This document shows, piece after piece, positions 1 to 64,000 of a DNA stretch of 64,000 nt (its first letter is position 1; each line of letters begins with the position of its first letter). The stretch covers positions 744,001 to 808,000 of the forward strand of contig NZ_JAEMNW010000002.1 in the NCBI RefSeq assembly GCF_016481275.1, given 5' to 3'. The DNA comes from Antrihabitans auranticaus (lineage in GTDB: Bacteria; Actinomycetota; Actinomycetes; Mycobacteriales; Mycobacteriaceae). Both the position numbers and the translations under genes were made by a program. The notes beneath the pieces are model-generated. The model made no database searches. It worked only from the letters and a program-made list of their open reading frames with translations, and was not told where the DNA came from.

Positions 1-1
1 A

Positions 2-1405
<1,404 letters not shown>

Positions 1406-1410
1406 GTTCC

Positions 1411-1935
1411 TTGGCTCGTGACGAACTGCCGGACCGGCCCGGCGCAGACGATCCGGGTCGTGGTCGGCGGATCGGCATCGACGTGGGAAGTGTGCGAATC
1501 GGGGTCGCATCCTGCGATCCTGACGGAATTCTTGCCACGCCGGTGGAAACTGTTGCGCGTTCGAACGAATCCTCGAAGAACGCACCCGATCTGCGCCGCA
1601 TTGCCGCCATCGTCGATGAGTACGAGGCGGTCGAGGTGATCGTCGGTTTGCCGCGGACCCTGCGGGGTACACACGGAGCGGCCGCGGCCGCCGCTACCGA
1701 GTACGCCGGACGGCTACGCGAGAAGTTGGCACCGGTGCCCGTGCGGTTGTCCGACGAGCGGTTGACTACGGTGTCTGCAGCGCGCTCGCTCCGGGACAGT
1801 GGAGTTCGTGCAAAGGGCCAGCGAAACATCATCGACCAGGCCGCTGCCGTGTCGATTCTGCAAGGCTGGCTCGACGAGCGGAAACGAGACAACGCAATGA
1901 CGCAAGACCCCAACCGACCCGGAGACGATCTGTGA
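1411..1935 (+). CDS. ruvX: Holliday junction resolvase RuvX (YqgF family)
   Basis: A 174-residue RNase H-fold protein of the RuvX/YqgF family, proposed to resolve Holliday junctions and to act in 16S rRNA 5'-end processing. The family hallmarks are visible: the N-terminal [12 protein letters not shown] strand with the first catalytic Asp, the VGLPRTLRG motif, DERLTTVSA, and a C-terminal [12 protein letters not shown] helix containing the last catalytic Asp. The start is TTG at 1411, 5 bp after alaS. The N-terminal 20 residues are hydrophilic and longer than in minimal homologues. The stop overlaps the mltG GTG start by 4 bp, indicating translational coupling. The gene order alaS-ruvX-mltG is conserved in mycobacteria. 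Confidence 0.93.
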
Positions 1936-3323
1936 GCAACCGCCGATACCCGACCGAACACAACGCGGAAGATGTGTACCCGCAGTCCAGTCGGCAGGGT
2001 GGCGGGTGGCACGATTACGGCACCACACACAACGACGAGGTTTCCTTCGACGACCTGCGCCGCGAGGGGCAGACACACCGTCGGCGGGCTTCCCGATCCG
2101 AGGCGGCGTCGATGCCAGACCGGTCACACAGACGTTCCGCATCGTCGCGAAGAGTGGCCGCACGTAAGAGGCGTGGCAACGGCATCGTCGTTCTCGCCGG
2201 CATCCTGATTCTGATCCTCGGCGGTGGCCTGTTCGTCGGTGCGAAGGTCGGCGGTTACGACGGTCCGCCGTTCAGTTGGTTCACCGAGCAGCAGCAGCCG
2301 GCCGCCGACTACGCAGGTCCGGGCGGGGACACCGTGATAGTCGAAATCGAGCCCGGCATGACCTCCGAGCCGATCGCCGACGTCATGGCCGAGAAGGACG
2401 TCGTCGCAAGCTCGGCTGCGTTCTACGAGGCCGCGCTCGACGTTCCCGCGATGAACAACGTGATGCCCGGCTACTACGCGATGAAGTCGCAGATGTCCGC
2501 CGAGGAAGCCGTGGCGCTGCTTGTCGATCCGGCGTCGCAGGTCGGGCACGTCGTGATCTCCGAGGGCAGGTTGCTGCACGATACTCGTGACGTCACGACG
2601 GATGCTGTGTACGAGGGCATCTACACCAAGATCGCCGCGGCAAGCTGCTTCAAGGGCAATTGCGTCACGTACGACGACCTCAACGCTGCCGGCGCCGGCT
2701 CCGACCTCGATGCTCTCGGTGTTCCGGAGTGGGCACAGGACGCGGTCGGCAACGTGCCGGACAAGGATCGCCAACTCGAAGGCCTGATTGCAGCGGGAAG
2801 CCTGGACTTCGACCCGACCGCCACGCCGACGGACATCTTGAAGCAGCTTGTCGAATCGAGTGCGGAGTCGTACGCGGAAACCGGCATTGCCGAGACTTCG
2901 GTGCAGGGCCTTTCCCCGTACCAGTTGCTCATCGCCGCATCGTTGGTCGAGCGCGAGTCGCATCCCACCGACTTTCCGAAGGTCGCGCGGGTGATCCTCA
3001 ACCGCCTCGCCGTCGGCCAGCGGCTGGAATTCGATTCGACAGTCAACTACGCACTCGACGAAACCGAGGTCGCGACGACCGACGCGGACCGCGGACGCCA
3101 GACGCCGTGGAACACCTACGCGATGGCCGGACTGCCTGCCACCCCGATTTCGTCACCCAGCCTCGCGGCGCTCGAAGCGATGGAGAACCCGGCGGCGGGT
3201 GACTGGTTGTACTTCGTCACCGTGAACAACGACGGCACAACCAACTTCACGCAGAGCTACGACGAGCACCTCCGCAACGTCGAACTGGCAACTCAAAACG
3301 GTGTACTCGACAGTGGCCGCTGA
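1932..3323 (+). CDS. mltG: Endolytic murein transglycosylase MltG
   Basis: MltG (463 aa, YceG-like family) cleaves nascent peptidoglycan glycan strands at the outer face of the membrane and is thought to terminate glycan elongation. The sequence shows a long hydrophilic, Arg/Ser-rich cytoplasmic N-terminus (about residues 1-82), one transmembrane helix (about 83-105), a LysM-like region, and the catalytic segment with ASLVERES, whose Glu matches the E. coli MltG active-site Glu, followed by [18 protein letters not shown]. The extended cytoplasmic tail is usual in Mycobacteriales and may be a site for protein interaction. The GTG start overlaps the ruvX stop, and the 3' end overlaps aroE by up to 23 bp. 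Confidence 0.94.
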
Positions 3324-4146
3324 CACTGCGCGCAAAGCCGCTGTCCTCGGCAGCCCGATCCAGCACTCTCGCTCACCCGACCTGCATCTCGCCGCCTACC
3401 GCGCGCTCGGTCTGCCGGATTGGACTTACGAGCGGATCGAATGCCCTGCAGGCTGTTTGAGATCCATAGTCAGGGGACTCGGCGACGACTACGTCGGGCT
3501 GTCGGTGACGATGCCCGGTAAGGCAGAGGCGCTCGCCTTTGCGTCCGAGCGGACCGAACGTGCGGTACTTGTCGGGTCCGCGAACACGCTTGTCCGGATC
3601 GAATCGGGGTGGCGCGCCGATTGCACCGACGTCGACGGCGTCCGTGGAGCCTTGGTCGGCGGCGGGGTCGGAGACCTGAGCGGCGGATCGGCGGTCGTCA
3701 TCGGCGCGGGGGGCACCGCCAGGCCGGCGATGCTGGCGTTGGCGGAACTCGGCGTCACAAGCGTCGCGGTCGTAGCCCGCAGTGCGGCGCGCGCCCAGAG
3801 TGCAATCGATCTTGCGGGCGAGCTGCGGATGTCGGTGCGATTCGTCGATTTCGGCGGCGAGGAGCTTGCGGCGGCTTGTGGCGGCGCGGCGGTCGTCGTC
3901 AGCACGGCACCCGCCGATGCGATTGCGCCGGTTGCAGATTCGGTCGCTCGCGCCCCGTTCGTACTCGACGCGATCTACAACCCCTGGCCGACGCCCCTCG
4001 CGGCGGCGGTCGAAGGTGCCGGAGGAACGGTCGTGAGCGGGCTGCAGATGCTGCTGAACCAGGCGTTCGGCCAGGTCGAGCAGTTCACGGGACTGGCTGC
4101 GCCGCGAGCGGAAATGGCTGCGGTCCTGGGTTTCGAACTGCGCTAG
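3301..4146 (+). CDS. aroE: Shikimate dehydrogenase (NADP+)
   Basis: AroE reduces 3-dehydroshikimate to shikimate with NADPH in aromatic amino acid biosynthesis. The N-terminal substrate domain has the GSPIQHSRSPDLH motif, and the VTMPGKAEA segment carries the catalytic Lys. The nucleotide-binding fold follows with the glycine-rich VIGAGGTAR loop, and the C-terminus has the conserved GLQMLLNQAFGQVE motif. Length (281 aa) is normal. The GTG at 3301 gives a 23-bp overlap with mltG. An in-frame GTG at 3313 would shorten the overlap to 11 bp and remove four residues, and either is possible. The gene begins an aro cluster that continues with aroC, aroK and aroB after the intervening prepilin peptidase gene. 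Confidence 0.95.
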   Translation: MYSTVAADTARKAAVLGSPIQHSRSPDLHLAAYRALGLPDWTYERIECPAGCLRSIVRGLGDDYVGLSVTMPGKAEALAFASERTERAVLVGSANTLVRIESGWRADCTDVDGVRGALVGGGVGDLSGGSAVVIGAGGTARPAMLALAELGVTSVAVVARSAARAQSAIDLAGELRMSVRFVDFGGEELAAACGGAAVVVSTAPADAIAPVADSVARAPFVLDAIYNPWPTPLAAAVEGAGGTVVSGLQMLLNQAFGQVEQFTGLAAPRAEMAAVLGFELR

Positions 4147-4164
4147 CCGGATTCGCCCACAGGG

Positions 4165-4173
4165 TTATCCACA
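4165..4173 (+). other. Isolated perfect DnaA box
   Basis: The 9-mer TTATCCACA, the strict DnaA-box consensus, lies in the 78-bp gap between aroE and the prepilin peptidase gene. It is preceded by a partial repeat, CCACAGGG. No second box, AT-rich unwinding element or dnaA/dnaN neighbour is present, so this is not an origin. It could titrate DnaA or be chance. Confidence 0.4.
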
Positions 4174-4224
4174 GGATGGCCGGCGGTAGGAGTTTTCGAG
4201 ACGCGGATCGGTCAGGCTCGACGT

Positions 4225-4656
4225 ATGTCCTGGCTCGCGATGGCGTTGTTCACTCTCTGGTGCGGTCTGTTGGTCTACTTCGACGTGACGCGGCTGAAGC
4301 TGCCGAACGTGCTCACCCTCAGCGGTGCGGCGCTGGTCTGCGGCTTCGGATTCGCGGACGGCCGCGGAACCGTTGTCGTGATCGGCGGAGTACTGCTCGC
4401 TGCGATATACCTTCTCGTCCACCTTGCTGCGCCGACCGCGATGGGTGCGGGCGACGTCAAACTCGCGCTGAGCTTGGGCGGCGTAGCTGCGTTGGGCGGT
4501 CCGGACGTGTGGCTGTGGGCGGCAATCCTGGCACCGCTCGGAACCGCGACCGCCGGTGTCGTGCTTCTCGCGCGAAACCGCAGGGTCGGTCGTACGGTTG
4601 TGCCGCACGGGCCGTTCATGTGCGGGGCGACGTTGCTCGCGTTGGTGGTGTCATGA
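4225..4656 (+). CDS. A24 family prepilin peptidase, short form
   Basis: A 143-residue membrane aspartyl protease of the type IV prepilin peptidase family (A24), which cleaves class III signal peptides of pilin-like proteins. It lacks the N-terminal methyltransferase domain of PilD, as is usual for the short actinobacterial TadV/FlaK-like forms. Both catalytic Asp motifs are visible: YFDVTRLKLPN near residue 22 and the GAGDVKLALS motif near residue 77. Four to five hydrophobic helices fill the rest. The start is ATG at 4225. No pilin genes are in the window, so the substrate lies elsewhere. Mycobacteria keep a homologue at the same place between aroE and aroC. Confidence 0.88.
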   Translation: MSWLAMALFTLWCGLLVYFDVTRLKLPNVLTLSGAALVCGFGFADGRGTVVVIGGVLLAAIYLLVHLAAPTAMGAGDVKLALSLGGVAALGGPDVWLWAAILAPLGTATAGVVLLARNRRVGRTVVPHGPFMCGATLLALVVS

Positions 4657-4738
4657 GTGAGGTGGTGGCATGGGTGAACAGACACGGTCGAAAGCCCGTA
4701 TGTCCGTACGGTAACGCCTACATGCGAGGATATACGTC

Positions 4739-5925
4739 GTGCTGCGCTGGATAACCGCTGGAGAATCGCACGGCCCCGCCCTCGTCGCGTTGATCGACGG
4801 GATGGTCGCCGGGGTCGAAGTGACGTCGACCGATATAGCCGAACAGCTCGCCCGTCGGCGGCTGGGCTATGGCCGCGGCGCTCGAATGAAGTTCGAGGCC
4901 GACCAGGTCACGATCCTCGGTGGCGTGCGCCATGGCAAGACGATGGGTGGTCCGATCGCTATCCAGGTCGGCAATACCGAATGGCCGAAGTGGAAGACGG
5001 TGATGGCAGCCGATCCCGTCGACGAGGCGGAACTCGCTGACCTTGCGCGAAACGCACCGCTCACTCGGCCGCGCCCGGGACACGCAGATTACTCGGGGAT
5101 GTTGAAGTACGGCTTCGACGACGCGCGACCCGTCCTCGAACGGGCCAGTGCCCGCGAGACAGCCGCGCGCGTCGCCTGTGGCACCGTTGCCCGCGCCTTT
5201 CTGCGGCAGGCGTTCGGCGTCGAAGTGCTCTCGCACGTCGTGTCGATCGGTAGGGCAGGATCGCCGGACGGTCTCGCGCCCCAGCCCGGCGACCTCGCTG
5301 CGATCGATGCGAGTCCGGTTCGTGCGTTCGACAAGGGTGCCGAGGCAGCCATGATCGCGGAGATCGAAGCAGCGAAGAAGGACGGCGACACGCTCGGCGG
5401 GGTCGTCGAAGTTGTCGTCGCTGGGTTGCCGGTTGGGCTCGGATCGTTCACCAGCGGTGAGAATCGGCTCGATTCGAAGCTCGCCGCCGCACTGATGGGT
5501 ATTCAGGCGATCAAGGGCGTCGAGGTCGGCGACGGCTTCGAGACCGCACGCCGGCGCGGTAGCGAGGCACATGACGAGATGCGCCCGGGTCCGGACGGCG
5601 TCGTGCGGTCCACCAACCGCGCCGGTGGCCTCGAAGGCGGTATGACGAACGGTGCGCCGCTGCGTGTGCGTGCGGCGATGAAGCCGATTTCGACTGTGCC
5701 GCGGGCTCTTTCGACCGTCGACATGGCCACCGGCGAAGAAGCGGTCGCAATCCATCAGCGGTCGGACGTGTGCGCCGTGCCGGCCGCCGGAGTCGTGGCC
5801 GAGACGATGGTCGCGCTCGTTGTCGCGCAAGCTGCGCTGGATAAATTCGGTGGCGACTCGATCGCGGAAACCGTCTCGAACATCAAGTCGTACATCAGCA
5901 CGACCTCGGCACGCCTCCCACCGCG

Positions 5926-5929
<4 letters not shown>
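4739..5929 (+). CDS. aroC: Chorismate synthase
   Basis: AroC converts 5-enolpyruvylshikimate-3-phosphate to chorismate with reduced FMN, the last shikimate-pathway step. The 396-residue sequence has the N-terminal [10 protein letters not shown] signature, the [12 protein letters not shown] segment, ARETAARVA, and the C-terminal [14 protein letters not shown] region, all typical of monofunctional bacterial enzymes. The start is GTG at 4739, preceded at some distance by GAGGAT. The stop overlaps the aroK TTG start in TTGA, so aroC, aroK and aroB form one coupled unit. Confidence 0.96.
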
Positions 5930-7619
<1,690 letters not shown>

Positions 7620-7634
7620 TTCGTTTCGTGCGGC

Positions 7635-8168
7635 CTATTTATCGAGGCGCACGTTGCCCTGACGGGCGTGGCTGCCGTATTCGACGGGTTCGTCGTCGCG
7701 AACGGATCCGGCAGCAACAGGGGTCCGATTCGACTCCTGCTTTGCTTGCTGCCTCGACGTCAGGAACCTGGCGATGCCGATACCGATCATGGCGGACACG
7801 AATATCAGCAGAACCGTCCACGCCGCGCCGGACGTGAGCTCGAAAATGAGGTCCTGACCACCGAGATCGAAGTTGGGCAGTTTGCCGATCGCCCAGCTGA
7901 ACACGCCGGCAACCAGGCCACCGACGAGTGCGGCCTTGAGCCACACCATCGTCAGGTCCTCGCCGTCGTCTGGGTCGGGGTTCTGCTGACGGTCGGTGCG
8001 CCCATCGACGAATCCCCATGCCACCGCGATGAGCACGACAACCGTGAGCAAGCTCCACCGCAGCATCGTGCCGTGCAACGGCCACTGCGCAATCAGGAAG
8101 CCGAGAACCGTCCTGATAACCACATGTGCAAGTGCCAAAGCCAGACCACGAACCAGCCAACTGTTCAT
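7635..8168 (-). CDS. Four-helix membrane protein, B-4DMT type
   Basis: A 177-residue integral membrane protein that resembles the mycobacterial protein at the same place beside pepQ, a family annotated as B-4DMT (four-helix drug/metabolite transporter-like). Four hydrophobic helices are visible at about residues 5-27, 36-53, 75-92 and 108-130. A charged loop after helix 2 (GRTDRQQNPDPDD) and a charged C-terminal tail of about 45 residues flank them. Substrate and direction are unknown. It is convergent with aroB, with only 15 bp between stops, and diverges from pepQ. Confidence 0.75.
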   Translation of the reverse strand: MNSWLVRGLALALAHVVIRTVLGFLIAQWPLHGTMLRWSLLTVVVLIAVAWGFVDGRTDRQQNPDPDDGEDLTMVWLKAALVGGLVAGVFSWAIGKLPNFDLGGQDLIFELTSGAAWTVLLIFVSAMIGIGIARFLTSRQQAKQESNRTPVAAGSVRDDEPVEYGSHARQGNVRLDK

Positions 8169-8229
8169 CGATCCAGACTAGCCATCCAGGACGCTGCTGT
8201 GTTCGAAGTCTGGGCGGTAGGTTTGATCC

Positions 8230-9333
8230 ATGTCTGCAGATCATCGGGCCCGGCGCCAGGCGCTGCGCCGACTTTTGATCGAGCACAGCAGCGAGGCGAT
8301 GATCGTCACCGATCTGATCAATATCCGGTATCTGACCGGCTTCACCGGATCGAACGCGGCATTACTCGTCCACGTCGGAGATTCTTCGGCGCACGAGGAC
8401 CGAACCGTCATCTGCACGGATGGGCGATATCTAGCCCAGGTGGCCAAGCAAGTGCCCGATCTCCGGTCCGAGATAGCGCGGGCCAGCGGCCGCCGACTAC
8501 TCGAACTCGCGCATGAAACCGGGCTCGGCCGGATCGGGTTCGAAAGCCACGTCGTCACCGTGGACGATCATCGGGCCTGGCTGGACCTCACGCCGGCATT
8601 GAAGCTGCATCGAATGCCGGGACTGGTCGAGCAACTACGCCAGATCAAGGACGACCACGAAATCGAACTGTTGCGCGCCGCATGCGCCGCAGCGGATTCG
8701 GCACTGGCGGCATTGATCGAAACGGGCGGTCTGCGGCGTGGACGAACCGAGCGCGAAGTCGGACGAGAGCTCGAGTCGCTGATGTTCGACCACGGCGCCG
8801 AGGGCGTGTCCTTCGAAACAATCGTTGCGACGGGAGCAAATTCGGCGATCCCGCATCATCGGCCGACTTCGGCCGAACTGGCGACCGGCGACTTCGTCAA
8901 GCTCGATTTCGGCGCGCTCGTCGGCGGCTACCACTCGGACATGACTCGGACCTTCGTCCTGGGTGCCGCGACGGCCTGGCACAAGGAGGTCTACGACCTT
9001 GTCGCGCGTGCGCAGGCGGCAGGTCGAGCAGCCCTGCTACCCGGAACGCCGGTTGCCGACGTGGATGCCGCGGCCCGGACCGTCATCGAGGAAGCGGGCC
9101 ATGGTGCGCTGTTCCTGCACGGTCTCGGGCACGGCGTTGGACTGCAAATCCACGAAGCGCCGGGAATCGGCAAAGCCGGCACCGGTACACTTGCCTGCGG
9201 CGAAGCAGTGACCGTCGAACCAGGTGTGTACTTCTCCGGTCGCGGAGGCGTTCGGATCGAGGACACTCTCGTGGTCCGCGACGCGGGTCCGGAACTGCTC
9301 ACGCTCACCAGCAAAGACCTGACCGTGCTCTGA
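8230..9333 (+). CDS. pepQ: Xaa-Pro aminopeptidase/dipeptidase (M24B)
   Basis: A cytosolic proline peptidase of the pita-bread M24 family that releases residues N-terminal to proline. The creatinase-like N-domain occupies about residues 1-130. The C-terminal catalytic domain shows the five metal ligands in order: Asp in KLDFGALVGGYHSDMTRTF (two Asp), His in HGLGHGVGLQIHE, Glu in VEPGVYF and Glu in VRIEDT. Length (367 aa) is standard. The gene immediately precedes efp, an association conserved in Mycobacteriales, where peptidase activity and polyproline translation are linked only by position. Confidence 0.93.
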   Translation: MSADHRARRQALRRLLIEHSSEAMIVTDLINIRYLTGFTGSNAALLVHVGDSSAHEDRTVICTDGRYLAQVAKQVPDLRSEIARASGRRLLELAHETGLGRIGFESHVVTVDDHRAWLDLTPALKLHRMPGLVEQLRQIKDDHEIELLRAACAAADSALAALIETGGLRRGRTEREVGRELESLMFDHGAEGVSFETIVATGANSAIPHHRPTSAELATGDFVKLDFGALVGGYHSDMTRTFVLGAATAWHKEVYDLVARAQAAGRAALLPGTPVADVDAAARTVIEEAGHGALFLHGLGHGVGLQIHEAPGIGKAGTGTLACGEAVTVEPGVYFSGRGGVRIEDTLVVRDAGPELLTLTSKDLTVL

Positions 9334-9369
9334 AACGCGGTCTCATTACGAAAGAGGAGAACGAGTCGA

Positions 9370-9933
9370 GTGGCGGATACCAGCGATTTCAAGAACGGGC
9401 TCGTGCTGAAGATCGACGGGCACCTGCAGCAGATCACCGAGTTCCAGCACGTGAAGCCGGGCAAGGGTCCTGCCTTCGTGCGCACCAAGCTCAAGAACGT
9501 GCTGTCGGGCAAGGTCGTCGACAAGACCTTCAACGCGGGCGTCAAGGTCGAGACCGCCACGGTCGACCGGCGTGACATGACCTACCTGTACCACGACGGC
9601 TCCGACTACATCTTCATGGACGGCGATACCTACGATCAGATCTCCATCGAGGAGGCCACCATCGGTGACGGTGCGCGGTTCCTGTTGGAGAACATGACCG
9701 TTCAGGTCGCCACCCATGAAGGTGCGCCCCTGTACGTGGAGTTGCCGGTCACGGTCGAGCTCGTTGTCAAGCACACCGACCCGGGCCTGCAGGGCGACCG
9801 CTCGACCGGTGGCACCAAGCCGGCGACGCTGGAAACCGACGCAGAGGTCCAGGTTCCGCTGTTCATCAACACCGGCGACAAGCTGAAGATCGACTCGCGT
9901 GACGGCAGCTACCTGGGTCGCGTGAACAGCTAG
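9370..9933 (+). CDS. efp: Elongation factor P
   Basis: EF-P binds the ribosome between the P and E sites and relieves stalling on polyproline stretches. The 187-residue protein has the three beta-barrel domains. The loop [10 protein letters not shown] near residues 30-39 carries the Lys at the position modified in other bacteria, and the C-terminal domain ends in [13 protein letters not shown]. The GTG start at 9370 is preceded by AAAGAGGAGA, a strong ribosome binding site about 10 bp upstream. nusB starts at the next base after the stop. Confidence 0.97.
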
Positions 9934-10431
9934 GTGGCTGGTTCTCCCGCTCCGAAGAGGCTCGGCGCTCGCCACAAGGCCCGCCGCCGCGCCGTCGATC
10001 TGCTGTTCGAGGCCGAAGCGCGCGATATCGATCCGGTCGACATGGCCCTCGAACGGGTCGAGTTGGCGGTCGCCGACCAGACGGTCGCGCCGGTGAACCC
10101 GTACACGATGCTCGTGCTGCGTGGAGTCGCGGCCGACCTCGACCGGCTCGACGGAACGATCGAGTCGTATTTGCAGGACTGGACCCTCGAGCGGCTCCCG
10201 GCCGTGGATCGTGCGATCCTGCGCATCGCTGTCTGGGAGTTGTTCCACGCCGACGACGTGCCGCCGGTCGTGGCAGTCGACGAGGCGGTAGAGCTGGCCA
10301 AAGAGCTGTCGACCGACGATTCGCCGTCGTTCATCAACGGCGTACTCGGCCAGGTCGTGCTCGTGGCTCCGCAGGTCCGGGCGGCGGCCGCAGCCACGCT
10401 GAGTACCGAACCCCCGAGCGCAACCTCCTGA
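9934..10431 (+). CDS. nusB: Transcription antitermination factor NusB
   Basis: NusB (165 aa) binds boxA RNA together with ribosomal protein S10 and supports rRNA antitermination. It is all-alpha. The N-terminal [20 protein letters not shown] helix, the central [14 protein letters not shown] segment and the C-terminal FINGVLGQV signature match the family. The GTG start directly abuts the efp stop. The gene converges on the downstream kinase gene with no gap, their stops being adjacent, and no terminator hairpin is evident. Confidence 0.95.
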
Positions 10432-12501
10432 TCAAGGCGCCGGTGCCAGCACGGCGATCGTCCCGCTGTACTCGTTGTCGACGTAGAGGCGATGCCCGGC
10501 GACGTCGACAGCCATTTCGGCGGGGCCCTCGCCACCTGACGGCACCGTTGTAGTCACGGCGTTGGTAGCGGTGTCGATGACGGTGATTGTGCCGTCTTTC
10601 AGGTTGGTTACGTACAACGTGTGAATTTGTGGGTCGATCGCCAATCCGAGCGGAGAGTTTCCGGCCGGGATCGTCGCGACGACAGAATCTGAGGTCGGAT
10701 CGATCACGGAGACCGAGTTCGTCGTTTCGTGGGTCGCGTACAGGAGTTGCGTCGTGGGGTCGACGATCAGGCGTGACGGGTCGTCACCGAGCTGAATCGT
10801 CGTGGTCACCGTCGTGCTCTCGGTGTCGATGACCGAGATTGTGCCGTCGTGTGAATTGGCAACGAACACATCTCCCCGGTCCGGGTCGACAACGACGCTC
10901 CACGGAAAATAGCCGACCGGGATGCTCGCCCGAACGGTGCCGGTATCCGTTCCGTACACCGTCACCGAGTTGTTGTCAGGATTGGTGGCGTAGAGCGAAT
11001 CGGTGGCTGGATCGAGGGCCACGCGGGCCGTCGTTTTCCCGACATTCAGCGTGTCGACGACTTCGCGGCTAGCGGTGTCGACGACCGAAATGGTTCCGTC
11101 ACCGATGTTGGCTGTGTAGAGGCGATTGTTGTCCATGTCGAGCGCCAGGCCGACCGGCGTTTTGCCGACCGGGATGGTCGCTGTCACCGACCGAATCACA
11201 GTGTCGATGACGGAGACGGTGTCCTGATCGGAGTTGGCGGAGAACACGCTGTTGGTGCCGGGTTCGATCGCGATGGCAACGGGTGTTCTCGGGACTTGAA
11301 TGGTGGCAACAACATCGACGGCGGGGCCGCCGGCACTGGGTTGGCCGGGCGAGCCTGCGTCCTCGCCTGATTCGTTTGAGTCCCCGCCCGAGACGGCCCA
11401 CCATGCGACCGCGATGGCGAGCAGGAGCACCGTCGCGAATGCACCTGCGATGAGGCCTTTTCGACGTCGCGCCGGCAGCGCTGTGCTGTTCGGTAACGCT
11501 GTGCTGTGCAGGGGCGGGGCGTACTGCGGGGGCGGGGAGTAGCTGCGAATGGGCGCCGAACTCGGCGCCATCTCGGTGGCAGCGACACCCAGCGTCGGGT
11601 TCGGTCGTCGAGTCCGAGTTTCCCGAAGATCTACGGTCGGCTCTTCCGCCGGTGGGGGAGTCGGCCGTGGGAGCCTCGGGCCCGGTAGGGAGGTCAGCGC
11701 GCGGAACGCAGCGGCAGCGAGTGCGCCGGCCGACTGGAATCTGTCGTCGGGATTCTTCGCCATTCCGCGGGCGACGACGTCGTCGAACGCCGCCGGGACG
11801 CCCTGCCTGAGTCGGCTGGGCCGTGGCGGTGGCGTGTTCAAATGGCCTGCAACCTGCTGCTCGAGGCTGTGACCTGCGTACGGCCGCGAAGCGGTCAGGC
11901 ACTCGTGCAGGACGCAAGCAAGCGCGTAGACGTCGGAGCGGGCATCAGCGTGACCGCTGGTAAAGCGCTCGGGCGCCATGTACGTCACCGTGCCGATGGC
12001 GATTCCGGTGCTGGTCAAGCTGGTGTCTGTTGCGGCACGGGCGATACCGAAATCGATGAGGTACGCGAAGTTCTTCTTGGTGACGAGGATGTTCGACGGC
12101 TTGACGTCGCGATGTACCAGGCGTTCACCGTGGGCGGCGTCCAGCGCGGAGGCAATCTGGTCGATGATCGATACCGCGAATCGTGGCGGCATCGGACCAC
12201 GTCGGCGCAGCAGCGAACCTACGTCTGCGCCTTCGATTAGGCGCATGTCGAGAAACAGCCGGCCGTCGATCTCCCCGAAATCGTGGATCGGCACGACATG
12301 CGGGTCCCGAAGGCCGGCAGCGGCGTGAGCTTCCCGACGAAATCGCTCCCGAAACTCGATGTCATCGGCAGACTTCGCGGGCAGCACCTTCAGAGCGACG
12401 ATTCGCTCGGTAACGGTGTCGTAGGCCTCGTACACCTGGCCCATGCCGCCTTCACCGATCATTTCCCGAAGGCGGTACCGGCCGAACGGGACTTCCTCCA
12501 C
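10432..12501 (-). CDS. Receptor Ser/Thr protein kinase with YVTN beta-propeller sensor
   Basis: A 689-residue transmembrane kinase. The cytosolic N-terminal Hanks-type kinase domain shows GEGGMGQVYEA (P-loop), ALKV (ATP-binding Lys), HRDVKPSN (catalytic loop), DFG and the APE motif. A Pro-rich juxtamembrane linker and one helix (nt about 11405-11458) follow. The extracellular part consists of seven repeats of about 42 residues with the pattern GxxPxxLAxDPxxxxLYVxN...VIDT, i.e. a seven-bladed YVTN propeller. The GTG at 12501 is chosen because GAGGAG lies just upstream; the longer frame to 12570 lacks support. PknD of M. tuberculosis has the same architecture with an NHL propeller, so this is PknD-like but not proven orthologous. 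Ligand unknown. Confidence 0.88.
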   Translation of the reverse strand: MEEVPFGRYRLREMIGEGGMGQVYEAYDTVTERIVALKVLPAKSADDIEFRERFRREAHAAAGLRDPHVVPIHDFGEIDGRLFLDMRLIEGADVGSLLRRRGPMPPRFAVSIIDQIASALDAAHGERLVHRDVKPSNILVTKKNFAYLIDFGIARAATDTSLTSTGIAIGTVTYMAPERFTSGHADARSDVYALACVLHECLTASRPYAGHSLEQQVAGHLNTPPPRPSRLRQGVPAAFDDVVARGMAKNPDDRFQSAGALAAAAFRALTSLPGPRLPRPTPPPAEEPTVDLRETRTRRPNPTLGVAATEMAPSSAPIRSYSPPPQYAPPLHSTALPNSTALPARRRKGLIAGAFATVLLLAIAVAWWAVSGGDSNESGEDAGSPGQPSAGGPAVDVVATIQVPRTPVAIAIEPGTNSVFSANSDQDTVSVIDTVIRSVTATIPVGKTPVGLALDMDNNRLYTANIGDGTISVVDTASREVVDTLNVGKTTARVALDPATDSLYATNPDNNSVTVYGTDTGTVRASIPVGYFPWSVVVDPDRGDVFVANSHDGTISVIDTESTTVTTTIQLGDDPSRLIVDPTTQLLYATHETTNSVSVIDPTSDSVVATIPAGNSPLGLAIDPQIHTLYVTNLKDGTITVIDTATNAVTTTVPSGGEGPAEMAVDVAGHRLYVDNEYSGTIAVLAPAP

Positions 12502-12620
12502 ACAGGCTCCTCGTCTCGTCTTTGTCGGTGAGCCTAGGCGGCGGAGGTGGCGACGTGTGTCCGGATGCATAGTCGGGGGTCCCGCGCTGTTAGGCTTAGG
12601 TCAGATAAGACATCCTTTAA

Positions 12621-12650
12621 CGATCCGTCCAGAGAGGCGGAGAAGGAGGT
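12621..12650 (+). promoter_or_regulatory. PyrR-binding RNA loop in the pyr operon leader
   Basis: The leader contains GTCCAGAGAGGC (12627-12638) directly before the AAGGAGG ribosome binding site of pyrR. This matches the conserved PyrR-binding loop known from Bacillus attenuators and from mycobacterial leaders. Its position beside the ribosome binding site, with no terminator hairpin after it, suggests that UMP-bound PyrR represses translation initiation rather than causing attenuation. The match is seen in the sequence; the mechanism is inferred from the reported M. smegmatis case. Confidence 0.85.
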
Positions 12651-12657
12651 CGGAGGT

Positions 12658-13302
12658 ATGCGTATGCCCGAGAAGGGCCTATCCGAGCACGCCGGGGCCG
12701 TTGATTCCAACAAGCGGCACAGCCCCGAATGGGCGGCATCGTCGCGCGAGCTGCTTTCTGCAGCCGACGTCTCGCGAACGATCGCTCGAATCGCGCACCA
12801 GATCATCGAGAAGACTGCGCTGGATGCGGACGAAGCTGGTGCGCCGCGTGTTGTTCTTATCGGAATCCCGACTCGGGGAACATCTCTCGCGTCTCGCCTT
12901 GCGGACAAGATTCAGGAGTTCTCCGGCGTCCGACCCGGCCTGGGCTCTCTCGACATCACTCTGTACCGCGACGACCTGCGGAAGAAACCGCACCGCCCGC
13001 TCGAGCGGACCTCGGTCCCCGAAGGCGGAATCGAGGATGCGCTTGTCGTGCTGGTCGACGACGTTCTCTTTTCCGGTCGCACGGTCCGGTCTGCACTCGA
13101 CGCTCTGCGCGACCTCGGTCGGGCTCGGGCAGTTCAGCTCGCGGTCCTGGTCGATCGCGGGCATCGCGAGTTGCCGCTGCGCGCGGATTATGTCGGTAAG
13201 AATGTGCCGACTGCCCGCACCGAAGATGTATCTGTGCTGCTCAATGAGCACGACGGCCGGGATGCAGTGCTGATCCATGCCGCCAAGGGAGACGGCGCGT
13301 GA
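12658..13302 (+). CDS. pyrR: Bifunctional pyr operon regulator / uracil phosphoribosyltransferase
   Basis: PyrR senses UMP, binds pyr mRNA and can also make UMP from uracil and PRPP. The 214-residue protein shows the type I PRTase fold with [13 protein letters not shown] (about 66-78), the basic RNA-binding surface segment [11 protein letters not shown] and the PRPP loop [12 protein letters not shown] (131-142). ATG 12658 lies 9 bp after AAGGAGG; ATG 12664 lies 7 bp after a second GGAGGT and is an alternative. About 28 residues precede the usual N-terminus. It heads the operon pyrR-pyrB-pyrC-membrane protein-carA-carB-pyrF and overlaps pyrB by 4 bp. Confidence 0.94.
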
Positions 13303-14240
13303 AGCATCTCCTCTCGGTCTCCGATCTCACGAGGGAGAGCGCGACGTCGTTGCTGGATGATGCCGAACGGTTCGAACAGGCATTGCTCGGTCGCGAGGTT
13401 CGTAAGCTTCCGACGCTGCGTGGCCGCACGGTGATGACGGTCTTCTACGAAAACTCCACGCGAACGAGGGTGTCGTTCGAGGTCGCCGGCAAATGGATGT
13501 CGGCCGATGTCATCAACGTCAGCGCCAGCAGTTCCTCGGTGTCGAAGGGCGAATCGCTGCGTGACACCGCGATGACGCTGCACGCCGCGGGTGCGGACGC
13601 GCTGATCGTGCGCCATCCGGCGTCGGGCGCAGCACACCAAATTGCCGCATGGACCGGCGCGAACGGTGACGGACCTGCGGTCATCAACGCCGGCGACGGA
13701 ACGCACGAGCATCCGACCCAGGCGTTGCTCGATGCCCTGACAATCCGCCAGCGTCTCGGCGAGATCGAAGGGAAGCGGATCGTCATCGTCGGTGACATCC
13801 TGCACAGCCGCGTTGCACGGTCCAACGCCTTTCTGTTGGCCACGCTCGGTGCCGAGGTTGTGCTGGTTGCACCACGAACCCTGCTTCCGAACGGCGTCGA
13901 AACCTGGCCCGTGACGGTGTCGCATTCGATCGACGCCGAACTGCCCGGTGCCGACGCGGTGCTCCTGCTCAGGGTCCAGGCCGAGCGGATGACCGGCGGG
14001 TTCTTCCCGTCGCCGCGCGAATATTCGGTTGCGTACGGCCTGTCGGAACGTCGCCTCGGCCTGCTCGCCGACCACGCCACGGTCCTGCACCCCGGTCCGA
14101 TGCTGCGGGGCATGGAAATTGCGTCCTCGGTCGCTGATTCATCGAAGACTGCCGTACTGCAACAGGTTACGAATGGAGTTCACATGCGCATGGCGGTGCT
14201 GTTCCGCCTGCTGGTCGGCACGGACGAGGCGGTCGCATGA
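13299..14240 (+). CDS. pyrB: Aspartate carbamoyltransferase catalytic chain
   Basis: PyrB forms carbamoyl-aspartate, the first committed pyrimidine step. Over 313 residues the carbamoyl-phosphate loop [13 protein letters not shown], the [13 protein letters not shown] segment, [11 protein letters not shown] and the C-terminal [11 protein letters not shown] motif are present. No pyrI regulatory chain is nearby, as is normal for actinobacteria, where PyrB is associated with dihydroorotase. The GTG start overlaps the pyrR stop, and the pyrC ATG overlaps its own stop. Confidence 0.96.
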
Positions 14241-15538
14241 CCGGCGTCCTCATTCGAAACGCCCGACCGTACGGCGAGGATTCGCCGGTCGACGTTCGGC
14301 TCGGCGATGGTCAGATTCTCGAGATCGGTCCCGATCTCGCCGCGAACGACAGCGAAGAGGTCATCGAGGCCGACGGGCAGGTGCTGTTGCCCGGCTTCGT
14401 GGACCTTCACACCCATCTGCGTGAGCCCGGCCGGGAAGACACCGAGACGATCGATTCCGGTTCGGCCGCAGCCGCACTCGGCGGGTACACGGCGGTCTTT
14501 GCCATGGCGAACACCAATCCGGTCGCGGATTCGGTCGTCGTCACCGACTACGTCTGGCGGCGCGGGCAGGAAGTCGGACTCGTCGACGTCCACCCCGTCG
14601 GTGCGGTGACGGTCGGACTGGCCGGCAAGCAACTCGCCGAAATGGGAACGATGGCAGCAGGCATTGCCGGCGTCCGTATGTTCTCCGACGACGGACACTG
14701 CGTCGACGACCCGCTGCTGATGCGCCGCGCGCTCGAATACGCGAGTTCGCTCGGTGTGCTCATCGCGCAGCATGCCGAGGAACCTCGACTCACCGTCGGT
14801 GCTGTCGCACACGAGGGTCCGAACGCGGCCCGACTCGGGCTGTCCGGCTGGCCGCGCGCCGCTGAGGAGTCCATCGTCGCGCGCGACGCGATCCTGGCGC
14901 GCGACGCCGGATCCCGTGTCCATATCTGCCATGCCTCCACCGCGGGCACCGTAGAACTTCTGATATGGGCTAAATCGCAAGGTATCTCGATCACCGCCGA
15001 GGTGACGCCCCACCACCTGCTGCTCGACGATTCGCGGCTGGCGACCTACGACGCGGTGAACAAGGTGAATCCACCGTTGCGTGAGGCCTCCGACGCCGCC
15101 GCGCTGCGAAAGGCATTGGCGGACGGGACGATCGACTGCGTTGCAACCGACCACGCGCCCCACGCGGAGCAAGAGAAGTGCTGCGAGTTCGCGTCGGCCC
15201 GGCCCGGCATGCTCGGTCTCGAAACGGCGCTGTCGATCGTCGTCGAAACGATGGTGAAACCCGGACTCCTGGATTGGCGCGGCGTTGCGCGCGTACTCAG
15301 CGAAAGACCCGCTGAAATCGTCGGACTCGACGATCATGGCAGGCCGGTCGCAGTCGGCGAACCGGCCAACCTCGTCCTTGTGGATCCGGACACGACCTGG
15401 ACGGTCCGCGGACCCGAGCTTGCAAGCATTTCCAACAACACGCCGTACGAAGCGATGACTCTCCCCGGGACGGTCACCGCGACCTTCCTGCGCGGCCGAG
15501 TGACCGCGCGCAGCGGCAAAGTTCGAAAGAGGGTGTGA
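14237..15538 (+). CDS. pyrC: Dihydroorotase
   Basis: PyrC cyclises carbamoyl-aspartate to dihydroorotate. The 433-residue amidohydrolase has the metal-binding [12 protein letters not shown] motif near residue 55, the DDGHCVDDP segment, [16 protein letters not shown] and the ATDHAPH signature with the last metal ligand. This is the class I (longer) form. It is translationally coupled to pyrB (ATGA overlap). The next gene begins one base after its stop. Confidence 0.96.
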
Positions 15539-15539
15539 C

Positions 15540-16067
15540 ATGGTCAACGTGATTTTCGTTCTCGTCTGCATCGCGCTGTGGGCGGCGCTCATCGGGTTGA
15601 TGTACCGCGGCTGGAAGAAGCGCGCCGTACGCCAGGAGTCGCTGGTCGGCGAATTGCCCGCCGCGCCTGCGGATCTGGGCGATCAGCTGACCGAACCGGC
15701 AACCGGGCTCTACGTCGGCAGCACGATTGCACCGAGCTGGCAGAACCGAATCGCATTGCACGGGCTCGGGTTTCGCGCCACCGGCGAGATCACGAGGTTC
15801 GAGCACGGCATCCTGCTGGAGCGCACGGGCTCGTCGAATGTCTGGATTCCCACGGAGTCGATCGTGGTGGTCCGGACCGAGCGTGGCCTTGCGGGCAAGG
15901 TGATGACTGCCGACGGTCTGCTGGTCATCAGGTGGACCCTGCCGACCGGCCTCGAAATAGACACCGGCTTCCGTGCCGACGACAAGACGATCTACCCGAT
16001 TTGGACCGAGCTGAAGGTCGAGCCTTCCGATCGCAATCCGATCGTGCTGAACGGAGAACTCGAATGA
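15540..16067 (+). CDS. Membrane-anchored protein of the pyr operon (PH-like domain)
   Basis: A 175-residue protein with one N-terminal transmembrane helix (about residues 4-22), a basic stop-transfer segment WKKRAVRQ, a short linker and a C-terminal beta-rich domain of about 110 residues that resembles bacterial PH-like folds. Mycobacteria have a homologue at the same position between pyrC and carA, but its function is unknown. It starts one base after pyrC, and its stop overlaps the carA ATG, so it is made together with the pyrimidine enzymes. A role in tethering or regulating them is only a guess. Confidence 0.8.
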
Positions 16068-17200
16068 CAGCGGCTTTACTGGTCCTCGAAGACGGCCGGG
16101 TGTTCTCCGGTTCAAGCTTCGGTGCACTCGGCGAGACTCTCGGCGAGGCCGTGTTCTCGACCGGGATGACGGGCTATCAGGAAACACTCACCGATCCGAG
16201 CTATCACCGCCAGATCGTGGTCGCCACCGCGCCCCACATCGGCAACACCGGCTGGAACGACGAGGACGACGAGGGTTCGCGAATCTGGGTGGCGGGCTAC
16301 GCCGTCCGCGACGTGACGCGACGGATATCCAATTGGCGGGCAACCGGTTCGTTGCAGGACGAGTTGGTCCGGCAGGGCGTCGTCGGAATCGCGGGCATCG
16401 ATACTCGCGCACTCGTGCGGCACCTCAGGACCCGCGGCTCGATGCGGGCCGGGATCTTCTCCGGCGATGCGATCGCTGCGAACGACAAGCTGCTGGATCG
16501 CGTTCGCCAGCAACCTTCGATGCTGGGCGCCGACCTCGCGAGTGAAGTGTCGACGGTCGAGAGCTACACGATCGAGCCGATCGGGGACGTGCGATACACG
16601 GTCGCGGCGATCGACCTCGGTATCAAGACCAACACGCCGCGGATGTTCGCCGAACGCGGTGTTCGCGTGCACGTGCTGTCGGCGAACACCAGCATCGACG
16701 ACATTCGCGAGCTGAAGCCCAACGGTGTCTTCCTGTCGAACGGTCCGGGCGACCCGGCAACCGCCGGCGGTGCGGTAGCGCTGACGAAAGCCGTTCTGGG
16801 CGACGGTATTCCGCTGTTCGGAATTTGTTTCGGCAATCAGATTCTCGGTCGCGCTCTAGGGCGTGAGACCTACAAGATGAAATTCGGGCACCGCGGCATC
16901 AACATTCCGGTCGTCGAGCACGAGACCGGGCGCATTGCGATCACAGCGCAGAACCACGGTTTCGCGCTCGAGGGCGAGGCGGGGGAGGAGTTCGACACCC
17001 CGTTCGGCCGGGCGATTGTCAGCCACACCTGCGCTAACGACGGTGTCGTCGAGGGGGTGCGGCTACTCGACGGGCGTGCCTTCTCTGTCCAGTACCACCC
17101 GGAAGCTGCGGCGGGACCCCACGACGCCGCATACCTTTTCGATCGGTTCACCACGTTGATGGAGCGGTCCGGGGCGAACGAAGCGAAGGGGAAGGTGTAG
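16064..17200 (+). CDS. carA: Carbamoyl-phosphate synthase small (glutaminase) chain
   Basis: CarA hydrolyses glutamine and passes ammonia to CarB. Residues 1 to about 150 form the small-subunit domain ([28 protein letters not shown]). The C-terminal class I glutamine amidotransferase domain has SNGPGDP, the nucleophile Cys in FGICFGNQ, and the His-Glu pair in QYHPEA. The ATG at 16064 is chosen because it overlaps the upstream stop in ATGA and gives the normal 378 residues; the frame is open further upstream but only through other-frame sequence. carB follows after 2 bp. Confidence 0.96.
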
Positions 17201-17202
17201 TT

Positions 17203-20200
17203 GTGCCAAGGCGCACAGATCTCGAACACATTCTGGTGATCGGCTCAGGTCCGATCGTCATCGGTCAGGCCTGCGAATTCGACTATTCGGGCACTCAGGC
17301 GTGCCGGGTCCTCCGGGACGAGGGCCTGCGGGTCTCACTGGTCAACTCCAACCCGGCGACGATCATGACCGATCCCGAATTCGCCGACGCCACGTACGTC
17401 GAGCCGATCACCGCCGAGTTCGTCGAGAAGGTCATCGAAAAAGAACGCCCCGACGCGATCCTCGCAACCCTCGGCGGCCAGACTGCGCTGAACTGCGCTG
17501 TCGCGCTGCATGAACGCGGCATTCTGGAGAAGTACAACGTCGAGCTGATCGGCGCAGACTTCGACGCCATCCAGCGCGGTGAGGACCGGCAGAAGTTCAA
17601 GGACATCGTCGCGAAAGTCGGTGGTGAGTCCGCCAAGTCGGCCGTCTGTTACACGATGGACGAAGTCCACGCGACGGTTGCCGAACTCGGCTACCCCGTC
17701 GTCGTGCGCCCGAGCTTCACCATGGGTGGACTCGGTTCGGGCATGGCGTACAACGAGGCCGATCTCGACCGGATCGCCGGTGGCGGGCTCGCCGCGTCGC
17801 CGACCGCGAACGTGTTGATCGAGGAATCGATCCTCGGCTGGAAAGAGTTCGAACTCGAGCTGATGCGCGACAGCCGCGACAACGTGGTCGTCGTGTGTTC
17901 GATCGAGAACGTGGACCCGATGGGCGTTCACACCGGCGACTCCGTGACGGTCGCGCCGGCACTGACATTGACCGACCGCGAATACCAGAAGATGCGCGAC
18001 CTCGGTATCGCGATCCTGCGCGAGGTCGGCGTCGACACGGGCGGCTGCAACATTCAGTTCGCAATCGATCCGGCAGACGGTCGGCTCATCGTCATCGAGA
18101 TGAACCCGCGCGTCTCGCGGTCCAGTGCGTTGGCCTCGAAGGCGACCGGTTTCCCGATTGCCAAGATCGCCGCGAAGCTGGCAGTCGGATACACCCTCGA
18201 CGAGATCGTCAACGACATCACCAAGGAAACGCCGGCCTGTTTCGAGCCCACGCTCGACTACATCGTGGTCAAGGCACCCCGCTTCGCGTTCGAGAAGTTC
18301 CCAGGCGCAGACCCGACCCTGACAACCACGATGAAGTCCGTCGGCGAGGCGATGTCGCTGGGCCGCAACTTTTCCGAGGCGCTCGGCAAAGTCCTGCGCT
18401 CGCTGGAGACCAAGGCCACGGGCTTCTGGACCCGCGACGACGGCGAGTGGACCGACGTCGAAGCCGTTCTGGAGGATCTGCGGACACCCACCGAGGGCCG
18501 CATCTACCAGGTCGAACGAGCGCTGCGGCTTGGCGCGTCGGTCGAGGTGGTCGCAAAGGCTTCGGGTATCGATCCCTGGTTCGTCGAAGAGGTCAACGGT
18601 CTCGTCGCCCTGCGCCAGGAGCTGATGGACGCGCCGGTGCTCACCGAGGCATTGTTGCGGCGCGCCAAGCACGCCGGACTGTCGGACCGGCAGATCGCCG
18701 CGCTGCGCTCCGAACTCGCGGGCGAAGACGGCGTTCGGATCCTGCGCCATCGGCTCGGCGTCCGGCCGGTCTACAAGACCGTGGACACGTGTGCCGCCGA
18801 GTTCGAGGCCAAGACGCCGTACCACTACTCGACCTACGAGCTGGATCCGGCGGCCGAGTCCGAAATCGCGCCCCAGACCGAGCGCGGCAAGGTGATCATC
18901 CTCGGTTCGGGTCCGAACCGAATCGGGCAGGGCATCGAGTTCGACTACTCGTGTGTGCATGCTGCGCAGACGCTTTCGGAGGTCGGCTACGAGACCGTGA
19001 TGGTCAACTGCAACCCCGAAACCGTCTCGACCGACTACGACACCGCGGATCGCCTGTACTTCGAACCGCTGACGTTCGAGGACGTGCTCGAGGTCTACCA
19101 CGCGGAGAGCCAGTCCGGTCAGGGCGGACCCGGTGTGGTCGGCGTGATCGTGCAATTAGGCGGCCAGACTCCGCTCGGGCTTGCACAGCGGCTCGAAGAC
19201 GCTGGCGTTCCGATTGTCGGCACCAGCCCGGCTGCGATCGACCTGGCCGAGGACCGCGGCGAGTTCGGCGAGGTCCTGACTGCGGCCGGCCTGCCCGCGC
19301 CCAAGTTCGGTACCGCGACAACGTTCGACCAGGCCAAGAAGATCGCGTCCAGAATCGGTTACCCGGTGCTGGTGCGCCCGTCCTACGTTCTCGGCGGCCG
19401 TGGCATGGAGATCGTCTACGACGAGGCCTCGCTGGAGGACTACATCTCCCGCGCAACGGAGATCACCCCCGAGCACCCGGTGCTGGTCGACCGTTTCCTG
19501 GAAGACGCGATCGAGATCGACGTCGACGCGCTCTGCGACGGCACCGAGGTATACCTCGGCGGCGTGATGGAGCACATCGAGGAAGCGGGCATCCATTCCG
19601 GTGACTCCGCATGCGCGCTGCCGCCGATCACCTTGGGCCGCAGCGATATCGATGCGGTGCGACGTTCCACCGAGGCGCTGGCGAAGGGGATCGGCGTCAA
19701 GGGTTTGATGAACGTGCAGTATGCCCTCAAGGACGACGTGCTCTACGTGCTCGAAGCCAATCCGCGCGCGAGCCGGACGGTTCCGTTCGTGTCGAAGGCG
19801 ACCGCGGTGCCGTTGGCCAAGGCAGCGGCTCGAATCATGATGGGTGCCACGATCGCCGACCTGCGTGCAAGCGGCATGCTGCCGGCGACCGGCGACGGTG
19901 GCGAGGTCGCTGCGTCCGCACCGGTCGCGGTGAAGGAAGCGGTGCTGCCGTTCAACAGGTTCCGGCGCTCGGACGGCAGCAACGTCGATTCGCTGCTCAG
20001 CCCCGAGATGAAGTCGACCGGCGAGGTGATGGGTATCGACTCCGACTTCGGCCGGGCGTTCGCCAAGTCGCAAACGGCCGCGTACGGCTCGCTCCCGACC
20101 TCGGGTTCGGTGTTCGTCTCCATCGCGAACCGTGACAAGCGGTCGATGGTGTTCCCGGTGAAGCGCTTGGCGGACTTGGGTTTCCGCATTCTCGCAACCG

Positions 20201-20535
20201 AGGGCACAGCGCAGATGTTGCGCCGCAACGGGATTCCGTGTGAGAACGTCCGCAAAGTCTCGGACAACCTGCCCGAGGGAATGCCCGACATCGTCGACCA
20301 GATCAAGGGCGGCGAGGTCGACATGGTCTTCAACACACCGTTCGGCAACTCCGGCCCGCGGATCGACGGCTACGAAATCCGCAGTGCGGCAGTGATGGTC
20401 AACATTCCCTGCATCACGACGGTGCAAGGCGCTGCTGCCGCCGTGCAGGGTATAGAAGCGAGCATTCGGGGTGACATCGGCGTGCGGTCACTGCAGGAAC
20501 AGCATGCGGCGCTGCGAAAGCCGCAGGTGCAGTGA
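17203..20535 (+). CDS. carB: Carbamoyl-phosphate synthase large chain
   Basis: CarB (1110 aa) makes carbamoyl phosphate for pyrimidine and arginine synthesis. Two homologous ATP-grasp halves are visible, each opening with the same strand: [19 protein letters not shown] near residue 11 and [19 protein letters not shown] near residue 566. Each half also has [18 protein letters not shown] or its counterpart [18 protein letters not shown]. The C-terminal MGS-like allosteric domain (about 970-1100) contains [17 protein letters not shown]. The GTG start follows carA by 2 bp, and the stop overlaps pyrF in GTGA. Confidence 0.97.
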
Positions 20536-21362
20536 GTAAGTCGTTCGGTGCCCGGCTGGCCGCGGCAATGGCGCACCGCGGACCGCTGTGCGTGGGCATC
20601 GACCCGCACCCGGAGCTCCTGCGTGCCTGGGACCTACCGGTGTCCGCGGACGGCCTCGAGGACTTCGCCGAGATCTGTGTCGAAGCGTTCGACGGCCGGA
20701 TCGCGATGATCAAGCCGCAGGTCGCGTTCTTCGAAGCCTTCGGGTCGGCGGGTATCGCTGTCCTCGAGCGCACGATCAGCGTTCTGCGGGCGTCTGGGAC
20801 CCTCGTGCTGGCCGACGCCAAGCGGGGAGACATCGGCTCGACGATGGCCGCCTACGCGCGGACCTGGGTCGCACCGGAATCGCCGCTATGCTCCGACGCG
20901 GTGACCGTATCGCCGTTCCTGGGCTTCGGTTCGCTCGATCCCGTGCTCGATCTTGCTCACGAGAACCACCACGGCGTGTTCGTGCTCGCGGCCACGTCCA
21001 ATCCCGAGGGCCGGCAGGTTCAGCACGCGACGGGTCCAGACGGTCGCACGATCAGCCAGACGATCGTCGACGAGGTTGCCGCCCGCAACCTGGACGCCGA
21101 GCACCTGGGTTCGGTCGGCGTGGTCGTCGGCGCAACCCTCACCGCAGCGCCCAATCTGGCGCGGCTGAACGGACCGATTCTGATGCCCGGAATCGGTGCT
21201 CAGGGCGGCGGACCGGACGATGTGCGCCGACTTGTCGGTGACCAGCTCAAAGCCGTCGTGCCGTCGGTATCGCGCGAGATTTTGCGTGCAGGTCCCTCGG
21301 TCTCGGCCATGCAGGCGGCCGCAGCAGCGGCCGCGGACAGCTTCGCCTTCCTTCAGAGCTAG
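20532..21362 (+). CDS. pyrF: Orotidine 5'-phosphate decarboxylase, type 2
   Basis: PyrF decarboxylates OMP to UMP, the last step of the pathway. The 276-residue length and the [13 protein letters not shown] catalytic motif mark it as the longer type 2 subfamily found in mycobacteria. [11 protein letters not shown] at the N-terminus and [10 protein letters not shown] near the phosphate-binding site are also present. The GTG start overlaps the carB stop. pyrD and pyrE are not in this window. The stop TAG overlaps the convergent oxidoreductase stop in a CTAG palindrome. Confidence 0.96.
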
Positions 21363-22237
21363 AGCGTCGCGACCGCGTCGAGTGTGCGTTCCCGTTCGAA
21401 GAACGGCACGACGACGAACTCGGTAACGCCGGCGTCGGCGAACGCTGCGATCCGTGCCCGAACGGTTGATTCGTCGCCGATGATCGCCACGTCGGCCGGT
21501 CCACCGGCACCTTCACGGTCGAGCATCGACCGGTACGACGGCAACTGGCCGTAGACGGCAAACGCCTTGGCTGCGATCTTGCGCGCAGTATCCGCGTCGT
21601 CGGTGACGGCAACAGGCAGGGCTGCGACCACCTGGGGCTCGGGCCGCCCCGCCGCTTCGGCAGCAGCCCGGATCGTGGGGACGACGTAGTCGCGCAACGT
21701 GTCGAGCCCGGTGACCCAGGTCGTCGTGCCTGCGGTGAGCCGACCCGCCAGGTCCAGCATCTTGGGCCCCAGCGCAGCCACCACGACCGGAACAGGCTTC
21801 GCGGGGATAGTGAGCGCCAGACGGCCGGTCAGCGTCTCACCTGCGAAATCTGCGGGTTCGTCGGCGAGCAACGGCAGCAGGATGCTCAGGTATTCACGCA
21901 AATGCCGCACTTCACCCCATTTCATGCCGAGCATGTTCTCGATCACCACGCGATGCGACAGCCCGATGCCGAGTGTGAACCGCCCGTCGGACACCTGCGA
22001 AATGGTCCGGGCCTGCGTGGCGAGCGCCATGGGGTGGCGCGGGTAGGTCGGAACGACTGCCGTGCCGAGGCCGATCCCGGGGACCTCGCGGCCCGCGATC
22101 GCCAGGACGGTCAGAGCGTCGACGGCGAAGATCTGCGGCACCCATGCTCTGGCAAAGCCGCGTTCGTGCGCGTCGCGAATCCGGCCGACCAGCGCGTCGA
22201 CCGTATTTTCTTGCGCGAACATTCCGAGCTGCATCAT
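21359..22237 (-). CDS. LLM class F420-dependent oxidoreductase
   Basis: A 292-residue luciferase-like TIM-barrel protein. The N-terminal MQLGMFAQ strand, [20 protein letters not shown], the [13 protein letters not shown] motif and a C-terminal VVPFFERE segment are typical of actinobacterial F420-dependent reductases of this class. The substrate is unknown. ATG 22237 is chosen, with AAGGG upstream; the longer frame to 22276 lacks a ribosome binding site. Its stop codon interlocks with the pyrF stop (shared CTAG), so the two transcripts converge with no spacer. Confidence 0.82.
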
Positions 22238-22564
22238 TCGACCCTTCGGCGCGGCGCGTGCGGTGACTCGACACACCGTACCGGGAACGCCCTCTGTTCA
22301 ACGGCATATATGCAGGTCGCAGCGTAATTTTGCGGCGATCTCCCGGCGTTTCGAGCGACGCAGAAAAACCAACTTTAGGTACGATAATTCGGCCCGCAAC
22401 CCTGGCGTTTCATTGGCCCACCACACCGGAAATGTGGCCTGACCAGGGGGGTGGGTTCGCAACCGCCCCGTAGCGTGGGTACGGTCGCAAGCGCTGCCGG
22501 GAAACTGGCGGCGGTAGACGAACCAGACTGTGTTGGTTGACAGAATCGATGAGACGGAGGAACC
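22238..22564 (+). promoter_or_regulatory. 327-bp gene-free region upstream of mihF
   Basis: This is the only gap above 300 bp between annotated genes. It separates the divergent oxidoreductase and mihF genes. A TACGAT/GATAAT stretch at 22380-22388 could be a -10 element for mihF, but no good -35 box is seen at the right spacing. A small dyad (CCACA near 22420, TGTGG near 22432) and a G-run with GGTGGG follow. A TTGACA at 22537-22542 is too close to the start to serve as a -35. No small ORF or RNA gene is evident. The long leader may suit a highly expressed nucleoid protein. Confidence 0.35.
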
Positions 22565-22885
22565 GTGGCCCTTCCCCAGTTGACTGCAGAGCAGCGCGCC
22601 GCTGCTTTGGAGAAGGCGGCTGCCGCCCGTCGCGCACGGGCGGAGCTCAAGGAGCGCCTGAAGCGTGGCGGCACCGACCTGAAGCAGGTCCTCGCCGATA
22701 GCGACTCCGACGAGGTCCTTGGCAAGATGAAGGTGTCGGCATTGCTCGAGGCTCTGCCCAAGGTCGGCAAAGTCAAGGCACAAGAAATCATGACCGAGCT
22801 GGAGATCGCTCCGACGCGCCGTCTGCGTGGTCTCGGCGACCGTCAGCGCAAGGCGTTGCTTACCAAGTTCAACTTCGAATCCTGA
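22565..22885 (+). CDS. mihF: Actinobacterial integration host factor (nucleoid protein)
   Basis: A 106-residue DNA-binding protein of the mIHF family, unrelated in fold to enterobacterial IHF. It bends DNA, was first found as the L5 phage integration host factor and is essential in mycobacteria. The sequence has a long basic N-terminal helix ([18 protein letters not shown]), the [18 protein letters not shown] helix-two-turn-helix core and the C-terminal [18 protein letters not shown]-contact segment. The GTG start is preceded by ACGGAGGA. Length equals the short family form. It lies directly upstream of gmk, as in mycobacteria. Confidence 0.95.
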
Positions 22886-22892
22886 TCTCAGA

Positions 22893-23516
22893 GTGGTCGC
22901 AACGGATCCAGCGGCCCGGCAGGACGAAGACGACGTGAGACGGGGCCGGCTGGTCGTGTTGGTCGGCCCGTCGGCCGTCGGTAAGTCCACTGTTGTGCGC
23001 TGTGTGCGGGAACGGCTGAGCGACTTGTTGTTCAGCGTTTCGGCCACGACGCGTGCGCCCAGACCGGGCGAGGTGGACGGCCGGGACTACTACTTCGTCT
23101 CGGCAGGCGAGTTCGATCGCATGATCGAAGCGGGGGAGCTGCTCGAGTGGGCCGATATTCACGGCGGCCTGCAGCGGTCGGGGACCCCGGCTCTGCCGGT
23201 CGAAGCCGCACTCGCCGCAGGTAGGCCGGTCTTGCTAGAGGTCGATCTGAACGGCTCGCGTTCGGTGCGTGCAACGATGCCGGAGGCGTTTCAGGTCTTC
23301 ATGGCACCGCCGAGCTGGGACGAACTGGTCGCGCGTTTGACGGCGCGCGGTACAGAGGGGCCCGAGGCTGTGCGGCGCAGACTCGAGACCGCAAGAGTCG
23401 AATTGGCGGCGAAAGACGAGTTCGACGCGGTGATCGTCAACGACGATGTGCAAAGGACCTGCGCGGAGTTGGTATCCTTGTTGGTTGGACGACCGCACGA
23501 CTCGGTCGTTCCATAG
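22893..23516 (+). CDS. gmk: Guanylate kinase
   Basis: Gmk phosphorylates GMP to GDP. The Walker A motif [10 protein letters not shown], the GMP-binding segment [28 protein letters not shown] and LLEVDLNG are all visible. The GTG at 22893 gives 207 residues and starts just after the mihF stop; GTG 22935 would begin nearer the P-loop and is an alternative. Upstream codons in the same frame overlap mihF and are not used. rpoZ follows after 57 bp. Confidence 0.94.
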
Positions 23517-23573
23517 TTCACGTTCCAATTTCTTGCGCTCCGCCGCAGCCGAACGACCCTCAGGAGTAACCGA

Positions 23574-23873
23574 GTGAGCAGCATTCAAGCAGCGCCCGAC
23601 GACGCCAAGGCAGCGCTGCCTGCGTACGACACCCCGCTCGGCATCACGAATCCGCCGATCGACGAGTTGCTCGCCCGCACGTCGTCCAAGTACGCGCTCG
23701 TGATCTACGCGGCAAAGCGTGCGCGCCAGATCAACGATTACTACAACCAGCTCGGTGACGGCATCCTCGAGTACGTCGGCCCCCTGGTCGAGCCGGGTCT
23801 CCAGGAGAAACCGCTGTCGATCGCACTGCGCGAAATCCACGCCGACCTGCTCGAACACATCGAAGGCGAGTAG
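23574..23873 (+). CDS. rpoZ: DNA-directed RNA polymerase subunit omega
   Basis: The omega subunit (99 aa) supports assembly of the beta' subunit into core RNA polymerase. The conserved [27 protein letters not shown] helix pair is present, and the C-terminal half contains the actinobacterial [20 protein letters not shown] stretch in two parts. The GTG start has CAGGAG about 10 bp upstream. It sits between gmk and coaBC as in other Mycobacteriales. Confidence 0.96.
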
Positions 23874-23894
23874 GGGTAGGGAACCGAGGCGAAC

Positions 23895-25139
23895 ATGTCC
23901 GGAAAGCGGATTGTCGTTGGCGTAGGCGGCGGCATTGCCGCCTACAAATGCTGTTCGCTCATCCGAAAGTTCACCGAGGACGGGCATCACGTCCGGGTGA
24001 TTCCGACGGAGTCCGCGCTCGAGTTCATCGGGCGCGCCACCCTCGAGGCTCTCTCGGGTAACACGGTCCACACCGGCGTGTTCGAAGATGTCCCCGCGGT
24101 CCCGCACGTCCGGATCGGCCAGGAGGCGGACCTCGTCGTCATCGCCCCGGCCACGGCAGACCTGTTGGCCCGGGCCGCACAGGGGCGCGCTGACGACCTC
24201 CTCACCGCGACGCTGCTGACGGCGCGCTGTCCGGTCGTGTTCGCGCCCGCAATGCATACCGAAATGTGGGAGCACCCCGCGACTGTCGCAAATGTTGCGC
24301 TGCTTCGCGAGCGCGGCGCCACGGTCATCGAACCGGCTTCCGGCCGGCTGACCGGCCGGGATACCGGTGCCGGCCGCCTCCCCGAACCGGATGAAATTTT
24401 CGGACTCGCATCGCTGTTGCTGGAGCGGTCCGACGCATTGCCGCGCGACCTCGAGGGCCGGTCAGTCGTGGTTTCCGCAGGCGGCACGCGCGAGCCACTC
24501 GACCCCGTCCGGTTCCTCGGGAACCGCAGTTCGGGCAAGCAGGGTTACGCGATCGCTCGCCTTGCTGTGCAGCGCGGCGCGACAGTGACGCTTATTTCGG
24601 GGATCACCGCCGGTCTCGAACCGCCGGCCGCCGTCGATGTGGTCAATGTGCAGACCGCCGAGCAGATGCGCGAGGCCGTGGACAAGCACGCGACGACTGC
24701 CGATGCGGTCATCATGTCCGCTGCCGTGGCAGACTTCCGGCCCACGACGGTAGCTACGGCGAAGATCAAAAAGGGCGCCGGCGAACCGGACATCATCCCG
24801 CTGACCAAGAACGCGGACATCCTTGCGGGCCTGGTCGACGCCCGCCGCGACGGCCGTCTGAGCAAGTCGACGGCCATCGTCGGATTTGCGGCGGAGACCG
24901 GGGACGAAAACGGGGATGTCCTCACCCACGCTCGCGCAAAACTCGCCCGGAAGGGCTGTGACCTGCTCGTTGTCAATCCCGTTGGCGACGGCAAGGCTTT
25001 CGAGGTAGACAACAACGATGGCTGGCTGTTGTCGGCCGACGGCGGCGAAGTTGCCCTCGACCATGGTTCCAAGGCGTTGATGGCGAGCCGGGTGTTAGAT
25101 GCTTTGACCGCGTTACTGGACCGCGGCCCGACGGCCTGA
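23895..25139 (+). CDS. coaBC: Bifunctional phosphopantothenoylcysteine decarboxylase / phosphopantothenate--cysteine ligase
   Basis: CoaBC carries out two consecutive steps of coenzyme A synthesis. The N-terminal flavoprotein decarboxylase (CoaC, about residues 1-185) has GVGGGIAAYKCC, the HVRIG active-site His and APAMHTEMW. The C-terminal synthetase (CoaB) has SAGGTREPLDPVRFLGNRSSG, SAAVADFRP and the NPVGDGKAF substrate region. Length (414 aa) is typical. The ATG start follows rpoZ by 21 bp with a GTAGGG-type ribosome binding site. Confidence 0.96.
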   Translation: MSGKRIVVGVGGGIAAYKCCSLIRKFTEDGHHVRVIPTESALEFIGRATLEALSGNTVHTGVFEDVPAVPHVRIGQEADLVVIAPATADLLARAAQGRADDLLTATLLTARCPVVFAPAMHTEMWEHPATVANVALLRERGATVIEPASGRLTGRDTGAGRLPEPDEIFGLASLLLERSDALPRDLEGRSVVVSAGGTREPLDPVRFLGNRSSGKQGYAIARLAVQRGATVTLISGITAGLEPPAAVDVVNVQTAEQMREAVDKHATTADAVIMSAAVADFRPTTVATAKIKKGAGEPDIIPLTKNADILAGLVDARRDGRLSKSTAIVGFAAETGDENGDVLTHARAKLARKGCDLLVVNPVGDGKAFEVDNNDGWLLSADGGEVALDHGSKALMASRVLDALTALLDRGPTA

Positions 25140-25248
25140 GACGTTTGCGGCCATACTGATTTCAACGGTCACCAATACGTACGTCCGTACCTGATAATGA
25201 CGGGCCAGGGGTTCTAGGCCCTCCGCCGAGTGTTCGAGAGGAAGATCT

Positions 25249-26463
25249 GTGAGCAAGTCCGGGAGCCGGCTATTCACCAGTGAGTCCGTGACGGAGGGTC
25301 ATCCGGACAAGATCTGTGACGCCATCAGCGACTCGATTCTCGACGCTCTGCTTGCCGCCGACCCGCGCAGCCGGGTCGCCGTGGAAACGCTGGTGACAAC
25401 CGGCCAGGTTCATGTCGCGGGCGAGGTCACCACGACCGCATACGCAGACATCCCCAAGATCGTGCGAGACAAAGTGCTCGAGATCGGCTACGACAGCTCC
25501 GCAAAGGGCTTCGACGGCAATTCCTGCGGTGTCAACGTCGCGATCGGTGCACAGTCACCCGAGATCGCTCAGGGCGTCGACCGGTCGCACGAGGCGCGCG
25601 TCGACGGCGTCGAGGACGACGAGATCGATCGCCAGGGGGCCGGCGACCAAGGCTTGATGTTCGGTTACGCCACCAAAGAGACGCCTGAGCTGATGCCGCT
25701 GCCGATCGCTTTGGCGCACCGGCTCGCTCGCCGCCTCACCGAGGTCCGCAAGAGCGGTGTGCTGCCGTACCTGCGACCGGACGGCAAGACCCAGGTCACC
25801 ATCGAATACGACGGTGACAGCGCGGTTCGTCTCGACACGGTCGTCATCTCGACGCAGCATGCGGCCGACATCGATCTCGACAACCTTCTGACGCCGGATA
25901 TCCGCGACAAGGTGCTCGGCTCGGTTCTTGCCGACCTCGACCTGCCGACCCTCGATACGTCGAATGTGCGCCTGCTGGTGAACCCGACGGGGCGATTCGT
26001 CCTGGGTGGACCGATGGGCGACGCGGGGTTGACTGGTCGCAAGATCATCGTCGACACCTACGGCGGCATGGCCCGCCACGGTGGTGGTGCGTTCTCCGGC
26101 AAGGATCCGTCGAAGGTCGACCGGTCCGCCGCGTATGCGATGCGCTGGGTTGCCAAGAACGCAGTTGCCGCAGGGCTCGCCGACCGCATCGAGGTCCAGG
26201 TCGCGTACGCGATCGGCAAAGCTGCGCCCGTCGGCCTCTTCGTCGAGACCTTTGGCACCGAGCACACCGATCCGGCGAGAATTCAAACGGCGATCAGCGA
26301 GGTGTTCGACCTGCGTCCCGGCGCGATCATCCGCGATCTCGATCTGTTGCGTCCGATCTATGCGCCGACCGCTGCCTACGGGCACTTCGGCCGGACCGAC
26401 ATCGATCTGCCGTGGGAGCACACCGATCGCGCCGAGAAGTTGCGTGGCGCCGCCGGTCTCTAG
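25249..26463 (+). CDS. metK: S-adenosylmethionine synthetase
   Basis: MetK makes SAM from methionine and ATP. The 404-residue sequence has [16 protein letters not shown] at the N-terminus, [12 protein letters not shown], the P-loop-like [16 protein letters not shown] and the C-terminal AYGHFGRTD. The GTG start is preceded by AGAGGAAG. The 109-bp upstream gap contains a GATAAT -10-like element (25193-25198) and a small GGGCC/GGCCC hairpin near 25203-25222. No recognisable SAM riboswitch is present. Confidence 0.97.
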
Positions 26464-26475
26464 CCGCGCGCACGG

Positions 26476-28464
26476 GTGACAATCCCGCTACCGATCGCGC
26501 GGGTTCTGCCTCTGCTGCAAGTTCCGCACCTGGATCGCGAGTTCGATTACATCGTTCCGGACGAGCTGGACGACGCTGCCCAACCGGGTGTTCGCGTTCG
26601 TGTGCGCTTCTCCGGACGGCTGGTGGACGGATTCGTCGTCGAACGGATTGCGGCGTCGGATCACCCGGGAAAGCTGGGCAAACTCGAACGGGTGGTGTCC
26701 GCCGAACAGGTGCTGACCCCGGAGGTCTCGGCACTCGTCGATGCGGTCGCGGCGCGGTATGCCGGCACGCGCGCTGACGTCCTCCGGCTCGCAATACCGC
26801 CGCGACACGCGCGGGTCGAGGCCGAGAATGCGCCTGAAGACGAGCCGGTGCCCGAGTTCGAATTGGACCCGGCAGGATGGGCGACCTACGTGCACGGCGA
26901 GGCTTTCGTCGAAGCACTGCACGCGGGCCGCAATCCGCGGGCCGCGTGGCAAGCGGTGCCCGGCGAAGACTGGCCTACCCGCCTTGCCGAGCTTGCCGCG
27001 ACAGTTGCGGCCAGAGGCGAGAGCGTCGTCCTCGTCGTCCCGGATCAGCGTGATCTCGACCGTCTGAACGCTGCCTGCACAGCCCTGCTCGGCGACGGGC
27101 ACGTGGTCGCCCTCGCGGCAGGTCTAGGCCCGGCGCAGCGATATCGGCGCTGGCTGAAGGGGCTACGGGGGAGCGCCCAGGTTGTCGTCGGGACACGTGC
27201 CGCGGTGTTCGCGCCGGTTCGCAGTCTCGGCTTGATCGGAATCTGGGACGACGGTGACGACAGCTTCGCGGATCCGCGCTCGCCGTACCCGCACGCGCGC
27301 GAGGTCGCACTGCTGCGCGCGCACGAGACGGGGTGTGGATTCGTCGCGGGCGGTTTTGCTCGGACGGCGGAGGTGCAGTCGCTCGCCGACACCGGTTGGG
27401 CGCACGACCTCGTAGCGCCGCGCCCGACCGTTCGGGATCGCTGCGCGCACATCGTCGTTCCGGGTGACACCGATATCGCTTTGGAGCGCGACCCGAGTGC
27501 GCAGAAAGCGCGACTACCGGCGATTGCCTTTGCCGCCGCCCGTCGATCACTCGACGGTGGCGCTCCGGTGCTGGTCCAGGTTCCGCGCCGCGGCTACGTG
27601 CCGTCGTTGGCCTGTGCGAAGTGCCGGACCCGTGCCAGTTGCCGAAAATGCCATGGCCCGCTTGCACTCAGTTCCGGTGGTGCCGAAGCTGCGGCACCGG
27701 AGTGTCGCTGGTGCGGCACTGCCGACCCCAACTATCGCTGCGGCGCATGCGGTTCGCGCAGTTTGCGGGCGTTGGTGGTCGGTGCAGGGCGCACGGCCGA
27801 GGAGCTCGGCCGGGCGTTTCCCGGTGTCCCCGTGCACAAGTCGGGCGGTTCCGACGTGCTGGCAACAGTTCCCGACGGAGCCGGCCTTGTCGTTGCAACA
27901 GTCGGTGCGGAGCCGACAGTCGCGGGCGGCTACGGCGCAGCCCTGTTGCTGGACGGTTGGGCATTGCTCGGTCGCGCGGACCTGCGAGCCGAGGAAGAGG
28001 CGCTTCGGCGCTGGATGAACGCGGCCGCGATGGTGCGCTCGGCGCGCGCGGGCGGCCAGGTGGTTGTCGTCGCGGAGCCCGGCATCGCCACTGTGCAGGC
28101 ATTGGTGCGCTGGGATCCGATCGGTCACGCGAGCGGTCAACTCGCCGAGCGCGCAGAAGTCGGATTTCCGCCCGCAGTCCGCATCGCCGCACTCGATGGT
28201 GGCATCGACGCGATCGAATCGCTCCTTACCGGTGCCGAATTGCCCACGGAAGCAGAACAATTGGGTCCGGTGCCGCTGCCCGACGGCGCTCGTCCGCCTG
28301 CCGCGGGGGATGGTGAGCCCGTCGATGTGGTCCGCATGCTGGTGCGAGTTCCGCGATCTGCGGGTGCGGGTCTTGCCCGCGCATTGACGGCAGCTCAGGC
28401 CGTCCGCAGCGCGAAGAAGATCAGCGCACCGGTGCGGGTGCAGATGGATCCGATCGGGCTATAG
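26476..28464 (+). CDS. priA: PriA-like primosomal protein N', helicase-degenerate
   Basis: A 662-residue PriA homologue, the protein that in other bacteria restarts stalled replication forks. The N-terminal 3'-DNA-binding domain (PLLQVPHLDREFDYIVP) and the two zinc-binding Cys clusters (CAKCRTRASCRKCHG; CRWCGTADPNYRCGACG, nt about 27613-27760) are present. The Walker A GKT and DEAH box expected in the helicase core are missing, with WDDGDD where the DEAH box should be. This is known for actinobacterial PriA and implies loss of ATP-driven unwinding. It starts 12 bp after metK and overlaps the convergent GNAT gene at its 3' end. Confidence 0.9.
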   Translation: MTIPLPIARVLPLLQVPHLDREFDYIVPDELDDAAQPGVRVRVRFSGRLVDGFVVERIAASDHPGKLGKLERVVSAEQVLTPEVSALVDAVAARYAGTRADVLRLAIPPRHARVEAENAPEDEPVPEFELDPAGWATYVHGEAFVEALHAGRNPRAAWQAVPGEDWPTRLAELAATVAARGESVVLVVPDQRDLDRLNAACTALLGDGHVVALAAGLGPAQRYRRWLKGLRGSAQVVVGTRAAVFAPVRSLGLIGIWDDGDDSFADPRSPYPHAREVALLRAHETGCGFVAGGFARTAEVQSLADTGWAHDLVAPRPTVRDRCAHIVVPGDTDIALERDPSAQKARLPAIAFAAARRSLDGGAPVLVQVPRRGYVPSLACAKCRTRASCRKCHGPLALSSGGAEAAAPECRWCGTADPNYRCGACGSRSLRALVVGAGRTAEELGRAFPGVPVHKSGGSDVLATVPDGAGLVVATVGAEPTVAGGYGAALLLDGWALLGRADLRAEEEALRRWMNAAAMVRSARAGGQVVVVAEPGIATVQALVRWDPIGHASGQLAERAEVGFPPAVRIAALDGGIDAIESLLTGAELPTEAEQLGPVPLPDGARPPAAGDGEPVDVVRMLVRVPRSAGAGLARALTAAQAVRSAKKISAPVRVQMDPIGL

Positions 28465-28951
28465 CGCGGCGCATGACTATCCGTGGCCACGCGTCGAGGC
28501 CAAGCTCGGCTTCGTGTGCCCTGATTGCGAGCAATGCTGGACTCGGGTCGGGATCCTCGACGAATCCGAGGCGCGAGTAGTACGGACCGTTCCACGGCAC
28601 GTCGCGATACGTGGTGAGCGTCAGTGCGACGCGATGCCGTTCGCGCGCCACGGATTCGAGGTGCTCGATGAGCGCGGCGCCTATGCCCCGACCTGAGTAG
28701 TCCGGATCTACGGATACCTGCTCGATGTGGGTGCAGTCGTCGACGTCGAACGCGATGAGGTATCCGCAGACCACGCCCGACTGGGTGTAGACCCACGCTC
28801 GCCCAGTGCGGATGAACTCCGTCAGCGTGGCTTCGCTTGGCGGGTCGTCGTCCGCGACTGTGTCCATGCCCAGCGCACGAAAGGCTTCGCCCGCGGCGTC
28901 TTCGATCGACTGGAGGCGGGCGATGTCGTGAACTCTCGCAGGCTCGATCAC
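28421..28951 (-). CDS. GNAT family N-acetyltransferase
   Basis: A 176-residue acetyl-CoA-dependent acyltransferase. The core GNAT motif A is IEQVSVDPDYSGRGIGAALIEHLE (central part SGRGIGAAL), followed by motif B, with PYYSRLGFVEDP near the C-terminus. The acceptor is unknown. The GTG at 28951 is preferred over the TTG at 28975; neither has a strong ribosome binding site. The stop lies 44 bp inside the 3' end of priA on the other strand. It diverges from padR, sharing the 99-bp intergenic region that contains the palindromic operator. Confidence 0.78.
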   Translation of the reverse strand: MIEPARVHDIARLQSIEDAAGEAFRALGMDTVADDDPPSEATLTEFIRTGRAWVYTQSGVVCGYLIAFDVDDCTHIEQVSVDPDYSGRGIGAALIEHLESVARERHRVALTLTTYRDVPWNGPYYSRLGFVEDPDPSPALLAIRAHEAELGLDAWPRIVMRRAIARSDPSAPAPVR

Positions 28952-28983
28952 ATGAGCATTCTCGCAAACGCGCAAAATTCTTA

Positions 28984-29013
28984 TTGACGACGATGCATTG
29001 ACGATATATCGTC
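28984..29013 (+). promoter_or_regulatory. padR promoter overlapped by a perfect palindrome
   Basis: GACGATATATCGTC at 29000-29013 is a perfect 14-bp palindrome. A TTGACG -35 element at 28984-28989 and TATATC at 29005-29010 (15-bp spacing) place the palindrome on the -10 element of a plus-strand promoter 50 bp before padR. PadR proteins commonly repress their own gene from such sites, so autoregulation is inferred. The divergent GNAT gene could be controlled as well. Confidence 0.65.
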
Positions 29014-29050
29014 GATAGTGTCAATCAAACAAGCCTGAAGGAGGCTGACA

Positions 29051-29722
29051 ATGCAGCAGAACCACACAGAGCACGAAAATATGAATCGACGTCGCCAGCG
29101 CTTCGAAGAGCGCCGCGCCGAAATGCACGACCGATTCGAACAGCGCCGGCACGAACATCACCGGCGGGGGCCGCATGGTTTCGGTCCGCGATTCGGCCCG
29201 GACGCAAACTTCGGTCGCGGCCGTGGTCGCGGGGGTCGAGGTCGACGCGGAGATGTCCGCGCTGCGATCCTGCTCCTGCTCGAGTCCGAGCCCATGCACG
29301 GATACGAGCTGATTCAGCAGATCCGCGACAAGAGCGATGGCGTCTGGAAGCCGAGCCCCGGCTCGATCTATCCCGCACTCGCGCAACTCGAGGACGAGGG
29401 TCTCGTCATCATCGAGAAGGTTGCCGGTCGCAAGACGGCGAAGCTGACCGATGCGGGCACCGCGTTCGTCGAGGCAAATCGGACCGAATTGGGCGACCCG
29501 TGGGCGGACGTCAACGCGGAGGTCGGCGATCAAGCGCTGGACTTGCGTGGGCTGTCGGGCCAGTTGATGGGTGCGGCTGCTCAGGTCGCCGCTGTCGCCA
29601 CGCCGGCGCAAGCAAAGCGCGCGGGCGAGGTGCTGATCGAGGCTCGGCGGGCGTTGTACCGCATCCTCGCCGAGGACGACGTCGACGCAGGTCAGGACAC
29701 AGAAGAAACCGCTGGCGAATAG
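29051..29722 (+). CDS. PadR family transcriptional regulator
   Basis: A 223-residue DNA-binding repressor-like protein. Residues 1-66 form an unusual low-complexity tail rich in His, Arg, Gly and Glu (HHRRGPHGFG, GRGRGRGGRGRRG). The winged-helix PadR domain follows, with MHGYELIQQI and WKPSPGSIYPALAQLEDEGLV. The C-terminal helical domain is of the Vir type. ATG 29051 has GAAGGAGG about 9 bp upstream. The His/Arg-rich tail could bind metal or nucleic acid, but that is a guess. The regulated genes are not identified beyond likely autoregulation. Confidence 0.88.
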   Translation: MQQNHTEHENMNRRRQRFEERRAEMHDRFEQRRHEHHRRGPHGFGPRFGPDANFGRGRGRGGRGRRGDVRAAILLLLESEPMHGYELIQQIRDKSDGVWKPSPGSIYPALAQLEDEGLVIIEKVAGRKTAKLTDAGTAFVEANRTELGDPWADVNAEVGDQALDLRGLSGQLMGAAAQVAAVATPAQAKRAGEVLIEARRALYRILAEDDVDAGQDTEETAGE

Positions 29723-29790
29723 TCCGAATCCGGTAACGAAGCTGTAACCTCGAAAGTGAAACGTTTTCACAAGCGAAGCGATTCCCAATC

Positions 29791-30786
29791 ATGGTCCATG
29801 CGCTCCGGGGGAAGCGGTTCCGTTCCCGCCTAGCAGTTCTCGCGCCTCTCGTGACGGCACTCGCCGTCACGTGGTCGGGCATCGCTGCGGCCGATCCGGC
29901 GAGCATCTGGACCATTCCGGCAGAGCCCGGCCCGGTGCAGACTGTCCACGGGGATGCGGCCACCTACGAGAACCATCATTTCGACGCGGCACCGCCGGGC
30001 GCGAACGACTTCGCCTGTCAACCGTCCGCAGCGCATCCTCGTCCGGTGATCCTCCTGCACGGAACCGATTCCAGCGCGTACAACGATTACGCGGCACTGT
30101 CGCCGCGGCTCGTCGATGCCGGCTACTGCGTGTTCGCCGTGAACTACGGGCGGAATCCGGAGAAGGACACCTACGGAACCGAGGACATGGTAGTCAGCGG
30201 GTACCAGGTCAAAGAGTTCGTCGGCTTGGTACTGAGCAGGACGGGCGCCCAGGCGGTCGACATGATCGGCTACTCCCAGGGCGCGACGATCGCTCGCTAC
30301 TACATCAACCGGCTCGGCGGCGCGGCACACGTCGGACAGTGGATCGGCATCGCATCCCCGAGCTACGGCGGGGTGATGTACGGCGCCGGACCCGTTGCGC
30401 AGACCATGCCGGGTCTGGTCGACGCGCTGACACCGGTCATCACGAAAGCCGTCGTGCAGCAGATGCAGGGCTCGGACTTCCTCGTCGCGCTGAACGCAGG
30501 AGGAGATACCGCGCCCGGAGTGCGCTACACAACGATCGGATCGCGCGTCGACGAGGTGATCCAGCCGTTCGAAAACATCGCCCTGCACGGGCCGGGCGCC
30601 ACCAATCTCGTTGTCCAGGACCTGTGTCCGCCGAATATGACCGGGCATTTCCAGCTGGTGTACGACCCGTTCACACTGCAGTTGATCATGAATGCCATGG
30701 ACCCGGACCGGGTCGTCGAGCCGGTGTGCGTTCCGGTGGCCTTGGGTACCGGAATTCCGGAAGTTATTGCGTCAGCACACTCGTAG
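29791..30786 (+). CDS. Secreted lipase (alpha/beta hydrolase, lipase class 2)
   Basis: A 331-residue exported esterase or lipase. A Sec signal peptide is visible: a basic start (MVHALRGKRFRSR), a hydrophobic core and an AAADP cleavage region near residue 35. The mature part has VILLHGTDSS (oxyanion loop), the nucleophile elbow GYSQG and a C-terminal HFQLVYDP His region, plus four Cys likely to form disulfides. Substrate is probably acylglycerols or other esters. It follows padR by 68 bp, and a strong terminator lies just after the stop. Confidence 0.87.
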   Translation: MVHALRGKRFRSRLAVLAPLVTALAVTWSGIAAADPASIWTIPAEPGPVQTVHGDAATYENHHFDAAPPGANDFACQPSAAHPRPVILLHGTDSSAYNDYAALSPRLVDAGYCVFAVNYGRNPEKDTYGTEDMVVSGYQVKEFVGLVLSRTGAQAVDMIGYSQGATIARYYINRLGGAAHVGQWIGIASPSYGGVMYGAGPVAQTMPGLVDALTPVITKAVVQQMQGSDFLVALNAGGDTAPGVRYTTIGSRVDEVIQPFENIALHGPGATNLVVQDLCPPNMTGHFQLVYDPFTLQLIMNAMDPDRVVEPVCVPVALGTGIPEVIASAHS

Positions 30787-30801
30787 CTCGGATCGAGCTA
30801 A

Positions 30802-30849
30802 AAAAGGTGGTCGGGCGGGGGTTTTCAACACCCCGCCCGACCACCTTTT
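30802..30849. terminator. Strong bidirectional intrinsic terminator
   Basis: A perfect 19-bp stem (30802-30820 pairing with 30831-30849) with a 10-nt loop. The stem is GC-rich in its inner half, and A-tracts and T-tracts flank it on both sides. It can end the plus-strand lipase transcript and the minus-strand helix-hairpin-helix gene, which converge here. Confidence 0.93.
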
Positions 30850-30881
30850 ACGTTTTACCCGGTCAACTCCGACCTGGGGTG

Positions 30882-31088
30882 TTATTCGGCGAGCTTTGCA
30901 ACAGCCTGTGCCCACAGGAAGTACTTGTTCGTACCAAGATCACCTACGGTCTTGACGCCCAGCGCCTCGGTGAGTAATGCCGCCTTGGCATCGCTGATCC
31001 CCTGCAGGGCCGCAACCGGTGCTTTCGCCAATTCCTCGACCGACTTGTCTTCGTATGCCTTGTCGAACTTGTCCGCAATTCCAGCCAT
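30882..31088 (-). CDS. Small helix-hairpin-helix-type protein
   Basis: A 68-residue acidic, helical protein. The segment APVAALQGISDAKAALL, followed by LGVKTVGDLG, looks like paired helix-hairpin-helix motifs as seen in DNA-binding and pathway-associated proteins. The final NKYFLWAQAVAKLAE is amphipathic. ATG 31088 is chosen because GGAGGTTC lies 5-6 bp upstream; a second ATG at 31100 has none. It has its own promoter region of about 180 bp shared with def and ends at the bidirectional terminator. Similar small proteins occur in Rhodococcus, but I know of no established function. Confidence 0.75.
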   Translation of the reverse strand: MAGIADKFDKAYEDKSVEELAKAPVAALQGISDAKAALLTEALGVKTVGDLGTNKYFLWAQAVAKLAE

Positions 31089-31274
31089 CTGAACCTCCAT
31101 GTGTTCTCGTACCTGAACTCGGCCGTTGCTCGTCTAGCGCGACCACTGGACAGTTAATACGCCGCAGCTGGCCGTGTACACGGTTTCGGTCAGCGAGTTG
31201 CCTGCTGCCGGCGCGAGCAGCGTCCCTAGACTGGTCGTGTCCATCAGTGCCTGCCGCCAGACCCTGGAGCCGTT

Positions 31275-31823
31275 TTGACCGTTCAACCTGTGCGCCTGTT
31301 CGGCGATCCGATCTTGCGGTCGAAGGCGGTTGCCGTCGTCGACTTCGATCGGGAGCTGCACAAACTGGTTGCCGATCTCGAGGACACGATGCATGAGGCG
31401 GGTGGCGCCGGCCTCGCCGCGCCACAACTCGGCGTGGGTCTGCGCGTCTTCGCCTACGACGTCGGAGACTTCAGTGGGCACATGGTCAATCCGACATTCG
31501 ACGTGGTCGGTGCCGAAGAGCAATTCGGTCCGGAAGGCTGCCTGTCCATCCCCGAGTTGCGGGCAGATTGCCTGCGTGCGCTCGAAATCGTCGCCCGCGG
31601 GTTCGACATGCACGGGGAGCCGATCACGGTGAAGGGGAGCGATCTGCTGGCCCGATGCATCCAACACGAGATCGACCACCTCGACGGCGTGTTGTTCGTC
31701 GACAGGCTCGATCCAGCAGCACGCAAGGAAGCGATGCGCTTCATCCGGGAATCGACGTGGTTCGGGGTGGCAGAGCCGCCGACGATCAAGGCGAATCCGC
31801 TCGGCCTGCACGGCAGGCGGTGA
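31275..31823 (+). CDS. def: Peptide deformylase
   Basis: Def removes the formyl group from the N-terminal Met of new proteins. The three family motifs are present: [11 protein letters not shown] (motif 1), EGCLSIPE (motif 2, metal Cys) and [11 protein letters not shown] (motif 3, HExxH). Length is 182 residues. The start is TTG at 31275 after TGGAG. fmt begins one base after the stop, so deformylase and formyltransferase are co-expressed. The 186-bp upstream region contains a TAGACT stretch (31227-31232) that may be a -10 element. Confidence 0.95.
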
Positions 31824-31824
31824 C

Positions 31825-32748
31825 GTGCGAATCGTCTTTGCCGGAACGCCGGAACCCGCTGTGCCGTCGTTGCGACGGCTGATCGAATCGTCGCGTCACG
31901 AGGTCGTCGCAGTCGTAACTCGACCTGACGCAGTTGCAGGCCGGGGCAGGAAGGTGACGCGGTCACCCGTCGGACTGCTCGCCGACGAGCACGGCATCCC
32001 GGTGCTTACCCCGCGGAAGCCGTCGGAGCCGGACTTCGTCGACCAGCTACGGCAGCTCGCGCCCGACTGCTGCCCGGTGGTGGCCTACGGGGCGTTGCTC
32101 CCGAAGTCGGTTCTCGACCTACCCCAGCACGGCTGGATCAACCTGCACTTCTCGCTGCTACCAGCCTGGCGCGGGGCGGCACCTGTGCAGGCCGCCGTCC
32201 AAGCCGGCGACGAGTTCACAGGTGCCGCAACATTTCTGATCGAGGAAGGACTGGATACAGGTCCCGTCTTCGGCGTCGTCACCGAGCGAATCAAGGCACA
32301 CGACACCGCTGGCGACCTCTTGGCGAGGCTTGCCGACAGCGGCGCGCACCTACTCGAGTCAACCCTCGACGGTGTCGAAGTCGGTGCACTGCAACCTGTT
32401 CCGCAACCAAGCGATGGGGTTTCCTACGCACCGAAGGTGACCGTGGAGGCTGCGCGAATCCGATGGGATCAGCCGGCATCCGCGATCGACCGGCATGTTC
32501 GGTCCGTCACGCCCGCACCGGGTGCCTGGACGACGATTGCTGACCTGCGTGTCAAGGTGGGACCCGTGACCGTCGCCGAACATTCGTTGCCGGCGCAGAC
32601 GATCGAAGTGACAAAGGCGGGCGTGTTCATCGGCACCGGCACCACTGCCGTCCGACTGGATGCTGTTCAGCCCCAAGGGAAGAAGATGATGAAGGCATTG
32701 GACTGGATACGTGGAGCACGGCTCGGCACGGACGCGGTGGCGGAGTGA
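31825..32748 (+). CDS. fmt: Methionyl-tRNA formyltransferase
   Basis: Fmt formylates initiator Met-tRNA using 10-formyl-tetrahydrofolate. The N-terminal Rossmann-like domain starts [13 protein letters not shown] and contains the [13 protein letters not shown] active-site segment with the catalytic Asn-His region upstream (INLHFSLLP). The C-terminal OB-like domain binds tRNA. The 307-residue length is normal. The GTG start is one base from def, and the stop overlaps rsmB by 4 bp. Confidence 0.95.
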
Positions 32749-34184
32749 ACGAGTCGCGACGGCCGTCGCGAGGATCGGGCTCGCGGCCCGGTGACCGCAC
32801 CCGGAGACCGAAGAAGCCGGTCAGTCCCAATGCCGCCGTTGCGCGCGACGAACCTCGCCTCGCTGCTCGGGACGTTCTGCGCGCAGTCCGTGAGCGTGAC
32901 GCCTACGCGAATCTTGTTCTGCCGGCGCTACTGCGTGAGCGGCGGATCTCTGGCCGCGACGCGGCGCTCGCCACCGAACTCGCATACGGCACGTGTCGGG
33001 CCCAGGGGTTCCTCGACGCGGTGATCGAGAAGTGTGCGGGCAGACCGGTCGCCGAGATCGACGGTCCGTTGCTCGACGTTCTGCGACTCGGGGTGTACCA
33101 ACTGCTGCGGACGCGCATCGGCGCGCACGCAGCGGTCGCGACATCGGTCGACCTCGTCCGTGTCGAATCCGGAAGTGGGAAAGCAGGTTTCGTCAACGCT
33201 GTCCTGCGTCGTGCGAGCGAGAAATCCGCCGACGAGTGGACACTCGCGCTTGCACCCGATGCTACGAAGGACCCGATCGGCAACGCGGCGTTCGAATTCG
33301 CGCATCCGAAGTGGATCGCGCAGGCCTTCGCCGATGCTCTCGGCACTCGCGCGGGGGAGTTGCGCGACGTTCTCGCTGCGGACGACGCGCGACCCGTGGT
33401 GCACCTCGTCGCACGACCGGGGGAGATCTCGGCGGAAGAGCTTGCGCTCATCACAGGTGGTGAGCAAGGCAAATTCTCGCCGTACGCGGTGTACCTGGAC
33501 GGTGGTGACCCTGGCGCATTGGAGCCGGTCCGCGATGGCCTCGCGGGCGTGCAGGACGAGGGCAGTCAGCTCGTCGCGCGGGCACTGACGGTTGCGCCCG
33601 TTGAAGGCACAGACGCGGGTCGGTGGCTCGACCTGTGCGCGGGGCCGGGTGGCAAGGCCGCCCTGATCGGAGCACTCGCTGGGATCGACGGCTTCCGGCT
33701 CGACGCGGTCGAACCTGCCGCGCATCGCGCCGAACTGATCCGGAAGACCACTCGGGAACTGCCGGTCGATGTGCATGTCGTCGACGGTCGGTCCTCGGGG
33801 CTCACGCCCGGCTACGACAGGATCTTGGTCGACGCACCATGCACCGGACTCGGCGCGCTGCGGCGTCGCCCCGAATCCCGCTGGCGCAGAACTTCTTCCG
33901 ATGTCGCAGAACTGGTCCGGTTGCAGCGTGAACTGCTCGGCGCCGCTATCGAACTGGTGCGTCCGGGCGGGGTCGTCCTGTATTCGACCTGTTCGCCGCA
34001 TCTCTCGGAGACGGTAGGTGTGGTCGCCGACGCGGTCCGCCGGCATGGCGTCGTCGAACTCGATACGCGGCCGCTGGTGGGCGATGTCCCCGACCTGGGC
34101 GACGGACCGAGTGTGCAGCTGTGGCCGCACCGGCACGGCACCGATGCGATGTTCATGGCTGCGTTGCGTAAGCCGTCGGTCTGA
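32745..34184 (+). CDS. rsmB: 16S rRNA (cytosine(967)-C(5))-methyltransferase
   Basis: RsmB methylates C967 of 16S rRNA with SAM. The 479-residue protein has a basic N-terminal extension, a NusB-like RNA-binding domain (about residues 45-180) and the methyltransferase domain with [13 protein letters not shown] (SAM loop), the [15 protein letters not shown] motif and [12 protein letters not shown] carrying the catalytic Cys. The GTG start overlaps the fmt stop. Gene order def-fmt-rsmB-rpe is conserved in Actinobacteria, here with two small genes before rpe. Confidence 0.94.
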
Positions 34185-34233
34185 GTTCCCATTCGTGCAA
34201 GCGTGCACGCACTGTGTGCGTAAGACTTGGCGC

Positions 34234-34578
34234 ATGGGAATGACATGGGACGACGTCGTGCGGATCGCAAGCGAACTGCCCGGTGTCGAAGAAGCGGCCT
34301 GGTACAACACGCCATCACTCAAGGTGAGTGGAAAAGGTTTCGCGCGCTTGCGATCCGAAGCCGAGGGCGGAGTTGTGCTCATGTGCAGCCTCGAGGAGAA
34401 AGAGGCTTTGCTGGCCTCTGGCGACAAGGCCTACTACACAACTCCGCACTACGACGGATACGGCTCGATCCTCGTCGACCTCGAGCATGCGCAACCTGAC
34501 CAGGTCGCCGAGCTCGTCGAAGAGGCGTGGCGGATCAAAGCGCCGAAGAAGTTGGTCAAAGAACTCGACGGGAGTTAG
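34234..34578 (+). CDS. MmcQ/YjbR family protein
   Basis: A 114-residue protein with the compact YjbR fold, a double-wing DNA-binding-like domain. The typical LPGVEEAAWYNTPSLKV opening, a FARLRSE strand, TTPHYDGYGSILVDL and the C-terminal EEAWRIKAPKKLVKE helix are present. Function in the cell is not established. The ATG at 34234 is chosen; the frame is open further upstream, but only through rsmB-overlapping sequence. It converges on the SRPBCC gene with 2 bp between stops. Confidence 0.83.
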   Translation: MGMTWDDVVRIASELPGVEEAAWYNTPSLKVSGKGFARLRSEAEGGVVLMCSLEEKEALLASGDKAYYTTPHYDGYGSILVDLEHAQPDQVAELVEEAWRIKAPKKLVKELDGS

Positions 34579-34580
34579 GC

Positions 34581-35036
34581 CTACTTCTTTGTCGCGTAGT
34601 GCTTCACGATCTGCTCGCGAAGGTGCTTGTCCACGTGGCGAATTGCCGGCCCGACGACCGCCTGAATGACACGATCGAGCGCCTTTCCGGCGAAGCCGCC
34701 GCCGACTTTGTAGTCGACGACTGCGTTGATCTTCGTCGTCTCGTCGTCGACGGCCTCGAAGTTCCAGGTCGTCGTCGCCTCGATGCCTTTGACCGTGTGC
34801 AAGGAGATGAACGAGTTCTCTTCGAACCTCGTCGTCTCGATTCGTACGTGCAACGTCGTCGGCCCGAGGTTGATACCTGTGTCGAAGGCCGCGCCGACGC
34901 CGCGGGTCAACTCGGTGACCGGAACGAACTCTTTGACGCCGAACATCCATTTCGGAACGTTCTTGTAGTCGGAGCAGTACTCGAATGCGACCTCGATCGG
35001 TGCCTTCGTTTCGGCGCTGTGGCTGACGTGACCCAT
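34581..35036 (-). CDS. SRPBCC family (START-like) protein
   Basis: A 151-residue helix-grip protein of the polyketide cyclase/START-like superfamily, which binds hydrophobic ligands. It begins [22 protein letters not shown] and shows the alternating strands and the long C-terminal helix typical of the fold. ATG 35036 is chosen; the longer frame to 35105 would run through the rpe start on the other strand. It diverges from rpe with only about 40 bp between starts. Ligand and role are unknown. Confidence 0.8.
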
Positions 35037-35076
35037 GCCCGACAGGCTATCGAACACTGACGTTAAACTTTCCCGC

Positions 35077-35757
35077 GTGCCTGCACCGATGATCGCGCCG
35101 TCCATTCTGTCCGCCGACTTCGCTCGTCTTGCCGACGAAGCGAGGGCCGTCGAGGGGGCCGAGTGGCTTCACGTCGATGTGATGGACGCGCATTTCGTAC
35201 CGAACCTGACGCTGGGCCTTCCGATCGTGCAGAGCCTGCTCAAGGCAACCGATATTCCGCTCGATTGCCACCTCATGATCGATAACCCAGGTCGCTGGGC
35301 GCCACCGTATGCCGAAGCGGGCGCATACAACGTCACGTTCCACGCGGAGGCAACCGACGATCCAGTTGCCGTCGCACGAGACATTCGGGCCGCGGGCGCG
35401 AAAGCTGGTTTGAGCATCAAGCCGAACACCCCGATCGAGCCTTATCTCGAGATTCTCCAGAACTTCGACACGCTCCTGGTGATGAGCGTCGAGCCCGGCT
35501 TCGGTGGTCAGTCGTTCATCGCCTCGGTCCTGGACAAGGCGCGGACAGTACGTCGGCTCGTCGATTCCGGGGAGCTGCGCCTGATCGTCGAGATCGATGG
35601 CGGGATCAACGAAGACACCGTCGAAGCGGCGGCCGAGGCAGGCGTCGACTGCTTCGTCGCAGGCTCCGCCGTCTACGGGGCGAGCGATCCCGCAGCAGCC
35701 GTCCGCGCATTGCGGCAGAAGGCTGCTGCGGCCTCGCCGCACCTCACGCTCGCCTAG
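35077..35757 (+). CDS. rpe: Ribulose-phosphate 3-epimerase
   Basis: Rpe interconverts ribulose 5-phosphate and xylulose 5-phosphate. The TIM-barrel opens [13 protein letters not shown] and shows [14 protein letters not shown] (metal ligands), [21 protein letters not shown] and EIDGGIN, all family hallmarks. GTG 35077 gives 226 residues; ATG 35089 is an alternative. The 3' end overlaps the convergent glycosyltransferase gene by 14 bp. In related genomes ribD usually follows soon after; here an accessory block intervenes. Confidence 0.95.
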
Positions 35758-37033
35758 CGAGTCCTTCGAGGAGGTCCGCGGCTTCGTTCGCGGCGTCATG
35801 CTGCGCCATCTCGGCCTGAATCCGGCCTGCCGCGTCGCGGAACGACGGCTCGGACAACACTCTGCGAACCGCACCACGAACCTTGTCCGGCGACGGATGC
35901 GTCTTGCCAAGGCGCAGCCCGACGCCGGACCACTGGATTCGTGCCGCGTTCTCGGCCTTCTCCTCGGTGGTACCTGCCTGCACGATCGGAACGCCATGGG
36001 CCAGGGCGAGCGTGACACCCGTGTAGCCGCCGTTGGTGACGAAGACCTGCGCTTTCGACAACAGTTCGTCGTACGGAATCCATGGCACCACAATGGCATT
36101 CGCTGGAAGCGGACCGCCGAGCGCCGCTTCCACGTCCGCAACGGATGCACCGCCGGTGGTGACGACCTGCAGGACCGGCTCGTTCGCTAGCGCGCGGAGC
36201 GTGGGCACGATCAGTTCGGTCAGGTCGGGGCGCAGGCTGCCCTGAGTGACGTGAACGACAGGGCGGTCGGACCGCTCGAGCCTCGACCACCACGCGGGAC
36301 GTTGCCATTCCTTGGGGTCAGGGCGCAGACCGCCGATCCAATGCACATGTGCCGGAAGAGCTTTCCGTGGATACTCGAAGGACGGCGTGCACGCCTGCAG
36401 ATGCAGCATCGGTGAACTGAGCGATTCCAGCGCCGTGCGACGGTCGCGGGGGAGTCCGAGGTCGGTTCGGATGCGACGGTACGCGCGTTCGGCGTCCGCG
36501 AAGATCGTCTTTGCTGCGACCGTCTTGATCAGCCGATTCCGAAGACGCCCAACGGGTCCGCCCATGGGAAGCAAGCCGGGGCCGAACGGTGGCGTGTCGG
36601 CGTCGCCGTAGGTGAGCGGGCCGTCCGCGAAGGTTGCCCATGGAATGCCGTCCAGCTCGGACAGCATGCCGACGCCGAAGCTCAATCCTTCGGTGAGCAT
36701 CGCGTCGACCTTATGCGCAGCGGTGATTCGGCGTAGGTCCGCGACGCGCTGCGGTGCATGTCCGACGAAGATGTCGGCGAAAGCCTTCCCGATCATTTTC
36801 GGTCCCGCTTGGCCGACGAACTCAGGGAAGAAATCGAACAGGTCTCCGCCGCTGAAGTCGAGTGCGTCCACGTACGGCATCGGGACTGCGCCGACTGCGG
36901 CGATCCGATCGTGAAAGGCTTTGCCGGAGTACCAGAGCACGGTGTGGCCGCGCTCCACGAGACGCGCCGCGATCGGCAGTGGATTGGTGGTGTGTGCCTC
37001 GATGGCGACCGAGGCGAACAGGAATGTGGCCAT
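35744..37033 (-). CDS. GT1 family (MGT/UGT-like) glycosyltransferase
   Basis: A 429-residue GT-B fold enzyme resembling macrolide and natural-product glycosyltransferases. The N-terminal acceptor domain begins [19 protein letters not shown] with the usual conserved His. The C-terminal donor domain has [20 protein letters not shown] and the signature [19 protein letters not shown], where sugar-nucleotide is bound. Acceptor and sugar are unknown. ATG 37033 has CAAGGAGT upstream. It is divergent from a TetR regulator, which probably controls it, suggesting inactivation of a foreign compound or modification of a lipid. Confidence 0.85.
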
Positions 37034-37048
37034 GCGGGAACTCCTTGA

Positions 37049-37092
37049 ACTACTACCGGACGGGTGTTGTACTGAGGTGTACTGGTTGTAGT
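37049..37092. promoter_or_regulatory. Candidate TetR operator region between glycosyltransferase and tetR
   Basis: The 94-bp intergenic region contains an imperfect inverted repeat (ACTACTACC at 37049-37057 and GGTTGTAGT at 37084-37092, 8 of 9 pairs). Between these arms is a direct repeat of TGTACTG (37068-37074 and 37078-37084) spaced 10 bp apart. This arrangement suits a dimeric regulator binding one face of the helix, but the assignment is tentative. Confidence 0.4.
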
Positions 37093-37127
37093 CAAGGTCG
37101 GTTCAATTTAGTGAGGATAAAATTAAT

Positions 37128-37763
37128 TTGGATCGTCCCTACGTCAGCCCGATTCGCGCAGAGCAGGTCCGACTGACGCGCCGCCGCATCACTGATGCAG
37201 CCCACGCGCTGTTTCTCGAACGTGGGTACACGGCCACGACGATTGCCGCGGTAGCGGCGTCTGCGGGTGTGTCGGCGCAGACCGTGTACAACGTCTTCGG
37301 CACCAAACCCGCTCTGCTCAAGCATGTTTACGACGTCCGTCTGGTGGGCGACGACGAACCGATTCCGATGCAGGACCGGCCCGACGTGCGGGCGCTCTAT
37401 ACGGAAGAAGACGCGGCGCGATTCCTTCGTGGATACGCGACGCTGGGCGGGGCGGTGATGGAACGGCTCGGGCCACTGCTCGTCGTCATCGCGAACGGAG
37501 CAGGGAGCGATCCTGACTTGGCCGCGCACATCGTCACGGTCAATGGTGAGCGATTGGTCGGGACCGGCATGGTCGCGCAACGAATCAGCGACCTCGGCGC
37601 ATTGCGGCGAGGTCTCGACGTCGACCGTGCGCGTGACCGGATTTGGACCCTCAACAGCCTCGAGGTGTGGAACCTGCTGACCGGCCTACGCGGCTGGTCC
37701 CACACGGAGGCCGTCGACTGGATCGGTGAGGCTATGTGCGACGCCGTGCTCGATCGTGGCTGA
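37128..37763 (+). CDS. TetR/AcrR family transcriptional regulator
   Basis: A 211-residue repressor-like protein. The N-terminal helix-turn-helix is clear (RRRITDAAHALFLERGYTATTI, AASAGVSAQTVYNVFGTKPALL), followed by an all-helical ligand-binding domain. The start is TTG at 37128, in an AT-rich stretch unusual for this window, with GAGGAT about 11 bp upstream. It is divergent from the glycosyltransferase and probably regulates it. Its 3' end overlaps the convergent PPOX-type gene by 78 bp, an unusually long overlap. Confidence 0.85.
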   Translation: MDRPYVSPIRAEQVRLTRRRITDAAHALFLERGYTATTIAAVAASAGVSAQTVYNVFGTKPALLKHVYDVRLVGDDEPIPMQDRPDVRALYTEEDAARFLRGYATLGGAVMERLGPLLVVIANGAGSDPDLAAHIVTVNGERLVGTGMVAQRISDLGALRRGLDVDRARDRIWTLNSLEVWNLLTGLRGWSHTEAVDWIGEAMCDAVLDRG

Positions 37764-38234
37764 GCTCCAGTAGGGATACGGTCCGGCGGTTGCGAGGTTG
37801 ACAGCTTCGACGACGCGAATCCGGAATGGCTGCAACAGGATTGCCGAGAAGCTCGCAGGCGAAGGCTCTCGATAGATCGGCTCGGGGTCGAATGCGGTCG
37901 GGCCCGTAGTCGCCAGTACGAGGTCCCACGCGGACTGCAGTTCCTCCTGCGTCGCGCTGCGCGCGCGGCAGTCCAGGTAGACCGCGTCGTGCGCCGGGGA
38001 CCAGTACGAGCAGCTGACGTTTGCATTCGAAGTCAGGTGCTTGTGCGTGAGTGCGGTCGGCCGGCTCGTGACGAGGCCCAGCGCCTGTCCGGGGTTCGAC
38101 GGCAGGCGCCAGACCGGGTGCACGATCCGCGAACGGGGTTCGCCGTTCCCGTTGACGGTCGTGACGGTCGCGTAGACGACCTCGTCGATGATTCGTTGCG
38201 CTCGCGGAACTACGTGTTCGTATGCGGATTTCAT
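37686..38234 (-). CDS. Pyridoxamine 5'-phosphate oxidase (PPOX)-like flavin-binding protein
   Basis: A 182-residue split-barrel protein of the PPOX-type superfamily, whose members bind FMN, F420 or heme. The N-terminal YATVTTVNGNGEPRSRIVHPVW strands and the later ALTHKHLTSNANVSCSYWSP region are typical. Substrate is unknown. ATG 38234 is used; the TTG at 38243 lies inside the palindromic promoter. It is divergent from marR, and both appear leaderless. The 3' end overlaps the TetR gene by 78 bp. Confidence 0.8.
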   Translation of the reverse strand: MKSAYEHVVPRAQRIIDEVVYATVTTVNGNGEPRSRIVHPVWRLPSNPGQALGLVTSRPTALTHKHLTSNANVSCSYWSPAHDAVYLDCRARSATQEELQSAWDLVLATTGPTAFDPEPIYREPSPASFSAILLQPFRIRVVEAVNLATAGPYPYWSSATIEHGVAHSLTDPVDGLRVGPAA

Positions 38235-38238
38235 AGTG

Positions 38239-38254
38239 CACAACTATAGTTGTG
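38239..38254. promoter_or_regulatory. Palindromic divergent promoter/operator, mirror-symmetric
   Basis: CACAACTATAGTTGTG is a perfect 16-bp palindrome. It contains a TATAGT -10 element on each strand (38245-38250 forward; 38248-38243 reverse). The two ATG codons at 38234 (minus) and 38259 (plus) lie at exactly mirrored distances, 8 nt beyond each -10. Transcripts should therefore start at or next to the ATGs, i.e. be leaderless. MarR binding to the palindrome would shut both genes at once. Confidence 0.75.
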
Positions 38255-38258
38255 GATT

Positions 38259-38744
38259 ATGGCGGATGACAATGCTCTGGTCGATCTCTCGACGCTCGAC
38301 CTGCCGGTGCTCATCTCGATTGCGGCCCGACTGGTCAACGAACAAGTACTGGCGCGATTGCGCACCGCGGGGTACGACGGCGTTCGGGAGAGCGACGGCT
38401 ACTTGGTGCAGCACCTTATCGGAGGTCCGCAGACGCCCTCGGTTCTGGCTGCACGCCTTGGCATTTCGCAGCAGGCCGCGTCGAAGCGGGTGCGGGAGAT
38501 CGAGGAGCGCGGCTATGTGGAACGAGTGCCCGACCCTGTCGATCGGCGGCAGACGCTGACGCGTCTCACGTCGCGGGGTGTCGGAATGGTCTCGCGGACC
38601 CGCGAGATTCGTGCCGAGCTCGAGGCTGAGTTCGGGGGGCTGGGAATCGATATTGCTGGCGTTCGGCAGGGATTGGTGGCAGTCGTCGAGGGTGTGGATC
38701 GGGCGCAGTCCTACCGCGAGCGGCAGGTTCGTGAGGGGGATTGA
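38259..38744 (+). CDS. MarR family transcriptional regulator
   Basis: A 161-residue winged-helix regulator. The helix-turn-helix (TPSVLAARLGISQQAASKRVREIEERGYVERV) and the wing (DPVDRRQTLTRLT) are clear, flanked by dimerisation helices. ATG 38259 lies only 8 nt after a TATAGT -10 element, so the mRNA is probably leaderless. A TTG at 38250 would lie within the palindrome. It most likely represses itself and the divergent PPOX-like gene. Confidence 0.87.
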   Translation: MADDNALVDLSTLDLPVLISIAARLVNEQVLARLRTAGYDGVRESDGYLVQHLIGGPQTPSVLAARLGISQQAASKRVREIEERGYVERVPDPVDRRQTLTRLTSRGVGMVSRTREIRAELEAEFGGLGIDIAGVRQGLVAVVEGVDRAQSYRERQVREGD

Positions 38745-38775
38745 TCGGGTCGGCATTTGTGTCGGTGGGTCGGTT

Positions 38776-38796
38776 TAGTATCGAACACATGAGCGA
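38776..38796 (+). promoter_or_regulatory. Promoter and degenerate SOS-box-like sequence at the HNH gene start
   Basis: A TAGTAT -10-like element (38776-38781) lies 7 nt before the ATG of the HNH gene, suggesting a leaderless transcript. It runs directly into TCGAACACATGAGCGA (38781-38796). The actinobacterial LexA consensus is TCGAAC-N4-GTTCGA; the left half is perfect and the right half matches 4 of 6. Some mycobacterial 13E12 genes are LexA-controlled, so this may be a decayed SOS box. Confidence 0.45.
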
Positions 38797-40495
38797 GGGT
38801 GGGGTGTGGGGGGCGGTGCGGGATGTGGAGTTGCTGGATGTCCTGCGCGATCGGCACCGGTCGGCGGCGGTGGCTCAGTGCGGTGAGGTGGACGCGGTCA
38901 CCGAGCTGTATCGGCGTCGTGTGGTGTGGGACCGCAACCGTGGGGTGAACGCCCGCGATGCCGGGGAGACGGCGGGGGTGGAAGCGGCGGCGGCGTTGCG
39001 GGTGACGGAGGGAGTGGCGAATTCGTTCATCGATGTCGGGTTGGCGTTGCAGGGGTTGCCGTTGACGCGGGCAGCGTTCGCGGTGGGGGATATCGATCTG
39101 GCGCGGGTGCGGGTGCTGGTGGAGTTGACGATGAACCTGTCGGTGGAGTTGATTGCCCGGTTGGAGGGCCGGTTGGTGGATGCGGCGCGGTCGTCGAATC
39201 CGGGTCGGTTGCGGGTCAACGGGCGGCGTTGGATCGCGGCGGCGGATCCGTCGGGGGAGAAGGGTCGCCGGGAGCGGCGGGTCGAGGATCGGGATGTGCG
39301 GGTGCGGGCCACGGCGGATGGGATGGCGTTTCTGGACGGGTTGTTACCGGTCGGGGGTGCGCAGACGGTGGCGGCGCGGTTGGTGGAGCTGGCACAGGAG
39401 GTGTGTGGGAAGGATCCGCGGTCGTTTGCGCAGCGGCGCGCTGATGCGTTGGTGGTGTTGGCGGACGGGTCGGGCCGGTTGGTGTGTGGGTGTGGGCAGG
39501 GGGTGTCGTGTCCGGTGGCGGGGGTCGAGCCGTGTCCGGTGCGGAAGCCGTTGATTCAGGTGGGGGTGTCGGTGGAGACGTTGCTCGGGTTGCGGGAGTG
39601 GCCGGGGTATGTCGCGGGGTTGGGTGTGGTGGATGCGGATCTGGCCCGGATGTTGGCTGTGGACGGGCGGTGGGAATGGGTGATGGCGGCCATCGACGCG
39701 GCGGTGGAGCAGGAACGCCACGCGAGTCAGGACGGTGCCACGGAGGTTCCCGCCGAGCGGGTTGTGCAGGACGCGACTCCCGCCGCACCGACTGATCGGG
39801 TTCCGCAACCAGCACGTCCGCGGACCACTGCGGGCCGGACCGCTGCGGGCCGGGCGGTGGCGGCGGTCGGTTCGTGTGCGGGGTCGGGGGTGTGGGACGA
39901 CCCGGAGTCGCCGGGGGCGTTGCGGTACGAGTGGAGTGCCGGGTTGGCTCGCTGGATCCGGGCCCGCGATGGGACGTGCCGGTTCCCGGGATGCGTGGTG
40001 GCGGCGGCGCGGTGCGATATCGATCATTGCGAGCGGTACAACCACCGTCGGCCTCGCGCGGGTGGTCGCACGATCCGCAGCAACGGGGCGTGTTTGTGTC
40101 GTCGTCATCATCGGTTGAAGACCGCGGGTGAGAACGGGGGTAACGGGTGGCGGGTCCGTCAACTCGGTGACGGTCGGTTGGAGTGGAGGACCCCGACCGG
40201 TGAACTGATTGCGACCGAACCGACCGGGGCCGGGTTTCTCTGGCCGACAACAGAGATTGGTGAGGTCTGCCCGAAACCAGTCGAGGTGCCGGAGTCGACC
40301 GACAAGGGTGGCTGGGTCGTGTGCTCCGACCCGACCTTGCTGCAGGAAATGAACCGGACCGGGATCACCGTGGAGGAGCAGCTGCGGTTCATCCTGGAGG
40401 TGGCGGGGGTGCAGGTGCGCCGCACACGCGTAAAGCCCCAACCACCTACACCGGCAGAGGACCCACCCGACCCCGACGAACCCCCACCGTTCTGA
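38789..40495 (+). CDS. DUF222/13E12-repeat family HNH endonuclease
   Basis: A 568-residue protein of the 13E12 family, abundant in mycobacteria and rhodococci. An N-terminal DUF222 helical region (about residues 25-250) is followed by a variable Ala/Arg/Pro-rich linker and a C-terminal HNH nuclease domain with CRFPGC, DIDHCERYN and CLCRRHHRLK (nt about 39976-40120). The zinc Cys pairs and catalytic His are retained. The tail is Pro/Asp-rich. The coding strand is markedly G-rich compared with its neighbours, and the gene sits between housekeeping genes, which suggests later acquisition. No flanking inverted repeats or target duplications were seen. ATG 38789 is chosen, with the promoter just upstream. 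Confidence 0.88.
   Translation: MSEGGVWGAVRDVELLDVLRDRHRSAAVAQCGEVDAVTELYRRRVVWDRNRGVNARDAGETAGVEAAAALRVTEGVANSFIDVGLALQGLPLTRAAFAVGDIDLARVRVLVELTMNLSVELIARLEGRLVDAARSSNPGRLRVNGRRWIAAADPSGEKGRRERRVEDRDVRVRATADGMAFLDGLLPVGGAQTVAARLVELAQEVCGKDPRSFAQRRADALVVLADGSGRLVCGCGQGVSCPVAGVEPCPVRKPLIQVGVSVETLLGLREWPGYVAGLGVVDADLARMLAVDGRWEWVMAAIDAAVEQERHASQDGATEVPAERVVQDATPAAPTDRVPQPARPRTTAGRTAAGRAVAAVGSCAGSGVWDDPESPGALRYEWSAGLARWIRARDGTCRFPGCVVAAARCDIDHCERYNHRRPRAGGRTIRSNGACLCRRHHRLKTAGENGGNGWRVRQLGDGRLEWRTPTGELIATEPTGAGFLWPTTEIGEVCPKPVEVPESTDKGGWVVCSDPTLLQEMNRTGITVEEQLRFILEVAGVQVRRTRVKPQPPTPAEDPPDPDEPPPF
39821..39850 (+). repeat. 15-bp tandem repeat within the HNH gene
   Basis: Two adjacent 15-bp units (CGGACCACTGCGGGC and CGGACCGCTGCGGGC, one mismatch) encode RTTAG-RTAAG in the linker between DUF222 and the HNH domain. 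This points to slippage-prone length variation in the linker. Confidence 0.8.
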
Positions 40496-40540
40496 TGGTG
40501 CGGCGACCGCCGCTCGACCACGTCGACATAAACTCTGCTC

Positions 40541-41560
40541 GTGCCGTCTTCTCCGACCGCGCCCGCCGCGGCGATGCGGCTGGCCATCGATGCTGCCGAG
40601 TCAGTGCGCGGCCGCACGTACCCGAACCCGCCGGTAGGCGCGGTCATTGTCGACCCGGACGGCTCAGTTGTAGGTATCGGTGCCACGCAGCCAACCGGCG
40701 GACCGCACGCCGAAGTCATCGCGCTGCAACAAGCCGGCGACAAAGCCCGCGGCGCAACGGCATTCGTCACCCTCGAGCCGTGCAATCACTACGGCCGCAC
40801 GCCGCCGTGCACGAAGGCGCTCATCGACGCGGAGATCAGCGCCGTCCATTTCGCGATTGCCGACCCGAACCCTGCAGCCGCGGGCGGGTCCGAGGCGCTC
40901 GAGCGGGCGGGGATCCGCACCGAGCAGGGACTCATGGCCGACCAAGTCGCACAGGGGCCGCTCCGCGCCTGGTTGTTCAAGCAGAAGCACGCCCGACCCC
41001 ACATCACCTGGAAATACGCCGCCAGCCTCGACGGTCGCAGCGCGGCGCGCGACGGCTCGAGCCAGTGGATCACCGGACCCGAGGCGCGGGCCCACGTCCA
41101 CGCCGAACGAGCAAAGCTCGACGCGATCATCGTCGGCACCGGAACTGTCGAGGCAGACAACCCGTGGCTCACCGCGCGACTTTCCGACGGCAATCTCGCT
41201 CCGAACCAGCCGACCAGGGTCGTTGTCGGTCGAACCGAGATCCCGGCGTCTGCCAGAGTCCTCGACGACGCCGCTCCGACGCTGCTCGTCCGGACACACG
41301 ATCCGCGAGAAGTTGTGGCCGCCCTCGCCGACCACACCGACGTCCTGCTCGAGGGCGGGCCCACTCTCGCCGGCGCATTTCTGCAGGCCAGGCTGATAGA
41401 CCGAATCGTCGCCTACATCGCACCGGTCGTACTCGGAGCCGGGCAGTCGGCGCTGGGGGATGTGGGAGTCGGGAATATCGGTGAAGCCCTGCGGTTTCGA
41501 CGTGAGTACATCGAGCCCATTGGAACTGACGTGATGCTGAGTTTGGTACCGGAGGAGTGA
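40541..41560 (+). CDS. ribD: Bifunctional riboflavin biosynthesis protein RibD
   Basis: RibD deaminates and then reduces the pyrimidine intermediate of riboflavin synthesis. The N-terminal deaminase domain has the zinc motif HAEVIAL and PCNHYGRTPPC. The reductase domain begins near HITWKYAASLDGR and includes SQWITG and LLEGGPTLAGAFL. The 339-residue length fits the bifunctional form. The GTG start is 45 bp after the HNH gene; no FMN riboswitch fits in that gap. ribE follows after 4 bp. Confidence 0.95.
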   Translation: MPSSPTAPAAAMRLAIDAAESVRGRTYPNPPVGAVIVDPDGSVVGIGATQPTGGPHAEVIALQQAGDKARGATAFVTLEPCNHYGRTPPCTKALIDAEISAVHFAIADPNPAAAGGSEALERAGIRTEQGLMADQVAQGPLRAWLFKQKHARPHITWKYAASLDGRSAARDGSSQWITGPEARAHVHAERAKLDAIIVGTGTVEADNPWLTARLSDGNLAPNQPTRVVVGRTEIPASARVLDDAAPTLLVRTHDPREVVAALADHTDVLLEGGPTLAGAFLQARLIDRIVAYIAPVVLGAGQSALGDVGVGNIGEALRFRREYIEPIGTDVMLSLVPEE

Positions 41561-41564
41561 CGCA

Positions 41565-42170
41565 TTGTTCACAGGAATAGTCGAAGAGCTCGGCGAAATC
41601 ACGGGGAAGGAAGACCTCGGGGACTCCCAGCGATTCACCGTCCGCGGACCGCTCGTCACGTCCGATGCGGGTCACGGTGATTCGATCGCCGTGAACGGTG
41701 TGTGCCTGACGGTCGTCGACGTCCTCGACGGCACGAGCTTCACCGCGGACGTCATGGCCGAGACGCTGAACCGTTCGAGCCTGGGCGCGTTGCACATCGG
41801 AAGCTCCGTGAATCTGGAGCGTGCGGCGGCGCTGAACAGCCGACTCGGCGGGCACCTCGTCCAAGGGCATGTCGACGGCACCGGGTCGATTATCTCGCGG
41901 TCGCCGTCGGAGCATTGGGAGGTCGTCCGGGTCGCGCTGCCCGACCAGATCGCCAAGTACGTCGTCGAGAAAGGTTCCATCACAATCGATGGAATCTCGC
42001 TGACGGTCTCCGCGCTGGGAGCGGGTACGGACGGCGACTGGTTCGAGGTCTCGCTGATCCCGACGACGCTGGAACTGACGACGCTGGGACGCGCGCCGGT
42101 AGGTACACCGGTGAATCTCGAGGTCGATGTGATCGCAAAGTACGTCGAGCGCCTGCAGCAACGCGGTTGA
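41565..42170 (+). CDS. ribE: Riboflavin synthase alpha chain
   Basis: Dismutates two lumazine molecules to riboflavin. The protein has two similar beta-barrel halves, with MFTGIVEELGEI at the N-terminus, the NGVCLTVVD and IDGISLTVS repeats, and the GGHLVQGHVDGTG signature between. Length is 201 residues. The start is TTG at 41565, directly after ribD. In M. tuberculosis lprG and the P55 efflux gene lie between ribD and this gene; they are absent here. Also called ribC in some annotations. Confidence 0.95.
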   Translation: MFTGIVEELGEITGKEDLGDSQRFTVRGPLVTSDAGHGDSIAVNGVCLTVVDVLDGTSFTADVMAETLNRSSLGALHIGSSVNLERAAALNSRLGGHLVQGHVDGTGSIISRSPSEHWEVVRVALPDQIAKYVVEKGSITIDGISLTVSALGAGTDGDWFEVSLIPTTLELTTLGRAPVGTPVNLEVDVIAKYVERLQQRG

Positions 42171-42230
42171 GCAGTCGTAGTGTTAAGTAACAATCGAGTG
42201 CCGATACAAGAATGAGCGGAGAACCCAGAC

Positions 42231-44406
<2,176 letters not shown>

Positions 44407-44422
44407 TCGCGAATCTGGAGAC

Positions 44423-46369
44423 TCAGCCTGTGACATCTCCCGTCACAGCACCTTCGCGCCGCGGATCTGCGCCACCGATCCATCCCGAGTCGGTGCGCTG
44501 CAGTGCACTCAGACCGCTGGTCTGCGGCGCTACAGACACTTGATCACCCATCGCCCGCAGCGCCGAGACAAGTGGGTCGGCCGCACCGTCGTTGGTGGCA
44601 TCGATGTTCGGATGCTCACCGCCGACGCCCGTGACCGGCGTATTCGCGGCACCGAAGGCCACCGCCGAAACCGCCTGCTGGGGGTCGAGTCCCCAATCGA
44701 GCATGTTGACGAGCGTCTTCACCACGAACTGGATGATCACCGAACCGCCGGGCGAGCCGACGACCAGCTCGAGCGGGCCACGGACGCCGTCAGGGCTGCG
44801 ATCGAATACGAGGGTCGGCGACATCGAACTGCGGGGGCGCTTGCCCGGTTCGACCCGGTTGGCGAGTGGCGTGCCGTCCGAGCTGGTCGGCGCCGCGGAG
44901 AAGTCTGTGAGCTGGTTGTTCAACAAGAACCCGTCGACCATGTGGAACGAGCCGAACGCAGACTCGATGGTCGTCGTCATCGACGCGGCGTTTCCGTACT
45001 TGTCGACGACGGAAATGTGGCTCGTCCCGTGTTCCGGCACCTGGCCGGGAATGCCGAGCGGGACCGGTCCGAAGTCTCCTGGCTGCGCCTGCCCCATGCT
45101 CTTGCCCGGATCGATGAGTGCCGCGCGCTGCTTCAAGTAGGCCTCGTTCAGCAGCGTTTCGGTCGAGTTGCCCGGTAGCGGAACGAAATCGGAGTCGGCG
45201 ACATACTTGTCTCGATCCGCGTACGCCAACCGCTCGGCCTCGGCGATGAGGTGGACTGCCTTCGGATCGGGGACGCCGCCGTTGCGGTCGAGATCGGTGG
45301 GCATGAGCGCACCCAGGTCGAAGTTCGACAGAATTCCCAGCGTCGACGCGACCGCTGTGCCGCCTGACGACGGATTCGGCATGCCGCAGATCTCGTGGTC
45401 GCGGTAGCCGGTACACAACGCGGTCCGTTTCTTGGCCTGATACCCGGCGAGGTCCTCGAGCGTCATTTCGCCTGGCGTGCGGTCGCCGGTCGACGTGTCG
45501 GTCGCATCGACGATCGCCTGCGCGATCGAGCCCGTGTAGAACGCGTTGGCGCCGTCGGAGGCGATCGCTCCGAGTGTCTTGGCCATCGCGGGATTGGTCA
45601 GCTTTTCACCGGCGGGCTTGGGCTTTCCGTCGGGCAGCAGGAAGTAGTCACGTGCGGCGGGGTCGACCGCGAGATTCGGTGCGGACTCGGCGATCTGCTG
45701 GGCGAGCCGCGGGCTGATCTCCAGGCCCTGATCGGCGAGTGAGATTGCCGGGTCGAACAATTCGCGCCACTGCTTCCGGCCGTGTTCCTGATGGGCCAGC
45801 TCGAGCATCCGAACGGCACCGGGAACACCGATGGACCGGCCGCTCGCGCGCGCATCGGGTTTCGGCAGGGTGCGGTCGGTGTCGCTGATCCATTGCAGGT
45901 AGTTTTCGGTCGCGGCCGCCGGTGCAGTTTCGCGACCGTCGTAAGCGTCGACGGTGTTCTTCTCTGCGTCGTAGTAGAGCAGGAACGCACCGCCGCCGAT
46001 GCCGGACGACTGCGGTTCGGCGAGCCCCAGCACCGTCTGGGCGACGATCAGCGCGTCGGCGGCGGTACCGCCGTCGCGCAAGACCTCGCATGCAGCTGCG
46101 GTCGACAACGGGTTCGCCGTCGACACCGCGAACGACGCTGTTTCAACTGCGGCCATGTCCGATCGATAGCCCGAGGCGATCTCCGGATTGGTCGACAGGT
46201 TCTGCGTCGTGCTGCCCGCAGGTGCCTCGGCGACCTTGGATATGGCTGTGCCGTTCGGTTCGCTCGTACATGGTTCCCGCGTTGCTTCGTCGTCACTCGA
46301 CGAGCACCCGGTCAGCATTCCCAAGGCCAGGCCGGCAACTAGGGTGGCCCGCAGTCCGCGCTGGTTCAT
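44423..46369 (-). CDS. ggt: Gamma-glutamyltransferase, lipoprotein
   Basis: Ggt cleaves or transfers the gamma-glutamyl group of glutathione-like compounds outside the cytoplasm. The 648-residue precursor begins with a lipoprotein signal peptide ending in the lipobox LTGC, so it should be anchored in the membrane. The autoprocessing site before the catalytic Thr is seen in HGTSHISVVDKYGNAASMTTT, and GSPGGSVIIQFV lies near the C-terminus. Asn and Gly motifs for gamma-glutamate binding are normal. It is immediately back-to-back with the response regulator gene and shares its regulatory region. Confidence 0.91.
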   Translation of the reverse strand: MNQRGLRATLVAGLALGMLTGCSSSDDEATREPCTSEPNGTAISKVAEAPAGSTTQNLSTNPEIASGYRSDMAAVETASFAVSTANPLSTAAACEVLRDGGTAADALIVAQTVLGLAEPQSSGIGGGAFLLYYDAEKNTVDAYDGRETAPAAATENYLQWISDTDRTLPKPDARASGRSIGVPGAVRMLELAHQEHGRKQWRELFDPAISLADQGLEISPRLAQQIAESAPNLAVDPAARDYFLLPDGKPKPAGEKLTNPAMAKTLGAIASDGANAFYTGSIAQAIVDATDTSTGDRTPGEMTLEDLAGYQAKKRTALCTGYRDHEICGMPNPSSGGTAVASTLGILSNFDLGALMPTDLDRNGGVPDPKAVHLIAEAERLAYADRDKYVADSDFVPLPGNSTETLLNEAYLKQRAALIDPGKSMGQAQPGDFGPVPLGIPGQVPEHGTSHISVVDKYGNAASMTTTIESAFGSFHMVDGFLLNNQLTDFSAAPTSSDGTPLANRVEPGKRPRSSMSPTLVFDRSPDGVRGPLELVVGSPGGSVIIQFVVKTLVNMLDWGLDPQQAVSAVAFGAANTPVTGVGGEHPNIDATNDGAADPLVSALRAMGDQVSVAPQTSGLSALQRTDSGWIGGADPRREGAVTGDVTG

Positions 46370-46417
46370 ATGTCCAACCTAGTTCGCGAACGCGCGCTTC
46401 GTGGCAAGCTCGAGAAC

Positions 46418-47056
46418 GTGACTGAAAAAGTGCGGGTGGTGGTCGCCGACGATCACCCGTTGTTGCGCGACGGCGTTGTGCGAGCACTGGTTTCGAGTGG
46501 TGTGATCGACGTGGTTGCGGAGGCGGACGACGGGCTCGCGGCGCTGGCGCTGATCAAGGAGCACGCGCCGCAGGTGGCCTTGGTCGACTACCGGATGCCG
46601 GGATTGGACGGCGCACAGGTTGCGGCGGCGGTCCGGCGGGACGGACTGGCGACGCGGGTGCTGCTCTTGTCGGCGCACGACGAGTCGGCAATCGTGTTCC
46701 ACGCTCTGCAGGAGGGTGCGGCCGGGTTCCTGCCGAAGGAATCGACCAGGGCCGAGATCGTTGCCGGTGTACTCGAATGCGCCAAGGGGCGAGATGTGCT
46801 GGCGCCCAGCATGGCTGTCGGCTTGGCCGGTGAGATCCGGCGTCGCAGTGAGACGGCAGGTCCCTCACTGAGCAAGCGGGAGCTGGAGGTGCTGAACCTC
46901 ATCGCCCGCGGCAACAGCATTCCGTCGATTGCCGGCGAGCTGTTTCTCGCGCCGTCGACGGTCAAGACGCATGTGCAGCGGCTGTACGAGAAGCTGGGCG
47001 TCAGCGACCGTGCCGCCGCCGTCGCCGAAGCCATGCGCCGCGGGTTGCTGGAGTGA
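46418..47056 (+). CDS. NarL/FixJ family response regulator
   Basis: A 212-residue two-component regulator. The receiver domain has the acidic pair (VADDHPLLRDG), the phospho-acceptor Asp in VALVDYRMPGLDG, the Thr/Ser switch region LLLSAHDE and the Lys in GFLPKEST. A C-terminal LuxR-type helix-turn-helix (LSKRELEVLNLIARG, APSTVKTHVQRLYEKLGVSDR) binds DNA. GTG 46418 is preferred; the ATG at 46370 directly abuts the ggt start and would leave no promoter. The kinase partner follows with a 4-bp overlap. Confidence 0.9.
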   Translation: MTEKVRVVVADDHPLLRDGVVRALVSSGVIDVVAEADDGLAALALIKEHAPQVALVDYRMPGLDGAQVAAAVRRDGLATRVLLLSAHDESAIVFHALQEGAAGFLPKESTRAEIVAGVLECAKGRDVLAPSMAVGLAGEIRRRSETAGPSLSKRELEVLNLIARGNSIPSIAGELFLAPSTVKTHVQRLYEKLGVSDRAAAVAEAMRRGLLE

Positions 47057-48246
47057 CCCGCCCGCAACGAGAGCGGGTGGTCGAGCACTACACGACCGAG
47101 TCAGTGCGGCTGACCGCGGTGCTGCGCCTGCCCCTCATCGGACTCATCATCCTGCTCGGCCCGATCGCCGAAATATCGCATTGGCTGCCTGTCGTCTACG
47201 GCAGCATTCTCGGCACCTACGCAGTGGCGGCCCTGCTCTGGCTACTGATCGTGTTGCGACAGCCTGTGCGCCCGTGGGCCGCGTGGGTGTCGACGGTGGT
47301 CGACGTCCTGGCAATCCTGGCCCTGTGCCTGACGTCCGGTGGTGCGACCTCGCTGCTGCTGCCGGTGTTCTTCCTGTTGCCGATTTCGGTCGCGTTCCAA
47401 CTGCGGCCCGAGCTGACCGCCCTGCTCGGCACGAGCACAGCTTTCGGTTATCTCTCGGTCTGGATCGTCTACTCCAAGCGCGACGACACGATGGGTTTGC
47501 CCAACGAGATCTACCTGTATTTCGGCTTCCTGTTGTGGCTCGCGATGGCGACCACGGCCCTGTGCTTCGTGCTCGTCCGTCGGTCGTCGAACGTGATTGC
47601 GCTGCTCGACATTCGGAAGCGGCTGGTGAGTGAATCGATGGAGGCCGACGAGCGGCAGCGCCAAGAGTTGGCGGAGCAACTCCACGACGGACCGCTGCAG
47701 AACCTGTTCGCGGCCCGGCTCGGTGTGGAGGAGGCCGCGGAGCGCAACCCCGACTCGGCACTGGATGCCGTCGATGCGGCGATTCAGAGCACGGCCGCGC
47801 AGCTGCGATCGATTGTGACGGCGTTGCACCCGCAGGTGCTGGCGCAGCTGGGTCTGACGGAGGCCTTGCGGGAGTTGGTGCGCGACTTCGAGCGGCGTGG
47901 AGCCTTCGAGATACGTGCCGAGCTAGCAGAAGTCGGCCGCCCGGAAGTGCAGTCGCTGCTCTATCGAGTCGCGCGAGAGCTGCTGTCGAACGTCTACAAA
48001 CATGCGCATGCAACGACGGTGCACATCGAGCTGGCAATGTCGGAAGAAGATCTCACGCTGACGGTCTCCGACAACGGCGCCGGTTTCGACCCGGCGGTAT
48101 TGGAACAGCGAATTACTGAGGGGCACATCGGACTTGCTTCGGTGTTCGTCCGCGTCGAATCGCTGGGCGGGGCTGTTGCACTCAGCTCCGGCGCCGACGG
48201 GACCCGGGTCTCGGTCAGCGCGCCGTTAGTGGCAGGGCAGTCCTAG
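47053..48246 (+). CDS. Sensor histidine kinase of the NarL/DesK class
   Basis: A 397-residue membrane kinase. Several hydrophobic helices occupy about residues 25-180 with little periplasmic sequence, so it probably senses the membrane or a small ligand. The HisKA_3 dimerisation helix has the phospho-acceptor His in ELAEQLHDGPLQNLFAAR. The ATPase domain shows RELLSNVYKHAHA (N box) and DNGAGFDP (G1). It is coupled to the response regulator gene. The 3' end overlaps the convergent cbtB-like gene by 21 bp. The signal is unknown. Confidence 0.9.
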   Translation: MTRPQRERVVEHYTTESVRLTAVLRLPLIGLIILLGPIAEISHWLPVVYGSILGTYAVAALLWLLIVLRQPVRPWAAWVSTVVDVLAILALCLTSGGATSLLLPVFFLLPISVAFQLRPELTALLGTSTAFGYLSVWIVYSKRDDTMGLPNEIYLYFGFLLWLAMATTALCFVLVRRSSNVIALLDIRKRLVSESMEADERQRQELAEQLHDGPLQNLFAARLGVEEAAERNPDSALDAVDAAIQSTAAQLRSIVTALHPQVLAQLGLTEALRELVRDFERRGAFEIRAELAEVGRPEVQSLLYRVARELLSNVYKHAHATTVHIELAMSEEDLTLTVSDNGAGFDPAVLEQRITEGHIGLASVFVRVESLGGAVALSSGADGTRVSVSAPLVAGQS

Positions 48247-48420
48247 AAGGTGCCGCCCGTCGTGCATCAGCTCGTGCAGGTACATGCCGCTTCGTGAGAT
48301 CGCGCCCTGGTCGAACCCGACCAGGTACAGCGCAAGCAGTGCGAACAGCACGACGCCGACGGCAACCAGGGCTGCGCGGGTCGCCTCGGCGGCGGAGGGT
48401 GCGGTATGTACGAGTGCCAT
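48226..48420 (-). CDS. CbtB-like small membrane protein
   Basis: A 64-residue protein with one transmembrane helix (about residues 18-36) and a His-rich C-terminus, MYLHELMHDGRHLLGLPCH. This arrangement matches the CbtB family, a small subunit of a predicted cobalt transporter usually paired with the multi-helix CbtA. No cbtA or cobalamin riboswitch is nearby, so it is an orphan here. The tail His and Cys residues could bind metal. ATG 48420 follows GGAGAAG. Confidence 0.78.
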   Translation of the reverse strand: MALVHTAPSAAEATRAALVAVGVVLFALLALYLVGFDQGAISRSGMYLHELMHDGRHLLGLPCH

Positions 48421-48431
48421 GGCTTCTCCGT

Positions 48432-48447
48432 GGTGATCGACATCACA
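48432..48447 (-). promoter_or_regulatory. CRP-like binding site upstream of the cbtB-like gene
   Basis: On the minus strand TGTGATGTCGATCACC matches the CRP/FNR-type pattern TGTGA-N6-TCACA at 9 of 10 half-site positions, with the dyad GTGAT-N4-ATCAC. It lies 12 bp before the cbtB-like ATG, a position more suited to repression. A second small dyad, CTCTC-N6-GAGAG, lies at 48472-48487. Confidence 0.5.
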
Positions 48448-48531
48448 GGGGCGCGAACTTTTCGAGCGTACCTCTCAAGATCGAGAGTGACCACCGAAAA
48501 CGCTGTCGGACGGCGCGACTAACCTGGATTC

Positions 48532-50547
48532 GTGGCCGACCCCTCTACTTATCGACCCGCGCCAGGATCGATTCCGATCGAACCGGGGGTGTACCGATTT
48601 CGCGATCAGCATCGCAGGGTCATCTACGTCGGTAAGGCGAAGAGTCTGCGTAGTCGGCTCAATTCGTACTTTGCGGACATTGCGTCGTTGCATCCGCGGA
48701 CCAGGCAGATGGTCACGGCTGCGTCGAGCGTCGAGTGGACTGTTGTGTCGACAGAAGTCGAGGCACTGCAGCTCGAATACAACTGGATCAAAGAGTTCGA
48801 TCCGCGGTTCAACGTGCGTTATCGGGACGACAAGTCGTATCCCGTCCTTGCGGTAACGCTGAACGAGGAGTACCCGCGGCTGTTCGTGTATCGCGGCGCG
48901 CGCCGCAAGGGAGTGCGCTACTTCGGTCCGTATTCGCATGCGTGGGCGATTCGGGAGACGCTGGACCTGCTTCTGCGGGTATTTCCCGCGCGGACCTGTT
49001 CGGCTGGTGTTTTCAAGCGGCACAACCAGATCGGACGGCCGTGCCTGCTCGGTTACATCGACAAATGCTCGGCGCCGTGCATCGGCCGGGTCGATGCCGA
49101 CCAGCATCGCAGAATCGTCGAGGACTTCTGCGACTTCCTTGCGGGTAAGACCGACAAGCTCGTCCGCGATCTGGAGCATCGGATGCAGGATGCCTCCGAG
49201 CAACTCGATTTCGAGACGGCCGCGCGACTGCGCGACGATGTCGGGGCGTTGCGGCGAGCGCTCGAGAAGCAGGCGGTCGTTCTCGGTAGCGGCACCGATG
49301 CCGACGTCGTGGCATTCGCTACCGACGAACTGGAGGCAGCCGTCCAGGTGTTCCACGTCCGCGGTGGCCGAGTGCGTGGCCAGCGGGGCTGGGTGGTCGA
49401 AAAGGCCGGTGAGGCGATCGATCCGGGCACAGACACCGAGCGTGATCTGCCGGTGCTGGTCGAACAGTTTCTGACGCAGTTCTACGGCGAGCAGGTCGCA
49501 TTGGTCGAAGGGCAGGAAGACGAGCTGGCCGAGCCGGCCGCGGTCGTGCCCCGTGAGGTCCTGGTTCCTGCGCTGCCGCCGAACTCCGACGAGGTGCAGC
49601 AGTGGTTGTCGGAACTGCGCGGTTCGATTGTGCAACTGCGAGTTCCACAGCGCGGCGACAAGAAGGCACTCGCCGAAACGGTCCAGCGAAATGCGCAGGA
49701 AGCGCTGGCGCAGCACAAGCTCAAGCGGGCGAGCGATTTGACGTCGAGATCGGCTGCACTGCAAGGCATTCAGGAGGCGCTGGACCTCGACTCCGCGCCT
49801 CTGCGCATCGAGTGCGTCGACGTCAGCCATGTGCAGGGTACCGACGTGGTCGCTTCTCTCGTCGTCTTCGAAGACGGCCTACCGCGCAAGTCGGACTATC
49901 GCCATTACGCGATCAAGGAGGCTGCGGGCGAGGGGCGGTCGGACGACGTCGCCAGCATCGCCGAAGTCACCCGGCGACGCTTCCTCAGAATGCGTCGCGA
50001 CTTCACGACCGGTGAGCTGACCGGTGACGATGCGGGCGGCGAGGTCGGCCCGGAAGTTGCGATCGGGGCGGGCATCGATCCGCAGACCGGCCGGCCGCGC
50101 AGGTTCGCGTATCCGCCGAATCTGTTCGTCGTCGATGGCGGTGCGCCGCAGGTCGCTGCCGCGGCAGAGGTGCTCGACGAACTCGGGATCACCGACGTGG
50201 CGGTCATCGGACTCGCGAAACGACTCGAAGAAGTCTGGGTGCCGGGGGAGAGCGATCCGGTGATTCTGCCCAGGACAAGTGAATCGCTCTACCTGTTGCA
50301 GCGGGTGCGCGACGAAGCGCACCGCTTCGCGATCACCTTCCATCGCAGCAAGCGGTCCAGGCGGATGACCGCATCCGCGCTCGATTCGGTTCGTGGGCTG
50401 GGGGAGACACGCAGGACCGCACTGGTCTTGCACTTCGGCTCGGTCGCTCGTTTGAAGAAGGCAACGGTCGAAGAAATCTCGGAGGTGCCCGGAATCGGGC
50501 CGGCGACGGCGAAGGCGGTGCTCGCGGCTCTGTCGGAGGACGCCTGA
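48532..50547 (+). CDS. uvrC: UvrABC system protein C
   Basis: UvrC makes both incisions in nucleotide excision repair. The 671-residue protein has the GIY-YIG domain ([30 protein letters not shown]), the UVR domain that contacts UvrB ([17 protein letters not shown]), the RNase H-like domain with [13 protein letters not shown] and VVDGGAPQV, and two C-terminal helix-hairpin-helix motifs ([26 protein letters not shown]). The GTG start follows the cbtB-like promoter region. The usual followers rapZ and yvcK are displaced by about 12 kb. Confidence 0.96.
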
Positions 50548-50548
50548 C

Positions 50549-51277
50549 CTAGGTGCTCGCGTGCATTTCCCAGAGCAGGATCTCCGAACGTTCCGCCGCG
50601 GTTATCCGGTGCCCACCTGTGCTGGTGAGGCGCACTGTGTCGCCCTGACTCACCTGGCCATAGCCCTCGAACAGAGCACTGCCGTTCGCGACGAAGACGT
50701 GCCCGAAAGGCGCGTCGGGAATGGTGATCGACTGGCCGGGGTCGAGCCGGGCGACATGCAATGCCGCGTGCTTGTTGCCGATCCGGATTGCCGACGAGTT
50801 CCTGTGAGCAGCCATGCCGGAGGCGATCGTGACGAACGGACCGGCATCGACTTCGCGTTCTTCGTAGCTTGGCGCTGTGCCCGTGGTGTCCGGCGAGATC
50901 CACATCTGGACGACTCGAACCCGTTCGCCCTGCAAGTGGTTCGAGGCGTTCTTCTCCGAGTGCCGAATGCCTGTTCCGGCACTCATCCGTTGCGCAAGAC
51001 CTGGATAGATGAGCCCGGAGTTTCCGGCCGAATCCTGATGGACCACAGTCCCTTCCAGCACCCAGGTGATGATCTCCATGTCGCGATGCTGGTGTGTGTC
51101 GAAACCCTCACCGGCTTGGATCGTGTCCTCGTTGTGCACCATGAGCAGACCGTGGGCGTTGGCTGCCAAGTCGAAGTTGCCCGTGGCGGGAAACGATTGC
51201 CGGGAATCGAGCCACTCATTCCACCAGTGGCCGCGATCCGCCGACCTGATCACCCGCACGTCTGTCTGTGTGCCCAT
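50549..51277 (-). CDS. Pirin family protein
   Basis: A 242-residue bicupin of the pirin family; some members are quercetinases or redox regulators. The N-terminal cupin has the metal-binding motif FDTHQHRDMEIITWVLEG, followed by RMSAGTGIRHSEKN. The C-terminal cupin lacks most ligands, as is typical. ATG 51277 is chosen; the longer frame to 51556 overlaps the upstream gene. The 18-bp operator shared with the luciferase-like gene begins 3 bp upstream of the ATG. Confidence 0.87.
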   Translation of the reverse strand: MGTQTDVRVIRSADRGHWWNEWLDSRQSFPATGNFDLAANAHGLLMVHNEDTIQAGEGFDTHQHRDMEIITWVLEGTVVHQDSAGNSGLIYPGLAQRMSAGTGIRHSEKNASNHLQGERVRVVQMWISPDTTGTAPSYEEREVDAGPFVTIASGMAAHRNSSAIRIGNKHAALHVARLDPGQSITIPDAPFGHVFVANGSALFEGYGQVSQGDTVRLTSTGGHRITAAERSEILLWEMHAST

Positions 51278-51279
51278 AG

Positions 51280-51297
51280 TAGTTGCAAGTTCAATTA
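51280..51297 (-). promoter_or_regulatory. Shared operator, copy 1 (pirin)
   Basis: TAGTTGCAAGTTCAATTA (forward strand) is an imperfect dyad that matches copy 2 at 55514-55531 in 15 of 18 positions. The spacing and AT-rich dyad suit a dimeric regulator such as MarR or TetR type. It abuts the pirin ATG, so binding would block initiation. Confidence 0.6.
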
Positions 51298-51315
51298 CTT
51301 CCGCGAAATTCCCCG

Positions 51316-52962
51316 TCAGATCGTCTCGTCGAGCTGCCCGAGCGATTCGGTCAGGCGAAGATTCTCTGAGTAGTCGACGGGACACGCGATGATCGACACG
51401 CCGTCGGAGGCGAGGGCGGTCCGAAGCGTCGGGAGCAGTTCGTCGGCGGACTCGATGCGGTATCCCTTCGCGCCGAAACTCTGCGCGTACATGACGACGT
51501 CCGGATTCGTGAAGGCGACGTCGTAATGGGCGCCCAGTTCCAGGTCCATTTTCCATTCGATGAGCCCGTAGCCGTTGTCTTCCCAGATCAGCACGACCAA
51601 GGGAATCCGCTCGCGGACCGCTGTCTCGATTTCCTGGGAGTTCATCAGAAAGGCGCCATCGCCCATCACGGCCAGAACCTTACGATCCGGTAGGGCCAGC
51701 GAGACGCCCAGGGCGCCGGGCAACGTGAAGGCCATCGTCGACAAGCCGTTGGAAATCAGGCACGTGTTGCGCTCGTAGGTCGGGTACAGGCGGGCCATCC
51801 ACATCTTCGCCGCACCCGTATCGACGAGCACGATGTCGCTTCGGTCGAGTGCTGCGCGGGTGTCGGCGACAACGCGTTGCGGTGCCAGCGGAAATCGCGA
51901 GTCCTTCCCTCCGCGTTCGAGTTCGGCTGCCAGCATTCCGGCGCCGGGGGCGGCCGTGCCGGCTTGGAACCGCTTGTCGCCGAGACCCTTGTTCAGGGCG
52001 TCGAGCGATGCGCTGATGTCGCCGACGATTCCGACGTCGACCGAGTAGTGCATATCGACTTCGGCGGGAAACCGGTGGACGTGAATGATCTTCTTGTCAC
52101 CGTTCGGATTGATCCGAACCGGATCGAACTCCTGTAGCTCGTAGCCAACGGCGATGATCACGTCTGCTTCGTCGAATCCGAAGTTGACGTAGTCCCGCCG
52201 CATGAAACCGATCGTCCCCATGCTGTTCGGGTGATCGTCGGGCATGACGCCCTTGCCGTGAAAAGTGTTGGCGACCAGCACGTCATGGTCGTCGGAGAAT
52301 CGCACGAGCGCAGCGGCCGCATCGTTGCGGGCAGCACCGTGCCCGGCCAATACGACAGGGCAGCGCGCGGAGCGAAGTATCTCGACGGCCCGGTCGACCT
52401 GGCTCGGTGACGGGGATTCGGCCCGGACGACGTTGCGGGGCAGGGGAGCGAGGTCGTACTCCTCCTGGTCGACATCGATGTGTTCCGGGATTGCCAGATA
52501 CACCGCGGCGGGCCGTTCGGACTCGGCTGTTTTGAACGCCTTGCGGAACATCTCGGGGATCGCGCGGGGCGTCGGGACTCCGTCCGACCAGCGGGTGATC
52601 GGCGCGAACATCGTGACGAGATCGACGTACTGATGCGATTCCTTGTACTCGCGGTCCTGCCCGACCTGGGCCGAGATGGCTACGAGCGGAGTGCTGTTGG
52701 TGGTGGCGTCGGCGACGCCCAACTGCATGTTGATCGCGCCCGGTCCGAGCGTCGCGGAGACGACACCGGCGCGTCCGGTGACTCGGCCGTACATCTCCGC
52801 CATGAAGGACGCCGCCTGCTCGTGGCGGGTCAATATGTAGCGAATCTCGGACTTGCTCAGGGCCTGAACGAAGCGGATGTTCTCTTCGCCCGGAATTCCG
52901 AAGACAAGCGAGACGCCTTCGGCTTCCAGACACTGGACCATTAGTTCGGCGGCTGTCGTCAT
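51316..52962 (-). CDS. Acetolactate synthase-like thiamine diphosphate enzyme
   Basis: A 548-residue ThDP-dependent enzyme resembling catabolic acetolactate synthase (AlsS type). The N-terminal PYR domain has FGIPGEENIR and the activating Glu in RHEQAASFMAE. The C-terminal PP domain has the ThDP/Mg motif GDGAFLMNSQEIETAV...EDNGYG. No regulatory small subunit is adjacent, so this is probably not the biosynthetic ilvB. Substrate cannot be fixed; other pyruvate- or oxo-acid-using ThDP enzymes look alike. It is divergent from gabD1, with 59 bp between starts, and lies upstream of pirin on the same strand. Confidence 0.82.
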   Translation of the reverse strand: MTTAAELMVQCLEAEGVSLVFGIPGEENIRFVQALSKSEIRYILTRHEQAASFMAEMYGRVTGRAGVVSATLGPGAINMQLGVADATTNSTPLVAISAQVGQDREYKESHQYVDLVTMFAPITRWSDGVPTPRAIPEMFRKAFKTAESERPAAVYLAIPEHIDVDQEEYDLAPLPRNVVRAESPSPSQVDRAVEILRSARCPVVLAGHGAARNDAAAALVRFSDDHDVLVANTFHGKGVMPDDHPNSMGTIGFMRRDYVNFGFDEADVIIAVGYELQEFDPVRINPNGDKKIIHVHRFPAEVDMHYSVDVGIVGDISASLDALNKGLGDKRFQAGTAAPGAGMLAAELERGGKDSRFPLAPQRVVADTRAALDRSDIVLVDTGAAKMWMARLYPTYERNTCLISNGLSTMAFTLPGALGVSLALPDRKVLAVMGDGAFLMNSQEIETAVRERIPLVVLIWEDNGYGLIEWKMDLELGAHYDVAFTNPDVVMYAQSFGAKGYRIESADELLPTLRTALASDGVSIIACPVDYSENLRLTESLGQLDETI

Positions 52963-53021
52963 AGTGCCACGATAGTGGCAGGCTGGAAGTAGTTCGATCT
53001 TCGAGATGAAGGGATTGACGC

Positions 53022-54395
53022 GTGTCCATCGCCACGATCGACCCGACCACAGGCGAGACGGTGAAGACTTTCGCCGCCGCCACCTCCGACGAAATCGAGG
53101 CTGCGCTTGCGCGCGCCAGCGAGCGGTGGCGAAGTTATCGCAAAACCACGTTTGCGGAGCGCGCCGCGTGGATGCACGCGACAGCCGACCTTCTCGAGGC
53201 GGAAGCCGACGACGTTGCGGCGTTGATGACGCTCGAAATGGGCAAGACCCTGAAGTCCGCGAAAGCCGAGGCGCTCAAGTGCGCCAAGGGCTTTCGCCAC
53301 TACGCTGACAACGCCGAGGCCATGCTGGCCGACGAAGTCACCGACGCGACGAAGGTCGGCGCGTCGCAGGCGTACGCGCAGTATCAGCCGCTGGGCGTCG
53401 TCCTCGCTGTGATGCCGTGGAACTTCCCGCTCTGGCAGGTCGTCCGGTTTGCGGCACCCGCGTTGATGGCCGGTAACGTCGGCATTCTCAAGCACGCGTC
53501 GAACGTGCCGCAATCGGCGCTCTATCTCGCCGATGTCATTGCGCGCGGCGGCTTTCCGGAGGGCTGCTTCCAGACCCTGCTGATCGGGTCGGGTGCCGTG
53601 GAGGGAATCCTGCGGGATCCACGTGTCGTCGCCGCGACGCTTACGGGCAGCGAGCCGGCCGGACGTTCCGTCGCAGCCATCGCCGGCGACGAGGTCAAGC
53701 ACACCGTGCTCGAGTTGGGCGGCAGCGACCCGTTCGTCGTCATGCCATCGGCGGACCTCGCGAAGGCCGCCGAAGTGGCGGTGACGGCACGGGTGCAGAA
53801 CAACGGCCAATCATGTATCGCGGCAAAGCGTTTCATCGTGCACGCAGACGTCTACGACGAGTTCGCGAAGTTGTTCGTCGATCGGATGAACGCGTTGCGG
53901 GTTGGGGACCCGAAGGACCCCGACACCGACATCGGACCGCTCGCGACCGAGCAGGGCCGCAAGGATGTCGAAGAACTGGTCGACCAGGCCGTGGCCGACG
54001 GCGCCACGGTTATGTGCGGTGGCAAGCGCCTCGACGGCCCGGGCTGGTTCTACCCGGCGACCGTGATCGGCGACATCACGCCGGAGATGGAGATGTACAC
54101 GGCTGAGGTGTTCGGACCGGTCGCGTCGCTGTACCGAGCAGCCGACATCGACGAGGCCATCGATATCGCCAACGCCACGACCTTCGGCCTCGGTGCGAAC
54201 GCTTGGACCACCGACGATGGCGAGCAGCAACGGTTCATCGACGACATCGAAGCGGGAGGCGTCTTCATCAACGGGATGACGATTTCCTACAACGAGTTGC
54301 CCTTCGGCGGCGTCAAGCGGTCCGGCACCGGCCGCGAACTGTCAGCCCACGGAATCCGCGAGTTCTGCAACATCAAGACGGTGTGGGTGGGCTGA
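53022..54395 (+). CDS. gabD1: Succinate-semialdehyde dehydrogenase (NADP+)
   Basis: Oxidises succinate semialdehyde to succinate. The 457-residue sequence closely resembles mycobacterial GabD1 as I recall it: IATIDPTTGETVKTF at the start, LGVVLAVMPWNFPLWQ, the catalytic Glu in LELGGSDPFVV and the catalytic Cys in NNGQSCIAAKRF. The GTG start at 53022 is preceded by AAGGGA. It pairs divergently with the ThDP enzyme. In mycobacteria GabD1 is discussed with an oxoglutarate decarboxylase bypass; whether the neighbouring ThDP enzyme supplies the aldehyde is unknown. Confidence 0.9.
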   Translation: MSIATIDPTTGETVKTFAAATSDEIEAALARASERWRSYRKTTFAERAAWMHATADLLEAEADDVAALMTLEMGKTLKSAKAEALKCAKGFRHYADNAEAMLADEVTDATKVGASQAYAQYQPLGVVLAVMPWNFPLWQVVRFAAPALMAGNVGILKHASNVPQSALYLADVIARGGFPEGCFQTLLIGSGAVEGILRDPRVVAATLTGSEPAGRSVAAIAGDEVKHTVLELGGSDPFVVMPSADLAKAAEVAVTARVQNNGQSCIAAKRFIVHADVYDEFAKLFVDRMNALRVGDPKDPDTDIGPLATEQGRKDVEELVDQAVADGATVMCGGKRLDGPGWFYPATVIGDITPEMEMYTAEVFGPVASLYRAADIDEAIDIANATTFGLGANAWTTDDGEQQRFIDDIEAGGVFINGMTISYNELPFGGVKRSGTGRELSAHGIREFCNIKTVWVG

Positions 54396-54399
54396 CCGA

Positions 54400-55500
54400 T
54401 CAGCTCCGGCCGCGCGCCACCCTCGTTGCGGTGCGCGCGGCCAGTTGGCTCGCGTACGTCGGCGCCTCGGGAACGTGGGCGGGCTTCTTCGCGTCCAGTT
54501 CTCGACGCAGTACCGGAACGACCTCGCTGCCGAGCAACTCGATCTGCTCCAGAACGGTATGCAACGGCAGTCCGGCGTGATCGACCAGGAACAACTGGCG
54601 CTGATAATCGCCGAAGCTCTCCCGGAAGGTGAGGGTCTTTTCGATGACCTGATCGGGGGTGCCGACGGTCAGGGGAGTTTCGGCGGTGAACTCTTCGAGC
54701 GACGGGCCATGCCCGTAAACCGGTGCGTTGTCGAAGTACGGCCGGAACTCGTCGATCGCATCCTGGGAGTTCTTCCGCATGAACACCTGGCCGCCAAGCC
54801 CGACGATCGCCTGCTCCGCAGCGCCGTGACCGTAGTGCGCGTACCGCGTGCGGTACAGCTCGATCAGCCGCTGGAAGTGTTCCTTCGGCCAGAAGATGTG
54901 GTTGGCGAAGAAGCCGTCGCCGTAGTAGGCGGCCTGCTCCGCGATCTCGGGGCTGCGGATCGATCCATGCCAGACGAACGGCGGGATGCCGTCCAGCGGC
55001 CGTGGTGTCGAAGTGAAGGCCTGCAACGGTGTTCGGTGTTTGCCCGACCAGTCGACGACGTCTTCGCGCCACAGGCGGTGCAGTAGGTGGTAGTTCTCGA
55101 TGGCAAGGTCGATGCCGTCGCGAATGTCCTTGCCGAACCAGGGGTAGACCGGTCCGGTGTTACCGCGGCCGAGCATGAGGTCCACGCGGCCGTCGGCGAG
55201 ATGCTGCAGCATCGCGAAGTCCTCGGCGATTTTCACCGGGTCGTTAGTGGTGATCAGTGTTGTGGCAGTCGAGAGGATGATGCGCTCGGTGCGGGCAGCG
55301 ATAAACCCGAGCATCGTTGTCGGTGAGGACGGCACGAAGGGAGGATTGTGGTGCTCGCCGCTCGCGAAGACGTCCAGCCCCACTTCTTCGGCCTTCTGGG
55401 CCATGGCGACCATCGCCTTGATGCGCTCAGCTTCGGATGGCGTTCTGCCCGTGGTGGGATCGGTCGTCACGTCGCCGACGGTGAAGATTCCGAACTGCAT
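54400..55500 (-). CDS. Luciferase-like FMN-dependent monooxygenase
   Basis: A 366-residue TIM-barrel flavin monooxygenase of the bacterial luciferase-like family. It starts MQFGIFTVGDV, has GEHHNPPF, LADGRVDLMLGRGN and a C-terminal VLRRELDAKKPAHVP tail. It resembles the FMN-dependent CE1758-type group. Substrate is unknown. ATG 55500 is chosen because GGAGGAAG lies 4-5 bp upstream; the ATG at 55512 belongs to that site. The shared operator lies at 55514-55531. It is divergent from the Baeyer-Villiger-type gene and converges with gabD1. Confidence 0.85.
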   Translation of the reverse strand: MQFGIFTVGDVTTDPTTGRTPSEAERIKAMVAMAQKAEEVGLDVFASGEHHNPPFVPSSPTTMLGFIAARTERIILSTATTLITTNDPVKIAEDFAMLQHLADGRVDLMLGRGNTGPVYPWFGKDIRDGIDLAIENYHLLHRLWREDVVDWSGKHRTPLQAFTSTPRPLDGIPPFVWHGSIRSPEIAEQAAYYGDGFFANHIFWPKEHFQRLIELYRTRYAHYGHGAAEQAIVGLGGQVFMRKNSQDAIDEFRPYFDNAPVYGHGPSLEEFTAETPLTVGTPDQVIEKTLTFRESFGDYQRQLFLVDHAGLPLHTVLEQIELLGSEVVPVLRRELDAKKPAHVPEAPTYASQLAARTATRVARGRS

Positions 55501-55513
55501 GACTTCCTCCATC

Positions 55514-55531
55514 TAGTTCAAAGTTCAACTA
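55514..55531 (-). promoter_or_regulatory. Shared operator, copy 2 (luciferase-like gene)
   Basis: TAGTTCAAAGTTCAACTA (forward strand) is a dyad with 7 of 8 arm positions paired around a central AG. It is nearly the same as copy 1 in front of pirin. It lies just upstream of the ribosome binding site of the luciferase-like gene and within the region shared with the divergent monooxygenase gene. Confidence 0.65.
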
Positions 55532-55615
55532 CTTGAACCTGCACTCGTATTGCAGTATTCCCGTCGGTCCGCCGCGTACGGTTAGCGCCGGGGCTTCACT
55601 GCGATGGAGGTAGTT

Positions 55616-57079
55616 GTGCCGGCAAGTGGTGGCGTTGACGAGCCGAAGATCGCGATCATCGGTACAGGGTTCGGCGGTCTGGCGGCCGCGATCGAGTTGA
55701 AGAACGCGGGCTACGAAGACCTGGTGATCTTCGAACGCGGCGACGAGGTCGGCGGCGTGTGGCGGGAGAACACCTATCCGGGCGCGGCGTGCGACGTCCC
55801 GTCCCCGTTCTATTCGTTCTCCTTCGGACGAAATCCGAAGTGGCCGCGGCGCTACTCGGCGCAGCCCGACATTCTCGACTACCTGCGGCGAGCCGCCGAC
55901 ACGTACGGCGTCAGGCCGCACGTGCGATTCGAAACGGAGGTCAAGGCAGCCGATTTCGACGAAACGACGGGACGCTGGTCGGTTCACACCACCAACGGCG
56001 ACATCACGGAGGTCGATGTCCTGATCTCGGCGGTCGGCCAGCTTTCGCGACCTGCTTTTCCGAATATCAAGGGGTGCAACAGCTTTACCGGTCCGATGTT
56101 CCATTCCGCGGAGTGGGACCACGACGTCGACCTCGCGGGCAAGCGGGTGGCGGTAATCGGGACCGGTGCGAGCGCGATTCAATTCGTGCCCGAGATTCAG
56201 CCGCAGGTGGCCGAATTGACGCTCTTCCAGCGCACGCCACCATATGTGTTGCCGCGCATGGACACCGAGTTCTCGAAGGTGCATCACAAGATCTTCACGC
56301 GCGTCCCCGCGACTCAGCTCATCGAGCGCGGCGGCTGGTGGGGCGTGACCGAAGCCCTCGGTTCGGCGTTCCTGTACTCGAAGGCACTCTCCGCCACAGT
56401 CAAGCGACTGTGCCGCGCACACCTTCGGCACCAGGTGAAGGACAAAACGCTACGGGCCAAGCTGTGGCCGGACTATCCGGTCGGCTGCAAGCGAATACTG
56501 TTCTCCAGCAACTATCTACCGTCGCTGACCGAGCCGAACGTCGAGGTGGTCACCGACGGCATCGCCGAGATCACGCCGACCGGAATCAAGACAGCCGACG
56601 GAGCAACACGGGAAGTCGATGTGATCATTCTCGGGACCGGATTCACGGCGAGCGATTTTCTCGCACCGATGGGAATCACCGGACTTGGTGGCCGGGATTT
56701 GCGCGAGCAGTGGTCCGACAGTGCGCGTGCGTATCTCGGAGTCTCGGTGCCGGACTTCCCGAACCTGTTTCTCATGTACGGTCCCAACACCAACCTCGGC
56801 TCGGGATCCATCGTGTTCATGCTCGAATGCCAGGCTCGCTATATTCGTCAGGCGATCACGCACGCGCAGCAGAAGCAGCGTCCGATCATGGTGCGCGAGT
56901 CCGTGGCCGAGGAGTTCGACGCCGGACTGCAGGAGCGCCTCGTCGACGGTGTGTGGTCGCAGTGCAGCAGTTGGTATCGCAATTCGAGCGGTCGGGTCAG
57001 CACGAACTGGCCGGGCCTGCAGACCGAATACCGCAAGCGGACGGCGTCTTTCGACGAAACCGCGTACGAGTACGTGTGA
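55616..57079 (+). CDS. Flavin-containing (Baeyer-Villiger-type) monooxygenase
   Basis: A 487-residue FAD/NADPH monooxygenase. The FAD-binding GTGFGG motif is near the N-terminus, and the NADPH-binding GTGASA lies mid-sequence. Between them the Baeyer-Villiger fingerprint FxGxxxHxxxW is seen as FTGPMFHSAEW. It probably inserts oxygen next to a ketone or acts on a related lipophilic substrate. GTG 55616 is preferred, with GGAGGTAG just upstream; ATG 55604 is inside that site. It is followed after 31 bp by two unrecognised genes in the same direction. Confidence 0.88.
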   Translation: MPASGGVDEPKIAIIGTGFGGLAAAIELKNAGYEDLVIFERGDEVGGVWRENTYPGAACDVPSPFYSFSFGRNPKWPRRYSAQPDILDYLRRAADTYGVRPHVRFETEVKAADFDETTGRWSVHTTNGDITEVDVLISAVGQLSRPAFPNIKGCNSFTGPMFHSAEWDHDVDLAGKRVAVIGTGASAIQFVPEIQPQVAELTLFQRTPPYVLPRMDTEFSKVHHKIFTRVPATQLIERGGWWGVTEALGSAFLYSKALSATVKRLCRAHLRHQVKDKTLRAKLWPDYPVGCKRILFSSNYLPSLTEPNVEVVTDGIAEITPTGIKTADGATREVDVIILGTGFTASDFLAPMGITGLGGRDLREQWSDSARAYLGVSVPDFPNLFLMYGPNTNLGSGSIVFMLECQARYIRQAITHAQQKQRPIMVRESVAEEFDAGLQERLVDGVWSQCSSWYRNSSGRVSTNWPGLQTEYRKRTASFDETAYEYV

Positions 57080-57110
57080 CCGCACGGCAACAAGGGGAGG
57101 GGAGCGGTTC

Positions 57111-57326
57111 ATGAGCGCGAAGGCAGACCTCGAGGAAGAACTCGGTGGCGATCTTCCGGTTCTGGAGTTGGTGTCCGAGCAGGATTGCGAGGAGCTGCTG
57201 ACCATGTTCCGCGCGGCGCGCGAGCTGGAAAAGCAGACGCTGGACGAGTCGATCGACGCCACACTCGGCGCGTTACCGCGGCTGTTTCGCGGCGCCGCGC
57301 GCAAGATCATGTTCGGGGGCAAATGA
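57111..57326 (+). CDS. Small unrecognised protein downstream of the monooxygenase
   Basis: A 71-residue protein with no family I recognise. The N-terminal half is acidic (KADLEEELGGDLP, SEQDCEELL), followed by a helix and a basic amphipathic C-terminus (LPRLFRGAARKIMFGGK) that could touch a membrane or a partner protein. ATG 57111 has GGGGAGGGGAG upstream, a very strong ribosome binding site. Its stop overlaps the next ATG (ATGA), so the two products are probably made in fixed proportion. Confidence 0.68.
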   Translation: MSAKADLEEELGGDLPVLELVSEQDCEELLTMFRAARELEKQTLDESIDATLGALPRLFRGAARKIMFGGK

Positions 57327-58555
57327 TGGCCGACCTCATCACACGCGCTGCGGTCGTCATGCTCGCTCGCACCCTCCATGTCCCTGTCGAGAAGGTGAAG
57401 CATCTCGAGTCGCTCGGCGCCGAGAACGTCGACGCGATCCGGCATCGGATGGCGAACACGCTTTACGACGAGCACGCCGAGGTGTTCAAAAGAATCAGTG
57501 CGCTTGTCCCGATCGTGCCGTTGAAGATCGCGCTCCCGATCGTCCAGAAGACCGTGCCGGCGACGATGGCCGGCCGTGCCGCCGGTGCGGTCGGGCTCGC
57601 ACATCCGAAGAAGGCCAGCTCCGCGCTGGCTCTTCTGCAGGTCGACTACGCAGCCGATGCTGCGCCGTACATCGATCCGCGTGCAGTCGTGAAGCTCGCG
57701 CCGGTGATCGACGATCATGCTCCCGTCGTAGCCATCGCGCGGGAGGTGTTGCGCCGCAAGGACTACATCACCGCAGCACAGTTCGTCGAGGCTGCGACGC
57801 CGGAATTGATCCGGGCTGTGGAGCAGGGCATCGACGACAACGAGGGGTTGATGCGTGCGGGTGCTTTCGTCCACAACGGCGCGATCATCAGTGACATCCT
57901 CCGCGTAATCGTCGAGTCGAATCCGGCTCGTGTTTCCGACATCATCCAGGCCGCAGCCGAGGGCCCGACCGACCTTCGCCTGGATGCGTTGTCGGTCCTG
58001 TTCCGCATCGACGCCGACCTCATCTCGACTGTCGGCGACGTCATGTTCGCCGAGACCGATCCGCTCGTGCTCGCCGACTTGTTCAAGTCCTACCTCGACG
58101 AAGGCGCAGCACCCGAGTTGCTCACCTTCGCAGGCCATCTCAGCCCATCGGCACTGGACTCGCTAGCAACCAACCCGGTGATCGAGGACGACGACGTGCT
58201 ATTCGCAGTCATCAGAACGGCGGTCGCCGAGCGGAATCCCGACGTCTGGCGCGGCATGCTCGACGTCGCCGAGCGGACAGCGCCCGGCGTGCAGAGCCGC
58301 GCTGTCCGCATGTTGACCGACATCGATGTCAGCGAGTTCGACGGCGTCGCCGCACTGGCTACCGAACACGGTTTGTGGCCGTCGGTTCTGCGCTTGGCTG
58401 CCGGGCAGGAACCCGACCTCCAGGCGCAGATGGCGTCGCGCTTTCAGGCGACGGTCACCGACGCGGACCGCGCGTGCATCCATGAACACGCGGCCGCTCT
58501 CGGACTGACCGAACAGGTCGCGCCGTTGCTGGCAAGCCTGGCTGCACGCGACTGA
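57323..58555 (+). CDS. Unrecognised all-helical protein, 410 aa
   Basis: A 410-residue protein that I cannot assign. It looks almost entirely alpha-helical. Residues 1-90 contain a hydrophobic stretch (ISALVPIVPLKIALPIV) that may be membrane-associated. From about residue 110 onward there are repeated helical pairs with Asp/Ala-rich turns, reminiscent of HEAT-like repeats but not clearly so. No catalytic motif is visible. It is translationally coupled to the 71-residue gene and probably co-transcribed with the monooxygenase. It converges with the P450 gene, with 7 bp between stops. Confidence 0.7.
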   Translation: MMADLITRAAVVMLARTLHVPVEKVKHLESLGAENVDAIRHRMANTLYDEHAEVFKRISALVPIVPLKIALPIVQKTVPATMAGRAAGAVGLAHPKKASSALALLQVDYAADAAPYIDPRAVVKLAPVIDDHAPVVAIAREVLRRKDYITAAQFVEAATPELIRAVEQGIDDNEGLMRAGAFVHNGAIISDILRVIVESNPARVSDIIQAAAEGPTDLRLDALSVLFRIDADLISTVGDVMFAETDPLVLADLFKSYLDEGAAPELLTFAGHLSPSALDSLATNPVIEDDDVLFAVIRTAVAERNPDVWRGMLDVAERTAPGVQSRAVRMLTDIDVSEFDGVAALATEHGLWPSVLRLAAGQEPDLQAQMASRFQATVTDADRACIHEHAAALGLTEQVAPLLASLAARD

Positions 58556-58562
58556 ACGGCGG

Positions 58563-60011
58563 TTACGCTGTCTGCTTGTCGGTGTCGGCCTGGCGACGCT
58601 CGACGGCGGTCAACGCCTTCAAATGGATCGGCAGACCGTCAACCGGAGTCGGTCCGGTTCCCCAGCCGAGTGGCAGCTCATATCCGGACGGAACACTCCA
58701 TCGATAGCGCAGCAGCATCTGGTGCATGACGCCCTTCACTGTCATGTTCGCGAATTGCTGACCGATGCATTTGTGGGCTCCGCCGCCGAAGGGCGACCAC
58801 GCATAGCGGTGGCTCTTCTCCTCATGGCGGGCGAAACGCTCCGGATCGAACACGTCCGGATTGCTCCACCACTGCTCCATCCGCATCGACGGGTACGGGG
58901 CATACATCACCGGAGTGCCGGCGGGGATGAAGTGACCGAGCAGTTCGGTGTCGCGCAGAGTTTCCCGAAGCTGTTGTCCCACAGGAGCAAACATGCGCAG
59001 CGTTTCTTTGAACACCAGATCGAGTGACGGCAGCCGATCGAGGTCGTCGTAGTCGAGAGTGGGTTTCCCCAGGGCCAACGATTCCGCGCGTAGTCGCACC
59101 TGCCACTCGGGATGCTTGCCCAACAGGTAACCCATCATCGACAGCGCGAGCGTGCTCGTGTCGTGGGCCGCCATCAGCACGAAGATCATGTGGTCGACGA
59201 TTTCCTCGTCGGTGAACGTATGCCCCTCCTCGCTTGCCGCGTGGCACAGGACGCTGAAAAGGTCGTTCCCTCCGCCGTTGCGTTTGGCCGGCAGTTCGCG
59301 GCGGAAATAGTCGGCGAGAACCTTCCGGCCGCGCAAACCTTTCGACCACATTCCGCCGGGAACATTCGTCCGGATCACTGCCTGCCCGCCCCGCACGGCA
59401 TCTTCGAATGCGCGCTCGAGCCGCTTGGCTTGGGGCCCGAGTTCGGTGCCGACGAAGACCTCGGTTGCCAACTCGAGGAGTAGTTGCTTGGTGTTGGAGT
59501 AAAGCGGGAAATCGTGCCCTGGCTGCCAACTGTCGAGCCCACGTGTGATGCCTGGTGTCATCAGGTCGAGATAGCCGACGAGACGGGTCCGGGTGAACGC
59601 CTGCTGCAGAATTCGCCGGTGGTAGATGTGCTCGTCGTAGTCCATGAGCATGACGCCGCCGTGGAAGAACGGCCCGATCATGAACATCCAGCCCTTTTCG
59701 GCGGAGAACGTCTTCTCCTTGTCGAGCAGGATCGCTTGCGCTGCATCCGGTCCGATCGCGACCACGACCTTGCGACCCATCAGTCCTGCCCATCCGACGG
59801 GTCCGTACGTCTCGTAGTTCTTGCGGGCGAATTTCAGGACATCCATCAGCGCGACAAGGCTGTAGCCGATGATCGGGGCGCCCTGTTGACCCATGACAGG
59901 AACCAGATCACTGCCGACCGGCGGCTGTGCCAGCGGTTCGACAGGTGACGGGTAGTGCGTGGTCAGTTCGAAGGCGGAAGTCTTGGCCTTGCGGGCAATC
60001 GTCGACAGCAT
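58563..60011 (-). CDS. Cytochrome P450
   Basis: A 482-residue soluble-type bacterial P450. The I-helix oxygen-activation motif is AAHDTST, the K-helix ExxR is ETLR, and the heme-binding loop is FGGGAHKCIGQQFA with the Cys ligand. The C-terminus is VDGLPIHLKAL. The N-terminus lacks a membrane anchor. Overall character recalls sterol- or lipid-oxidising families of mycobacteria such as CYP136, but this is a weak impression. ATG 60011 is chosen (AAAGGA upstream). It is divergent from a TetR gene. No ferredoxin gene is adjacent. Confidence 0.88.
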   Translation of the reverse strand: MLSTIARKAKTSAFELTTHYPSPVEPLAQPPVGSDLVPVMGQQGAPIIGYSLVALMDVLKFARKNYETYGPVGWAGLMGRKVVVAIGPDAAQAILLDKEKTFSAEKGWMFMIGPFFHGGVMLMDYDEHIYHRRILQQAFTRTRLVGYLDLMTPGITRGLDSWQPGHDFPLYSNTKQLLLELATEVFVGTELGPQAKRLERAFEDAVRGGQAVIRTNVPGGMWSKGLRGRKVLADYFRRELPAKRNGGGNDLFSVLCHAASEEGHTFTDEEIVDHMIFVLMAAHDTSTLALSMMGYLLGKHPEWQVRLRAESLALGKPTLDYDDLDRLPSLDLVFKETLRMFAPVGQQLRETLRDTELLGHFIPAGTPVMYAPYPSMRMEQWWSNPDVFDPERFARHEEKSHRYAWSPFGGGAHKCIGQQFANMTVKGVMHQMLLRYRWSVPSGYELPLGWGTGPTPVDGLPIHLKALTAVERRQADTDKQTA

Positions 60012-60118
60012 CGGCAGATGTCCTTTCGCGTCGTTGCGAAGCACTGTGACGCCACTCTCAACTGATGGCGCCTGCCTTCAATTACCCACCATGGACGATC
60101 GTTTGTCAAGATGGCGGA

Positions 60119-60760
60119 GTGACACGCGCGCAGACCTGGGGTGGCCGGACGGCCGACGAGCGCCGAACGGACCGCCGCGAACGCCTGATGGCTGCGGCGA
60201 CCGAGATCTGGGCGGACGGTGGCTGGGCCTCGGTGACGATGCGCGGCGTCTGTGCCAAAGCCGGCCTGATCGACCGCTACTTCTACGAAAGCTTCGCCGA
60301 CCGTGACGAATTGCTGGTCGCGGTATGGGATCGCGCACGAGATCGGGTCACGAGTTCGATGTTGCAATCGGTGGCGGCACAGGCCGGCGCGCCACCGCTG
60401 GATGCGCTGCGGTCGGCCGTCCGCGGCGTGTTGGACGGCTTCGTCCAAGAGCCCAGTCGTGCGCAGATCCTCTTCGGTGACCATTCGGGGAGCGCGAATC
60501 TGGAGCACCGGCGACACCGTCTGCTGATCGACGTCGCCGATGTGATGGTCGAAATCGGTATGCAGTATTTGAAGTCCGACGTCGACCGGAGGGAATTCCG
60601 GCAGTCGGTGCTGATGGGTGTCGGCGGTTTCTTGGAACTCGTCGCGGCGTGGCGTGCAGGCGTCATCGAGGGGTCTGCCGACGACATCGTCGAGCAGGTT
60701 TCGCACTTCGGTGCGATTCTCGGCAAGTACTACCTGCCGGACGAGGACATCAGTTCGTAG
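60119..60760 (+). CDS. TetR family regulator divergent from the P450 gene
   Basis: A 213-residue regulator. The N-terminal helix-turn-helix (RERLMAAATEIWADGGWASVT, CAKAGLIDRYFYESFADRDEL) is standard; the ligand domain follows. GTG 60119 is used; a longer frame from 60065 lacks a ribosome binding site. The 107-bp gap to the P450 start should contain its operator, but no convincing long dyad is seen. The 3' end overlaps the next, convergent TetR gene by 11 bp. Confidence 0.84.
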   Translation: MTRAQTWGGRTADERRTDRRERLMAAATEIWADGGWASVTMRGVCAKAGLIDRYFYESFADRDELLVAVWDRARDRVTSSMLQSVAAQAGAPPLDALRSAVRGVLDGFVQEPSRAQILFGDHSGSANLEHRRHRLLIDVADVMVEIGMQYLKSDVDRREFRQSVLMGVGGFLELVAAWRAGVIEGSADDIVEQVSHFGAILGKYYLPDEDISS

Positions 60761-61388
60761 CGGACCTGAGGTGGTCGCCGATCGCCACGAAGAGATCTGC
60801 CGACTGCTCGATCAGCTCGTCCTTTGTGATGTCGAGGCCGCCGCCGAGCCACGCCGTGACAGTTTCGAAGAGACCGCCGACGAGGTGGACCGCGGCGAAC
60901 TCGGCGCGTTTACCCGCCTTGAGCGTTGCCTCCGGGCCGTAGAACTCCTGGCCGGCGTGGGCGACCAGATGTGCGAACGTAGTCATGACCTCAGTTCTGC
61001 GCGCTGCGAGACCTTCGTTGCTCAGCCCTTCGACGAACGCGACGCGACTCTTACGGGGGTCGTCGGTCAGTAATTCGACCGCTGCGCGAATTGCCGCGCG
61101 GGCCTTGGCTTCCGCGTCATCGGGCGCGAGTTCTACGGCTGCCATGATGGCTTGCGCAAGCTCGGCGACGACCGAATCGAACACCTCGTGCAGCACGCTG
61201 TCACGCGTCGCGAAGCTCTCGTAGTAGTACCGCTCGTTCAGACCCGCCTGCGCGCACAAGCCGGCGACGGTCAACTTCGCGAAACCCTGCGTACCGATTA
61301 TTTCCAGCGCCGCTTCGAGCAGGGCAGCGCGGCGCAACGCCCGGCGTTCGGTCGCGGGGACGCCCGCATATGCGCGTTGTGCAGCCAT
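60750..61388 (-). CDS. TetR family regulator divergent from the MpaB-family gene
   Basis: A 212-residue regulator with the helix-turn-helix RRAALLEAALEIIGTQGFAKLT and CAQAGLNERYYYESFATRDSVL. It resembles the neighbouring TetR in length and in the Y/F-YESF element, and the two may have a common origin. ATG 61388 is preferred; ATG 61397 is possible, but a TATGCC -10-like element lies so close that it would leave no leader. The two 25-bp repeats upstream are its likely operators. Confidence 0.84.
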   Translation of the reverse strand: MAAQRAYAGVPATERRALRRAALLEAALEIIGTQGFAKLTVAGLCAQAGLNERYYYESFATRDSVLHEVFDSVVAELAQAIMAAVELAPDDAEAKARAAIRAAVELLTDDPRKSRVAFVEGLSNEGLAARRTEVMTTFAHLVAHAGQEFYGPEATLKAGKRAEFAAVHLVGGLFETVTAWLGGGLDITKDELIEQSADLFVAIGDHLRSATN

Positions 61389-61395
61389 GACCGTC

Positions 61396-61450
61396 ATTCT
61401 GGCATAGCGTCTTGCCACAATTCCAATTCTGGGGGAGACTCTTGCCAGAA
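61396..61450. promoter_or_regulatory. Two 25-bp operator copies 30 bp apart
   Basis: Copy 1 (61396-61420) and copy 2 (61426-61450) agree in 19 of 25 positions. Each has the form ATTCTGG-N10-TCTTGCCA-N-AA, an inverted-repeat-like arrangement of TTCTGG and CCAGAA. The 30-bp register is close to three helical turns, so two repressor dimers could bind the same face. The pair fills most of the gap between the TetR gene (minus) and the MpaB-family gene (plus). Confidence 0.7.
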
Positions 61451-61466
61451 CCGAGAGGACAAACTC

Positions 61467-62396
61467 ATGTCGGGCTATTTCGAGCGTGACTCCGCGGTTG
61501 TGCGGGTCATGAGCAAGCGCGCGGTCGGGTACACCTACGGCTTGCGCGCACTGGTGATCGGCGCTGCGAATCCGCGGTTGTATGTGGGCACAGCGGCGCA
61601 CACCGAACATCGCGACACTCCGTATACGCGGCTCGCGATCACCGGTCACATGTTCGAGGCAGTGTTTCTCGGCACGAAGGAGGAGGCCGACCGGGCACTT
61701 GCTTTCACGGCCCGCAAGCACACGAAAGTGGTTGGCTCGCTACCCGAGGACGCCGGCGCGCACCACCCGGCAGGCACGCCGTACAGCGCGTTCGATCCGC
61801 ATTTGATGTTCATGACGATGGCATTCACGTTCGATTCGGCGGAACGCATGCACGACCTGCTGGTACGTCGGCTGACCGATCGTGAGCGCGAGCAGCTGTG
61901 GCAGGACTACGTCCGGTGGGCGGAACTGTTCGGCATGCCCCGGTCCGCCGCGCCGGCAACGTATCCGGAGTTCCGCGCGTACTTCGACGCATACCTGGAG
62001 TCCGACGAACTGTTTCTCACTGCTGAGGCGGAGTTGGTGGGTTCCTACCTGGCGGGACTGCGGTCCGAAGGGTTCCGGATGAAGCCCGAAGTCGTGTCCA
62101 ACGTCAATGCGCTCGTCGTCCAGGGCAGCCTGCCGCCGCGGATCAGGGAGTTGTACGGGATGCGATGGCGGCGCCGGGACGAGGCCGCATTCCAAGCCGT
62201 GGTTGCCGCGGTTCGCGCGGTCCATCGGCGCCCGGGGGTACCGCTTCCGTTCGACCTGCGCAACGTCCTCGTCGGCGACAGCGATTCGGCGTACAAAATG
62301 GTGTCGAAGACCGAGCGGGAGAATGTCCGGCACGGCCGTGCGAGCATGCCGGGAGTAGATCTCGGAGCAGGGCTGAAGTCTGTCCGCACTGCCTGA
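61467..62396 (+). CDS. MpaB/DUF2236 family oxygenase-like protein
   Basis: A 309-residue all-helical protein of the MpaB/rubber-oxygenase family, some members of which bind heme b. The TRLAITGHMFEAVFLG, RKHTKVVG and GTPYSAFDPHL segments match the family core; the His in RKHTKVVG is the likely heme ligand by analogy with Lcp. The WVH motif common after the DPxL segment is replaced by FMTMAF, so activity may differ or be lost. ATG 61467 has GAGAGGAC 8 bp upstream. It is probably controlled by the divergent TetR. Confidence 0.8.
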   Translation: MSGYFERDSAVVRVMSKRAVGYTYGLRALVIGAANPRLYVGTAAHTEHRDTPYTRLAITGHMFEAVFLGTKEEADRALAFTARKHTKVVGSLPEDAGAHHPAGTPYSAFDPHLMFMTMAFTFDSAERMHDLLVRRLTDREREQLWQDYVRWAELFGMPRSAAPATYPEFRAYFDAYLESDELFLTAEAELVGSYLAGLRSEGFRMKPEVVSNVNALVVQGSLPPRIRELYGMRWRRRDEAAFQAVVAAVRAVHRRPGVPLPFDLRNVLVGDSDSAYKMVSKTERENVRHGRASMPGVDLGAGLKSVRTA

Positions 62397-62689
62397 ACCC
62401 TCCGCCTGCGGTCGTAATTCAGGCATGCGCGCGAGGCGAACGCGGCCGGATTTCGTTCGACGTCGCGCCGCGTTTGCGGGCGCCAGCCCTAAGAGGTTCG
62501 CAGCGTCCTGCCTCTCGCCGCGCTCGCCGGCGTCCCGCCACTTTCGAGCCGTTCGCGAAATCTGGTTGATCCCAGCAGGCGAGACACAGTCGGTCGACGC
62601 GGCTGTCTCTGTAAGGAATGATGGCAATCTGGTTGCCTCGAAGTGACCAATGTCGGAATGGCAGGCATCGAGACGAACAGGGCGGCCCG
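62397..62689 (+). other. 293-bp gene-free region before rapZ
   Basis: This lies between the MpaB-family gene and rapZ and marks the right edge of the accessory block. No ORF with support was seen. A TAAGGAATGAT stretch near 62612-62622 could contribute a -10 element for rapZ, but no matching -35 is clear. No long dyad, repeat or terminator hairpin was recognised, although CG-rich short inverted segments occur throughout. Confidence 0.3.
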
Positions 62690-63598
62690 GTGAGCGAAGA
62701 AGTTGTGGACGATGCGGCTGCAACGAACCCCGGCGTCGACGTCGTGGTCGTCACGGGTCTGTCCGGCGCCGGGCGCGGCACGGCCGCAAAGGTGCTCGAG
62801 GACCTGGGCTGGTACGTCGCCGACAACCTTCCGCCAGAACTGATTTCGCAGATGATCGACCTGGGCCTCGAGGTCGATCCACCGATTCAGCGGCTCGCGC
62901 TGGTGATGGACGTCCGCAGTAGGTTCTTCACCGCCGATCTCAGTCAGGTAGTGAAGAAGCTCGAATCACGGTCGGTCCATATCCGGGTGTTGTTCCTCGA
63001 AGCGTCCGACGATGTGCTCGTCCGCAGATTCGGATACGCGCGTAGGCGGCATCCCCTGCAGATCGAGACGAGCGACGGCACCCTCTCCGAAGGCATCGCG
63101 CTCGAGCGCCGTCGGCTGTCGAAGGTGAAGACGTTCGCTGACGTTGTGATCGACACAACCGAGTTGAGCGTCCACCAATTGCACCGCAGGATCGAAGAAT
63201 ATTACGGCGGAGACAGTTCCACGACGCTCCAAATTACGGTCCAGTCGTTCGGATTCAAGTACGGGGTGCCGATCGACGCCGACATGGTGTTGGATTTGCG
63301 TTTTCTCCCCAATCCACATTGGATTCCGGAGCTCAGGGAACAGACTGGACAGGAGGCGGCAGTGCGGGATTACGTGTTGTCGCGCCAAGGTGCTGCCGAC
63401 TATCTGCAGACCGCGCGGCGCCTGGTCGAGTTGACGGCTGTCGGTTACCGGCAGGAAGGCAAGCGCTACATGACGATTGCGGTGGGCTGCACCGGCGGCA
63501 AACACCGCAGCGTCGCGATAACCGAAGCACTGGCCGAATCGATCGACGACGGCTCGCACAACGTGCGCATCGTGCACCGCGATCTGGGGCGCGAATGA
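62690..63598 (+). CDS. rapZ: RapZ-type RNase adapter/nucleotide-binding protein
   Basis: A 302-residue P-loop protein of the RapZ/YvcJ family. In E. coli RapZ controls glucosamine-6-phosphate synthase through small RNAs; the actinobacterial role is unsettled. The Walker A is GLSGAGRGT, where Gly replaces the usual Lys/Ser-type ending, as in the mycobacterial homologue. The C-terminal VGCTGGKHRSVAI motif is intact. GTG 62690 gives the normal length. It is coupled to yvcK (ATGA overlap). It normally follows uvrC directly. Confidence 0.92.
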   Translation: MSEEVVDDAAATNPGVDVVVVTGLSGAGRGTAAKVLEDLGWYVADNLPPELISQMIDLGLEVDPPIQRLALVMDVRSRFFTADLSQVVKKLESRSVHIRVLFLEASDDVLVRRFGYARRRHPLQIETSDGTLSEGIALERRRLSKVKTFADVVIDTTELSVHQLHRRIEEYYGGDSSTTLQITVQSFGFKYGVPIDADMVLDLRFLPNPHWIPELREQTGQEAAVRDYVLSRQGAADYLQTARRLVELTAVGYRQEGKRYMTIAVGCTGGKHRSVAITEALAESIDDGSHNVRIVHRDLGRE

Positions 63599-64000
63599 GT
63601 GGTGCGCAAGCGCGTGACGAGCTCGCGGTCGTCGCGCTCGGCGGGGGACACGGACTTTTCGCGACCCTCAACGCTGTACGCCGATTCAGCGGCTCGGTGA
63701 CGGCGATCGTGACGGTTGCCGACGACGGCGGTTCGTCGGGCAGGCTGCGTTCCGAACTCGGCGTGATCCCGCCGGGTGACCTCCGGATGGCGCTCGCAGC
63801 GCTAGCGGGCGAGGACGAGCAGGCAACCGTCTGGACGCGAACCGTGCAACACCGGTTCCGGGGAACCGGCGCTCTTGCGGGACATTCGGTCGGCAACCTC
63901 ATAATTGCCGGTTTGACGGAGGTGCTCGGCGATCCGGTCGCGGCGCTCGACGAACTCGCGAAGATCTTGCGGATCAAAGGGCGTGTTCTGCCGATGGCGC
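63595..64000 (+). CDS. yvcK: Gluconeogenesis factor YvcK/CofD-like protein (3' end outside window)
   Basis: The first 135 residues of a YvcK-family protein, related in fold to CofD. The N-terminus VVALGGGHGLFATLNAVRR, the VTVADDGGSSGRLR loop, PPGDLRMALAAL and HSVGNLIIAGL are diagnostic. YvcK (CuvA in mycobacteria) supports growth on gluconeogenic carbon and cell envelope integrity. It overlaps the rapZ stop; whiA is expected next beyond the window. Confidence 0.93.
   Translation, partial: MSGAQARDELAVVALGGGHGLFATLNAVRRFSGSVTAIVTVADDGGSSGRLRSELGVIPPGDLRMALAALAGEDEQATVWTRTVQHRFRGTGALAGHSVGNLIIAGLTEVLGDPVAALDELAKILRIKGRVLPMA

What the first reader, a model, noticed from the sequence alone, without database searches (positions are those of the whole stretch)
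55616..58555. Three-gene unit: Baeyer-Villiger-type monooxygenase with two unrecognised coupled proteins
The monooxygenase is followed after 31 bp by a 71-residue protein with a very strong ribosome binding site. That gene is fused by ATGA overlap to a 410-residue all-helical protein with no motif I recognise. The tight arrangement suggests a working complex, perhaps membrane delivery of a lipophilic substrate or a regulatory partner. This is the best candidate in the window for an undescribed system.
Basis: inference. Interest (0 to 1): 0.62.

Follow-up and report, generated by a model that had tools for sequence, protein, structure and literature searches.

The report
Unnamed protein pair beside a monooxygenase
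An ordinary ketone-oxidising enzyme gene is followed by two coupled genes of an undescribed pair, a tiny protein and a curved helical scaffold-like protein, which recurs in many actinobacteria mostly without that enzyme and whose job is still unknown.

Summary
In detail: a type I Baeyer-Villiger monooxygenase (BVMO) gene, 31 bp, a 71-aa gene, an ATGA overlap, and a 410-aa all-helical gene. The reading as one three-gene unit is only partly supported. The two downstream genes form a module of their own. The window's genome has six copies, and 79 of 81 big-gene copies (78 loci, 40 genomes of Actinomycetota) have the small gene directly upstream, 50 with a 4-bp overlap. The next gene upstream is FMO/BVMO-like in 2 of 81. 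The window BVMO's seven closest homologues examined (59-75% identity) lie in loci without the pair. In Antrihabitans, however, 4 of 19 pairs lie one or two genes downstream of a BVMO, more than chance predicts. The two window proteins have no useful match in Pfam, NCBIfam, PHROGs or PADLOC. AlphaFold2 models the big protein as an armadillo-like solenoid (pLDDT 88.8). The small one resembles that solenoid's own N-terminal cap and ends in a cationic helix. Most likely mechanism, mostly inferred: a two-subunit scaffold at a membrane or lipid surface, recruited into several catabolic operons including this one. The 12-kb block between uvrC and rapZ is lineage-specific.

The parts
55616..57079 (+). 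Type I Baeyer-Villiger monooxygenase gene (ORF open from ATG 55604; GTG 55616 preferred)
   Evidence: Pfam FMO-like E 3.6e-19; phenylacetone monooxygenase 1w4x E 1.1e-74; fingerprint FTGPMFHSAEWD and GxGxxG/A motifs
57092..57104 (+). Purine-rich ribosome-binding region before the small gene
   Evidence: read directly
57111..57326 (+). Small gene, 71 aa, first member of the two-gene module
   Evidence: paralogues in the same genome; upstream of 79 of 81 big genes; AlphaFold2 four helices, pLDDT 91.1
57323..57326 (+). ATGA stop-start overlap coupling small and big genes
   Evidence: 4-bp overlap in 50 of 79 pairs
57323..58555 (+). Big gene, 410 aa, armadillo-like alpha-solenoid, second member of the module
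   Evidence: six copies in own genome; AlphaFold2 pLDDT 88.8, pTM 0.83; VIA-align Z up to 12.6 to importin-alpha
50549..62689 (.). Lineage-specific block of 11 genes between uvrC and rapZ that holds the trio (context)
   Evidence: uvrC and rapZ are neighbours, or one gene apart, in six relatives of four genera; gene identities

Best explanation
The stretch holds two things. One is a standard type I BVMO gene. The other is an obligate two-gene module that is a unit by itself: a ~70-aa protein and an armadillo-like alpha-solenoid, made by coupled translation and forming one complex. The small subunit probably packs against the solenoid's N-terminal cap, which it resembles, and its cationic C-terminal helix probably holds the complex on a membrane or lipid surface. 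The solenoid then offers a long groove to a protein or peptide client. In this genome one copy of the module stands downstream of a BVMO, so it is probably made together with that enzyme and may hold it, or a partner enzyme, at the surface where a lipophilic substrate lies. Shown: co-conservation and gene overlap. Predicted by computation: the folds. Suggested: homology of small protein and cap; the cationic helix. Inferred: the complex itself, tethering, the scaffold role, any contact with the BVMO.
For: 79 of 81 big genes have the small gene directly upstream, 50 with 4-bp and 5 with 1-bp overlap. Pairs evolve together (67 pairs, distance correlation 0.74, permuted maximum 0.08; nearest neighbours agree in 40 of 67), which adjacency alone would also give. 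Neighbours differ and share the pair's strand at chance level (42 of 81 upstream, 35 of 80 downstream), so the pair is self-contained. Big protein: helical superhelix, pLDDT 88.8, armadillo-type structures rank first; no catalytic family. Small protein has the same order of helices as big residues 1-77; hhalign P 0.0018-0.0042, 0 of 60 column shuffles as high. C-terminal helix of the small protein: mean charge +3.1, +2 or more in 64 of 66; the 12 big proteins over 560 aa have Ala/Gly/Lys-rich ends. BVMO first or second upstream in 4 of 19 Antrihabitans pairs.
Against: No experiment and no complex model. hhalign probability for the small/cap match is low (8-15%) and the reversed control reached 18.7 against 22.5. 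VIA-align Z 12.6 is within what helical repeats can reach by chance, and Foldseek gave no match at E <= 0.001. The amphipathic moment of the C-terminal helix (mean 0.42) is lower than that of the best stretch of the long helix (0.51), and only 27% pass the joint cut of moment 0.5 and charge +2 (background 1.1%), so the helix could pack on the solenoid instead. Neighbours give no single pathway.
Confidence: 0.38

Rival explanations
1. The pair is an independent cytosolic module (for example a peptide- or protein-binding adaptor) with no relation to membranes or to the BVMO; its place behind the BVMO is an accident of the lineage-specific block.
For: Chance-level strand agreement with neighbours; 2 of 81 immediate upstream genes FMO-like against 3 of 150 in the background; seven BVMO homologue loci without the pair; generic armadillo-like fold, and armadillo domains are typically peptide binders (function from general knowledge).
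Against: 4 of 19 Antrihabitans pairs near a BVMO, about 0.1 expected; conserved cationic end of the small subunit.
Confidence: 0.3
2. The BVMO, small and big proteins form a dedicated complex in which the pair delivers substrate to, or regulates, the monooxygenase.
For: 31-bp spacing here; same order with 1 bp between BVMO and small gene in L092, and with one gene between in L075 and L093; excess over chance.
Against: 72 of 78 pair loci show no strong BVMO hit; seven BVMO homologue loci show no pair, and five of them have a GMC-type gene beside the BVMO; the BVMOs near pairs belong to different subfamilies (34.7-40.2% identity to the window's in L092, L075 and L093).
Confidence: 0.13
3. The pair is a sensor or regulatory partner switched with TetR-type regulators, answering to a lipophilic ligand.
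For: Immediate upstream gene is TetR-type in 9 of 81 and the downstream gene in 5 of 78, against 5 of 150 background genes; in L015 and L017 the TetR gene ends 9 and 27 bp before the small gene.
Against: Most pairs have no adjacent TetR gene; some of the loci are orthologous and not independent; no DNA-binding or ligand-binding family in either protein.
Confidence: 0.1
4. The pair is a toxin-antitoxin-like or defence module.
For: Two coupled genes, small one first, multi-copy and patchy.
Against: No PADLOC model in 8 proteins scanned; the window big protein has no match in the plasmid or phage collections; no nuclease, kinase or DNA-binding family; long repeat-type proteins of 201-668 aa.
Confidence: 0.06

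Closest known systems
Type I Baeyer-Villiger monooxygenases (phenylacetone monooxygenase 1w4x, steroid monooxygenase 4ap3, cyclohexanone monooxygenases)
   Same: The window BVMO matches them over its FAD and NADPH domains (E 1.1e-74 to 1w4x) and carries the fingerprint.
   Different: Shorter (487-491 aa against about 540); belongs to a close group with homologues in seven relatives examined that stand beside a GMC-type gene in five.
Armadillo-repeat solenoids (importin alpha, APC)
   Same: Predicted helical superhelix; importin-alpha chains rank first, Z up to 12.6 over 324 residues.
   Different: About 10% identity; no Pfam Arm match at E <= 10 in the six members scanned; bacterial, with an obligate small partner; Z is not decisive for helical repeats.
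MgtE_N / FliG_M type bacterial helical repeats (Pfam PF03448, PF14841)
   Same: One of six paralogues matches MgtE_N at E 0.0011 and one FliG_M at 0.12.
   Different: Five of six members do not match MgtE_N; no magnesium channel or flagellar domain found in these proteins.
Phasins and other lipid-inclusion proteins (resemblance from recall)
   Same: Ala/Gly/Lys-rich ends of the 12 big proteins over 560 aa and the cationic end of the small protein.
   Different: No phasin match listed among the Pfam results for the members scanned; the main body is a solenoid.

Membership tests
Type I BVMO | Fingerprint FxGxxxHxxxW[PD] | tested here: met
   FTGPMFHSAEWD at residue 161
Type I BVMO | Two nucleotide-binding GxGxx[GA] motifs flanking the fingerprint | tested here: met
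   GTGFGG at 20 and GTGASA at 186
Type I BVMO | Sequence similarity to characterised members | tested here: met
   1w4x E 1.1e-74; no NCBIfam equivalog reaches its cut-off
Type I BVMO | NADPH-dependent oxygen insertion beside a ketone | not testable with these tools
   needs an assay
Armadillo-repeat family | Right-handed superhelix of helical repeats | tested here: inconclusive
   AlphaFold2 model pLDDT 88.8; best VIA-align Z 12.6, within the tool's warning range for helical repeats; Foldseek none at E <= 0.001
Armadillo-repeat family | Arm sequence model match | tested here: not met
   no Arm family among the matches at E <= 10 for 6 members
MgtE_N domain | Pfam PF03448 match | tested here: inconclusive
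   1 of 6 members, E 0.0011; cut-off not shown
Toxin-antitoxin or defence module | Match to a known defence or toxin family | tested here: not met
   none for 8 proteins in PADLOC; no toxin family in Pfam or NCBIfam results
Toxin-antitoxin or defence module | Carriage on plasmids or phages | tested here: not met
   tblastn of the window big protein: no match
BVMO-small-big trio as a conserved system | BVMO gene next to the pair in relatives | tested here: not met
   2 of 81 immediate upstream genes FMO-like; none of 7 BVMO homologue loci has the pair

The most novel reading that the evidence does not exclude
A previously unrecognised two-protein scaffold of Actinomycetota: an armadillo-like solenoid plus a detached copy of its own N-terminal cap, tethered to membrane or lipid surfaces, kept in up to ten paralogous copies per genome, each holding a different catabolic enzyme or client, and in Antrihabitans recruited several times into Baeyer-Villiger oxidation operons.
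Probability: 0.25. Interest if true: 0.72.

Novelty: new variant of a known kind. Interest (0 to 1): 0.48.

Why it matters
The pair is conserved, coupled, multi-copy and found in 8 of 296 sampled genomes of the phylum and 43 of 298 of the order, yet none of the curated libraries tried here names it. Scaffolds that hold enzymes at lipid surfaces are little known in these bacteria. If the scaffold reading holds, the window locus is a simple test case in which a candidate enzyme is encoded next to the scaffold. If not, a widespread orphan family with an obligate partner still needs a function.

Tried and rejected
Mobile-element origin: the window big protein has no match in the plasmid or phage collections, and base composition hardly differs across the 12-kb block, so the block is called lineage-specific on synteny alone. 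Sigma-70 promoter and terminator scan: nothing found, uninformative for this genome. Repeats in the block: only short pairs of the chance-like kind. PCP_red similarity of the small protein: 2 of 18 members, best E 0.066, not pursued. Foldseek on the small model: best E 4.9. Profile search of PDB sequences: none at E <= 1 for the big protein; for the small one 16 weak ones, best E 0.0021 to an engineered cytochrome with no stretch passing alone, taken as chance. PADLOC: none. Five paper searches: the listed titles and abstract starts show no paper on this pair; no paper was opened, and most subscription papers are not held. Considered and set aside: naming the BVMO's substrate; the GMC-type gene beside its homologues recalls cholesterol oxidase ChoD only from memory, and only the one in L153 was tested (Pfam GMC_oxred).

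Limits of the counts. Genome searches scored only the best 4 to 10 candidates in many genomes, so copy numbers are lower bounds, and the three samples overlap. The match counts (12 in G004, 11 in G034) include second pieces of one gene; distinct places are 10 and 9. My first estimate used the inflated counts and is replaced (53 pairs in 11 genomes: expected 0.21, P for 4 or more 6e-5; genus alone 19 pairs: expected 0.10). It treats genes as independent, assumes about 0.95 gene per kb, and was made after seeing the cases. Neighbourhoods fetched: 58 loci from own genome and family search, leaving out G024 (two fragments), G017 and G034:C73; 16 places of the order search and 4 of the phylum search, a part of those listed. 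Gene calls come from my own codon-usage script, which missed 12 small genes later found by six-frame search; for those loci the immediate upstream gene comes from the uncorrected list. In the tandem loci L061 and L074 the upstream gene counted for the second copy is the first copy.

Full report
What is in the sequence. The BVMO reading frame runs 55604-57079; the GTG at 55616, with GGAGGT just before it, is the better start. The small gene 57111-57326 encodes 71 aa and overlaps the 410-aa gene 57323-58555 by ATGA. A P450 gene (58563-60044, minus strand) converges on the end of the big gene, and a luciferase-like monooxygenase gene (54400-55512, minus strand) diverges from the BVMO.

The monooxygenase is ordinary. 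It matches FMO-like in Pfam and phenylacetone monooxygenase in the PDB at E 1.1e-74, and it carries the BVMO fingerprint and nucleotide-binding motifs. The window's genome has 28 matches to this protein at E 1e-30 or better; two relatives of the genus have 39 and 31.

The two other proteins are unnamed. The window's small and big proteins have no Pfam or NCBIfam match at E <= 1, only weak PHROGs hits (best E 0.072), no PADLOC model, and no PDB relative by sequence that I trust. Across members the best hint is MgtE_N at E 0.0011 in one of six paralogues.

They are a module of their own. The window's genome (G000; handles of the same genus match Antrihabitans stalactiti and A. stalagmiti) holds six big genes, each with a small gene directly upstream (a seventh small-gene hit, E 1.3, is taken as chance). 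In wider samples 22 of 121 genomes of the family, 43 of 298 of the order and 8 of 296 of the phylum have the big gene (overlapping samples). I fetched 78 neighbourhoods with 81 big genes from 40 genomes. The gene caller found the small gene upstream of 67; a six-frame search added 12, so 79 of 81 are paired; 50 pairs overlap by 4 bp and 5 by 1 bp. Two big genes (in L064 and L109) have no small gene within 1.5 kb. Neighbours are mixed: strand agreement is 42 of 81 upstream and 35 of 80 downstream. The immediate upstream gene is TetR-type in 9 of 81 (5 of 150 in the background set), Abhydrolase_1 in 6, dienelactone hydrolase in 5, FMO-like in 2 (3 of 150 in the background). Several loci are orthologous and not independent.

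Is the trio real biology? It recurs directly in L092 of A. stalagmiti (two BVMO-type genes, small, big, SDR). With one gene between, it recurs in L075 of A. stalactiti (BVMO, alpha/beta hydrolase, small, big) and in L093 of the same species. The expectation for a BVMO in the first or second upstream place on the same strand is about 0.21 in 53 pairs of 11 genomes, and 0.10 in the 19 pairs of the genus; four cases, all in the genus, are unlikely by chance (Poisson 6e-5 and 3e-6; post hoc). The immediate upstream place alone gives 2 against 0.10 expected (P 0.005). Three of the four big proteins fall on one side of a branch of 28 rows (SH-aLRT 99), L093 on the other, and the BVMOs of L092, L075 and L093 are 34.7-40.2% identical to the window's. 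Against a dedicated trio, the closest homologues of the window's own BVMO in seven genomes (58.7 to 74.5% identity) stand in 14-14.5 kb loci without the pair, and in five of the seven a gene that begins like a GMC oxidoreductase is next to the BVMO (Pfam test in L153 only). So the BVMO occurs without the pair and the pair without the BVMO; in Antrihabitans they seem to have come together more than once.

Where the locus came from. In six relatives of four genera uvrC and rapZ are direct neighbours (4) or have one gene between them (2: a P450 28% identical to the window's, and a 168-aa ORF). In the window 12.1 kb with 11 genes lies between them. Base composition is even. The block is therefore lineage-specific, probably gained.

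Structure. AlphaFold2 with nine sequences models the big protein with pLDDT 88.8 and pTM 0.83 as a chain of 29 helices. Foldseek gives no match at E <= 0.001; VIA-align ranks importin-alpha armadillo domains first, Z up to 12.6 over 324 residues, close to what helical repeats reach by chance. The small protein (pLDDT 91.1) has helices 3-11, 16-20, 23-53 and 57-68 with LP before the last. The big protein starts in the same way: 5-18, 26-31, 33-59, then LVPIVP, then 67-77. hhalign aligns the first half of the small protein with big residues 11-52 at most (P 0.0018 to 0.0042, probability only 8-15%; none of 60 column shuffles as high; the reversed profile reached 18.7 against 22.5). Conserved L11, L21-equivalent and P56 of the small protein match L18, L28 and P66 of the big one in spacing (10 and 35 against 10 and 38; by eye). 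I take this homology as likely but not shown.

Mechanism. A non-enzymatic two-subunit scaffold is the simplest reading: a solenoid without a catalytic family, an obligate small partner that resembles its cap, and gene overlap. The last helix of the small protein is cationic in nearly all members (64 of 66 at +2 or more; mean +3.1), with a moderate amphipathic moment (0.42, below the 0.51 of the best stretch of the long helix), and the 12 big proteins longer than 560 aa end in Ala/Gly/Lys-rich tails. This favours attachment to a membrane or lipid surface, but packing against the solenoid would also explain it. Contact with the BVMO is possible and untested.

Verdict. Observation confirmed; three-gene system only partly supported. 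The real find is the pair, which no curated library tried here names and which no paper listed in five searches describes as far as titles and abstract starts show (no paper opened).

Noticed in passing
window 50549-62689: A 12.1-kb block of 11 genes (pirin, thiamine-diphosphate enzyme, aldehyde dehydrogenase, luciferase-like monooxygenase, BVMO, pair, P450, two TetR, MPAB/Lcp-type oxygenase) lies between uvrC and rapZ, which are neighbours or one gene apart in six relatives.
   Followed up: partly
L153, L154, L155, L157, L158: The closest homologues of the window BVMO stand beside a GMC-oxidoreductase-type gene in five of seven genomes; in L157 and L158 a TetR gene overlaps the BVMO start by 4 bp (Pfam test of the GMC gene in L153 only).
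   Followed up: partly
L018:5989-7953, L066:6378-8363, L067:5796-7802: Long forms of the big protein (654-668 aa) with Ala/Gly/Lys-rich C-terminal tails; in all three a gene of similar start (MDMPI_N type in 3 of 81 upstream genes) lies just upstream.
   Followed up: partly
L061:6141-8900, L074:6222-8609: Tandem duplications of the whole small-big pair.
   Followed up: no
L079, L082, L104: In three genomes the pair follows recX in a recA-recX neighbourhood (recA by eye).
   Followed up: no
L092, L148: Two BVMO-type genes of L092 are 50% and 46% identical to two BVMO-type genes near the pair in G273, a genome of another genus, so a BVMO-pair neighbourhood may reach beyond Antrihabitans.
   Followed up: partly
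L134, L137, L138: Genes that begin alike and look TIR-like stand near the pair in three genomes of another family; Pfam counts TIR_2 in 2 of 81 immediate upstream genes.
   Followed up: no
G000, G002, G003: Antrihabitans genomes are rich in BVMO-type genes: 28, 39 and 31 matches at E 1e-30 or better.
   Followed up: no
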